NCBI GenBank assembly: GCA_024688505.1
Contig: JAILDZ010000015.1
Coordinates: 1-46,715 of the forward strand
Length of the DNA: 46,715 bases
DNA from: Lachnospiraceae bacterium
GTDB taxonomy: Bacteria; Bacillota; Clostridia; Lachnospirales; Lachnospiraceae
Direction of reading: 5' to 3'
Every line of letters begins with the position of its first letter. Position 1 is the first letter of the stretch. The notes under the pieces are model-generated. The model was not told the DNA's origin. It did not search any database and saw nothing but the letters and a program-made list of their open reading frames with translations. The translations under genes and the position numbers were made by a program. This document shows, in pieces, positions 1 through 46,715 of the stretch.

Positions 1-75
1 TAAAGGTCATAATAGATTCCTGTCCTTTAGCATATACCAGGCCAGGATATGATTGGCCTGCTCAAAGTTACCCTG
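1..75. repeat. Left arm of a perfect 75-bp inverted repeat (reverse complement of 1057-1131)
   Basis: Base-by-base comparison: 1-75 is the exact reverse complement of 1057-1131, and the match ends at 75/76. Confidence 0.97.
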
Positions 76-449
76 CTTTCTTTTTCTTCAAATACACGGT
101 CAAAGAAGGAGCGCAGCTTATCAGGCTCCATCAGCATGCCGGCCCCTTTTCTTTTGGCAGTAACAGTACCTGACGGGCATCCTGTGTTCAGGTTTACTTC
201 CTTATATCCTGCTTCTTTTAAGACATAAAGTGCCCAAATGAAATCTTCCGGATTATTGGTGAGTACCTGTGGCACCAGGTCCGGCTGAAAGGGTGTATAT
301 TCTTTTTTCTCACTTCCATGAAATTTATGTGTGTGATTTGCAGAAAGAAAAGGGGTATAGAACCTGTCTATACCGCTAAAATGTTTTTTATATACATTAC
401 GGAAGGTGACTGTAGTGATGCCTTCCATAGGTGCCATTGCTATATACAT
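27..449 (-). pseudogene. tRNA-dihydrouridine synthase (Dus family), N-terminal fragment; the 3' part is replaced by an inverted duplication
   Basis: Translation MYIAMAPMEGITTVTFRNVYKKHF...NLNTGCPSGTVTAKRKGAGMLM matches the Dus N-terminal half (APMEGIT, N.GCP). Dus-like sequence stops at about nt 76, where the 75-bp inverted repeat begins. Start taken at 449 (MYIAMAPMEG). Confidence 0.85.
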
Positions 450-522
450 AATAAAAACAGTTCTCCTATTCGAGAGAATTCTATTATAATAAACGGGATA
501 ATTCAACGGAGGATATGTAAGC

Positions 523-1125
523 ATGATATATGATAAAAGAGAAGATCTGAAATGGGAAGAAGTGAAAGTGGATCATGTGATCTCTGATGAATGGATGGAT
601 CTCAGAAAATCCAGATTCCGCTTTCCTGACGGAAAAGAATTTGAGCCCTATTATTCATACAGCAGGAGGAGCTTTGTGGTGGTAGTGGCAAGAGATACAG
701 AAGGGAAGTTCTTATGTGTCCGTCAGTTCAGATACGGAATAAAAAAAGTGACCACTGAGTTTACTGCGGGAGGACTGGAAAGAGGAGACGGAAGAGAATA
801 TGCCTTCGGGGATTCCATCGAAGACTACGAAGATGCCCTTTCTGCAGCCAAACGTGAACTGCTGGAAGAAACAGGGTATGCATCAGTTGAGTGGACGCAC
901 ATTATCACTGTACCTTCCAATGCCACTATAGCTGATAATTATGCATTCATATATTTTGCCGATAACTGCAGAAAAGTGGCAGAACAATCTCTTGATGAAA
1001 CGGAGTATCTTAATGTAGAACTCCATTCTGCCGAAGAGATAGAAGAACTCATAAGACAGGGTAACTTTGAGCAGGCCAATCATATCCTGGCCTGGTATAT
1101 GCTAAAGGACAGGAATCTATTATGA
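523..1125 (+). CDS. NUDIX hydrolase (ADP-ribose pyrophosphatase-like)
   Basis: Nudix box core EDALSAAKRELLEETGY preceded by TAGGLE; ATG with an upstream GGAGG. Confidence 0.85.
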   Translation: MIYDKREDLKWEEVKVDHVISDEWMDLRKSRFRFPDGKEFEPYYSYSRRSFVVVVARDTEGKFLCVRQFRYGIKKVTTEFTAGGLERGDGREYAFGDSIEDYEDALSAAKRELLEETGYASVEWTHIITVPSNATIADNYAFIYFADNCRKVAEQSLDETEYLNVELHSAEEIEELIRQGNFEQANHILAWYMLKDRNLL

Positions 1126-1131
1126 CCTTTA
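1057..1131. repeat. Right arm of the 75-bp inverted repeat (3' end of the NUDIX gene)
   Basis: Exact reverse complement of 1-75. Confidence 0.97.
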
Positions 1132-1989
1132 TGCATGCTTTCTGTTCAATAAGAACATGCTTACGGAAGCGATACAGATGATGGCATATCCTATGAAACT
1201 TAGATAATCAGGCATTTCTCCCAGGAATATCATGCCCAGAATAGTGGCAAAGATGATCTGAGTATAGTCATATACGGATATGGATGCCGCAGGCGCATGG
1301 GCATAGGCTGCAGTGATGGAAAACTGACCTCCCGTGGCAGCTACTCCGGCTAAAAGCAGGAATCCTATCTGCCAGAGCTTAGGCATCACAAATACCGGAA
1401 TGGATAAGGGTATGGATACTATACATGTGAACATGGAAAAGAAGAATACCACAAAGGGTCCGGGTACTCCGTGCTTTGTGGCCAGTCTCACATTGGTATA
1501 GGCAAGACCGGCGCCAAGACCGCCCATCAGTCCTATGAAGGCCGCAAAGAGATTCAGATCATTTCCGCCCGGCTTTAAGATAAAAAGTGCTCCTATGAAT
1601 GCTGCTGTGACGCAGGCTATCTGATAAGGACGCACTTTTTCTTTTATAAGTATGTAGGAGAACAGAACCGCAAAAAACGGTGACAGTTTATTCAGCATAT
1701 TGGCGTCCGCTATGACAAGGTGATCAATGGCATAGAAGTTACAAAACACTCCGGCAGCTCCGGCAATGGATCGCCCCAGCAGGTATTTAAGGTTTGAGTT
1801 ATCTCCCCAGGATAGAGGGATATGATTCCTTTTCAGAACACCGTATGCAAAAAACAATGCCACCAGATTTCGAAAGAAGCTTTTTTCAAAGGCCGGCAGG
1901 TCTCCGGACAGACGTACAAACAGCGTCATCAGAGAAAAAAAGAACGCCGCAGAGATCACATAAATTACACCCTTATTCTTATCAGTCAT
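1129..1989 (-). CDS. DMT/EamA-family transporter
   Basis: About 10 hydrophobic segments, two EamA-like repeats; start chosen at MTDKNKGVIYVISAAFFFSLMTLFVRL. Confidence 0.85.
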   Translation of the reverse strand: MTDKNKGVIYVISAAFFFSLMTLFVRLSGDLPAFEKSFFRNLVALFFAYGVLKRNHIPLSWGDNSNLKYLLGRSIAGAAGVFCNFYAIDHLVIADANMLNKLSPFFAVLFSYILIKEKVRPYQIACVTAAFIGALFILKPGGNDLNLFAAFIGLMGGLGAGLAYTNVRLATKHGVPGPFVVFFFSMFTCIVSIPLSIPVFVMPKLWQIGFLLLAGVAATGGQFSITAAYAHAPAASISVYDYTQIIFATILGMIFLGEMPDYLSFIGYAIICIASVSMFLLNRKHA

Positions 1990-2004
1990 GTTATTCTCCA
2001 AAGT

Positions 2005-2032
2005 TTGTATATTAATTGAAAAATGATATAAT
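2005..2032 (+). promoter_or_regulatory. Sigma-A-like promoter upstream of the chemotaxis receptor
   Basis: TTGTAT (2005-2010), 16-nt spacer, TATAAT (2027-2032). Confidence 0.5.
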
Positions 2033-2118
2033 AAATAGCATCTGATGTAAATACAGAATAGAAAGGTATAGTAATTAAAAAGCATAGGGGTTATAGATAC
2101 ATAGAAGGGAGGCTACCT

Positions 2119-4182
2119 ATGAAAAATATGCGAATAGGAAAGAAGATCACGCTGATCATCTCTATTGTAATAATCATCGGTCTGGCAGCGCTGATCACAA
2201 TCTCCATTAATCTGATGAGGTCCACAATGACATCATCCACTGAATCCAGGCTAGTCGAACTTGCCGATGCCAGGGCCACGCTCGTAGATAATTATTTCGA
2301 TGCCTACAGGCTGTATGGTGCAGGATTTGCATCGTCCCAGGTGGTTAAAGATGCCTGTCTTCACCCTGATGACAAGGAAAAAATAGCTGCCGCTCAGGCG
2401 TATGCCGATGCATATTCAGCCACCAGAGAAGGCATGGAAGGCCTGTTTATCACTACCATGGATACCATGGTGATCGTTCACACTAACCGCGATGCCATCG
2501 GTGCTCCGGCAAACAGCGATCCGGCTGCCATAGCCGCTCTTCCCGATGACGTGGCAAATCACGGCGGACAGTGGGTGAAAGGACTGGTTCCTTCCACAGC
2601 CACAGGTCAGGTGGTGGCAGTTCTTTACTGCGGCGTATATGATGACAATGGTAACACCATAGGTTTCGTGGGAAGCGCATGCTTCATAGACGAACTTCAG
2701 AATACCGTATACAATATGTCAATTAACGGCATGGATAATGCTGACATATTCCTTATGTCATCTGCCAGAAAGAATTATATCTTTGCTCCGGATCCTGAGA
2801 TGCTCGGTACAGAGATCACATACGAATCTCATCTTGGTGCCATGGAAAATGCGGTAGCAAACGGTTCCGGCATTTCTCTGGTAAATGACGGAGACGGTGT
2901 GAAGCGCTGGATGGCTTATTCCGCTATACCGGAATATGACGCAGTTCTCTTGATCTGTGATCCCGAAAGCGATGTGATGGGAAGCGTGAATTCTCTTTCC
3001 ATACTTATGCTTCTCCTCGGTATTGCAATTCTTGTGATTACTCTGGTGGCCACGATCATAGTTACAGGTGCAATATCAAAGGATATTCAGAAAGTAAGCG
3101 GTATCATCAAAGATATCGGTACACTTGATCTTACAAATGCAAAGAGACTCAGTGTATTCAAAGGACGTAAAGACGAGGTGGGAGAGATCGCTGATGCAGC
3201 CGGCACTCTTACCAGAGCGGTAGAAGAATCGGTTCTTTCTCTCAGGACGTGTTCCGAAAACCTGCAGAATGGCTCCAAGCAGCTTTCCGAGAATTCAAAA
3301 GCCACGCTGGAATCCATTACCCAAGTGGATCTGGCAGTTCAGGAAATCGCAGAAGGTGCTACAGCTCAGTCTGCTGAGACCCAGAATGCTACAGACTCTG
3401 TTAAGGATATCGGAGATATGGTCTCCAATACCAAAGAACAGACAGAGAAACTTAAAGAATCTTCAGTGGCCATGCGTGAATCTTCCAGACAGGCCAGAGA
3501 GATCCTTGAAAAACTGGGAGAGGTCAATGAAAAGACCAAGGCCGCAGTGGATGCCATGTATGAACAGACCAGTCATACCAGTGCATCGGCAGATGAAATA
3601 TCACAGGCTTCCGAGCTTATTTCTTCCATCGCATCACAGACCAACCTGCTTTCACTGAATGCTTCCATAGAAGCTGCAAGAGCGGGAGAAGCCGGAAAGG
3701 GATTTGCAGTGGTGGCTGACGAGATCGGTAATCTGGCCACTCAGACATCTGAATCCACTAAGCAGATAGAAGATGTGATCAAGGAACTCATCGAGAACTC
3801 CAAGAAGTCTATGGAGACAATGGATGAGGTGAAAGCCATTATCGAACAGCAGACAAACTATGTGGATGAGACACAGAAGATATTCGGTGCCGTGGAAAGC
3901 GAGATAGATTCTTCACTTTCCGGCATAGATGATATTGTGGATACAGTAGACCGTCTGGATCAGGTGCGCGAAACTGTGGTAGGTGTTGTTGAGAATCTCT
4001 CAAGCATAGCAGAGAATAATGCTGCAGGTACAGAAGAGACATCGGCATCTACATCGGTTGTAAACTCCATGATGGAAGAGGTGTCCGGTATCGCCAGCAA
4101 GATCTCGAACATCGCTGTGGATGTGCAGAAAGACGTGGACGTATTCGTGGTAAATGAGACCATGGAAGACCTTCCCGAATAG
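2119..4182 (+). CDS. Methyl-accepting chemotaxis protein (periplasmic sensor, HAMP, MA domain)
   Basis: N-terminal TM, Cache-like ectodomain, second TM, HAMP, and the MCP hairpin motif [39 protein letters not shown]. Confidence 0.95.
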
Positions 4183-4203
4183 AGTGCGATCTGTATTAAA
4201 TGA

Positions 4204-4240
4204 GGGGGCAGAGACAGTAGTTTCTGTCCCCTTATTTTTA
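4204..4240 (+). terminator. Rho-independent terminator of the MCP gene
   Basis: GGGGGCAGAGAC-AGTA-GTTTCTGTCCCC (12-bp stem with G.U pairs) followed by TTATTTTTA. Confidence 0.85.
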
Positions 4241-4263
4241 TATAAAATTAAGTCTTAAATTCA

Positions 4264-4292
4264 TTGAAAAACTTTACAACTTCTAGTATATT
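4264..4292 (+). promoter_or_regulatory. Sigma-A-like promoter of the decarboxylase cluster
   Basis: TTGAAA (4264-4269), 17-nt spacer, TATATT (4287-4292), about 50 nt upstream of the CDS at 4345. Confidence 0.6.
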
Positions 4293-4344
4293 AGACGATA
4301 ACTGAAAATTTTTTCAAATTTAAAATATATGGAGGAGTAATTGC

Positions 4345-5721
4345 ATGAGTGATGTAATGAACAGTCCCGCAAGATCACGTATTGAGAGCTTGCTGGACGA
4401 GAACAGCTTTGTGGAGCTGGGAGCCATGGTCACATCCAGAAGCACAGACTTTTCATCCAATGAAAAGAAAGCTTCTGACGGAGTGATCACAGGTCACGGA
4501 CTAATTGACGGCAAGCTGGTATTTGTATACAGCCAGGATCCGTCAGTCTTGAACGGAACTATAGGTGAAATGCATGCCAAAAAGATCCTTTCTGTCTATG
4601 ACATGGCTCTTAAGATGGGTGCACCGGTGATAGGTATCATTGATTCCAAGGGCGTGCGCCTTCAGGAAAGCGTAGATGCGCTTGAGAGCATGGGAGCAAT
4701 GATTGCTAAGGCAGTGAAGGCTTCCGGCGTAGTATCACAGATAGCTGTGGTATATAACTGTGGCGGCGGGCTTTCCGCACTTCCTTCTATGGCAGATTTT
4801 GTCTTTGTTGAGAAAAACGGCAGCTTTTTCGTTAATTCTCCGGATACGATAGAAGGAAACAGCAAGGATAAACTGAACACAGCATCTGCTGAGTTCCAGT
4901 TTAAGGCAGGAAATGCAGACTTTATCGGAGATGAGGCTTCAATATTTGAAGCTGTTCGCTCACTCTTTATGCTTCTACCGGGTTCCAATATGGAGAACGG
5001 TAATGTGGAAGAATGCCTGGATGATCTGAACAGAGCTTCCGATGTGGCAGGCAAGACTGATAACCTTGCAGAATTCATGAAGGAACTTTCCGATAACCAT
5101 GTATTCTTTGAAGCTATCGCAGGCTATGCAAAGAGTCTTGTGACCGGTCTTATTAAGCTTAACGGAATGACAGTGGGCGCGGTTGGAAACCAGGATGAGA
5201 TCCTTACCTCCGAGGCGTGCGAAAAGGCTACTGCATTTGTAAAATACTGTGATGCATTTGATATTCCGGTTCTTACACTTACAAATCTTTCCGGATATGA
5301 GTCATCCGTAGACGGTGAGATGGATCTTATGCATCAGATGAGCCTTATGGCTGCTGCTTTTGCAGGAGCTACAGTGCCGAAGATCAACCTGATCATAAAG
5401 AAGGCTGTGGGTTCTGCATATGTACTTATGAATTCCAAGTCTCTCGGTGCAGATCTCACATATGCATTCCCCGATGCAGAGATGGGTATCATGGATGCAG
5501 GTAAGGCAGCAAAGATCCTTTCCGAGTCCTTAAGCGGAGAGATCGGTGACATAGAAGCCGACTTCGAGAAGAACTGCAGCGGTGTGGAAAATGCCGGCAG
5601 ACGCGGATATATCGACCGGATCATTAATCCGGAAGATGCCAGAAAGTATCTTATCGCCGGATTTGAAATGCTCTTCAACAAGTCCGATGAGACTTATTAC
5701 AAGAAGCACAGTGCTAAATAA
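4345..5721 (+). CDS. Carboxyltransferase subunit (MmdA/12S-like; methylmalonyl-CoA decarboxylase/acyl-CoA carboxyltransferase family)
   Basis: Crotonase-fold carboxyltransferase motifs (ASDGVITGHGLIDGKLVFVYSQD, KKAVGSAYVLMNSKSLGADLTYAFPDAEMGIM); adjacent to OadG-like, BCCP and beta subunit genes. Confidence 0.85.
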   Translation: MSDVMNSPARSRIESLLDENSFVELGAMVTSRSTDFSSNEKKASDGVITGHGLIDGKLVFVYSQDPSVLNGTIGEMHAKKILSVYDMALKMGAPVIGIIDSKGVRLQESVDALESMGAMIAKAVKASGVVSQIAVVYNCGGGLSALPSMADFVFVEKNGSFFVNSPDTIEGNSKDKLNTASAEFQFKAGNADFIGDEASIFEAVRSLFMLLPGSNMENGNVEECLDDLNRASDVAGKTDNLAEFMKELSDNHVFFEAIAGYAKSLVTGLIKLNGMTVGAVGNQDEILTSEACEKATAFVKYCDAFDIPVLTLTNLSGYESSVDGEMDLMHQMSLMAAAFAGATVPKINLIIKKAVGSAYVLMNSKSLGADLTYAFPDAEMGIMDAGKAAKILSESLSGEIGDIEADFEKNCSGVENAGRRGYIDRIINPEDARKYLIAGFEMLFNKSDETYYKKHSAK

Positions 5722-5723
5722 TA

Positions 5724-6479
5724 ATGAAAGGTGAACTCATGAAAAAGAAACATATTTTAATAACATGTATCTTATCTGTGCTTCTCCTTTTTACTGCATG
5801 CGGACAGTCGGACGGACCGGAGCTTTATAACGGACACGACAGTGATTACTGGGAACAGATGTGTAAATCACTGGTGGTGGAAGTGGAAAGCATGACCCCC
5901 GATGAAATGCAGCAATACTATGACGGACTGGCACAGACCAAGAATGATGAAACCGCAAAGATCATGCACGAGATGCTGGGAAACTGGATAGAATACAGAC
6001 CGGTGCTCGGCGAGATCCAGGATTTCAAAGATTTCAAGATCGAAAAAACAGGAAAGACCATTACAGCCACTTTAGGTCTCGACTATTCAAAGAGAGATGC
6101 TGATTTTGTGTATGTAATGAGCACTGTCTCCCAGGATGTGACAGCTATCAATCTGCAGCCACAGTACACCATGGGCGAGACAATGAAAAAAGCAGGCATG
6201 AATACCATCATGGGCATATCCATCGTATTCTGTATGCTTGCAATAATGAGTGTGATCATCTATTGCTTTAAATTCATTTCCGTATTAGAGGAAAAGGCTA
6301 AGAATAAAGGAAATAAGGCAGAAGATAAGGGAGCAGCGGTGACGGCTGCTGTATCCGAAGCAAATGCCGTATCCACAGATGATACAGAACTTATTGCAGT
6401 TATCGCAGCGGCCATAGCTGCTGCCACAGGAACATCTACAGACGATTTCGTAGTGCGTTCCATTAAGAGAAGGTTTTAA
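5724..6479 (+). CDS. Lipoprotein domain fused to OadG-like decarboxylase gamma subunit
   Basis: Lipobox-like signal peptide (LLLFTAC|GQ), about 120-aa ectodomain, then a TM segment (NTIMGISIVFCMLAIMSVIIYCFKFI) and Ala-rich cytosolic tail typical of OadG; position in the operon. Confidence 0.7.
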   Translation: MKGELMKKKHILITCILSVLLLFTACGQSDGPELYNGHDSDYWEQMCKSLVVEVESMTPDEMQQYYDGLAQTKNDETAKIMHEMLGNWIEYRPVLGEIQDFKDFKIEKTGKTITATLGLDYSKRDADFVYVMSTVSQDVTAINLQPQYTMGETMKKAGMNTIMGISIVFCMLAIMSVIIYCFKFISVLEEKAKNKGNKAEDKGAAVTAAVSEANAVSTDDTELIAVIAAAIAAATGTSTDDFVVRSIKRRF

Positions 6480-6500
6480 TCAGATAGGAGGATAAAATCC

Positions 6501-6854
6501 ATGAAAAATTATGAAATCACAGTTAACGGAACCACTTATGATGTGACCGTAGAAGAAAAGGGCGGCAGCATCTCATCAGCTCCCGCAGCAGCTGCAGCAC
6601 CGAAGGCAGCACCGAAGAAAGCAGCATCAGGTGCAGCCGGAAGTGTTAAGATCGAAGCCGGTGCAGCCGGAAAGGTATTTAAGATCGAGGCCGGTGTGGG
6701 CACTGCTGTAAAGAAGGGTGACACAGTACTGGTACTTGAAGTTATGAAGATGGAGACTCCGGTAGTGGCTCCTCAGGACGGTACCGTAGCTTCCATAGAC
6801 GTGACAGAAGGCCAGCAGGTAGAGGCAGGCGCACTTCTTGCTACTCTTAATTAA
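6501..6854 (+). CDS. Biotin carboxyl carrier protein (biotin/lipoyl attachment domain)
   Basis: EVMKMETPV biotinylation motif, Ala/Pro linker, AGAAGKVFKIEAGVG...GDTVLVLE. Confidence 0.93.
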   Translation: MKNYEITVNGTTYDVTVEEKGGSISSAPAAAAAPKAAPKKAASGAAGSVKIEAGAAGKVFKIEAGVGTAVKKGDTVLVLEVMKMETPVVAPQDGTVASIDVTEGQQVEAGALLATLN

Positions 6855-6875
6855 GGTCTGTAAAGGAGAAAAAAC

Positions 6876-8024
6876 ATGAGCTATATTGCAGAAACACTTT
6901 CAAATCTTCTGCATCAGACCGCATTTGCAAATCTCACTGTCGGAAACTTTGTTATGATCCTGGTAGCTTGCGGATTCTTGTATCTGGCTATACACCATGG
7001 CTTTGAACCGCTTCTTCTGGTGCCTATCGCTTTCGGTATGCTCCTGGTGAATATCTATCCGGATATCATAGCTTCTCCCGAAGAGACGTCAAACGGTGTG
7101 GGAGGTTTACTGTATTATTTCTATTCCCTGGATGAGTGGTCCATCTTGCCTTCACTTATATTCATGGGCGTAGGAGCGATGACAGACTTCGGTCCGCTTA
7201 TTGCAAACCCTGTCAGCTTTCTGCTGGGTGCTGCAGCACAGATCGGTATCTTCACCGCATATCTTTTAGCAATCTTACTGGGATTCAACGATGAGGCTGC
7301 TGCTGCGGTATCTATTATCGGTGGTGCAGACGGTCCTACATCTATATTCCTGGCAGGCAAGCTGGGGCAGAGCTCTCTCATGGGCCCCATAGCAGTGGCG
7401 GCATATTCATATATGTCTCTTGTGCCCATTATTCAGCCCCCTATCATGAAGCTTTTTACCACCAAGAAGGAAAGAGCCATAAAGATGGAGAACCTTCGTC
7501 CGGTTTCCAAACTGGAGAGAATACTTTTCCCCATCATCGTTACTATCATTGTATGTCTGGTGCTTCCCACCACAGCTCCTCTTGTAGGTATGCTGATGCT
7601 GGGTAATCTTTTCAGAGAATCAGGCGTGGTACGTCAGCTCACAGAGACAGCCAGCAACGCCATGATGTATATCGTGGTCATCCTGCTTGGTACTTCCGTG
7701 GGTGCATCCACCAGTGCTGAAGCATTCCTGAACTGGACCACCATTAAGATCGTAATCCTGGGTCTGGTAGCTTTTATCATCGGAACCGCAGGCGGTGTGC
7801 TTCTCGGAAAACTGCTTTGCTTTATCACCGGAGGAAAGATAAATCCTCTGATCGGATCGGCAGGAGTGTCCGCAGTGCCTATGGCGGCCCGTGTATCCCA
7901 GAAAGTGGGAGCGGAAGAAGATCCTACAAACTTCCTGCTCATGCATGCCATGGGACCAAACGTGGCCGGTGTTATCGGTACTGCTGTGGCTGCGGGTGTG
8001 TTTATGGCAATATTCGGCGTATAG
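6876..8024 (+). CDS. oadB: Na+-translocating decarboxylase beta subunit (OadB/GcdB/MmdB family)
   Basis: Polytopic; conserved IIGGADGPTSIFLAGKL and GVSAVPMAARV...NFLLMHAMGPNVAGVIGTAVAAG motifs. Confidence 0.93.
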   Translation: MSYIAETLSNLLHQTAFANLTVGNFVMILVACGFLYLAIHHGFEPLLLVPIAFGMLLVNIYPDIIASPEETSNGVGGLLYYFYSLDEWSILPSLIFMGVGAMTDFGPLIANPVSFLLGAAAQIGIFTAYLLAILLGFNDEAAAAVSIIGGADGPTSIFLAGKLGQSSLMGPIAVAAYSYMSLVPIIQPPIMKLFTTKKERAIKMENLRPVSKLERILFPIIVTIIVCLVLPTTAPLVGMLMLGNLFRESGVVRQLTETASNAMMYIVVILLGTSVGASTSAEAFLNWTTIKIVILGLVAFIIGTAGGVLLGKLLCFITGGKINPLIGSAGVSAVPMAARVSQKVGAEEDPTNFLLMHAMGPNVAGVIGTAVAAGVFMAIFGV

Positions 8025-8032
8025 AATGTTGT

Positions 8033-8081
8033 TGATCAAAAGACAGCATGCAGATTTATCTGCATTGATGGCTTTTGATCA
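8033..8081. repeat. Two-tier inverted-repeat element (TGATCAAAAG...CTTTTGATCA with inner TGCAGAT-TT-ATCTGCA)
   Basis: Outer arms 8033-8042 / 8072-8081; inner perfect hairpin 8049-8064. Confidence 0.8.
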
Positions 8082-8090
8082 GACAGCTTA

Positions 8091-8170
8091 ACGGGAAATG
8101 AGCATGGAGTGCGGTAGTGCGAAATGCGAATTCCCGTAGAATTGCGAAAGTGCGAAGCACGGAGCAATTC
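8091..8170. repeat. Second palindromic block (ACGGGAA...TTCCCGT; GAATTGC-gaaa-GTGC-gaa-GCAC-gga-GCAATTC)
   Basis: Arms 8091-8097/8131-8137; nested hairpin 8139-8170. Confidence 0.8.
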
Positions 8171-8216
8171 GTATTCTATACGTACTTGAAATTAAATTTA
8201 TAAGGAGGAAAAACTA

Positions 8217-9623
8217 ATGGCAAAGCCTGTAAAAATAACTGAAACAGTCTTAAGAGATGCGCATCAGTCCCTTATAGCCACCAGAATGACTACGGAACAG
8301 ATGCTTCCCATAGTGGATAAAATGGATAAGGTGGGATATAACGCCGTGGAGTGTTGGGGAGGCGCCACCTTCGACGCATGCCTCAGATTCTTAAAGGAGG
8401 ATCCCTGGGTACGTCTTAGAAAGCTGCGTGACGGATTTAAGAACACCAAGCTTCAGATGCTCTTCAGAGGACAGAACATTCTGGGATATAAGCCCTATGC
8501 CGATGATGTGGTGGAATATTTCGTACAGAAATCCATTGCAAACGGAATTGATATCATAAGAATCTTTGACTGCCTTAATGATGTAAGAAACCTGGAAACA
8601 GCAGTGAAGGCATGTAATAAGGAAAAGGGACATGCTCAGGTGGCTCTTTCCTATACTCTGGGAGACGCCTACACTCTGGATTACTGGATGAACACAGCGA
8701 AGAAGATCGAGGAAATGGGAGCAGATTCCATCTGTATCAAGGATATGGCAGGTCTTCTGGTGCCGGTGGAGGCAGAGAAGCTGGTTAAGTCCTTGAAGAG
8801 TGCCACATCACTTCCTATCGAACTTCACACCCACTACACCTCAGGTGTGGCTTCCATGACATACATGAAGGCCGTTGAGGCTGGAGTGGACATTATAGAT
8901 ACAGCTATGTCACCTTTTGCTCTGGGTACATCTCAGCCTGCAACAGAGGTTATGGTGGAAGCCTTCAGAGGCACGGAGTATGATACAGGACTGGATCAGA
9001 ACCTTCTGGCTGAAATTGCTGACTACTTCCGTCCCCAGAGAGAAGCAGCTCTGGAAAGCGGACTTATGAATCCGAAGGTGCTTGGTGTTAACATTAAGAC
9101 TCTTCTTTATCAGGTTCCCGGCGGCATGCTTTCAAACCTGGTATCCCAGCTTAAAGAGCAGGGCAAGGAGGATAAGTTCGAAGAGGTGCTGCAGGAGGTG
9201 CCGAGAGTGCGTAAGGACCTGGGCGAGCCCCCTCTGGTTACACCTTCATCTCAGATAGTGGGAACTCAGGCAGTGTTTAATGTGCTGATGGGTGAAAGAT
9301 ATAAAGTGGCTACACAGGAGACAAAGGACATCCTTCTCGGAAAGTATGGACAGACCGTGAAGCCATTTAATCCCGAAATAGTGGACAAGGTGCTGGGCGA
9401 AGACAAAAAGAACGCCATCACATGCCGTCCCGCAGATCTTTTAGAGCCGCAGCTGAAATCCATTGAAGAGGAAATGAAACAATGGAAACAGCAGGATGAA
9501 GATGTACTTTCATATGCACTCTTCCCGCAGGTGGCTACAGAGTTCTTTAAATACAGAGAAGCTCAGCAGAGTAAGGTGGATCCTTCCGTAGCAGATACTA
9601 AAAACGGAGCATATCCTGTATAA
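8217..9623 (+). CDS. oadA: Oxaloacetate decarboxylase alpha / pyruvate carboxylase carboxyltransferase (5S-type), no fused biotin domain
   Basis: KITETVLRDAHQSLIATRM, ELHTHYTSG, TSQPATE; HMGL-like TIM barrel; 468 aa, ends without a BCCP domain. Confidence 0.93.
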   Translation: MAKPVKITETVLRDAHQSLIATRMTTEQMLPIVDKMDKVGYNAVECWGGATFDACLRFLKEDPWVRLRKLRDGFKNTKLQMLFRGQNILGYKPYADDVVEYFVQKSIANGIDIIRIFDCLNDVRNLETAVKACNKEKGHAQVALSYTLGDAYTLDYWMNTAKKIEEMGADSICIKDMAGLLVPVEAEKLVKSLKSATSLPIELHTHYTSGVASMTYMKAVEAGVDIIDTAMSPFALGTSQPATEVMVEAFRGTEYDTGLDQNLLAEIADYFRPQREAALESGLMNPKVLGVNIKTLLYQVPGGMLSNLVSQLKEQGKEDKFEEVLQEVPRVRKDLGEPPLVTPSSQIVGTQAVFNVLMGERYKVATQETKDILLGKYGQTVKPFNPEIVDKVLGEDKKNAITCRPADLLEPQLKSIEEEMKQWKQQDEDVLSYALFPQVATEFFKYREAQQSKVDPSVADTKNGAYPV

Positions 9624-9638
9624 TCTAAATGCTTATTT

Positions 9639-9675
9639 GAGAGGGCATCCGGCAAACAGGGTGCTCTCTTTATAT
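9639..9675 (+). terminator. Possible terminator after oadA
   Basis: Imperfect stem GAGAG(GG)CATCC...GGGTGCTCTC followed by TTTATAT; bulged. Confidence 0.35.
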
Positions 9676-9724
9676 ATGTGACCGAGGGGAATGATGCTCC
9701 TTTGTCACTTAAAACGAGAGAAAC

Positions 9725-10651
9725 ATGGGTAATACAAACGAATTACTGAACAGAATAAACACAAATTACGGAAAGATGAGTAAGGGCCAGAAGCTCCTTT
9801 CCAATTATATTACGGATTATTACGACAAAGCGGTTTTTCTTACTGCGTCAAAGCTGGGAGAGACTGTGGGAGTCAGCGAATCTACGGTGGTACGCTTTGC
9901 CATGTGCCTGGGTTATAAAGGATATCCCGAATTCCAAAAGGCACTGGAAGAGATGGTGCGAAACAAACTGAACAGCATTCAGCGCATGGAAGTGGCCTAC
10001 GGAAGGGTGGAACAGTCTGAAGTCCTGGAAACCGTGCTGAAGTCTGATATGGAAAAGATAAAGCACACTCTGGAAACTATGGATGAGAAGGTGTTCTCCC
10101 ATGCGGTGGACATGATCCTGGATTCAGAGAAGATATATGTGGTGGGCATCAGATCATGTGCGCCCCTTGCATCATTTCTGGCTTTTTATCTGCATCTGAT
10201 GTTTGATAACGTGGTGCTTCTTAATACCAATAATTCAAGTGAACTCTTTGAGCAAATGATAAGGATAAACGAGAAGGATACCATTATAGGAATCAGCTTC
10301 CCGCGTTATTCCATGCGTACTTTAAAGGCTATGGAGTTTGCTAATAACAGAAATGCAAAGGTCATCACCATCACGGATTCAGTGCATTCGCCCATGAATC
10401 TATATTCATCCTGTAATCTTATAGCGGAATCGGATATGGCGGGCATAGTGGATTCTCTGGTGGCACCACTTTCTGTCATAAATGCCCTTATCATGGCGCT
10501 TTGTATGAAAAAGCAGGATGATGTGGCCACTACACTTGAAGAACTGGAAAATATCTGGGGCGAATATCAGGTGTACGAAAGCGATGAAATGGATCTTGTT
10601 GATGATACTTTAAAGAAGACATATCACAGAAAAGAGAATCCCGATGTATGA
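9725..10651 (+). CDS. MurR/RpiR family transcriptional regulator (HTH + SIS)
   Basis: HTH TASKLGETVGVSESTVVRFAMCLGYKGYPEFQ and SIS domain KIYVVGIRSCAPLASFLAFYL. Confidence 0.93.
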   Translation: MGNTNELLNRINTNYGKMSKGQKLLSNYITDYYDKAVFLTASKLGETVGVSESTVVRFAMCLGYKGYPEFQKALEEMVRNKLNSIQRMEVAYGRVEQSEVLETVLKSDMEKIKHTLETMDEKVFSHAVDMILDSEKIYVVGIRSCAPLASFLAFYLHLMFDNVVLLNTNNSSELFEQMIRINEKDTIIGISFPRYSMRTLKAMEFANNRNAKVITITDSVHSPMNLYSSCNLIAESDMAGIVDSLVAPLSVINALIMALCMKKQDDVATTLEELENIWGEYQVYESDEMDLVDDTLKKTYHRKENPDV

Positions 10652-11900
10652 TGTGCTGGTGGTAGGTGGAGGCGCCGCAGGAATGATGGCAGCAGCTGCT
10701 GCAGCCGAAAAAGGCGCTTCTGTTGCCCTTATAGAAAAGAATGAAAAACTGGGTAAGAAGATATATATCACCGGGAAAGGCAGATGTAATCTCACCAATG
10801 CATCGGATCTGGAAGAATACTTTTCTCAGTACATAGTCTCCAATCCGAAATTCCTGTACAGCGCACTCTATGGCTTTACCAATACAGATATGATGGATTT
10901 CATGGAACGGTACGGTACTCCTGTAAAGACTGAGAGAGGAAACAGGGTTTTTCCGGTTTCGGATCACGCCTCCGATGTCACGAAAGCCATTCATAAATGT
11001 TTGGAAGAAAGAAACGTAAAGATCTTTCTTAATACGGAAGTGAAACGTCTTTTAGTGCAGGATAGTGAAGTGGCAGGTGTATCGGTAAATACTTCTCATG
11101 GCAGTGAAGAAATTAAAGCAAAAAAAGTCATTATTGCCACAGGGGGGCTTTCGTACAGCACCACAGGAAGCACGGGGGACGGATACAGGTTTGCCGCAGA
11201 TCTGGGACATGATGTCACCGAACTTCGGCCGTCTCTGGTGCCGCTTACCGTAAAGGAAGACTACATAAAGAAACTCCAGGGACTTTCACTTAAGAATGTG
11301 ACTCTTTCTTTTTATAAAGAAGATAAAAAGGTGTATTCCGGATTCGGAGAGATGCTTTTTACACATTTTGGCATAAGCGGACCACTGGTCCTCTCGGCAT
11401 CTGCTGTACTTACTAAGAAATACAGAGAACTGAACGGCCTGAAGGGCGAGATAGATCTGAAAAGCGCATTATCTTATGAAGAACTGGATAACAGGCTTTT
11501 AAGAGACTTTAAGGGAAACGAAAACAAAGATTTCTTTAATGTGGCCGGAGGGCTTCTGCCGGGGAAACTAAGGCCGGTGATGGAAGAACTTTTTCCGGAA
11601 GGCAAAGGGAAAAAGGTAAATGAGATCACCAGGGAAGACAGAAGAAGATTTATCGAGCTTCTTAAGCATTTCCCTCTTACCGTCACAGGGAATACAGGCT
11701 TTAAAGAAGCTGTGATCACCCAGGGCGGCGTAAATGTGAAGGAGATAGACCCCTCCACAATGGAATCTAAGAAAATAAAGGGGCTTTATTTCGCAGGCGA
11801 GGTCCTGGATGTGGATGCACTTACGGGCGGATTTAATCTGCAGATAGCTTTTTCCACAGGTGTTCTTTCCGGGATATCAGCCGGGGAAAGCTTAAGATAA
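10644..11900 (+). CDS. HI0933/YhiN-family NAD(P)/FAD-dependent oxidoreductase
   Basis: MYDVLVVGGGAAGMMAAAAAAEKGASVALIEKN...LGKKIYITGKGRCNLTNA; C-terminal GLYFAGEVLDVDALTGGFNLQIAFSTG. Confidence 0.94.
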   Translation: MYDVLVVGGGAAGMMAAAAAAEKGASVALIEKNEKLGKKIYITGKGRCNLTNASDLEEYFSQYIVSNPKFLYSALYGFTNTDMMDFMERYGTPVKTERGNRVFPVSDHASDVTKAIHKCLEERNVKIFLNTEVKRLLVQDSEVAGVSVNTSHGSEEIKAKKVIIATGGLSYSTTGSTGDGYRFAADLGHDVTELRPSLVPLTVKEDYIKKLQGLSLKNVTLSFYKEDKKVYSGFGEMLFTHFGISGPLVLSASAVLTKKYRELNGLKGEIDLKSALSYEELDNRLLRDFKGNENKDFFNVAGGLLPGKLRPVMEELFPEGKGKKVNEITREDRRRFIELLKHFPLTVTGNTGFKEAVITQGGVNVKEIDPSTMESKKIKGLYFAGEVLDVDALTGGFNLQIAFSTGVLSGISAGESLR

Positions 11901-11913
11901 GGAGGTAAATGAG

Positions 11914-12579
11914 ATGAATATAGCAATAGACGGGCCTGCCGGAGCAGGAAAAAGCACTATAGCAAAGACCCTGGCAAAGGATCTGGGATTTGTATACGTG
12001 GACACAGGAGCCATGTACAGAGCCATGGGCATATACTTTATTGATAATGGGATCTCCATTAACGATAAAGATGCGGTGACAGGTTCCCTGAAAAACATTC
12101 TGGTAGAGATACGTTATGAGGACGGCGCCCAGAAAGTGATCCTTAACGGAACTGATGTATCCGCAAGGCTTCGGGATGAAGCTGTGGGAAATGCAGCCAG
12201 TGTCACATCTGCATACCCGGAGGTTCGCACACATCTTATGGACCTGCAAAGAGGGCTTGCAAAAAAGATGGATGTGATCATGGACGGCAGGGATATCGGT
12301 ACCGTGGTGCTTCCGGATGCGGAACTGAAGATATTTCTTACTGCAAGCTCTGATGAGAGAGCAAGGCGAAGATGTAAAGAGCTTGAGGAGAAAGGCGAAA
12401 AGGCAGACTTTGAAAAGATCAAGGCTGACATAGAAGAGAGAGACTACAGGGATTCACACAGAGAAACTGCTCCACTTAAGCAGGCTGAGGATGCTGTGCT
12501 TGTGGATACATCCGATCTGACTATCGATGAAGTGGTAAGCAGATTAAAAGAACTGGCAGGAAAGAAACGCAATGGATAA
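11914..12579 (+). CDS. cmk: Cytidylate kinase
   Basis: MNIAIDGPAGAGKSTIAKTLAKDLGFVYVDTGAMYRAM and MDGRDIGTVVLPDAELKIFLTAS. Confidence 0.96.
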   Translation: MNIAIDGPAGAGKSTIAKTLAKDLGFVYVDTGAMYRAMGIYFIDNGISINDKDAVTGSLKNILVEIRYEDGAQKVILNGTDVSARLRDEAVGNAASVTSAYPEVRTHLMDLQRGLAKKMDVIMDGRDIGTVVLPDAELKIFLTASSDERARRRCKELEEKGEKADFEKIKADIEERDYRDSHRETAPLKQAEDAVLVDTSDLTIDEVVSRLKELAGKKRNG

Positions 12580-13441
12580 AAAGATCATTCTGGCCAAGTC
12601 TGCAGGCTTTTGCTTCGGAGTGCAAAGAGCAGTGGACACGGTGGAAGAAGAACTGAAAAAATCACCGAAGCTCATATATACATACGGGCCCATCATCCAT
12701 AACGAAAATGTGGTGGAGGATCTAAAGGAAAAAGGAGTGCACGTGATGGAAGAGGGAGATGACCTGTCCGCATCCGAGCCCGGAGTGATGGTCATCCGGT
12801 CCCACGGTGTATCAAAAAAGATCATGGATGATCTTTCGAAAAAGGAATATAAAGTGGTGGATGCCACCTGCCCCTTTGTGAAAAAGATACATAATATAGT
12901 AAGCGAGTATTCCGAGAAAGGTTATCACATCCTGATCATAGGTAATGAATCCCATCCCGAAATACAGGGGATCATAGGATGGATACATGGGGATTCTTAT
13001 ACTGTCATCGATTCCGAAGAAGAGGCAGAACAATTTAGTATCGAAAATAATACAAAGATCTGCCTGGTGGCGCAAACCACGTATAATCACAATAAATTTG
13101 AAAATTTAGTTGAAATCATCAAACATAAAGGTTATGATGTATTTGCTGTGAGTACGATCTGTAACGCCACCCATGAGAGACAGGAGGAGGCCGCACAGAT
13201 TGCAGAGCTAGTTGATGTGATGATGGTCATCGGCGGAAGATCCAGTTCCAATTCCCGCAAACTTTATGAGATTTGCAAGGACAAATGCGAAAGGACATTT
13301 TTCGTACAGACGGCTAAAGACATTGATCTATCGGTACTAAAGTCCACTAACACCATAGGGATTACAGCAGGGGCATCGACCCCAAACAATATTATTGAGG
13401 AGGTTCAAAATACATGTCAGAGAGTTTTGAACAATTACTAA
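12572..13441 (+). CDS. ispH: 4-hydroxy-3-methylbut-2-enyl diphosphate reductase
   Basis: AKSAGFCFGVQRAVD, VIRSHGVSKK, DATCPFVKKIH, ITAGASTPNNIIEEV. Confidence 0.96.
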   Translation: MDKKIILAKSAGFCFGVQRAVDTVEEELKKSPKLIYTYGPIIHNENVVEDLKEKGVHVMEEGDDLSASEPGVMVIRSHGVSKKIMDDLSKKEYKVVDATCPFVKKIHNIVSEYSEKGYHILIIGNESHPEIQGIIGWIHGDSYTVIDSEEEAEQFSIENNTKICLVAQTTYNHNKFENLVEIIKHKGYDVFAVSTICNATHERQEEAAQIAELVDVMMVIGGRSSSNSRKLYEICKDKCERTFFVQTAKDIDLSVLKSTNTIGITAGASTPNNIIEEVQNTCQRVLNNY

Positions 13442-14541
13442 ACGAATACGACAAAACAATTCATAGTGGAGAGGTTGTTGAAGGTACTGTTATCAATGTT
13501 AAACCCGACGAAATAGACCTTAATATCGGATACAAGTCAGACGGCATCATTACCAGAAACGAGTATAGTGACGATAATACACTCGACCTTACCACAGTAG
13601 TCAAGATTGGTGACACTATGGAAGCTAAGGTCGTAAAGGTGAACGACGGAGACGGTCAGGTTCTTCTTTCATATAAGAGACTGGCTCAGGAGAAAGGAAA
13701 CGAGAAGATCAAGGATGCATTTGAAACAGGTCAGCCTCTTACAGCTACTGTTACAAAGGCTCTTAACGGAGGTCTTTCCGTAGATGTGGAAGGTTCCAGA
13801 GTGTTCATTCCCGCTTCTCTTATTTCCGATAGCTTCGAAAGAGATCTGGCTAAATACGAAGGCCAGGAGATCACCTTTATTATTACAGAATATAATCCCA
13901 GAAGACGTCGCATCATCGGTGACCGCAAGCAGCTTCTTGTGGCAGAGAAAGAAAAGAACATGGAAGAGTTTCTTTCCAAGATCACCGTTGGTGACGTTAT
14001 TGAAGGTACCGTTAAGAATGTTACAGATTTCGGTGCGTTCGTAGACCTGGGCGGAGTAGACGGACTCCTTCACATCTCCGAGATGTCATGGGGCAGAGTA
14101 GAGAACCCCAAGAAGATCTTCAAGGTAGACGAGAAGGTTCGTGTATTTATTAAAGAGATCAACGGACATAAGATCGCACTTTCCAGAAAGTTCCCGGATG
14201 AGAACCCCTGGAATAATGCTTCTCAGAAATACAGCGTAGGTACAGTAGTGACCGGTAAAGTGGCACGCATGACTGATTTCGGTGCATTTATCGAGCTGGC
14301 ACCCGGCGTTGATGCGCTTCTTCATGTATCTCAGATAAGTAAGGATCATGTTGAGAAGCCTGCTGACCTTCTTAAGGTGGGACAGGAGATCGAAGCTACA
14401 GTTATGGAATTCCGTGAGGAAGATCATAAGATAAGCCTTACAATGAAGGGAAAGGATGAATCCGGCGACAACAGTGATGCAGATGTGGCTGATGTAGACA
14501 TTGAAGCAGTAGCTGCAGAGACCGAAAGCGAAGAAGCTTAA
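13414..14541 (+). CDS. S1 RNA-binding domain protein (ribosomal protein S1-like, about four S1 repeats)
   Basis: Repeats EGTVINVKPDEIDLNIGYKSDGII, GGLSVDVEGSRVFIPAS, EGTVKNVTDFGAFVDLGGVDGLLHISE, TGKVARMTDFGAFIELAPGVDALLHVSQ; RBS GAGGAGG inside ispH. Confidence 0.93.
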   Translation: MSESFEQLLNEYDKTIHSGEVVEGTVINVKPDEIDLNIGYKSDGIITRNEYSDDNTLDLTTVVKIGDTMEAKVVKVNDGDGQVLLSYKRLAQEKGNEKIKDAFETGQPLTATVTKALNGGLSVDVEGSRVFIPASLISDSFERDLAKYEGQEITFIITEYNPRRRRIIGDRKQLLVAEKEKNMEEFLSKITVGDVIEGTVKNVTDFGAFVDLGGVDGLLHISEMSWGRVENPKKIFKVDEKVRVFIKEINGHKIALSRKFPDENPWNNASQKYSVGTVVTGKVARMTDFGAFIELAPGVDALLHVSQISKDHVEKPADLLKVGQEIEATVMEFREEDHKISLTMKGKDESGDNSDADVADVDIEAVAAETESEEA

Positions 14542-14565
14542 TACTTTTCTTAAAAGGGGATTATC

Positions 14566-15372
14566 ATGGCACTGGATAACTATGAGGGGTTCAAAGCGGA
14601 TATACTCCGTAAGACGAAAATAGATCTTAGCGCTTATAAAGAAAAGCAGATGCGCCGCCGCATAGATTCATTAGCGGTGAAGCATAAGTGCAATTCCTAT
14701 GAGGAATATACAAAACTCATGGAGAAGGAGCATGAGGTTTTTGATGAATTCATTAACTTCATGACCATCAATGTTTCCGAGTTTTACAGGAACCCCGAGC
14801 AGTGGGATTATCTGGACAAGGAATTCATTCCCGAGCTTATCAAGCGCTTTGGAAAGAATCTAAAGATCTGGAGTGCAGCATGTTCTACAGGAGACGAGCC
14901 TTATTCACTCGTGATGGCTCTGTCCAGACATCTGCCGTTAAATCAGATCAAGATTATGGCTACAGACCTGGATAACGAAGTTATGAGACAGGCAAAGGTA
15001 GGACTCTATAACGATAAGAGTATCGCCGGTGTACCTGCGGATCTGAAGAAGAAGTACTTCACCCAGGTAGGAAAATCATGGCAGATATCTGATGAGATCA
15101 AGTCCAGAGTAGAATTCAAACAGCATAATCTGCTTAAAGATCCGTACCCCAAGGGCTGTGACATGATAGTATGTCGTAACGTGCTGATATATTTCACTGA
15201 GGAAGCAAAATATGAAGTGTATCAGAAGTTTGAGGAAGCACTTAAAGAACAGGGTATACTCTTTATAGGAAGTACCGAACAGGTTACCGACTATAAGAAG
15301 ATAGGATATAAAAGACGTTATTCCTTCTTCTACCAAAAAGATGCAGAGACAAAGGCCTCTGCTAACAAGTAA
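14566..15372 (+). CDS. cheR: CheR-type protein-glutamate O-methyltransferase
   Basis: NVSEFYRNPEQWDYL, WSAACSTGDEPYSLVMAL, ATDLDNEVMRQAKVGLY, CRNVLIYF. Confidence 0.94.
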   Translation: MALDNYEGFKADILRKTKIDLSAYKEKQMRRRIDSLAVKHKCNSYEEYTKLMEKEHEVFDEFINFMTINVSEFYRNPEQWDYLDKEFIPELIKRFGKNLKIWSAACSTGDEPYSLVMALSRHLPLNQIKIMATDLDNEVMRQAKVGLYNDKSIAGVPADLKKKYFTQVGKSWQISDEIKSRVEFKQHNLLKDPYPKGCDMIVCRNVLIYFTEEAKYEVYQKFEEALKEQGILFIGSTEQVTDYKKIGYKRRYSFFYQKDAETKASANK

Positions 15373-16495
15373 GAGATATAATCAGATTTTCAATATGCAG
15401 TGTCAGAAAGTTTTCTGACACTGTATTTTTTTCATATAGAATGTAAAACTGCTTATCGCAATAGTCTTTTCTGAAACTATGCGCGCCTTCATAAATCTCG
15501 GGATGAGGACATTTTTTTATATCCGGAAGAGGTAAGAAGGATCCGGTCTTTATCGAAAAGCATTCTTCTTTCTTTGCCTTTCTTTTGGATTCTTTTGGCA
15601 CGGAAAGAGACAGGGCTTTCGGCACGATGATATCTTCATCTATCAGATATACATAGTTCTTATAGTCCATATAATAATACTTTAGCGAACCCTGATAGAC
15701 GGTAAGGGCACCTTTCAGCCTATAGCCTGAAAAAATAGTATATATATTCTCGTCTTTTAAACGGACTTCTTTCGGTATGGTCTTATCTGTCTGAAATGAG
15801 AAAAGCAAATGACAGGGATCCTCTTCTTCAAAAGAAGGATCTGATAGAGAAGCGCTGGTCAGACTTTTATATGCCAGTATGTTAAGAACCGGCAGCATAT
15901 TTATCACATCTTCTTCATTATGGAGAAGCAGTAGCTTTTCCTTTTCTTCGGAAGGACAGGTGGCGTAATCCTTATAGACATCGATCAGTTCTCCGCCGCT
16001 GTATTTATCTTCACGATATATTCCAAGGAATCGTTCAATAGTTTTCAGTTTAAGATCCGGAAGACTAAGGACTTTTTTTAGCTTTTTCACTTCTTTATAC
16101 AGGTCCATTGACCTGAATAGCTCTAAATGAGCATACATATGATGTCTGCTGCATCTTTCTGCTATATAAGGCAGATCGAAGGTGTCCCCGTTAAATGTTA
16201 TTATGGTTTTATATGAAGTGAGATACTCAAGAAAAGCGGAAAGCATGGCTTCTTCGTCATCTGGTCTTTCGGAAAAAAACAGAGTGGTTTCTATGAGATC
16301 ATCAGTCTTTGCCATGCAACCTATCAGATATATGGGATATATGCGGCTGCTAAAGCCAAGAGTCTCAATGTCTAAAAAGACTGTATCATTGTCAAATACT
16401 GATTTTTCAAGAGTGTTAAGTTCATGATCCACGGTGTTTTTTATGATTTTCATGTTGAAAAGTTTACATGAAGATATCCGGTCTGTCAAAAGCAT
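15362..16495 (-). CDS. Ribonuclease H-like / YprB-type 3'-5' exonuclease domain protein
   Basis: DTVFLDIETLGFSSRIYPIYLIG...ITFNGDTFDLPYIAERC (DEDD exonuclease motifs). Start placed at MLLTDR, preceded by a GGGGGT RBS. Confidence 0.8.
   Translation of the reverse strand: MLLTDRISSCKLFNMKIIKNTVDHELNTLEKSVFDNDTVFLDIETLGFSSRIYPIYLIGCMAKTDDLIETTLFFSERPDDEEAMLSAFLEYLTSYKTIITFNGDTFDLPYIAERCSRHHMYAHLELFRSMDLYKEVKKLKKVLSLPDLKLKTIERFLGIYREDKYSGGELIDVYKDYATCPSEEKEKLLLLHNEEDVINMLPVLNILAYKSLTSASLSDPSFEEEDPCHLLFSFQTDKTIPKEVRLKDENIYTIFSGYRLKGALTVYQGSLKYYYMDYKNYVYLIDEDIIVPKALSLSVPKESKRKAKKEECFSIKTGSFLPLPDIKKCPHPEIYEGAHSFRKDYCDKQFYILYEKNTVSENFLTLHIENLIISLTC
15398..15432 (+). terminator. Rho-independent terminator of cheR (inside the 3' coding end of the opposing gene)
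   Basis: CAGTGTCAGAAA-gt-TTTCTGACACTG followed by TATTTTTTT. Confidence 0.85.
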
Positions 16496-16559
16496 GAAAC
16501 CCCCCTTAAAGTACTTAAAAATAAACACTTTTATTTAATCATGGCAAAGTAAGTTATGC

Positions 16560-16565
16560 TATAAT
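16560..16565 (+). promoter_or_regulatory. Extended -10 element upstream of rnfC
   Basis: TGCTATAAT (extended -10) about 37 nt upstream of the rnfC start; no good -35. Confidence 0.4.
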
Positions 16566-16601
16566 TTGTAATTGGAAAAATAGATAAAGGAGGGAAGTGT
16601 T

Positions 16602-17921
16602 TTGAGCCTAAAAACATTTAAGGGCGGTGTACATCCGTATGACGGCAAGGATCTTTCCAAAGACAAGCCATCTACAGAGTATAAGCCCAAAGGGGATCTT
16701 GTTTTTCCGCTTTCCCAGCACATTGGGGCACCTGCAAAGGCTATTGTGGCCGTAGGTGATAATGTGCTCCTGGGTCAAAAAATAGCGGAAGCCAATGGTT
16801 TCGTGTCTTCACCCATTTTTGCATCGGTGTCCGGCACTGTGAAAGCCATTGAGCCCCACCGTACGCCTACGGGTGATATGGTGGAATCTATTGTCATTGA
16901 AAACGATGGCAAGTATCTGGATGTAGGTTTCCATGAGACTGAAGATGTCACAAAGCTTTCCAACGAAGAGATCATAGAGAAGATAAAGGAAAGCGGAGTG
17001 GTAGGTCTGGGAGGCGCCGGCTTCCCTACCCATGTTAAGCTTTCGCCCAAGGATCCTGCACAGATAGAGTACATTATCGCAAACTGCGCTGAATGTGAAC
17101 CCTATCTGACCTCTGATTACAGAAGAATGGTGGAGAATCCTGAGATGCTGGTCGAGGGCATGAAGATCATTCTTCAGATGTTCCCAAATGCAAAAGGATA
17201 TTTCGGTATTGAGGATAATAAACCTGACTGCATCGAAAAGCTTTCAGAGCTTACTAAAGATGAGGACAGGCTTATTGTAGTGCCTCTTATGACCAAATAC
17301 CCGCAGGGCGGTGAAAGACAGCTTATAAAGGCTGTGACGGGCAGAGAGATAAACTCAAAAATGCTTCCTGCCGATGCCGGCTGCATAGTGGATAATGTAG
17401 AAACTATCATTGCCATATATAACGCAGTGAAACTGGGACGTCCATTAACCACCGGAATGTTTACCGTGACAGGTGATGCGGTGAAAGAACCTCAGAATTT
17501 CCGTATATGCATAGGCACCAGCTATGAAGAGCTGCTGGAAGCTGCCGGAGGACTTAAATCTCCTGCAAAGAAGATGATATCCGGCGGTCCAATGATGGGA
17601 TTTGCCCTTATGGATACCAATGTTAATTCCACCAAGACATCTTCATCGCTCCTTTGCCTCACCGAAGATGAAGCCTCTAAATATGAAGAGACCGCATGTA
17701 TTAACTGCGGAAGATGCGTAGAGGCTTGTCCTGAAAACCTTATTCCTTCCAGACTGGCTGATTACAGCGCTCACGGACAGACGGAAGTCTTCGAAGAATG
17801 GTACGGAATGGAATGTATCGAATGCGGCAGCTGCTCTTATGGTTGTCCTGCCAGACGTCCTCTGGCCCAGGCTATAAAGACCATGAAGAAGGACATCCTG
17901 GCAGCCCGGAGAAAGAAGTAG
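16602..17921 (+). CDS. rnfC: Electron transport complex RnfC
   Basis: TTG start after AGGAGGG; GLGGAGFPTHVKL, CINCGRCVEACPENLIP, CIECGSCSYGCPARRPL. Confidence 0.96.
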   Translation: MSLKTFKGGVHPYDGKDLSKDKPSTEYKPKGDLVFPLSQHIGAPAKAIVAVGDNVLLGQKIAEANGFVSSPIFASVSGTVKAIEPHRTPTGDMVESIVIENDGKYLDVGFHETEDVTKLSNEEIIEKIKESGVVGLGGAGFPTHVKLSPKDPAQIEYIIANCAECEPYLTSDYRRMVENPEMLVEGMKIILQMFPNAKGYFGIEDNKPDCIEKLSELTKDEDRLIVVPLMTKYPQGGERQLIKAVTGREINSKMLPADAGCIVDNVETIIAIYNAVKLGRPLTTGMFTVTGDAVKEPQNFRICIGTSYEELLEAAGGLKSPAKKMISGGPMMGFALMDTNVNSTKTSSSLLCLTEDEASKYEETACINCGRCVEACPENLIPSRLADYSAHGQTEVFEEWYGMECIECGSCSYGCPARRPLAQAIKTMKKDILAARRKK

Positions 17922-17936
17922 GAGGTGAGACAAAAG

Positions 17937-18887
17937 GTGAGTAACTTATTAAACGTGACTTCCGCACCTCATGTGCGTGAAAAAACCGATACACAAAGGA
18001 TCATGCTCTATGTCATCATAGCCCTGCTTCCCACCACAGCTTTCGGTGTATATAATTTCGGGCTGAGAGCATTGGCGCTGATCCTTATTACCGTGGCCAC
18101 CTGCGTGGCTTCTGAATGGTGCTATGAAAAGCTTTTACATAAGAAGAGCACTATAAAAGACCTGAGTGCTGTAGTGACAGGACTCCTTCTGGCATTGAAC
18201 TTTCCGCACACCCTTCCTTTCTGGCAGGCTGTCCTGGGCGGTGTCTTTGCTATTATTGTAGTAAAAATGCTTTTCGGAGGTCTGGGTCAGAACTTCATGA
18301 ACCCGGCTCTCGGCGCCAGATGCTTTCTTCTTATAAGCTTTGCATCTACCATGAACAGTTTTACCTATGACGGTGTCACAGGAGCTACACCCCTTACGCT
18401 TTTAAAGCAGGGTGAGCCTGTAAACACATTAAGCATGCTGATCGGTCGTACCGGTGGTACCATCGGTGAGACTTCTACCATCTGTATCCTTATAGGTGCA
18501 GTGATCCTTATCATGCTGAATGTGATCGATCTTCGGATCCCCGGCACATATATCCTGACTTTTGCCGTGTTCACACTGCTTTTCGGAGGACATGGTCTGG
18601 ATCTTAATTATCTTACAGCTGAGCTTTGTGGCGGCGGACTTATGCTGGGTGCCTTCTTTATGGCCACAGATTATGTCACATCACCGATCACGCCAAACGG
18701 AAAGATCATCTACGGTATCATCCTTGGTGTGTTGACTGGCATATTCAGATTCTTCGGACCGGCGGCAGAAGGTGTATCTTATGCCATCATCTTCAGTAAT
18801 ATCCTGGTTCCGCTTATCGAGAAGTGGACCGTACCGAGAGCTTTCGGTGTGGTTAAACAGAAGAAAGAAAAGAAGGAGGGCAAATAG
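17937..18887 (+). CDS. rnfD: Electron transport complex RnfD
   Basis: TSAPHVREKTDTQRIMLYVIIALLP, FGGLGQNFMNPALGARCFLLISFAS, DGVTGATPL flavinylation-type motif. GTG start at 17937 preferred. Confidence 0.95.
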   Translation: MSNLLNVTSAPHVREKTDTQRIMLYVIIALLPTTAFGVYNFGLRALALILITVATCVASEWCYEKLLHKKSTIKDLSAVVTGLLLALNFPHTLPFWQAVLGGVFAIIVVKMLFGGLGQNFMNPALGARCFLLISFASTMNSFTYDGVTGATPLTLLKQGEPVNTLSMLIGRTGGTIGETSTICILIGAVILIMLNVIDLRIPGTYILTFAVFTLLFGGHGLDLNYLTAELCGGGLMLGAFFMATDYVTSPITPNGKIIYGIILGVLTGIFRFFGPAAEGVSYAIIFSNILVPLIEKWTVPRAFGVVKQKKEKKEGK

Positions 18888-19526
18888 ATGAATAAACTCG
18901 TTAAAGACGCTCTCATTCTGACACTTATCACTTTAATAGCCGGAGTGGCTTTGGGAGCGGTATATCAGATCACCAAAGATCCTATTGCCAAAGCGCAGGA
19001 AGCAAAGACTAAAGAAGCATATATGGCTGTATTCCCGGATGCTGCTTCATTCAGTGATCTGGGTGGTTTTAACAGTGAAGAGGCTACAAAGGTGGCTGCT
19101 GATGCTGGCTACACCAAGTCCATCGTTTCAAATGCCGTGGAGGCACTGGACGGATCAGGAAACAGGCTTGGGTATGTGATCACCATGGTCAGCAAAGAAG
19201 GCTATGGCGGTTCCATTACTTTCTCCATGGGTATAGCAAATGACGGTACCATGTACGGTTATTCCATCACAGATATCAGCGAGACTGCCGGCCTTGGCAT
19301 GAAAGCCACGGATCAGCCGAAAGATGAAAACGACACTAAAGCATTTGTCACACATTTCTATAACAAGAATGCTTCATCACCCCTTACTGTAGTAAAGGGA
19401 AGTGCATCTTCCGATACAGAGATAGAAGCTATAAGCGGCGCTACCATAACCAGCCGCGCCATGACAAATGCCGTAAATGCCGGATTTGCATATTTTAACA
19501 GTTTGACGGGAGGTGCTGCAGAATGA
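18888..19526 (+). CDS. rnfG: Electron transport complex RnfG (FMN-binding)
   Basis: SGATITSRAMTNAVN flavinylation motif, N-terminal TM, FMN_bind. Confidence 0.95.
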   Translation: MNKLVKDALILTLITLIAGVALGAVYQITKDPIAKAQEAKTKEAYMAVFPDAASFSDLGGFNSEEATKVAADAGYTKSIVSNAVEALDGSGNRLGYVITMVSKEGYGGSITFSMGIANDGTMYGYSITDISETAGLGMKATDQPKDENDTKAFVTHFYNKNASSPLTVVKGSASSDTEIEAISGATITSRAMTNAVNAGFAYFNSLTGGAAE

Positions 19527-20296
19527 ATCTGAAAGAAAACACACCGTTAGAACGACTCTATAACGGAATAATTAAAGAAAACCCCACCGTCATTCTGATG
19601 CTGGGTATGTGTCCCACCCTTGCGGTCACCACTTCTGCAGTGAACGGTCTCGGAATGGGCCTTTCCACTCTGGTGGTGCTTGCTCTTTCAAACCTTCTCA
19701 TTTCAATGCTTAGAAATGTGATCCCTGACAGAGTGCGTATGCCTGCTTTTATCGTGGTGGTGGCTTCCTTCGTGACCATGGTGCAGTTCCTTGTTCAGGG
19801 TTTTGTGCCGACACTGTATGATGCGCTTGGCGTATATATACCGCTTATAGTGGTTAACTGTATTATCCTGGGACGTGCAGAAAGCTATGCTTCAAAGAAC
19901 GCTCCCATACCTTCACTCTTTGACGGCATCGGAATGGGCCTTGGCTTTACCATAGCGCTTACCATCCTCGGATCCATAAGAGAGATCCTGGGCGCCGGTC
20001 AGATATTCGGCTTCCAGCTTCTTCCCCTGGCAGAAGACGGTAAGATGGGTTACACACCCATAACCATATTCGGTCTGGCTCCCGGAGCATTCTTTGTGCT
20101 CGGTGTGCTGGTAGCAATAATGAATGTGGTGAGAAAGAAAGCAGAAGAGAAGGGCAAGCCTCTTCCTGCTGCACAGGGCTGTCTGGCAGGAGACTGTATG
20201 TCATGCGGCTTCAGCTCTGCATGTACCGGTAAGTCTGCAGCACCTGCTCCCGCAGTCACAGAAGAAAAGAAAGAGGAGGTAAAGGAAAATGACTAA
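19523..20296 (+). CDS. rnfE: Electron transport complex RnfE with Cys-containing C-terminal tail
   Basis: GIIKENPTVILMLGMCPTLAVTTSAVNGLGMG; tail GCLAGDCMSCGFSSACTG. Confidence 0.95.
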   Translation: MNLKENTPLERLYNGIIKENPTVILMLGMCPTLAVTTSAVNGLGMGLSTLVVLALSNLLISMLRNVIPDRVRMPAFIVVVASFVTMVQFLVQGFVPTLYDALGVYIPLIVVNCIILGRAESYASKNAPIPSLFDGIGMGLGFTIALTILGSIREILGAGQIFGFQLLPLAEDGKMGYTPITIFGLAPGAFFVLGVLVAIMNVVRKKAEEKGKPLPAAQGCLAGDCMSCGFSSACTGKSAAPAPAVTEEKKEEVKEND

Positions 20297-20870
20297 TCTG
20301 TTTTTGATCCTGGTGGCATCCTCTGTAGTTAATAATGTGGTTTTGTCACAGTTCCTGGGTATATGTCCGTTCCTTGGTGTATCTAAGAGAGTGGAGACAG
20401 CTGCCGGTATGGGAGGTGCCGTTATATTTGTTATCACCATATCCTCCTTTGTGACGGGGCTCATCTATAAATTCATACTCTTACCTTTGAATTTTGAATA
20501 TCTGCAGACCATAGTTTTCATTCTGGTCATAGCTGCATTGGTGCAGTTCGTGGAAATGTTCTTAAAGAAGAATGTCCAGTCTCTTTATCAGTCACTGGGT
20601 GTATATCTTCCTCTTATCACCACAAACTGTGCTGTACTTGGAGTGGCACTGAAGAACGTCACCAATGGCTATAATCTTCTTGAAGGTGTCATCTATGGCT
20701 TCGGTACCGCTGTGGGATTTACCATAGCCATCGTGATAATGGCGGGTATCCGTGAAAAACTGGAATATAATGATATTCCTGAAGCGTTTAAAGGTTCTGC
20801 CAGTGTTCTTGTTACTGCCGGACTTATGGCTATTGCATTCTTCGGTTTTTCCGGAGTGATCAGTTTATGA
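20289..20870 (+). CDS. rnfA: Electron transport complex RnfA
   Basis: VVNNVVLSQFLGICPFLGVSKRVETAAGMG. Confidence 0.96.
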   Translation: MTNLFLILVASSVVNNVVLSQFLGICPFLGVSKRVETAAGMGGAVIFVITISSFVTGLIYKFILLPLNFEYLQTIVFILVIAALVQFVEMFLKKNVQSLYQSLGVYLPLITTNCAVLGVALKNVTNGYNLLEGVIYGFGTAVGFTIAIVIMAGIREKLEYNDIPEAFKGSASVLVTAGLMAIAFFGFSGVISL

Positions 20871-20883
20871 CGGGGGTGTAGGT

Positions 20884-21696
20884 ATGATAATGGGAATCGT
20901 ACTGGCTGCGGTGATAGTAGGTGTCACCGGATGCCTCATAGGTTTTTTCCTTTGCTTCTCATCAGAGAAGTTCAAAGTGGAAGTAGATGAAAGAGAAACT
21001 GCCATCCTGGAAGTGCTGCCCGGTAATAACTGCGGCGGATGCGGATATGCAGGATGCTCCGGACTGGCAGCAGCCATTGTAAAGGGCGAAGCTCCTGTGA
21101 ACCAATGCCCTGTTGGCGGTGCTCCTGTGGCGGCAAAAGTAGGCGAGATCATGGGTGTGGCTGCAGAAGAAGGAGTACGTAAGGTAGCCTTCGTTAAATG
21201 TACAGGTACCTGTGAGAAAGCAGAAAACAAATATGAATATGCCGGCGTAAAGGATTGTAAAGCCATGGCTTATGTGCCGGGAGGCGGTCCAAAGTCCTGT
21301 AAATACGGCTGCCTTGGTTTTGGCTCCTGCGTAAAGGCCTGTCCCTTTGATGCAATTCATGTTATAGACGGTGTGGCTTTTGTGGATAAGGAAGCATGTA
21401 AGGCCTGCGGAAAGTGCGTGGAGACTTGTCCCAAGCACCTTATTGAACTCATTCCCTATGACGCTTCGTATGCAGTGGGATGCAGCTCAAAAGACAAAGG
21501 CAAGGATGTGATGGCTGTATGTAAGGCCGGATGTATCGGCTGTCAGCTTTGTGTGAAGCAGTGTGAAAGCGATGCTGTGCATGTGGAAGACAATGTGGCA
21601 GTGATAGATCAGGAAAAGTGCATTGGCTGCGGCAAATGTGCTGAAAAATGCCCGAAGAAGGTTATAATACCACTTAAGGCAGTAAAGGAAGCATAG
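20884..21696 (+). CDS. rnfB: Electron transport complex RnfB (polyferredoxin)
   Basis: LPGNNCGGCGYAGCSGLAAAI plus several CxxCxxC...CP clusters. Confidence 0.96.
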   Translation: MIMGIVLAAVIVGVTGCLIGFFLCFSSEKFKVEVDERETAILEVLPGNNCGGCGYAGCSGLAAAIVKGEAPVNQCPVGGAPVAAKVGEIMGVAAEEGVRKVAFVKCTGTCEKAENKYEYAGVKDCKAMAYVPGGGPKSCKYGCLGFGSCVKACPFDAIHVIDGVAFVDKEACKACGKCVETCPKHLIELIPYDASYAVGCSSKDKGKDVMAVCKAGCIGCQLCVKQCESDAVHVEDNVAVIDQEKCIGCGKCAEKCPKKVIIPLKAVKEA

Positions 21697-21700
21697 ACTA

Positions 21701-22510
21701 ATGTATAAAAGAGTGGTAATCAAGATTGGCTCGAATTCGCTTACTCATAGTGAGACAGGGCATGTGGATTATGTGAAGATCGAAAGACTGGTGCGTGAGA
21801 TCTGCGACCTGAAAAACCGCGGCATGGATGTATGCCTGGTTTCTTCAGGAGCCATAGCGGTGGGAAGACAGGCTATGGGCATCACCACCAGACCCAGTAA
21901 GATATCCAGAAAACAGGCTTTGGCTTCTATAGGACAGGCCAGTCTGATGTCTATCTATCAAAGATTCTTTTCAGAGTATAATCAAAAAGCCGGACAGATA
22001 CTAATGACGAGAAATACCGTTATCGATAATGTGTCCAGGAAAAATGCCGAAAACACCTTTGAAGAGCTGTTTACAATGGGTGTGGTGCCTGTTGTAAACG
22101 AAAATGACACCATTTCCACTTTTGAAATGCAATTTGGTGATAATGATACTCTTTCTGCTATTGTCACCTCCCTTGTCCATGCAGATCTGCTCATACTTCT
22201 TTCGGATATAGACGGACTGTTTGATGAGGATCCGAAGAAGAATAAGAATGCAAAGCTCATAAAAGAAGTGGATGAGATAACAGATGATCTTTATAAGGCC
22301 GCATCAAAGGTTCCCGGGTCAGACCTGGGAACCGGCGGTATGGCTACTAAAATAAAAGCAGCGTCTATAGCTGTGCGGTCCGGTGCCGACATGATCATCA
22401 CAAACGGTAAGGATGTGTCCGTTATTCACAGGATCATGGAAGGAAATAATCCCGGCACCGTTTTCCACAGTCATTATGATGAAGACTTTTATCTGGCAGA
22501 CGAAGTATAG
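21701..22510 (+). CDS. proB: Glutamate 5-kinase, short form without PUA domain
   Basis: RVVIKIGSNSLTH, VSSGAIAVGRQAMG, VVNENDTISTFEMQFGDNDTLSAIV, GTGGMATKIKAASIA. Confidence 0.95.
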   Translation: MYKRVVIKIGSNSLTHSETGHVDYVKIERLVREICDLKNRGMDVCLVSSGAIAVGRQAMGITTRPSKISRKQALASIGQASLMSIYQRFFSEYNQKAGQILMTRNTVIDNVSRKNAENTFEELFTMGVVPVVNENDTISTFEMQFGDNDTLSAIVTSLVHADLLILLSDIDGLFDEDPKKNKNAKLIKEVDEITDDLYKAASKVPGSDLGTGGMATKIKAASIAVRSGADMIITNGKDVSVIHRIMEGNNPGTVFHSHYDEDFYLADEV

Positions 22511-22525
22511 ACAAGGAGTAATTTA

Positions 22526-23899
22526 ATGGAATATATAGAAAAAGATGCTCTCCTGGTGAAAGAAATGTCCGAAAAAGCCGGGAGAGTTCTTACTGCCTGT
22601 GTGACCACCTTCGGATGTCAGATGAATGCCAGGGACTCTGAAAAACTAAGAGGCATGCTTTCTGAAATGGGTTATGAGATAGTAGATACCGAGGATGCCG
22701 ACCTGGTGCTTTATAACACATGTACAGTCCGGGAAAATGCCAATCTGAAAGTATATGGCAGGCTGGGATATTTAAACACTCTAAAGAAGAAGAATCCATA
22801 TATGAAGATCGCCCTTTGCGGATGCATGATGCAGGAGCCGGAAGTGGTTGAAAAGCTTAAGACTTCTTATAAGTTTGTGGATCTGATCTTCGGTACGCAT
22901 AATCTTTATCGTTTTCCCGAGCTTTTCTATAAAGCGCTTACCGAGAAAGGCATGACTGTAGAGATCTGGAAAGATTCCAAGGATATAGTGGAAGACCTTC
23001 CGAAGATCAGAAAGTATAGATTCAAATCCGGTGTGAATATCATGTTCGGATGCGATAATTTCTGCAGTTACTGTATTGTGCCCTATGTGCGCGGCAGGGA
23101 AAAGAGCCGCACATCAGATGATATCATTTCCGAGATCAGGGATCTGGCATCAGACGGTGTGGTGGAAGTCATGCTTTTGGGACAGAATGTGAATTCCTAT
23201 GGAAAAGGCCTGTCTGAGGGCCTTTCATTTGCCGGTCTGCTCCGCAAAGTAGAAGAAGTGGAAGGCATCGAGCGCATAAGATTCATGACATCACATCCTA
23301 AGGATCTCTCCGATGAACTTATCGACGTTATGGCTTCATCAAAGAAAATATGTGATCACCTGCATCTGCCGCTTCAGTCAGGAAGCAGCCGCATCCTTAA
23401 GCTTATGAACAGGCACTATACAAAAGAAGACTATCTTTCTCTTGTGGACAGGATCAGATGCCGGATGCCGGATATAACACTCACCACGGATATCATTGTG
23501 GGATTCCCCGGGGAAACCGAAGAAGACTTCGAGGAAACCATGGATGTGGTTAAAAAAGTGGGATATGACAGCGCATTTACATTTATATACAGTAAAAGGA
23601 CAGGCACTCCTGCAGCAAAGCTTCCCGATCAGATACCGGAAGATGTGATAAAAGTCCGTTTCGACAGGCTTTTAAAGGAAGTGCAGGAAAAGGGTGCCTT
23701 AAGATCCGAACGCTTTACAGGAAAAACTCTTCCTGTATTATTTGAAGAAATAAACAGACAGGATGATAAGCTGATCACCGGAAGGCTTATGAATAACAGT
23801 GTGGTGCATGTTAAGGGTGATCATTCTCTGATAGGGAAGATCCTTCCTGTTACCCTCACTGAATGCCATGGATTCTATTATATGGGAGAGATAGCCTGA
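22526..23899 (+). CDS. miaB: tRNA-2-methylthio-N6-dimethylallyladenosine synthase
   Basis: TFGCQMNARDSEKLRGML, NTCTVRENA, radical SAM CDNFCSYCIVPYVRGREKSR, C-terminal TRAM. Confidence 0.96.
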   Translation: MEYIEKDALLVKEMSEKAGRVLTACVTTFGCQMNARDSEKLRGMLSEMGYEIVDTEDADLVLYNTCTVRENANLKVYGRLGYLNTLKKKNPYMKIALCGCMMQEPEVVEKLKTSYKFVDLIFGTHNLYRFPELFYKALTEKGMTVEIWKDSKDIVEDLPKIRKYRFKSGVNIMFGCDNFCSYCIVPYVRGREKSRTSDDIISEIRDLASDGVVEVMLLGQNVNSYGKGLSEGLSFAGLLRKVEEVEGIERIRFMTSHPKDLSDELIDVMASSKKICDHLHLPLQSGSSRILKLMNRHYTKEDYLSLVDRIRCRMPDITLTTDIIVGFPGETEEDFEETMDVVKKVGYDSAFTFIYSKRTGTPAAKLPDQIPEDVIKVRFDRLLKEVQEKGALRSERFTGKTLPVLFEEINRQDDKLITGRLMNNSVVHVKGDHSLIGKILPVTLTECHGFYYMGEIA

Positions 23900-24507
23900 T
23901 GTTTTCATATATTATGGGTATTCTGGATGATGTAAATGAGGATACCGTGACAATCGATAATAACGGCATAGGGTATGAGATTCATATGACTTCATCCGAT
24001 ATTTCAGGACTTCCGTCCATTGGACAGGATGTGAAGATCTATACGTATTTTCAGGTGCGGGAGGATGCCTTCACACTTTACGGTTTTCTCGATAAACAGA
24101 CGAAAAAGCTCTTTGAGATGCTGCTTTCCGTAAACAGTGTGGGGCCTAAAGGTGCACTGTCCATCCTTTCGGTATTAAGTCCCGATGACCTGAGATACGC
24201 CATAGTGGGAGGAGACGCAAAACTCATTTCTTCCGCTCCGGGCATTGGTCTTAAGACTGCGCAGAAAGTGATCCTGGATCTTAAGGATAAGATAGACCTG
24301 GCCGAAACAGTGGAAAATACTTTAAATAACGGGGCAGCGGCCTTAACATCCGATACTTCTGTGAAGGGGGATGTGATCCTTGCCCTCACATCTTTAGGAT
24401 ATTCATCATCCGAGGCTCTGTCAGCACTTAAGAACATCAATATCACAGAAGAATCGGATACGGAAGAAGTGCTGAAAGAAGCACTGAAAAACATGGCATT
24501 CATGTAA
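23899..24507 (+). CDS. ruvA: Holliday junction branch migration protein RuvA
   Basis: MFSYIMGILDDVNEDTVTIDNNGIGYEIHM, LLSVNSVGPKGALSILS, APGIGLKTAQKVILDLKDK; ATG overlaps the miaB TGA. Confidence 0.95.
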   Translation: MFSYIMGILDDVNEDTVTIDNNGIGYEIHMTSSDISGLPSIGQDVKIYTYFQVREDAFTLYGFLDKQTKKLFEMLLSVNSVGPKGALSILSVLSPDDLRYAIVGGDAKLISSAPGIGLKTAQKVILDLKDKIDLAETVENTLNNGAAALTSDTSVKGDVILALTSLGYSSSEALSALKNINITEESDTEEVLKEALKNMAFM

Positions 24508-24522
24508 TTAAAGGCATATTGT

Positions 24523-25524
24523 ATGGAAAGAAGAGTATTATCTACCCAGATCCAAACAGAAGATATTAAGACGGAAAACACTCTTAGACCTCAAAGACTG
24601 ACTGAATATATCGGCCAGGAAAAGGCCAAAGAGGTGATGGACATATATATTAAGGCGGCAAAGGAAAGACAGGATCCTTTGGATCACACACTTTTTTACG
24701 GGCCTCCAGGACTCGGAAAGACCACTCTGGCCGGGATCATCGCAAACGAGATGGGTGTGAATATAAAGATCACCTCCGGTCCGGCTATAGCAAAACCGGG
24801 AGAGATGGCATCTATCCTAAGTAACCTTAAAGAAGGTGACCTTTTATTTGTGGATGAGATCCACAGGCTGAACCGTCAGGTGGAAGAAGTGCTGTATCCC
24901 GCCATGGAAGACTTTGCCATAGATATTATGATAGGGAAAGGCCAGGGGGCCAGGTCCATAAGGCTTGATCTGCCTAAATTTACACTGGTGGGAGCCACTA
25001 CCAGAGCGGGGCTTCTTTCCGCACCATTAAGAGACAGGTTTGGCATCATTCATCATCTGGAATTCTATGAGCCTAAGGAATTAAAGCAGATCATTCTGCA
25101 AAGTGCGAAAAAGCTTGATGTGAAAATCGATGAAGAGGGTGCATTCGAGCTGGCCCGAAGATCCAGAGGAACGCCAAGACTTGCAAACAGGCTTTTAAAA
25201 AGAATACGTGATTATGCACAGGTCAGATATGACGGCACTATTACTATGGAAATAGCTTCCGAAGGGCTGGACCTTATGGAAGTGGATACAATGGGTCTTG
25301 ATACAAATGACAGAAATATGATCCTTACCATCATTGAAAAATTCGGCGGAGGACCAGTGGGACTGGATACGCTTTCTGCCAGTCTGGGAGAAGACAGCGG
25401 CACTATCGAAGAAGTATATGAGCCGTATCTCGTCAAGAACAATCTGATAAACAGAACACCCAAAGGCCGGGTGGCTACGGAAAAAGCATACGAACATTTT
25501 GGTATTGAGAAAATCTCTGAATAA
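24523..25524 (+). CDS. ruvB: Holliday junction helicase RuvB
   Basis: [68 protein letters not shown]. Confidence 0.97.
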
Positions 25525-25567
25525 CCGTATAATGAAACGGTGAATTCGTTAAAATCTGGAGGCATAT

Positions 25568-26005
25568 ATGTCGGCTAAAAAGAATGCTGAAGTTATTATA
25601 GGCGGAAGAGTATATACTCTGAGCGGATATGAAGAAGAGGATTATCTGCAGAGAGTAGCTACATATATAAACGGTAAACTGAATGATCTGCAGGAAATGG
25701 ACAGTTTCAAAAGATTATCCCAGGATACTAAGGCCACTTTGCTGGAACTGAATATTGCAGATGATTTCTTTAAAGCTAAAGAGCAGATAGAAAAGCAGGA
25801 ATCCGAACTGGAAAAGAAGGAAAAAGAGATCTATGATCTGAAGCACGATCTCATTTCTTACCAGATAAAGGTAGAGAGCCTGGATGAACAGATCCAGAAT
25901 CTGGAAGCAGAGAAAAAGGAACTATTGCTAAATAAATCAAAGCTGGAGGCATCCCTTGAAGATGCGCTGCTTGGATCATTACCTGATATCAAAGGGGAGC
26001 AGTAA
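25568..26005 (+). CDS. zapA: Cell division protein ZapA-like
   Basis: KNAEVIIGGRVYTLSGYEEEDYLQRVATYINGKLNDL plus a long coiled coil. Confidence 0.88.
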   Translation: MSAKKNAEVIIGGRVYTLSGYEEEDYLQRVATYINGKLNDLQEMDSFKRLSQDTKATLLELNIADDFFKAKEQIEKQESELEKKEKEIYDLKHDLISYQIKVESLDEQIQNLEAEKKELLLNKSKLEASLEDALLGSLPDIKGEQ

Positions 26006-26022
26006 AGCTGCTCCCTTTTTTT
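25995..26022 (+). terminator. Rho-independent terminator overlapping the zapA stop codon
   Basis: GGGAGCAG-TAAAG-CTGCTCCC followed by TTTTTTT; TAA of zapA lies in the loop. Confidence 0.9.
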
Positions 26023-26034
26023 AGGCACTTTATT

Positions 26035-28140
26035 ATGAACGCTGAATTACTTTCCCCTGCAGGGAATCCTGAAATCTTTAAAGCGGTTGTTGATGCCGGT
26101 GCCGATGCAGTGTATTTCGGAGGCGAAAAATTCGGAGCCAGGGCATATGCCGAAAACTTCTCTGTGAAAGAAGCAGAGAAGTGTATTTCTTATGCCCATG
26201 TACGTGGAAAGAAGGCATATCTTACAGTAAACACACTTCTTAAGAATACTGAAATGGAAAGAGAAGCTTATGACTATCTGAAGGCATATTATGAGGTGGG
26301 GATAGATGCTTATATAGTACAGGACATGGGTGTATTTGCTATGATAAAGGACTGCTTCCCTGAAGCCCACATCCATGCCAGCACTCAGATGACCATCGCA
26401 AACAGATACGGTGCAAAGCTGCTTAAAGATATGGGCGCCCACAGGGTAGTCACTTCAAGAGAACTGTCTTTAAATGAAATCAAGAACATTCATGAAAACA
26501 GCGGAATTGAAATAGAAAGCTTTGTACACGGTGCTCTTTGCGTATGTTACTCCGGTCAGTGCCTTATGAGCTCTGTTATAGGGCAAAGAAGCGGAAACCG
26601 CGGAAGATGTGCTCAGCCCTGCCGCCTGCCCTATAAAGCGGAAGGTGTCACTGATAGTAAAGGCGACTATATTCTAAGTCCAAAGGATTTTTGTGCCATT
26701 GATCATATTCCGAAGATGCTACTGTCCGGAGTATATTCATTTAAAATAGAAGGACGGATGAAGCAGCTTTCTTATGCTGCAGGTGTCACCGCCATATACA
26801 GAAAATATATGGATATGGCGCTAAATGCTGTTGATAAAAAGGCTGAATACAAAGTTTCCGATAAAGATCATGAAAGGCTTATGGATCTTGGAAACCGTTC
26901 GGGCTTTACTGATACTTATCTTTTCATGCATAACAGCGAAGATATGATCACATATAAAGCTCCGTTCCATAAAACAAACCCTGTATCCGATATAGAAAAC
27001 AGTTTTCGGAAAATGCCTGTAAAAGCGGAGTTTACAGGGAAAATAGACAGCTCCATAAGGCTTAAACTCATATACGAAGATAAAGAAGTTTCCGTATCAG
27101 GGAAAAATCCCGAGAAAGCATTAAAAAAAGCCACTTCCAAACAAGAGATCATAGATAAGCTTATTAAACTGGGTGATACTGAGTTTATTCTGGATACAGA
27201 TGACATTGTTATCGATCTAAGCGACGACATTTTTATCCCAATGTCAGATATAAATGCCCTGAAAAGAGAGGCCGCAGAAAAACTCAGATCTGAAGTCTAC
27301 GATCGAAAGTCTCCTGAGAAAAGAGCTGTAAGGGACAAAAAGGAACTTGTTCCAAAGACAAAAAGGGTAAATGCTCCGTATTTGTTAGTGACGGTAGAAA
27401 CCGAAGAACAGTTTAATACAGTAATTAAGGCAGAATATCGTAATATTTCCCATATTGGCATAAGCACAGAACTCTATGAAAAGAACAGATCTCTGTTAAA
27501 CAGGATAAAGGAAAGCGGAAGATCGGCTGTACTTGTATTTCCGCCTGTATTACGGGGAGACAGGTCATATGATATGTCAGGCTTTGATCTCTTTCTTATC
27601 TCTTCCCTGGATGAGGCAGGATATATGAAAGAAGCAGGTGTCAAAGCAGAAAACGTGATCTTTTCGGAAAGGCTTTATACTTATTCCGATCGTACCCTTG
27701 ATGCCTATAGAGAGCTGGGGTATAGGATGTTCACTGCACCCTACGAGCTTAACAGGAAAGAGCTTTCACACAGAGATAACGGGGACAGCTTTATTAATAT
27801 CTACAGCTTCATTCCTCTTATGACCACAGCAAACTGCATTCATAAGAATATGAAGCAGTGTGATAAAACGCAGGAACTGCTAAAGCTAAAAGACAGACAG
27901 AATAAAACATTTTTTGTAAAAAACCACTGTGATAACTGTTATAATGTTATCTACAACGGTATCCCATACGAGATATTGGGAGAAAAAGAGAACCTTCAAA
28001 AAATGGGTTTTGCCGGTTTTAAAATAGACTTTACCATTGAAAACGAAAGAAAGACAAGCGAAATACTTAACGCCTTTAAGACGGGACAGAAAATATCCGG
28101 AGACAGGACCGGTGGACACTACGGGCGAGGAGTAGAGTGA
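26035..28140 (+). CDS. U32 family peptidase / collagenase-like protein
   Basis: ELLSPAGNPEIFKAVVDAGADAVYFGGEKFGARAYAENF, FVHGALCVCYSGQCLMSSVIGQRSGNRGRCAQPCRLPY, SFKIEGRMKQLSYAAGVTAIYR. Confidence 0.94.
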   Translation: MNAELLSPAGNPEIFKAVVDAGADAVYFGGEKFGARAYAENFSVKEAEKCISYAHVRGKKAYLTVNTLLKNTEMEREAYDYLKAYYEVGIDAYIVQDMGVFAMIKDCFPEAHIHASTQMTIANRYGAKLLKDMGAHRVVTSRELSLNEIKNIHENSGIEIESFVHGALCVCYSGQCLMSSVIGQRSGNRGRCAQPCRLPYKAEGVTDSKGDYILSPKDFCAIDHIPKMLLSGVYSFKIEGRMKQLSYAAGVTAIYRKYMDMALNAVDKKAEYKVSDKDHERLMDLGNRSGFTDTYLFMHNSEDMITYKAPFHKTNPVSDIENSFRKMPVKAEFTGKIDSSIRLKLIYEDKEVSVSGKNPEKALKKATSKQEIIDKLIKLGDTEFILDTDDIVIDLSDDIFIPMSDINALKREAAEKLRSEVYDRKSPEKRAVRDKKELVPKTKRVNAPYLLVTVETEEQFNTVIKAEYRNISHIGISTELYEKNRSLLNRIKESGRSAVLVFPPVLRGDRSYDMSGFDLFLISSLDEAGYMKEAGVKAENVIFSERLYTYSDRTLDAYRELGYRMFTAPYELNRKELSHRDNGDSFINIYSFIPLMTTANCIHKNMKQCDKTQELLKLKDRQNKTFFVKNHCDNCYNVIYNGIPYEILGEKENLQKMGFAGFKIDFTIENERKTSEILNAFKTGQKISGDRTGGHYGRGVE

Positions 28141-29525
28141 TGGCGCAGATCATAGTTTCAATTTCCAGATATACGATGATCATCCTCTTTGCGATATATG
28201 TGTATGACGCATTCAGGGTGATGTCTCCAAAGATGTCATATGGCAAAAGAGATGTGTTTTATACTCTTCAGGCCATAATCGTATTTCTAATACTCACAAA
28301 CGGATATGCCGTGTTATATCTTAAATCGGAGGATCCCAGGATCCTGCTTTTATATGCCATGGAGGTGGTATTTTTAATACTCGTGATCCTGGTGTTTAAA
28401 TACACATATCAGGATGCTTCGAAAGGCCTGATTAATAACATGTGCATGCTTTTTGTTGTCGGGTTTATCATCCTTTGCAGGCTGGACCTTAGTAAGAATT
28501 CTGAAGACAGCATTTTTAACTATACCGTCAAGCACTTGATATTTGCTGTGCTTGGGCTTGTGCTTACAGCATTTATCCCGCTTTTTATGAAAAACGCTGC
28601 GTGGCTTAAGGATATCCCTTTTTTATACGCAGGAGTGGGGATCATTCTGCTGGCATCGGTTCTTCTCGTCGGAAATACTGTAAACGGCGCCAAGCTGAAT
28701 ATAGGTGCCGGCATATTTTCATTTCAGCCATCGGAGTTTGTAAAGATCATATTCGTGTTCTTCCTGGCATCCATGCTCTCAAGATCTGATAATCTAATGG
28801 ATACGCTGATCACTGTGGCTGTATCCATGGTGTTTTTCCTGATACTTGTGCTGTCAAGAGACCTTGGAGCATGCGGAATTTTTTATATTGCGTTTATTTT
28901 CATGCTTTATACTGCAAAGCAGCAGCCCCTTATTGTAATACTTGGCATTGGTCTATTGTTTCCTGCGTTGTTCATGGCGGATAAGATCATGTCTCATGTA
29001 CATAAAAGAGTACTGGCATGGCAGGATCCGCTGTCTTATGCGGAAGACCAGGGCTATCAGGTGTGTCAGAGCCTTTTTGCAATAGGTACAGGGGGCTGGT
29101 TTGGTACGGGGCTTACTGAGGGCATGCCCTATAAGATCCCTGTGGTGGCGCAGGACTTTGTGTTTGCAGCCATTTCCGAAGAACTGGGAGCTGCCTTTGC
29201 CATCTGTCTTATACTGGTGTGCTTAAGCTGCATATTTAATGTGTTTAATATAGCGCTTCAGATCCCCGATAAGTTTTATAAACTGGTGGCATTTGGCCTT
29301 GGGATAGTATATGGATTCCAGGTGTTTCTAACTATCGGCGGGGTGATCAAATTCATCCCTTCCACCGGGGTGACACTGCCTCTGGTAAGCTATGGAGGAA
29401 GCTCGCTTCTTTCCACAATGATAATATTTGCCATCGTACAGGGTATTTATGTGATCTCAAGCTCTGAAGATGAGGAAGAATATGATAGACGAAGAAGATA
29501 TTACAGGAACAGGGCGCGAAGGTAG
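28137..29525 (+). CDS. FtsW/RodA/SpoVE family glycosyltransferase
   Basis: Polytopic; FQPSEFVKIIFVFFLASML, HKRVLAWQDPLSYAEDQGYQVCQSLFAIGTGGWFGTGL, VPVVAQDFVFAAISEELG-type motif, STGVTLPLVSYGGSSLL. Confidence 0.94.
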   Translation: MMAQIIVSISRYTMIILFAIYVYDAFRVMSPKMSYGKRDVFYTLQAIIVFLILTNGYAVLYLKSEDPRILLLYAMEVVFLILVILVFKYTYQDASKGLINNMCMLFVVGFIILCRLDLSKNSEDSIFNYTVKHLIFAVLGLVLTAFIPLFMKNAAWLKDIPFLYAGVGIILLASVLLVGNTVNGAKLNIGAGIFSFQPSEFVKIIFVFFLASMLSRSDNLMDTLITVAVSMVFFLILVLSRDLGACGIFYIAFIFMLYTAKQQPLIVILGIGLLFPALFMADKIMSHVHKRVLAWQDPLSYAEDQGYQVCQSLFAIGTGGWFGTGLTEGMPYKIPVVAQDFVFAAISEELGAAFAICLILVCLSCIFNVFNIALQIPDKFYKLVAFGLGIVYGFQVFLTIGGVIKFIPSTGVTLPLVSYGGSSLLSTMIIFAIVQGIYVISSSEDEEEYDRRRRYYRNRARR

Positions 29526-30990
29526 GGCGTCAAAGAAAAAAAGCAGGTCTTCTGCCAGGAGAAAGCCCATAAAGACTAAAACCATAAACACCGAATTTGC
29601 AGTGGTTTCCTATGCATTTGCGGCTGTTTTTGTTGCGCTTATCCTTTATCTTTCATATTATCTGATATTTAAAAGCGAGGACTTCATCAGCAGTCCCTAT
29701 AATTCCAGAGTGAAGGAAATGGATGAGGACGTGATCCGTGGGAATATTTACTCTGCAGATAAGGTGCTTCTGGCCACTACCAGGGTACTAAAAGACGGCA
29801 CTGAAGAAAGGATATATCCTGAAGGAAGGATGTATGCTCATGTGGTGGGATACAGCACAAAGGGTATGTCAGGGCTGGAACTGGATGCCAATTTTTCATT
29901 GCTTAGATCCCATTCATCCGTGGGAGAGCGTCTTACCAATGACCTTACGGGAGAAAAGAATGTGGGAGACAGTGTGGTAACCACATTGGATTCCGAAATA
30001 CAGGCTGCTGCCTATAAATCCCTTTCCACATATGACGGAGCCGTGATAGTTATGGACCCTGAAACCGGAGAGATCCTTGCTATGGTATCCGAACCTTCCT
30101 TTGATCCGAATACGCTTACCAGAGACTGGGAGTTTTATATGGAGGATTCCGAATCCGGCATCCTTGTGAACAGAGCCACCCAGGGACAGTATCCTCCCGG
30201 GTCCACATATAAGATCGTGACGGCCCTGGCATATTTAAGATCCGGCGGAAAAACGGAAGATATGTTTCATTGCGGCGGAAGTTATGGAGAAAGCAGTGAT
30301 GAGGAGGATGAATATATCATTCATTGCTACAATAACAAGGCTCACGGGGATGAAGATCTTATCACAGCCTTTGCTAAGTCATGTAATGTTGCATTTTCAC
30401 AGGTGGCTTTAAAGATTCCTTATGAAACCTATCTTGACACCAATAAAGATCTGCTGTTTAACACCACGCCTCCCGTAAGCTTTTCAAATGCCAAGGGCGG
30501 AAGCTTTTCATTAAAGGAAAATGACAAGACAGATATGTGGATGCAGACCGGAATAGGACAGGGTGAAACAATGGTATCACCTCTTCAAATGCTTATGATA
30601 GCATCAGCTGTGGCAAATGACGGTATCCTTATGAGACCGTATCTTATAGACCATACGGAAAACTCAGATGGGATCACTGTGGATCATTATACCAAGAGCA
30701 GTTACGGAGCGCTGATATCAAAGGAAGAGGCTGCCACATTAAAGCGTTATATGCGTGCAGTTATCACAGATGGTACAGGCACAGACCTTGATGTGGAAAA
30801 CTACACAGCATACGGAAAAACCGGTACAGCAGAGTATTCCACGGAAAATAAAGACCTTTCTCATTCCTGGTTCGTGGGATTTGCGGAAAGAGGAGATAAG
30901 AAACTGGCAATAGCCGTTATATTGGAAGGAAAGAACGGAGAAGTGCACGCTCTGCCTGTGGCTAAGGCAGTATTTGACGCTTGTTTTTAA
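29482..30990 (+). CDS. Class B penicillin-binding protein (PbpA-like transpeptidase)
   Basis: SxxK (PPGSTYKIVTALAYL), SxN (KSCNVAFSQ), KTG (YGKTGTAEYS). ATG at 29482 preferred (GAGGAAGA RBS); ORF opens at 29470. Confidence 0.93.
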   Translation: MIDEEDITGTGREGRASKKKSRSSARRKPIKTKTINTEFAVVSYAFAAVFVALILYLSYYLIFKSEDFISSPYNSRVKEMDEDVIRGNIYSADKVLLATTRVLKDGTEERIYPEGRMYAHVVGYSTKGMSGLELDANFSLLRSHSSVGERLTNDLTGEKNVGDSVVTTLDSEIQAAAYKSLSTYDGAVIVMDPETGEILAMVSEPSFDPNTLTRDWEFYMEDSESGILVNRATQGQYPPGSTYKIVTALAYLRSGGKTEDMFHCGGSYGESSDEEDEYIIHCYNNKAHGDEDLITAFAKSCNVAFSQVALKIPYETYLDTNKDLLFNTTPPVSFSNAKGGSFSLKENDKTDMWMQTGIGQGETMVSPLQMLMIASAVANDGILMRPYLIDHTENSDGITVDHYTKSSYGALISKEEAATLKRYMRAVITDGTGTDLDVENYTAYGKTGTAEYSTENKDLSHSWFVGFAERGDKKLAIAVILEGKNGEVHALPVAKAVFDACF

Positions 30991-31009
30991 GCGATTTTAT
31001 TGCTATACT
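30981..31009 (+). promoter_or_regulatory. Sigma-A-like promoter upstream of the NUDIX gene
   Basis: TTGTTT, 17-nt spacer, TATACT with extended TG; overlaps the PBP stop. Confidence 0.5.
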
Positions 31010-31042
31010 TTAAACAATTTGAGCCACCTTGGAGGATTTGCC

Positions 31043-31486
31043 ATGAAAGAAGCAGTCAGTTGTGGTGGTGTAGTCATTTTTCGAGGGAAGATACTTCTCC
31101 TTTATAAGAATTATAAAAACAGATATGAAGGCTGGGTACTTCCGAAAGGTACAGTAGAAGAAGGGGAAACCCATGAACAAACAGCGCTTCGGGAAGTGAA
31201 AGAAGAGTCCGGAGTGGATGCTGATATCGTAAGCTATGTAGGGAAGAGTAACTACAGGTTTACTGTGCCTGAAGGTATCGTGGATAAAGACGTACATTGG
31301 TATTTAATGGCTGCACATAGCTATCAAAGCAAACCACAGCAGGAAGAATACTTTTTTGATTCCGGATATTATAAGTTCCATGAAGCCTATCATTTGCTGA
31401 AGTTTGCAAATGAAAAGCAGATAGTGGAAGATGCATATCACACTTTCCAGAGACTTAGAAAGAATAATCTGTGGACTAAGCAATAA
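31043..31486 (+). CDS. NUDIX hydrolase
   Basis: WVLPKGTVEEGETHEQTALREVKEESGVDADIV is a full Nudix box; GGAGG RBS before ATG at 31043. Confidence 0.92.
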   Translation: MKEAVSCGGVVIFRGKILLLYKNYKNRYEGWVLPKGTVEEGETHEQTALREVKEESGVDADIVSYVGKSNYRFTVPEGIVDKDVHWYLMAAHSYQSKPQQEEYFFDSGYYKFHEAYHLLKFANEKQIVEDAYHTFQRLRKNNLWTKQ

Positions 31487-31800
31487 TGATAGATTTCAGT
31501 AAATGCAGATATAAAAGTGAACATTGTCCGGACATCTCAAAGATAGAAGAAAAGGCCGAAAATAATTCGCAGATGTCCGATATTTTTCTTATCACTTTAT
31601 CTGATAAAACGGATGAGCTTCTCACCATATACCCTTACAGCATCCTGCGACAAGATTATTACCATGATAAAGAACAGGCGGCAGTAGGCGCTGCCAAAGG
31701 GTATAAAGAAGCGTTATCCCTTACGGAAAGCATAATAAATGATGTGCTGCGAAGCAGCGGAACTATCGGGAGGGAACAGATTTGTCAGTATTTCTCCTGA
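31486..31800 (+). CDS. Hypothetical protein (104 aa)
   Basis: TAATG overlap with the upstream NUDIX gene and 19-nt overlap with the downstream gene; no family recognised. Confidence 0.6.
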   Translation: MIDFSKCRYKSEHCPDISKIEEKAENNSQMSDIFLITLSDKTDELLTIYPYSILRQDYYHDKEQAAVGAAKGYKEALSLTESIINDVLRSSGTIGREQICQYFS

Positions 31801-32642
31801 TACTAAAATGGATAGGTATAGTGCTTTTATGGATACTCGGTATCCTGCTGTTTATCATCCTGTACCTGCTGTTGGCACCTTTTCATTTGTCCGTCAGATT
31901 TGAAAACCGGGACACGTTTAAGATAGATGCAAGGATCAGATCCTTTTTATCTTTCGCAGGATTTCGTTTTTATAAAGACGACGGGCTTTTAAAAGAGACC
32001 ACCATTCACCTCTTCTGGGGCGCCTACAAAAAAGTGGACCGGGAAGAAGATGAAGAAGATGATGAGAAAGAAGAACCCGGGGTTATAGAGTCTGAGAATG
32101 AAAAACCTGCGGACGAAAAGGCCGAGAATGAACCGGTCAAAGAACCTGCGATAAAAGAACCGGCGGTTCAAAAGGAAACCATCAGGACTGTTTCCAAATC
32201 AGAACCTGAAGAAGAAGACGAACTGGATAAAGCTCTGGATGAACTGGATGCAGAGAATCAGTCCGGGGCTGCTGATGAAAAGAAGGAAAACAGGCTTGAT
32301 AAGATAAAGGCAATGATCAGTGAAGACAACATCTTTGCCATTAAAGTGATCGTAAGAGAAGTACTGATCCTTTTAAAACGCTTAATGCCGGATAAATGCC
32401 ATGTAGACTTCGAATACAGCATTGGCGAACCGGATCTGACAGGAGAGACATTCGGCGCCTTTGCCTGTATACCTGCACTTCTTAACAGGAAGAACCGGAT
32501 AGTTCCCGATTTCCTTTCAGATACCCCTTATTTTAAGGGATTTGTGGAGATAAAAGGGAAGATATTCCTGATTTTTGTTGTGACAGCCTTAGTGAAGGTC
32601 CTGATACATAAAGAATGCAGAGACCTTATTTTCAGTAAATAG
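31782..32642 (+). CDS. DUF2953-like membrane-anchored protein with acidic linker
   Basis: TTG start after GGGAGGG; N-terminal TM, PFHLSVRFEN..., Glu/Lys-rich linker, C-terminal CHVDFEYSIGEPDLTGETFGAFACIP; precedes GerW/YtfJ as in many spore-formers. Confidence 0.75.
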   Translation: MSVFLLILKWIGIVLLWILGILLFIILYLLLAPFHLSVRFENRDTFKIDARIRSFLSFAGFRFYKDDGLLKETTIHLFWGAYKKVDREEDEEDDEKEEPGVIESENEKPADEKAENEPVKEPAIKEPAVQKETIRTVSKSEPEEEDELDKALDELDAENQSGAADEKKENRLDKIKAMISEDNIFAIKVIVREVLILLKRLMPDKCHVDFEYSIGEPDLTGETFGAFACIPALLNRKNRIVPDFLSDTPYFKGFVEIKGKIFLIFVVTALVKVLIHKECRDLIFSK

Positions 32643-32659
32643 ATCGGAGGTTACAGAAA

Positions 32660-33085
32660 ATGTCAAAAGCAAATGAAGAATTTAATGAGACAGTGGGAGC
32701 ATTATTTAAAGGTATGGACACTTTTCTGTCCACCAAGACTGTTGTGGGAGAACCCATAGTTCTGGGTGATACCACCATACTTCCTCTTGTTAATGTTTCA
32801 TTCGGTGTGGGAGCGGGCGTCTTTCTTGGAGATAAGAAGAATAACGGAGCAGGCGGCCTGGGCGGAAAGATGACTCCCGGAGCTGTGCTCATTATCCATA
32901 ACGGACAGACAAGGCTTATAAACGTATCCACTCACACAGGAATGGATAAGCTCCTTGACATGATCCCTGATTTTGTGGATAAATTCAAAGATCTGACTGT
33001 TAAAAAGTCCGATGCGGATCCTGCCACAAAAGAGAAAGCGGCAGAAGCCATGCGCGATATGCTTGATAAATCCGTAGAGGAATAA
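32660..33085 (+). CDS. ytfJ: GerW/YtfJ family sporulation protein
   Basis: VGEPIVLGDTTILPLVNVSFGVGAGVFLGD...GAGGLGGKMTPGAVLIIHNGQTRLINV. Confidence 0.92.
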   Translation: MSKANEEFNETVGALFKGMDTFLSTKTVVGEPIVLGDTTILPLVNVSFGVGAGVFLGDKKNNGAGGLGGKMTPGAVLIIHNGQTRLINVSTHTGMDKLLDMIPDFVDKFKDLTVKKSDADPATKEKAAEAMRDMLDKSVEE

Positions 33086-33089
33086 TTTC

Positions 33090-34265
33090 TCAGAATACGA
33101 GTGTGTCTACAGTCGGAAGCGTTTCTTTTAAGTATTCCACTGTATGACGTATACGTGTGGCTCCAAGCTCACTGTTCTTTAAATCAGATACTGCGATTAT
33201 AAAGAGAAACCGTACACATGCACCCACATGGATCTTCTTCAGAGCTTCCTGTACAGCATCTTCATCTCTGTCGGAAAGATATCGGTGTAGGATCCTGTCC
33301 CACATGTGGTCAACGGTTTCTTTTGGTATTCCGAGGAAATTCATGGCGTTTTCTTCCTCATCTTCGGGGAAAGCCTTGTATGTCACATACAGTGCCATAA
33401 GATCGAAAATGGGATGCCCTACGGAAAGCGTATCCATATCGATTATCATTGGCTCATTGTCCACCATCATCACATTTTTCATCTGGCAATCTCCGTGGAC
33501 CACATGAAGGTCCTTTGGCATAGATTTAAAGAGATCTGCAAGCTTTGCCGCCAGATCATCCCCGATATATTCTCTGATCACATCCAGATATCCCAGAAAA
33601 ACTTCGGCAGAAGAGGGGAGTGTGCCCTCATCCATTTCGGTCTGATGAATGGATTTAATGAAATCAGTATATGTATCTATGGTCTTATCAATATTATCAG
33701 GGTCTTCGATGATAAGATCATTAAATGTCTTGGCATTAAGAAGTTCAAAGACTGAGCCGTATGAATTGCCGACCCGGACTATATCGTAGGAAATGGCAGT
33801 GGGAATCCCTTTAAGAAAGGCCATTTTTGCCATCTTTTTCTCGTTTTCTATCATAGGGATGCTGTCCGGAGAATCATATACTTTGACTATAGTATCTTCA
33901 TCCAGTCTGTACACAGTGCCATAAAAGCCTTTTCCGATGATCTCACAGCCGGTAACATCAAGAGTACGAAGTTTTTTCTTGATGTTAAAGATCTCAGTGA
34001 ACCCTGTGGTCTCGAAGATGCTGTAAATGTCATTGCTAACTTCGATTATGCTTAAAGAGTTACCGTTTATCCTGCCTATTTTCATAAAAGCTCTAAGGCC
34101 TGCACTAGAGATGTATATTAGACCTGAAGCATCAAATACCAGTTTTTCATGGGGATTACTGTTTATGACACTTGTGATCTCTGCTTCGATCTCAGAAGCA
34201 TTAGCGGTTTCGATCCTTTCAGGCAGATATATTGTTAAAATGTCTATATTTGATTCGTAATTCAT
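33090..34265 (-). CDS. STAS (anti-anti-sigma-like) domain fused to APH-like phosphotransferase/kinase
   Basis: N-terminal LVFDASGLIYISSAGLRAFMKIG (STAS) followed by GKGFYGTVYRLDEDTIVKVY, HVVHGDCQMKNVMM and IIDMDTLSVGHPIFDL (APH catalytic motifs). Confidence 0.85.
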   Translation of the reverse strand: MNYESNIDILTIYLPERIETANASEIEAEITSVINSNPHEKLVFDASGLIYISSAGLRAFMKIGRINGNSLSIIEVSNDIYSIFETTGFTEIFNIKKKLRTLDVTGCEIIGKGFYGTVYRLDEDTIVKVYDSPDSIPMIENEKKMAKMAFLKGIPTAISYDIVRVGNSYGSVFELLNAKTFNDLIIEDPDNIDKTIDTYTDFIKSIHQTEMDEGTLPSSAEVFLGYLDVIREYIGDDLAAKLADLFKSMPKDLHVVHGDCQMKNVMMVDNEPMIIDMDTLSVGHPIFDLMALYVTYKAFPEDEEENAMNFLGIPKETVDHMWDRILHRYLSDRDEDAVQEALKKIHVGACVRFLFIIAVSDLKNSELGATRIRHTVEYLKETLPTVDTLVF

Positions 34266-34316
34266 GATTTAGTCCTCCCCCGGTATCAGTTATAAGCAAA
34301 ACTATTATAACATAAA

Positions 34317-34347
34317 GAAGGTCCCCGGCGATATACCGGAGACCTTC
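34317..34347 (-). terminator. Terminator downstream of rpmB
   Basis: GAAGGTC(C)CCGG...CCGG(A)GACCTTC stem; on the - strand followed by TTTATGTT. Confidence 0.7.
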
Positions 34348-34374
34348 CTAAAAGTCTTTATAAAAGAAAAGGTA

Positions 34375-34560
34375 TTATGCTCTTTCCACGTTTCCGGAAC
34401 GAAGGCAGCTGGTGCATACATAAATTCTCTTAGCTGCACCGTTTACCATAGCGCGAACTGACTTCACGTTAGACTTCCACATCTTGTTGGATCTTCTATG
34501 AGAATGGCTCACTTTATTACCGAAATGAACACCTTTTCCGCATACTGCACATTTAGCCAT
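34375..34560 (-). CDS. rpmB: 50S ribosomal protein L28 (CxxC zinc-binding form)
   Basis: MAKCAVCGKGVHFGNKVSHSHRRSNKMWKSNVKSVRA...IYVCTSCLRSG; AAGGAGGTG RBS. Confidence 0.96.
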   Translation of the reverse strand: MAKCAVCGKGVHFGNKVSHSHRRSNKMWKSNVKSVRAMVNGAAKRIYVCTSCLRSGNVERA

Positions 34561-34670
34561 GAAATTCACCTCCTTAAGGATGTACTTGACTTAACCAATA
34601 ATAAGTCACAACATGTGACATTTTATCAAAGCTTTTCCGAAAAAGCAAGCCTTTTTAGTAACTGTTTTGA

Positions 34671-34698
34671 TTGTATTTTAACAAAAAATGTTTATAAT
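34671..34698 (+). promoter_or_regulatory. Sigma-A-like promoter of the Asp23-yloV-recG operon
   Basis: TTGTAT, 16-nt spacer, TATAAT, upstream of the CDS at 34744. Confidence 0.55.
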
Positions 34699-34743
34699 AT
34701 AATGAGTTACACAGAATTTTCATTGAAATGGGAGGTCCCTTAT

Positions 34744-35103
34744 ATGCAGGGTAAAATGGAAAACAAACTGGGTAAGATAAAAATCGATTCAGACGTGATA
34801 GCTACTTATGCAGGCTCTGTGGCTGTGGAATGCTTCGGTATCGTGGGCATGGCTGCGGTTAACGTTCGTGACGGCCTGGTAAAGCTGTTAAAGAAGGACT
34901 ATCTGTCCCATGGAATAGAAGTATTTATCGATGATAACAACGAGATCTCACTTTCGTTCAATGTGATAGTGGCATATGATGTGAATATTGAGACTGTCAC
35001 CAGAAACCTTATCGAGACAGTTAAATATAAGGTGGAATCATTCACAGGTCTTACCGTTAAAGATGTGCATGTGGATGTGAGCGGCGTGAGAGTCATAGAC
35101 TGA
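34744..35103 (+). CDS. Asp23/Gls24 family envelope stress protein (YloU-like)
   Basis: GKIKIDSDVIATYAGSVAVECFGIVGMA...KDVHVDVSGVRV; GGGAGG RBS; canonical position before the yloV-like gene. Confidence 0.92.
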   Translation: MQGKMENKLGKIKIDSDVIATYAGSVAVECFGIVGMAAVNVRDGLVKLLKKDYLSHGIEVFIDDNNEISLSFNVIVAYDVNIETVTRNLIETVKYKVESFTGLTVKDVHVDVSGVRVID

Positions 35104-35114
35104 GGAGGTATGTT

Positions 35115-36767
35115 TTGGAAATCACCACAATAGATGCTAAAGAGTTTCAAAAATGCTTCCTGGCTGCTGCCAAATGTCTGGAAAGCGAAAAAGAACGAAT
35201 AAACGAACTTAATGTGTTCCCGGTGCCTGATGGTGATACGGGAACCAATATGACAATGACAGTGATGGCTGCCGCAAAAGAAGTGGCTGCTATCGAAAAC
35301 CCCGATATGCACACTGTTTCCAAAGCTATTTCTTCCGGCTCTCTGCGTGGCGCCAGGGGAAATTCCGGTGTTATCCTTTCACAGCTCTTCAGAGGATTCA
35401 CAAAAGTGATCAAAACCGAAGAAGTGCTGACTGTGGAAATACTCTGTGAAGCAATGCAACGTGCAGTGGAAACAGCATATAAAGCTGTTATGAAGCCAAA
35501 GGAAGGCACCATCCTTACAGTGGCCAGGGGTGCTGCCGATAAGGCTCTGGAAATAGCCGATTCCACCACGGATATAGTGAAATTTGCAGAAGAAGTGGTG
35601 AAAGAAGCCGAGGCAGTCCTTGAGAAGACTCCGGATATGCTTCCTGTGCTGAAACAGGCCGGCGTGGTAGACTCCGGCGGTCAGGGACTGGTGCAGGTGT
35701 TAAAGGGAGCGCTTATGGTTCTTCACGGAGAAGATGTGGATCTTTCTTTTACGGATGGTGAAGAGAAAAAGGAAGCTGTCACTTCATTTACATACAATGT
35801 GGCATTTTCCATATCCCCAAAAGAACCTCTTACAGATAAAAAGAAAAAAGAGATCAATAGTTTTATAGAGAATATCTGTGAGATCCTGGATGTGAAGAGC
35901 AGCTCATCCAAGTTCTGGATCAAGCTTAATACAGATGTGCCCGGAGAGATCCTTACAAAAGCTATAGAGGTGGGTTCTCTTCATGAAGTTACGATTAAGA
36001 ATATGAAGGACAAGGATCCTGACGAAGGAAAAAATCCCGAGAATACCGTCAGGGAAGAGGCTGCTCCGGAAGGATCATCAGAAAAGAAGAAAAAGAAAAA
36101 AGATCTTAAACCTATGGGCTTTATCACGGTTTCATCAGGTAAAGGTCTTTCAAAGATATTTAAGGAACTGGGTGCCGACGTAATAATCGAAGGCGGTCAG
36201 ACCATGAACCCCAGTACCGATGATATCCTTAAAGCAGTAGACAAAGTGGATGCCGAGAACGTCTTTGTGCTTCCGAATAACAAAAACATTATCCTGGCAG
36301 CAAATCAGGCCGCTGAGCTTTCTAAGGATAAGAAGATATTTGTGGTGCCCACCAAGACATTACCGCAGGGTATCACAGCACTTATCAATTTCATGCCTGA
36401 CAGTTCTCCGGAAGAGAATAAAGACGCCATGACAGATTCACTTTCCACTGTGAAATCCGGTCAGATCACATATGCAGTTCGAGATACTGTGATTGATGAC
36501 AAGGAGATCTCCGAAGGCGATTATATGGGAATCGGTGATTCCGGTATTCTTTCCGTATCAAAGAATATGACAGAGACTTTCCTTTCCCTTCTGCATGAAA
36601 TGGTGGATGATGATTCTGCCGTGCTTTCTATCTACTACGGAAAAGATGCCAAGAAGAAGGAAGCAAATGCGCTTTATGAAAAGGCTAAAGAGGAATTCCC
36701 TGAGCTTGAAGTGGAATTCCAAAACGGCGGACAGCCTGTATACTATTACGTGGTTTCAGTGGAGTAG
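35115..36767 (+). CDS. DAK2 domain / YloV (FakA-like) fatty acid kinase
   Basis: LNVFPVPDGDTGTNMTMT, GSLRGARGNSGVILSQLFRGF, GVVDSGGQGL; TTG start after AGGAGG. Confidence 0.93.
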   Translation: MEITTIDAKEFQKCFLAAAKCLESEKERINELNVFPVPDGDTGTNMTMTVMAAAKEVAAIENPDMHTVSKAISSGSLRGARGNSGVILSQLFRGFTKVIKTEEVLTVEILCEAMQRAVETAYKAVMKPKEGTILTVARGAADKALEIADSTTDIVKFAEEVVKEAEAVLEKTPDMLPVLKQAGVVDSGGQGLVQVLKGALMVLHGEDVDLSFTDGEEKKEAVTSFTYNVAFSISPKEPLTDKKKKEINSFIENICEILDVKSSSSKFWIKLNTDVPGEILTKAIEVGSLHEVTIKNMKDKDPDEGKNPENTVREEAAPEGSSEKKKKKKDLKPMGFITVSSGKGLSKIFKELGADVIIEGGQTMNPSTDDILKAVDKVDAENVFVLPNNKNIILAANQAAELSKDKKIFVVPTKTLPQGITALINFMPDSSPEENKDAMTDSLSTVKSGQITYAVRDTVIDDKEISEGDYMGIGDSGILSVSKNMTETFLSLLHEMVDDDSAVLSIYYGKDAKKKEANALYEKAKEEFPELEVEFQNGGQPVYYYVVSVE

Positions 36768-36772
36768 ATGAT

Positions 36773-38839
36773 TTGAATGGTCTGTATTACTCCGAATCCA
36801 TAGGAAGCATTAAGGGTGTCGGAGAAAAAACAGAAAAACTATTTAACAAGCTGGGAGTATATACCATATCGGATATACTCCTTTCTTTTCCCCGCACATA
36901 TATTTCATATGATGAACCTCTGGAAAGAGAAGAAGATATTCCTGACGGTTCCGATGGACCTGTAGCCCTAAAGGCAGTGGCTGTGGGTAAACCCATATTA
37001 AAGCGCACAAAGAGAATGGATATCACCATAGTGAAGGCTGCGCTAAAAGATTCTCCTCTGGACCTGTTATGGTTCAGGTCTCCTTATATCCGTTCCAAGA
37101 TAAATGACGGCGAAACATATATATTCTACGGAAAGGTCGTATACGAAAGTACCTGCCCCAAAATGGAGCAGCCTCTTATATTTACTGAGCAGGAATATAA
37201 TGAGATTAAGACAGGACTTCAGCCTGTATATCATCTCACTAAGAGCCTTACCAATAATGCATACAGAAAAGCTGTGAAGCAGGCTCTTTCCCTGGCAGAA
37301 TTTCCTTCGGATTATATTTCGGTTCAGAAAAAAGCAAAAAGGGACCTTATCTCAATAAAGGATGCTATAAATGGGATCCATTTTCCTTCGGATACGGAAA
37401 ACCTGATCCAAGCCAGAAAGCGCCTTGTGTATGATGAATTCTTCCGTTTCTTTTTCTATATGTATACGGATAAGGAGCAGAAAGCCCCTGCAGAAAACAG
37501 ATTTCCGGTTACAGATATAGATAATGATTCCTTATATAAAGGGATCATCGAGAATCTGCCCTTTGAGCTTACCAAGGGACAGGCAGATGCTGTAGATGAT
37601 ATAAAAAAGGATTTTGCCGGTTCTGTTTCCTCTGAACGGATGATACAGGGGGATGTGGGTTCGGGAAAGACCATGATAGCTTTTATCGCTATGGCAATGC
37701 AGGTGATAAACGGAAGGAAAGCCTGCATCATGGCCCCCACGGAAGTACTGGCAAGACAACACTATGAGACATTCAAAGAATATATAGAGTTATTTAAGCT
37801 TCCTTTTAATGTTGTTTGCCTTACCGGCTCCACTAAGGGCAAGGAACGTAAAGAAATCTATGCCTCTTTTAAGGAAGACGGGCCACTGTTTATAGTTGGT
37901 ACACAGGCTCTGATCCAGGAAAAGCCTGAATTTAAGGATCTTTCTCTGGTGATCACCGATGAACAGCATAGGTTCGGTGTGAAGCAAAGACGGGATATGT
38001 CCTTAAAGGGAGAAGAGCCTCATATTATGGTTATGAGCGCCACCCCGATCCCAAGGTCGCTTGCCATGATACTTTACGGAGATATGTCCATATCTGTGAT
38101 AAAAGACGTGCCCGCAAGGAGAAAACCCATTAAAAATGCAGTGATGAAGGCTTCTGAACGTGAAAAGGCATTTATGTTTATGGCAAAGCAGGTTTCGGAA
38201 GGTCATCAGTGTTATATCATATGTCCACTGGTGGAAGCCTCGGATAAGACAGAAGCAGAGAATGTGACAGAATATGCAAAGGATCTGAGATCCTATTATC
38301 AGAATAACAGAATGGACATAAATGTCGGTCTTCTTCATGGAAAGATGAAAAATGAAGAAAAGAATACTGTCATGTCCGAGTTCGCGGCAGGAGAGATAAA
38401 GATCCTGGTATCCACCACCGTGGTGGAAGTGGGAGTAAATGTGCCAAATGCCACAGTTATGATGATAGAAAACGCTGAGAAATTCGGCCTGGCACAGCTT
38501 CACCAGCTGCGAGGAAGAGTGGGCCGCGGAGATGCTCAGTCATATTGCATATTTATGGATGGCAGTGACGGAAAAGACACTTCTAAAAGGCTTGATATAG
38601 TAAAGAACAGTAATGACGGTTTTTATATCGCATCGGAAGATCTGAAACTTCGAGGCCCCGGGGATTTCCTGGGTATCAGGCAAAGTGGAGATATGAATTT
38701 TTCACTGGCAGATATTTATCAGGATTCTGACATTATGAGGCAGGCTTCCGATGATGTGAAAGAATACATCAAGAATATTCCTGCAGGATACGCTGAATAT
38801 CTGAAATTCTTTTCATCCACCACATACACTAATCTATGA
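36773..38839 (+). CDS. recG: ATP-dependent DNA helicase RecG
   Basis: RMIQGDVGSGKTMIAFIAM, MAPTEVLARQHYE, VITDEQHRFGVKQR, MSATPIPRSLA, LHQLRGRVGRG. Confidence 0.96.
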   Translation: MNGLYYSESIGSIKGVGEKTEKLFNKLGVYTISDILLSFPRTYISYDEPLEREEDIPDGSDGPVALKAVAVGKPILKRTKRMDITIVKAALKDSPLDLLWFRSPYIRSKINDGETYIFYGKVVYESTCPKMEQPLIFTEQEYNEIKTGLQPVYHLTKSLTNNAYRKAVKQALSLAEFPSDYISVQKKAKRDLISIKDAINGIHFPSDTENLIQARKRLVYDEFFRFFFYMYTDKEQKAPAENRFPVTDIDNDSLYKGIIENLPFELTKGQADAVDDIKKDFAGSVSSERMIQGDVGSGKTMIAFIAMAMQVINGRKACIMAPTEVLARQHYETFKEYIELFKLPFNVVCLTGSTKGKERKEIYASFKEDGPLFIVGTQALIQEKPEFKDLSLVITDEQHRFGVKQRRDMSLKGEEPHIMVMSATPIPRSLAMILYGDMSISVIKDVPARRKPIKNAVMKASEREKAFMFMAKQVSEGHQCYIICPLVEASDKTEAENVTEYAKDLRSYYQNNRMDINVGLLHGKMKNEEKNTVMSEFAAGEIKILVSTTVVEVGVNVPNATVMMIENAEKFGLAQLHQLRGRVGRGDAQSYCIFMDGSDGKDTSKRLDIVKNSNDGFYIASEDLKLRGPGDFLGIRQSGDMNFSLADIYQDSDIMRQASDDVKEYIKNIPAGYAEYLKFFSSTTYTNL

Positions 38840-38878
38840 TACTTGTGATAAAATATAGATCATAAAGGGGGTGGCGTT

Positions 38879-40348
38879 ATGTTAAAGGATTTCGTAAAAG
38901 AAAAAAGGCCGGGGGATGAAGAGATCAATATACGACTGGAAGAAGCCCGTAAGAAGCTGGCTGGGCAGCAGATACTGATAAAGGATAAGAAGCTTCCGGT
39001 GCTGGTGGTGCTGGACGGCTGGGGTGCTGCAGGAAAAGGCTCTGTCCTTGGGAAGGTAATTAAAGATCTGGATCCACGTTTCGCAAAAACCGAAACTCTT
39101 GCTGCACCCACCCAGGAAGAACTGAGGCGTCCTTTCCTTTACAGATATTTTGTGCGGATACCTGAAGCAGGAAAGATATCCTTCTTTGACAGTAGCTGGA
39201 TGGATGAAACTACTAAATCCTATCTCCTTAAGAAGACCTCTGAGGAAGAATACAGAGAAAACATAAAGAGTATAAAAAGATTTGAGCGTCAGCTCTCCGA
39301 TAACGGCTATCTTCTGGTAAAATTCTTTTTTGACATATCTGAAAAAGAGCAGAAGAAGCGGATAGATACGCTTAAAGACAATGATGATACCAAATGGAGA
39401 GTGGGGGATTTCGATAAATGGCAGAATAAGCATTATAAGAAATGCCGTAATACCTATGACGAATACCTTACCGATACAAACCAGTTCAGCGCTCCCTGGT
39501 ATATCATTGATTCAAAAAACAGGAAATGGGCCATTCTTCAAATGACAGAGGCTTTAGTTTCTGCCATAGATACGGCACTTTCAAATGATACTCATAATGC
39601 TCCTCTTCTCCAAAATACATTCAGACTGAAGAAAATGCCACTGCTTGCGGATATACCTCTGGATAAGAGCCTTACAGATGAGGAGTACAGAAAAAAACTA
39701 TCTGATCTTCAGCATGAACTTTCAGATCTTCATAATAAGATATATCATGCGAAAGTACCGGTGATTATTGCATATGAAGGCTGGGATGCTGCCGGAAAAG
39801 GCGGTAATATTAAACGTATTGCTGCAGCACTGGACCCAAGAGGATATGAAGTGCAGCCTATAGCATCCCCTGAACCCCATGAAAAAGCCAGACATTATCT
39901 CTGGCGGTTCTGGAACAGGCTTCCTAAGGACGGTCATATCACTATATTTGACCGTACCTGGTATGGCAGAGTGATGGTGGAACGTTTAGAGGGGTTCTGC
40001 TCTGAAAATGACTGGAAGAGAGCTTATAACGAGATCAATGAATTCGAAGATGAGCTTCGTAAATGGGGTGCTGTTCTTATTAAATTCTGGGTACAGATAG
40101 ATAAAGACACGCAGCTTTCGCGTTTTACGGAAAGACAGAACACACCCGAAAAACAGTGGAAGATCACGGATGAGGACTGGCGAAACAGAGAAAAATGGGA
40201 TCTTTATGAAACTGCCGTAAATGAGATGATAGAGAAGACTTCTACTGAGTACGCGCCATGGCACATTCTGGAAAGCAACGATAAGCATTATGCCAGAATA
40301 AAGGCCTTAAAGACCATTATCTCTGAAATCAACAAAGCTTTAGCCTGA
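38879..40348 (+). CDS. Two-domain PPK2 family polyphosphate phosphotransferase (polyphosphate:AMP phosphotransferase-like)
   Basis: Two PPK2 modules: GWGAAGKGS and GWDAAGKGGNIKRIAAALDPRGYEVQPIASP...IFDRTWYGRVMVERLEGF. Confidence 0.93.
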   Translation: MLKDFVKEKRPGDEEINIRLEEARKKLAGQQILIKDKKLPVLVVLDGWGAAGKGSVLGKVIKDLDPRFAKTETLAAPTQEELRRPFLYRYFVRIPEAGKISFFDSSWMDETTKSYLLKKTSEEEYRENIKSIKRFERQLSDNGYLLVKFFFDISEKEQKKRIDTLKDNDDTKWRVGDFDKWQNKHYKKCRNTYDEYLTDTNQFSAPWYIIDSKNRKWAILQMTEALVSAIDTALSNDTHNAPLLQNTFRLKKMPLLADIPLDKSLTDEEYRKKLSDLQHELSDLHNKIYHAKVPVIIAYEGWDAAGKGGNIKRIAAALDPRGYEVQPIASPEPHEKARHYLWRFWNRLPKDGHITIFDRTWYGRVMVERLEGFCSENDWKRAYNEINEFEDELRKWGAVLIKFWVQIDKDTQLSRFTERQNTPEKQWKITDEDWRNREKWDLYETAVNEMIEKTSTEYAPWHILESNDKHYARIKALKTIISEINKALA

Positions 40349-40375
40349 CCTCTATTTCGAAAGGACATAATACTG

Positions 40376-41491
40376 ATGGAAAGAACTGCAGACAGAAAGA
40401 AACTGATAGTAAGAACCAGCATTGTAGGCATAATAGTTAACCTGTTTTTAGTGGTGTTTAAAGCAATAGTTGGAATGCTTTCGAATTCGATAGCAATAAT
40501 CCTGGATGCTGTAAATAACCTTTCTGACGCCATGTCTTCTATAGTGACCATAGCCGGTGCGTATCTGGCTGCGAAGCTTCCTGATAAAAAACATCCTATG
40601 GGCCACGGAAGAGCGGAATACTTAAGCAGCCTGGTGGTGTCTGCCATTATCCTGTATGCAGGTATTACATCTCTGATCGAATCCGTTAAAAAGATCATAA
40701 ATCCTGAAATGGCCACATATACCACAGTAACATTCGTTATTCTCGTGGTGGCTATCATAACGAAAATAGTCCTCGGTACATATGTGAGCGCCATGGGGAA
40801 AAAGGTGAAGTCCTCATCCCTGGCAGCTTCCGGTAAAGATGCCCTGTTTGACGCTGTGATATCCACAGGAGTTCTGATCTCTGCTGTGGTATACTTTGCT
40901 CTTGGTATTTCTCTCGAAGCCTATGTGGGCGTCCTGATAGCCTTATTTATCATAAAAGCCGGCTATGAGATGCTGACTGACACTCTTGATGACATTCTCG
41001 GCAGAAGAGCAGACAGTGAACTTACGAAAAAGATCAAAAAGCTTCTAAATGAGGAACCGGAGGTCCGCGGCGCCTATGATCTGGTGCTTGATAATTACGG
41101 GCCGGAAAAAAACTATGCATCGGTACACATTGAACTTAACGACACCATGACAGTGGCAGAGGTGGATGAACTCACAAGACGTGTGGAGGAAAAGATCTAT
41201 AGAGAGACCGGTGTAGTGCTTACAGGAGTGGGGGTGTATTCCTATAACACCGGCTGTGATGAAACTGCCACTATCAGAAACAATGTGCAGGAAGTGGTAT
41301 TAAAATACGACTGGGCCCTTCAGATGCATGGGTTCTATGTGAATATAGAAAAGAAAAACATGCGTTTTGATGTGGTCATGAGCTTTGATGTGGATTATAA
41401 AGAGGGTATAGCTGCTTTAACTGAAGATGTAAAGAAGCTATACCCTGAATATGAAGTATCTATCACTCCGGATGTGGATATGTCGGATTAA
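40376..41491 (+). CDS. Cation diffusion facilitator family transporter
   Basis: SIAIILDAVNNLSDAMSSIVTIAGAYLAAKLPDKKHPMGHGRAEYLSSL; two further CDF TM motifs and cytoplasmic domain. Confidence 0.95.
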   Translation: MERTADRKKLIVRTSIVGIIVNLFLVVFKAIVGMLSNSIAIILDAVNNLSDAMSSIVTIAGAYLAAKLPDKKHPMGHGRAEYLSSLVVSAIILYAGITSLIESVKKIINPEMATYTTVTFVILVVAIITKIVLGTYVSAMGKKVKSSSLAASGKDALFDAVISTGVLISAVVYFALGISLEAYVGVLIALFIIKAGYEMLTDTLDDILGRRADSELTKKIKKLLNEEPEVRGAYDLVLDNYGPEKNYASVHIELNDTMTVAEVDELTRRVEEKIYRETGVVLTGVGVYSYNTGCDETATIRNNVQEVVLKYDWALQMHGFYVNIEKKNMRFDVVMSFDVDYKEGIAALTEDVKKLYPEYEVSITPDVDMSD

Positions 41492-42117
41492 AATCCCAGG
41501 TCCTCATTAACGAGGATCACATGTATACGGCCTTCATGTCTGGAATATCTGGTGATAAGAAACTGGCAGCAGATGGTGTCAGGTGATTTGCAGTTCATGC
41601 AGGATCCTGTTTTGGCACATGGGGTGGAAAGACCGAATCTTTGTGCATTTATGGGAGCAGCTACATTTCTGGCTCTTTTCATGGCGCCGTCCACATCATC
41701 ACAAATCTTATTCATTCCCACTACGAATAATACTTTTTTAGGACCCTGAGCTATTGCGGATACTCGATTGGCGTTTCCGTCTATATTGATAATTACGCCG
41801 TCTTCTGTCATGGCATTTGCACTGGCGAGAAAGAAGTCCGCATCATATCCTTTTAGCATAGCTTCCCGCCCGTCTTCATAGGCATCTCTGTCGATGAAAT
41901 CGTAGTTACCATTCACGAGTGCATCTGTTAATCCAATCTCACGTACGCTCATGGATCCGCCCATGGTAAGAGAGGACCCTTCGGGTATGATGGAAAGTGC
42001 TATCTTAAGCGCTTCTTCCTTTGTGGCGGCATAATAACCGGTCATATTCCTGCTTTCCAGGCCCTTAATGACTTTGTCAGCCAGAAGTTCATTTCTTTTT
42101 TTGATAAATTCATCCAT
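41488..42117 (-). CDS. LUD-domain (LutC/YkgG-like, DUF162) protein
   Basis: IIPEGSSLTMGGSMSVREIGLTDALVNGNYDFIDRD and Cys-rich C-terminal region CAKTGSCMNCKSPDTICC. Confidence 0.88.
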   Translation of the reverse strand: MDEFIKKRNELLADKVIKGLESRNMTGYYAATKEEALKIALSIIPEGSSLTMGGSMSVREIGLTDALVNGNYDFIDRDAYEDGREAMLKGYDADFFLASANAMTEDGVIINIDGNANRVSAIAQGPKKVLFVVGMNKICDDVDGAMKRARNVAAPINAQRFGLSTPCAKTGSCMNCKSPDTICCQFLITRYSRHEGRIHVILVNEDLGF

Positions 42118-42169
42118 TTTCAGTCCTCCTTATATGTACAATATGGATACATTATACACTAAAACTGTT

Positions 42170-42198
42170 TTGACATATAATATCATTTGTGCTAACAT
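42170..42198 (+). promoter_or_regulatory. Sigma-A-like promoter for the RyR/TIR operon
   Basis: TTGACA (42170-42175), 17-nt spacer, TAACAT (42193-42198); RBS AAGGAG at 42211. Confidence 0.55.
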
Positions 42199-42224
42199 TC
42201 GAATTTCTGCAAGGAGATTTCACT

Positions 42225-43670
42225 ATGATGAAAATTCTGAAAAAACTATTCCCAATACTGGCTGTGGTCCCCTTTATCATAGGTACTGCAGGCTTCAGGA
42301 TGGCAGGGTTGAACTGGGCCGATTCCTGCTATAATTCAGTATCCTTATATGTGATACAGTTAAATGAAGACTGTTCCAATATTTATATAGAGATCGCACG
42401 GTGGTCGGCAGCTATTGTGGCTACAGCCGCGGTGTTATCTATATTGAAGCAGGCAGGACTTTATCTTCTGAATCTTTTTTTAAGCATTTTGCCCGGAAGC
42501 GCAGCATTATACGGAAATGAAGAGATCGTACGGCAGATCTGCGATAAAGAAAAATACGCGTTTTTCGGAGGGAGTTCACCGGTAAATTCCAGGCATCATA
42601 TCATTTTGTATGATAATGATGCGGAGAACCTGAGTTTTTATCGTGATAATAAAGAGAAGATGAAAGGAGGATCCGTATGGCTTGCGGTCCGGGATCTTGA
42701 CCTTTCCTTTTTAAAAGCTGATAGCATTAATCTGCATTTCTTTAACCCAAATGCTTTGACAGCCAGGCTTTTATGGGATGATCCCGATCTTAATAAGATA
42801 ATAAAATCAAACAGGAATGCAAAGATAGTTTTACTGGGATTTGACAGCCTGGGAGAACAGATCCTCATGCAGGGCTTCCTTCATAATGTGTTTTATGAGG
42901 ACCAATCTTATGAATATCATGTCTTTGATGATAAAGTAACAGATCCTTTCGAAAAGGACCGTTTTATCTCCATGAATGAGGATAAGATCATTTTCCATGA
43001 CAGGGATATATCAGGTGATGACAATTTCGACCCGGACATCATTATATGTACCAAAGACATGGACTTTAATCTGATGGAAGAACTATGGCTTCGCTATCCA
43101 AATGCCCTGATATACTTCTATTCGGAATCAGACCTGAAGCTTCATGATTTCATGGTGGATGACAGAGTACGTTTCTTCGGAGAAGCAGACAGGGTCTATA
43201 CTCTTTCAAATATCATCACAGATAAGCTTTATGAAAACGGCATAGTCCTAAACTATAACTATGATCATAATGAGGCACCAATGCCTGATTATAAGAGCTT
43301 AAAGGCAGACCCTGCAGCATATAAAAATACCCGGGAATCCTGGGCCGGACTAAATGAGTTTACAAAAGGATCGAATATAGCTTCAGCGGATTATCTAAAG
43401 ATCGTGGGTATACTTTCATCTGAAGAGCCCTATAAGGACATGGACCCGGAGGAAAGAGACTGGTGCTTTGCCAGATTGGAGCATATCTTATGGTGCAGAT
43501 ATCATTTTATTAACCATTGGACATACGGCAGACCCGAAGACGGAAAGAATAAAGACAGCGTAAAGCGGATACACACGTGCCTTACAGACTTTCCAAATCT
43601 TACCGAAGAAAACCAAAGGAAGGATCTGGACGTTATACTTAGCGGTCGCAGATGGGGTATGACAAATTGA
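42225..43670 (+). CDS. 2TM channel-like / tandem Rossmann (TrkA-N/RCK-like) / C-terminal RyR-type domain protein
   Basis: Two N-terminal TM segments; Rossmann-like NAKIVLLGFDSLGEQILMQG; C-terminal EERDWCFARLEHILWCRYHFINHWTYGR...RIHTCLTDFPNLTEENQRKDLDVI resembles a bacterial RyR domain. Start at 42225 preferred for its RBS. Confidence 0.65.
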   Translation: MMKILKKLFPILAVVPFIIGTAGFRMAGLNWADSCYNSVSLYVIQLNEDCSNIYIEIARWSAAIVATAAVLSILKQAGLYLLNLFLSILPGSAALYGNEEIVRQICDKEKYAFFGGSSPVNSRHHIILYDNDAENLSFYRDNKEKMKGGSVWLAVRDLDLSFLKADSINLHFFNPNALTARLLWDDPDLNKIIKSNRNAKIVLLGFDSLGEQILMQGFLHNVFYEDQSYEYHVFDDKVTDPFEKDRFISMNEDKIIFHDRDISGDDNFDPDIIICTKDMDFNLMEELWLRYPNALIYFYSESDLKLHDFMVDDRVRFFGEADRVYTLSNIITDKLYENGIVLNYNYDHNEAPMPDYKSLKADPAAYKNTRESWAGLNEFTKGSNIASADYLKIVGILSSEEPYKDMDPEERDWCFARLEHILWCRYHFINHWTYGRPEDGKNKDSVKRIHTCLTDFPNLTEENQRKDLDVILSGRRWGMTN

Positions 43671-46663
43671 AATATAATGCATTTATAAGTTACAGACATG
43701 CCGATCCGGATATGTTTGTGGCTAAAGAGATACATAAAGGTCTCGAAACCTTTAAGGTGCCGGGAAGAATAAGGAAAAAGACGGGAATAAAGAAGATCGA
43801 GAGAGTATTCAGGGATCAGGAAGAACTGCCAATCGACAGTTCTCTTTCCGATAATATCAATACTGCCCTTGAGAATGCTGAATTCCTGATAGTTATTTGT
43901 TCTCCAAGACTTCTGGAATCCAGGTGGTGTCTCCAGGAGATAAGAACTTTTATCAAACTGCACGGAAGAGAAAGAATCCTGGCAGTGTTAGTGGAGGGAG
44001 AACCTGAAAACGCATTTCCGGAAGAGATCCGCTTCAATGAAAACGGTGATCCTGTAGAGCCTCTGGCGGCAGATGTACGCGGCACAAATCATAAAGAGAT
44101 CAAAAAGAAGATAGCATCAGAAAAGCTGAGGCTATTAGCTGCTCTTTTACATTGCTCCTATGATGATCTAAAGCAAAGGCACAGGGAAAGAAGGATCAAA
44201 CGGATCATGACCGCTATGGCGTTTGTTATGGCGCTTCTCATTGGATTTGCCGGATACTATGCATATACTGCCGCAAAGATCACAGAAAACTTTAAAGACA
44301 AGCAGGTGAACCAGTCTAAATATCTGGCTGATACTGCCATAAGCTGCCTTAAGGAAGGCGACAGGATGACAGCTATCCGGGTGGCCATGGAGGCGCTGCC
44401 TTCCGAAAATAATGACAGGCCGTATGTGCCAAAGGCTGAATATGCTCTAAACCGCACATTATATAATTATCATACGGGAAACGATCTGGTGGCAGACAGA
44501 TCACTTTCTGTGGGACAGACTGTTAAGGATTTTTATCTCAGTAATGATGGCATGTATGTCATAGTTACGGATTTAGGCAATAAAGCCACTGTTTTTAACA
44601 CAGAAAACGGCGATAAACTGCTGGAGATAAATCCTCCTGTAGCTTTAGATTACACCTTCATGACACTTTATGATGCCATTATCACAGCTGAAACACATGC
44701 AGTAGTGGCATTTTCAAAAAGCCTGGAATGCTATGATCTAAACGGGGAGAAACTCTGGGGTATAGATTCCGAGGATGAACTTAAGAAAGTCAGTGTATGC
44801 AGAGACGGCAGTGATCTGGTGGTGACATCCGCTAAATCTGTCTATATCGTTGATGAAAAGACCGGTGATATCAAAAACAGCGTGACTATGGAGGATGAAG
44901 ACCTATATATCGGTACCATGGCTAAAATGGCATACAGTACCGATGGGAGCCTGGTGGCCATTCCGTTAAGCCTTGGATCGAATTCCGAAAAAACCACAGG
45001 TTCCTTCATGGTATATGACTTTAAAGCCGGTTCATATAACATATATGACACTGAAAACAAGCATGTGATGGGGCTTAACTTTGACGATAACAATCATATC
45101 ATCGTTGTTTCTGACGGTGAAAATGAGAACCGCATTATAAACGGCACTCCGGTTATCGAATACTTAGACCTTTCTGACGGCGGACAAAAGAAATGGCAAA
45201 ACAGCTATAATTATGAAGTGTACACATTCTCCGGTTCTGATCTTAAGTCTTTTATCAGAGAATATACAGACAGCATGGGAGAGAAGCATCATGACTTCAT
45301 ATTCAGCCAGAATAATCTTCTGGAAGCCATTAATGTGGATACAGGAGAAGTGATAAGCACCTTTAATAAGAGCGAATCCGTTACCGCACTCTTTGTGATC
45401 AAAGAATGCGGCAATGTCATCACCATTGAAAGAAACGGTAATATGACATTCCAGAACACAGAAACCGGACATGAAAGCACTGATAATGCAACACAGATCG
45501 GCTTAGATATAAACGATGCCAAGAACTGTAACGGAGTAATCGCCACCAGCGGTTATATGAGCCCGGATGTGCTCATATTAAAGTATAAAGAAGGCCGGGG
45601 AATAGAAACAATCAATACATTTGAAAATGACGTGAAAAGCTGCCGCTTCAGTAAAGACGGTAAGCTGGTCGCTATTCAGGCAGGCTTTGAAAACGGTGTT
45701 CAACTTTTTGATTCCGACACCTATGAACTTAAAGGAGAGATCCTTCCCGAAGAACGTATAGACACCTGGGACATGACAGATGACGGTACTGTGGTCCTTT
45801 TCGGGAAAGATACACTGTATAAACTGAGCTCTGCAGACTTTAAGGTGTCTTCTGTCAAAACAGAAAACAGCAATTTCTCATCTTTTGCTTTTGATAAAGA
45901 ACACTCCAGATTTCTTGCATACAGAAACGGTGTATTTGTGGTAGATTATGATAATATGAAAGTGCTTTGCGATGCCGGTTATGATTCCGACGTGGTAAAA
46001 GCAAGTATAGGAGGAGAAAAGGGCGACAGTCTCTTAACCGTATATAAGGACAATTCCATCAAACTTTACGATATTTCAAAACAGGATGAAGTGGCCGATC
46101 TTTCGTCGGATGAAGTAAAAGTATATCTGGGGTATGGACTTGAAAATGATATAGATATTTCTCCGGACGGTAAAAGCGCAGTTTTAAATTGTATAGACGG
46201 CACTGCTAAGATAATTGATATGGGTAGCGGAAAAGTCATTGACAGCATTCCCTTCTATGGCAGCATGAAAGCATTCCTTCAGTTTTCACCCGACGGGAAG
46301 TATCTGCTGACACAGGGCGATGACTATTATTTCAGGGTTTATGATGTGGAAAAGCATGAAATGACCCATTATTCCGATTCACAGTATTATGAGATCCGTG
46401 AAGTCCGATACGAAGGTGACCATGCGGAACTTGTGAGCCTTTCAAGTATATACCTTCTGAACAGAGACACATGGGAGCTCACCTGTTATATAGACGAGGG
46501 ACTGGCGGTTTCCTTTGAAAAAGATCAGGTACTTTCTTCACATTATGAGACTCTCTACAGGTTTCCGTATTATGATCTTGCGGAGATGCTAAATATGGCT
46601 AAGGAAGAAGTTAACGGGCAGGAATTATCACCCGAAAAGAGACTACAGCTTAATATGGATTAA
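43652..46663 (+). CDS. TIR domain - TM - helical linker - beta-propeller (WD40-like) receptor-like protein
   Basis: TIR: YNAFISYRHADPDMFVAKEIHKGLE...FLIVICSPRLLESRWCLQEIRTFIKLHGRERILAVL; TM MTAMAFVMALLIGFAGYYAYTA; repeated propeller-blade-like segments (e.g. DISPDGKSAVLNCIDGTAKIIDMGSGKVI, QFSPDGKYLLTQGDDYYFRVYDVEKHEM). Confidence 0.88.
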   Translation: MGYDKLKYNAFISYRHADPDMFVAKEIHKGLETFKVPGRIRKKTGIKKIERVFRDQEELPIDSSLSDNINTALENAEFLIVICSPRLLESRWCLQEIRTFIKLHGRERILAVLVEGEPENAFPEEIRFNENGDPVEPLAADVRGTNHKEIKKKIASEKLRLLAALLHCSYDDLKQRHRERRIKRIMTAMAFVMALLIGFAGYYAYTAAKITENFKDKQVNQSKYLADTAISCLKEGDRMTAIRVAMEALPSENNDRPYVPKAEYALNRTLYNYHTGNDLVADRSLSVGQTVKDFYLSNDGMYVIVTDLGNKATVFNTENGDKLLEINPPVALDYTFMTLYDAIITAETHAVVAFSKSLECYDLNGEKLWGIDSEDELKKVSVCRDGSDLVVTSAKSVYIVDEKTGDIKNSVTMEDEDLYIGTMAKMAYSTDGSLVAIPLSLGSNSEKTTGSFMVYDFKAGSYNIYDTENKHVMGLNFDDNNHIIVVSDGENENRIINGTPVIEYLDLSDGGQKKWQNSYNYEVYTFSGSDLKSFIREYTDSMGEKHHDFIFSQNNLLEAINVDTGEVISTFNKSESVTALFVIKECGNVITIERNGNMTFQNTETGHESTDNATQIGLDINDAKNCNGVIATSGYMSPDVLILKYKEGRGIETINTFENDVKSCRFSKDGKLVAIQAGFENGVQLFDSDTYELKGEILPEERIDTWDMTDDGTVVLFGKDTLYKLSSADFKVSSVKTENSNFSSFAFDKEHSRFLAYRNGVFVVDYDNMKVLCDAGYDSDVVKASIGGEKGDSLLTVYKDNSIKLYDISKQDEVADLSSDEVKVYLGYGLENDIDISPDGKSAVLNCIDGTAKIIDMGSGKVIDSIPFYGSMKAFLQFSPDGKYLLTQGDDYYFRVYDVEKHEMTHYSDSQYYEIREVRYEGDHAELVSLSSIYLLNRDTWELTCYIDEGLAVSFEKDQVLSSHYETLYRFPYYDLAEMLNMAKEEVNGQELSPEKRLQLNMD

Positions 46664-46680
46664 AAAAGGAGAATAAGAAA

Positions 46681-46715
46681 ATGTATTTTTTATTTAGTGT
46701 ACTTGGAATCGGAGG
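46681..46715 (+). CDS. Start of a downstream gene, truncated by the window edge (MYFLFSVLGIGG...)
   Basis: AAAAAGGAG RBS and ATG 17 nt after the TIR gene stop; open to the window end. Confidence 0.55.
   Translation, partial: MYFLFSVLGIG

What the first reader, a model, noticed from the sequence alone, without database searches (positions are those of the whole stretch)
43652..46663. Toll-receptor-like topology: cytosolic TIR, single TM, extracytoplasmic propeller
Basic residues immediately before the only clear TM (KQRHRERRIKRIMTAMAFVMALLIGFAGYYAY) predict N-in/C-out by the positive-inside rule. That puts the TIR in the cytosol and about 750 aa of propeller outside. The post-TM helical stretch (SKYLADTAISCLKEGDRMTAIRVAMEALPSENNDRPYVPKAEYALNRTL) resembles the linker preceding WD40 repeats in STAND-WD40 proteins. 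The family may be common in Lachnospiraceae, but I know of no assigned function.
Basis: partly seen in the sequence, partly recalled or inferred. Interest (0 to 1): 0.7.

Follow-up and report, generated by a model that had tools for sequence, protein, structure and literature searches.

The report
TIR receptor paired with RyR channel
A gut/rumen bacterium carries a membrane receptor with an immune-type enzyme domain (TIR) inside and probably a large sensor outside, encoded next to an ion-channel-like protein bearing the ligand-binding domain of animal ryanodine receptors; together they look like a two-gene signalling (possibly anti-phage) system not named in the defence catalogues searched.

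Summary
ORF 43652-46663 encodes TIR (aa 8-165), one TM helix (aa 185-203), a helical linker and tandem WD40 propellers (aa 275-972; AlphaFold pLDDT 88; about 16 blades by strand count). All 73 homologues examined have the basic flank on the N side, so N-in/C-out is the best prediction, not proven. The family is common in Lachnospiraceae (59/397 genomes).

The gene overlapping the TIR start (42189-43670) encodes 2 TM, RCK-like Rossmann domains and a C-terminal RyR (Repeat12) domain. The residues conserved in all 16 aligned RyR proteins include those with which phage RyDEP binds the TIR-made signals 2'/3'cADPR (PMC13232231). The pairing is conserved in the closest relative (59% identity) and recurs: 25 of 62 RyR loci have a TIR gene within 3 kb, as do eight genomes of other Clostridia and a Butyrivibrio fibrisolvens plasmid.

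Best explanation: a membrane Thoeris-like module. The propeller senses a trigger, the TIR makes an ADP-ribose-type messenger from NAD+, and the RyR domain gates the channel. Chemistry, ion flux and anti-phage function are inferred. It is not a Toll receptor nor a catalogued Thoeris type.

The parts
42189..43670 (+). Partner gene: 2-TM, RCK-like, RyR-domain protein (493 aa from GTG; more likely start ATG 42225/42228, 480-481 aa)
   Evidence: ORF; RyR by Pfam (20.6 bits, below cut-off 27.4) and by a profile of 16 relatives against PDB (human/rabbit RyR1 Repeat12 E=4.5e-26); model; GsuK-like fold
42231..42485 (+). TM1 (aa 2-25), pore-helix-like segment (aa 30-39) and TM2 (aa 52-86) of the partner; K+ selectivity filter TVGYGD absent here, present in the relative L047
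   Evidence: AlphaFold2 secondary structure; alignment A2; Ion_trans_2 in L047
42501..43178 (+). two Rossmann (RCK/TrkA-like) domains of the partner, aa 92-317
   Evidence: GsuK, TrkH/TrkA
43467..43631 (+). RyR (Repeat12) domain; E418 H419 (43479-43484), W422 (43491-43493), H449 (43572-43574), D466 (43623-43625) invariant and equivalent to RyDEP H75, W78, H100, D117
   Evidence: residues of RyDEP from PMC13232231
43652..43670 (+). 19-nt overlap of partner stop and TIR start (translational coupling inferred); same overlap in closest relative L162
43652..46663 (+). TIR - TM - linker - tandem WD40 propeller receptor, 1003 aa
43667..44146 (+). TIR domain (aa 6-165); catalytic-type Glu E96 at 43937-43939 in W92-x3-E96, invariant in 52 relatives
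44204..44260 (+). single TM segment (aa 185-203) preceded by KQRHRERRIKR
44270..44458 (+). helical linker (aa 207-269), long helix aa 198-234 and two more helices
   Evidence: pairwise identity 0.50
44474..46567 (+). tandem WD40 beta-propellers (aa 275-972, about 64 strands), fast-diverging predicted sensor
   Evidence: pairwise identity 0.217
46681..46715 (+). start of a PrsW-family intramembrane protease gene 17 nt after the TIR stop (continues on contig C147); association not conserved, probably incidental

Best explanation
A two-gene membrane signalling module. The C-terminal propellers, placed outside the cell by an N-in single TM, sense an unknown trigger. This drives clustering or a conformational change of the cytosolic TIR, which converts NAD+ into an ADP-ribose-type messenger (most likely a cyclic ADPR isomer). 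The RyR domain at the C terminus of the co-encoded 2TM/RCK protein binds the messenger and gates its pore, changing ion flux and membrane potential and leading to growth arrest or cell death; the most likely biological use is anti-phage defence of a Thoeris-like kind. Shown here: domain anatomy, intact catalytic Glu and RyR ligand residues, conserved and recurrent gene pairing. Inferred: topology, TIR product, ligand of the RyR domain, ion conduction, trigger and defence role.
For: TIR Glu E96 in the position of the catalytic Glu of known TIR NADases, invariant (PMC10022894); TIR profile closest to plant TIR immune enzymes such as AT1G72930 and Roq1. The partner's RyR domain matches RyR1 Repeat12 at E=4.5e-26, and five of the six invariant columns over 16 divergent proteins are E-H-x2-W, H and D, the last four being the residues with which RyDEP holds 2'/3'cADPR (PMC13232231). 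RyR and TIR genes co-occur (19 genomes against about 9 expected, p=3e-4) and adjoin in 9 of those 19; a TIR ORF lies within 3 kb in 25 of 62 RyR loci; TIR neighbours of different architectures confirmed by Pfam in 7 of 7 tested; same theme in other Clostridia and on a B. fibrisolvens plasmid. The pairing arose in at least four places of the receptor tree and in several gene orders and strands. The closest relative keeps the pair and the overlap in another gene context. The partner's model resembles GsuK and TrkA, ligand-gated K+ channel/transporter parts, and the relative L047 carries a real K+ filter with RyR.
Against: No enzyme, binding, conductance or phage data exist. The partner's pore lacks a TVGYGD filter; its model is of moderate quality (7 sequences, pLDDT 64, RyR part below 50) and global TM-scores to GsuK are only about 0.33. 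37 of 62 RyR loci have no TIR within 3 kb, and most receptors of this family are next to a DHH phosphoesterase or neither partner (10 RyR, 46 DHH, 42 neither of 98). RyDEP's His/Asp dyad is catalytic, so conserved residues could mean degradation rather than sensing. No close homologue on phage contigs and no defence-island neighbours were seen.
Confidence: 0.5

Rival explanations
1. The RyR protein is the off-switch: its RyR domain cleaves or sequesters the TIR product, as phage RyDEP does, and the channel part only anchors or tunes it. The receptor family's other common partner, a DHH phosphoesterase that never occurs together with RyR, would fill the same slot.
For: RyDEP catalytic dyad His/Asp conserved; DHH next to 46 of 98 receptors, RyR next to 10, never both.
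Against: Six of eight tested phage RyDEP homologues bound cADPR signals, but the seven other than RyDEP itself did not degrade them (PMC13232231); fusion to pore and RCK domains, including a canonical K+ filter in relatives, points to an effector.
Confidence: 0.15
2. The TIR receptor acts alone as an NAD+-depleting effector triggered by the propeller; the neighbouring channel is a separate or merely co-regulated function.
For: Many relatives have neither partner (42 of 98); some bacterial TIRs deplete NAD+ (established knowledge).
Against: Recurrent pairing of RyR proteins with TIRs of quite different architecture.
Confidence: 0.13
3. The propellers are cytosolic (the hydrophobic helix is a peripheral or unusual membrane anchor) and sense an intracellular, for example phage-made, protein, as known Thoeris TIR proteins do.
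For: Propeller cysteine content 1.44% is nearer to cytosolic proteins (1.59%) than expected of exported ones (1.39%), p=0.02 against exported by rank test; the TM has low AlphaFold confidence (aa 186-200) and moderate hydrophobicity (1.85).
Against: Positive-inside bias in 73 of 73 homologues and a single TM; similar single TMs after the TIR in many TIR neighbours of RyR genes; the cysteine contrast between exported and cytosolic proteins is weak in this group.
Confidence: 0.22
4. Same TIR-messenger-channel circuit, but used for physiology (osmotic, envelope or host signals, K+ control) rather than phage defence.
For: RCK/GsuK-like partner; housekeeping gene surroundings in the window and in L162; presence in gut and rumen species.
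Against: Patchy distribution (59 of 397 family genomes, 1 of 4 in the genus), rapid divergence of the sensor (0.217 against 0.685 for TIR) and a plasmid copy are typical of conflict systems.
Confidence: 0.25
5. The downstream PrsW protease cleaves the receptor's TM and frees the TIR (regulated intramembrane proteolysis).
For: PrsW starts 17 nt after the TIR stop with a ribosome-binding-like GGAG; PF13367 117 bits.
Against: No PrsW beside any of 119 other receptor loci; in a congener PrsW sits elsewhere.
Confidence: 0.04

Closest known systems
Thoeris (ThsB TIR + ThsA effector)
   Same: TIR enzyme and a second protein with a domain that can bind ADPR-type signals, encoded together
   Different: effector is a RyR-domain channel-like protein, not SIR2-SLOG ThsA; TIR is in a membrane receptor with propellers; no PADLOC or NCBIfam Thoeris model fits the pair
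TIR + SLATT (2TM) systems (Burroughs and Aravind; PMC9503650)
   Same: TIR gene beside a 2-TM protein proposed to be an ADPr-derivative-gated membrane effector
   Different: here the 2-TM protein carries RCK-like domains and a RyR ligand domain; the TIR is a receptor-like fusion
RyDEP, phage RyR-domain proteins (PMC13232231)
   Same: RyR fold and ligand residues H, W, H, D
   Different: host gene, fused to a channel, beside the TIR instead of opposing it
Animal ryanodine receptors (Repeat12 domain)
   Same: RyR domain hung on a cation channel
   Different: small 2TM/RCK prokaryotic channel, C-terminal RyR, non-canonical filter
GsuK / MthK-type RCK K+ channels, TrkA
   Same: predicted 2TM plus tandem Rossmann layout
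   Different: extra RyR domain, no TVGYGD in this protein
Toll-like receptors
   Same: single TM, cytosolic TIR, predicted outside sensor
   Different: TIR N-terminal, WD40 propellers instead of LRR; TIR looks enzymatic

Membership tests
TIR domain family (enzymatic branch) | TIR fold by curated model | tested here: met
   PF13676, PF01582 and PF08937 all above cut-off
TIR domain family (enzymatic branch) | catalytic Glu | tested here: met
   E96 invariant, aligned with W-C-L-x-E of AT1G72930
TIR domain family (enzymatic branch) | NAD+ cleavage / cADPR product | not testable with these tools
   needs assay
Thoeris | TIR protein next to a signal-sensing effector gene | tested here: met
   overlapping RyR-domain gene; sensing itself not tested
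Thoeris | effector of a described type (ThsA or other PADLOC/NCBIfam Thoeris effector) | tested here: not met
   partner has no PADLOC or NCBIfam hit; relatives neither apart from K+ channel models
Thoeris | phage-triggered protection | not testable with these tools
   needs cloning and phage challenge
RyR (Repeat12, PF02026) | sequence profile match | tested here: met
   window alone sub-threshold (20.6 of 27.4 bits); profile of 16 relatives against PDB RyR1 E=4.5e-26
RyR (Repeat12, PF02026) | ligand residues H, W, H, D | tested here: met
   invariant over 16 proteins
RCK K+ channel | 2TM pore plus RCK layout | tested here: met
   model and GsuK/TrkA matches, moderate confidence
RCK K+ channel | TVGYG selectivity filter | tested here: not met
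   absent in the window protein; present in 17 relatives including TIR-linked L047
Toll-like receptor | extracellular LRR domain, C-terminal TIR | tested here: not met
   tandem WD40 propellers, N-terminal TIR
Toll-like receptor | N-out / TIR cytosolic with single TM | tested here: inconclusive
   single TM with basic N flank predicts TIR inside, orientation reversed relative to TLR; no experiment
STAND-WD40 | NTPase domain | tested here: not met
   no STAND/AAA hit

The most novel reading that the evidence does not exclude
A bacterial transmembrane innate-immune receptor: an outside WD40 double propeller detects phage or envelope attack, the inside TIR makes a cADPR isomer, and that messenger opens an ion channel through a RyR Repeat12 domain, making the cADPR-RyR link a prokaryotic immune pathway older than animal calcium signalling.
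Probability: 0.25. Interest if true: 0.9.

Novelty: new variant of a known kind. Interest (0 to 1): 0.66.

Why it matters
If true, it adds to TIR signalling a membrane receptor input and a channel output, and supplies a natural prokaryotic pair in which a TIR product could gate a channel through the very domain that sits on animal ryanodine receptors. Whether cADPR-type signals act on RyR through Repeat12 is an open question raised in PMC13232231; this pair (and the B. fibrisolvens plasmid copy, from a cultured strain) makes it directly testable. It would also explain a large group of unannotated Lachnospiraceae TIR proteins.

Tried and rejected
PrsW-linked intramembrane proteolysis: PrsW is downstream in this genome only, 0 of 119 other loci. 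Cysteine exclusion as a topology test: exported and cytosolic proteins differ too little in these genomes to decide. Empty-site comparison in the genus: the flanking CDF gene is not syntenic, so no clean empty site. Viral contigs: no relative of the receptor; the RyR alignment had no stretch conserved enough to scan. Plasmids: no match to the window's RyR protein by tblastn, though a distant RyR channel stands beside a receptor on pNP243. No paralogue of the receptor in the genome. The literature library lacks Burroughs et al. 2015, which I recall as discussing RyR domains in nucleotide-based conflict systems; I could not check how far it anticipates this pairing. Open-access searches found no paper describing a TIR-RyR-channel pair.
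Full report
WHAT IS THERE. Pfam finds TIR_2, TIR and ThsB_TIR above their cut-offs at aa 8-118 and many WD40/propeller models over aa 290-931. AlphaFold2 with 52 homologues gives pLDDT 88.1 and pTM 0.73: TIR at aa 8-165, a helix 170-192 spanning into the TM (low confidence 186-200), a long helix 198-234 and two further helices, then about 64 beta-strands from 275 to 972. At four strands per blade that is about 16 blades, i.e. two propellers; this is a count from secondary structure, not an inspected model. Foldseek returns tandem WD40 proteins (UTP/PWP2 proteins of the SSU processome, Apaf-1) first.

TOPOLOGY. Hydropathy shows one TM-like segment, aa 185-203, with the basic run KQRHRERRIKR before it. 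Among 73 homologues, all have the main peak at 180-202 and all have more K/R in the 15 residues before than after it (mean 6.3 against 2.2). The positive-inside rule then puts the TIR in the cytosol and the propellers outside. I tried to test this by cysteine content, since many Gram-positive bacteria exclude cysteine from exported proteins (own knowledge). In these genomes the contrast is small (cytosolic 1.59%, exported 1.39%) and the propellers (1.44%) cannot be assigned. So N-in/C-out is the best prediction and remains unproven.

FAMILY. Relatives occur in 59 of 397 genomes of the family and at least 523 stretches in GTDB contigs, nearly all Lachnospiraceae. Pairwise identity is 0.685 in the TIR, 0.50 in the linker and only 0.217 in each propeller half: a conserved signalling end on a fast-changing sensor end. 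TIR residue E96 (in W92-C-L-Q-E96) is invariant in all alignments and aligns with the W-C-L-D-E of the Arabidopsis TIR protein 3jrn; the closest solved TIRs are plant immune TIRs. The catalytic role of this Glu in TIR NADases is established (PMC10022894). Enzyme activity here is inferred.

THE PARTNER. The upstream ORF (42189-43670) overlaps the TIR start by 19 nt. Its RyR domain is sub-threshold by itself (20.6 bits against 27.4), but a profile of 16 relatives matches mammalian RyR1 Repeat12 at E=4.5e-26 and the Bacteroides putative RyR at 1e-13. Over these 16 divergent proteins the only invariant columns are S382, E418, H419, W422, H449 and D466. RyDEP, a phage RyR-domain protein solved with its ligand, uses H75, W78, H100 and D117 to hold 2'/3'cADPR (PMC13232231): H419-x-x-W422, H449 and D466 are the same residues, with the same 17-residue distance from the second His to the Asp. 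The N-terminal half is predicted as TM1, a pore-helix-like segment, TM2 and two Rossmann domains; the full-length Foldseek matches are GsuK (an RCK K+ channel) and TrkA. The model is moderate (7 sequences, pLDDT 64, RyR part under 50) and the K+ filter is absent in this protein, but 17 relatives, among them the TIR-linked L047, have TVGYGD. 'Channel' is therefore well grounded for the family and probable, not shown, for this member.

THE PAIRING IS NOT CHANCE. In the same 397 genomes, 59 have a receptor relative and 61 an RyR domain; 19 have both (about 9 expected, Fisher p=3e-4), and in 9 of the 19 they adjoin. Starting from RyR genes, 25 of 62 loci have a TIR ORF within 3 kb (one of these loci, L038, came in through the TIR search, and the HMM used was seeded with some of the neighbours, but Pfam confirms TIR_2 in 7 of 7 that I tested). 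These TIRs have different sensor parts: propellers, TPR, LRR, STAND or TM-linked regions. Outside the family, eight more Clostridia genomes show TIR within 1.5 kb of RyR. The closest relative, L162 (59% identity, red deer MAG), keeps the pair and the overlap between different housekeeping genes. Gene order varies: RyR upstream (window, L162, L047, L138-L140, L238), downstream (L038, L184, L141, the plasmid) and divergent (L231, L237). On a tree of the TIR-TM part the RyR label needs five changes, i.e. at least four separate associations. A complete plasmid of cultured Butyrivibrio fibrisolvens D1 carries such a pair, the RyR protein being called 'hypothetical'.

MECHANISM. The simplest reading is: propeller senses, TIR converts NAD+ to an ADPR-type messenger, RyR domain binds it, channel gates. 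Each step except the anatomy and the pairing is inference. The main rival on the partner side is that the RyR domain destroys the signal, as RyDEP does; the receptor family's other frequent neighbour, a DHH phosphoesterase (46 of 98 receptors), never occurs with RyR (10 of 98) and could be a terminator too. Against it, the phage paper reports that the seven tested homologues other than RyDEP did not degrade the signals, most binding only, and the fusion to a pore argues for output.

KNOWN OR NEW. TIR plus ADPR-sensing effector is Thoeris logic, and TIR plus a 2TM SLATT protein has been proposed as an ADPr-gated membrane system (PMC9503650). A TIR receptor with predicted outside propellers and a RyR-domain channel-like partner is in neither PADLOC 2023 nor NCBIfam 2026, and the open library has no paper on it. 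I recall, and could not check, that Burroughs et al. 2015 discuss RyR domains in prokaryotic conflict systems. I file it as a new variant of a known kind.

LIMITS. The genome is a 77%-complete draft and the window is one whole contig; the next contig (C147) was joined only by an 84-nt match at its end. Several counts depend on greedy ORF calling.

Noticed in passing
L043:4947-6464, and next to 46 of 98 receptor genes: The commonest partner of TIR-TM-propeller receptors in Lachnospiraceae is a ~505-aa DHH-DHHA1 phosphoesterase with an extra C-terminal domain, upstream, downstream or convergent, never together with RyR. Possible signal-degrading or nucleotide effector partner.
   Followed up: partly
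window 46681-46715 and L032 10564-11439 (-): PrsW-family intramembrane protease starts 17 nt after the TIR gene; the window contig C52 and contig C147 join here.
   Followed up: yes
L269 (NZ_CP146964.1 81818-94828): Butyrivibrio fibrisolvens D1 plasmid pNP243 carries a TIR-propeller receptor (WP_167562754.1) followed by a RyR-domain channel-like protein annotated hypothetical (WP_073389489.1).
   Followed up: partly
L121, L123, L124, L131, L132, L135-L137, L142-L144, L147, L149, L150, L152, L156: A second class of RyR proteins with a canonical TVGYGD K+ filter, mostly without a TIR nearby; some in tandem with a second RyR protein.
   Followed up: no
L102-L108, L242-L250: Free-standing ~95-aa RyR-domain proteins beside RyR channels and TIR genes, possibly host-encoded sponges or antidotes.
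   Followed up: no
L128:5932-9195, L251: RyR channel next to a TIR fused to BspA-type LRR_5 repeats, a TIR-LRR arrangement in a bacterium.
   Followed up: no
L204, L201: Two or three receptor paralogues in tandem (913/1012/1011 aa; 1001/1025 aa).
   Followed up: no
L034 / L172 (G025): A receptor gene interrupted by one in-frame TAG (396 + 632 aa), probably decaying.
   Followed up: no
G052 and G365 (L133, L134; L033, L007): Genomes with the next-closest receptors also hold close RyR channels (47% identity) but on other contigs, the receptor being next to a DHH gene instead.
   Followed up: partly
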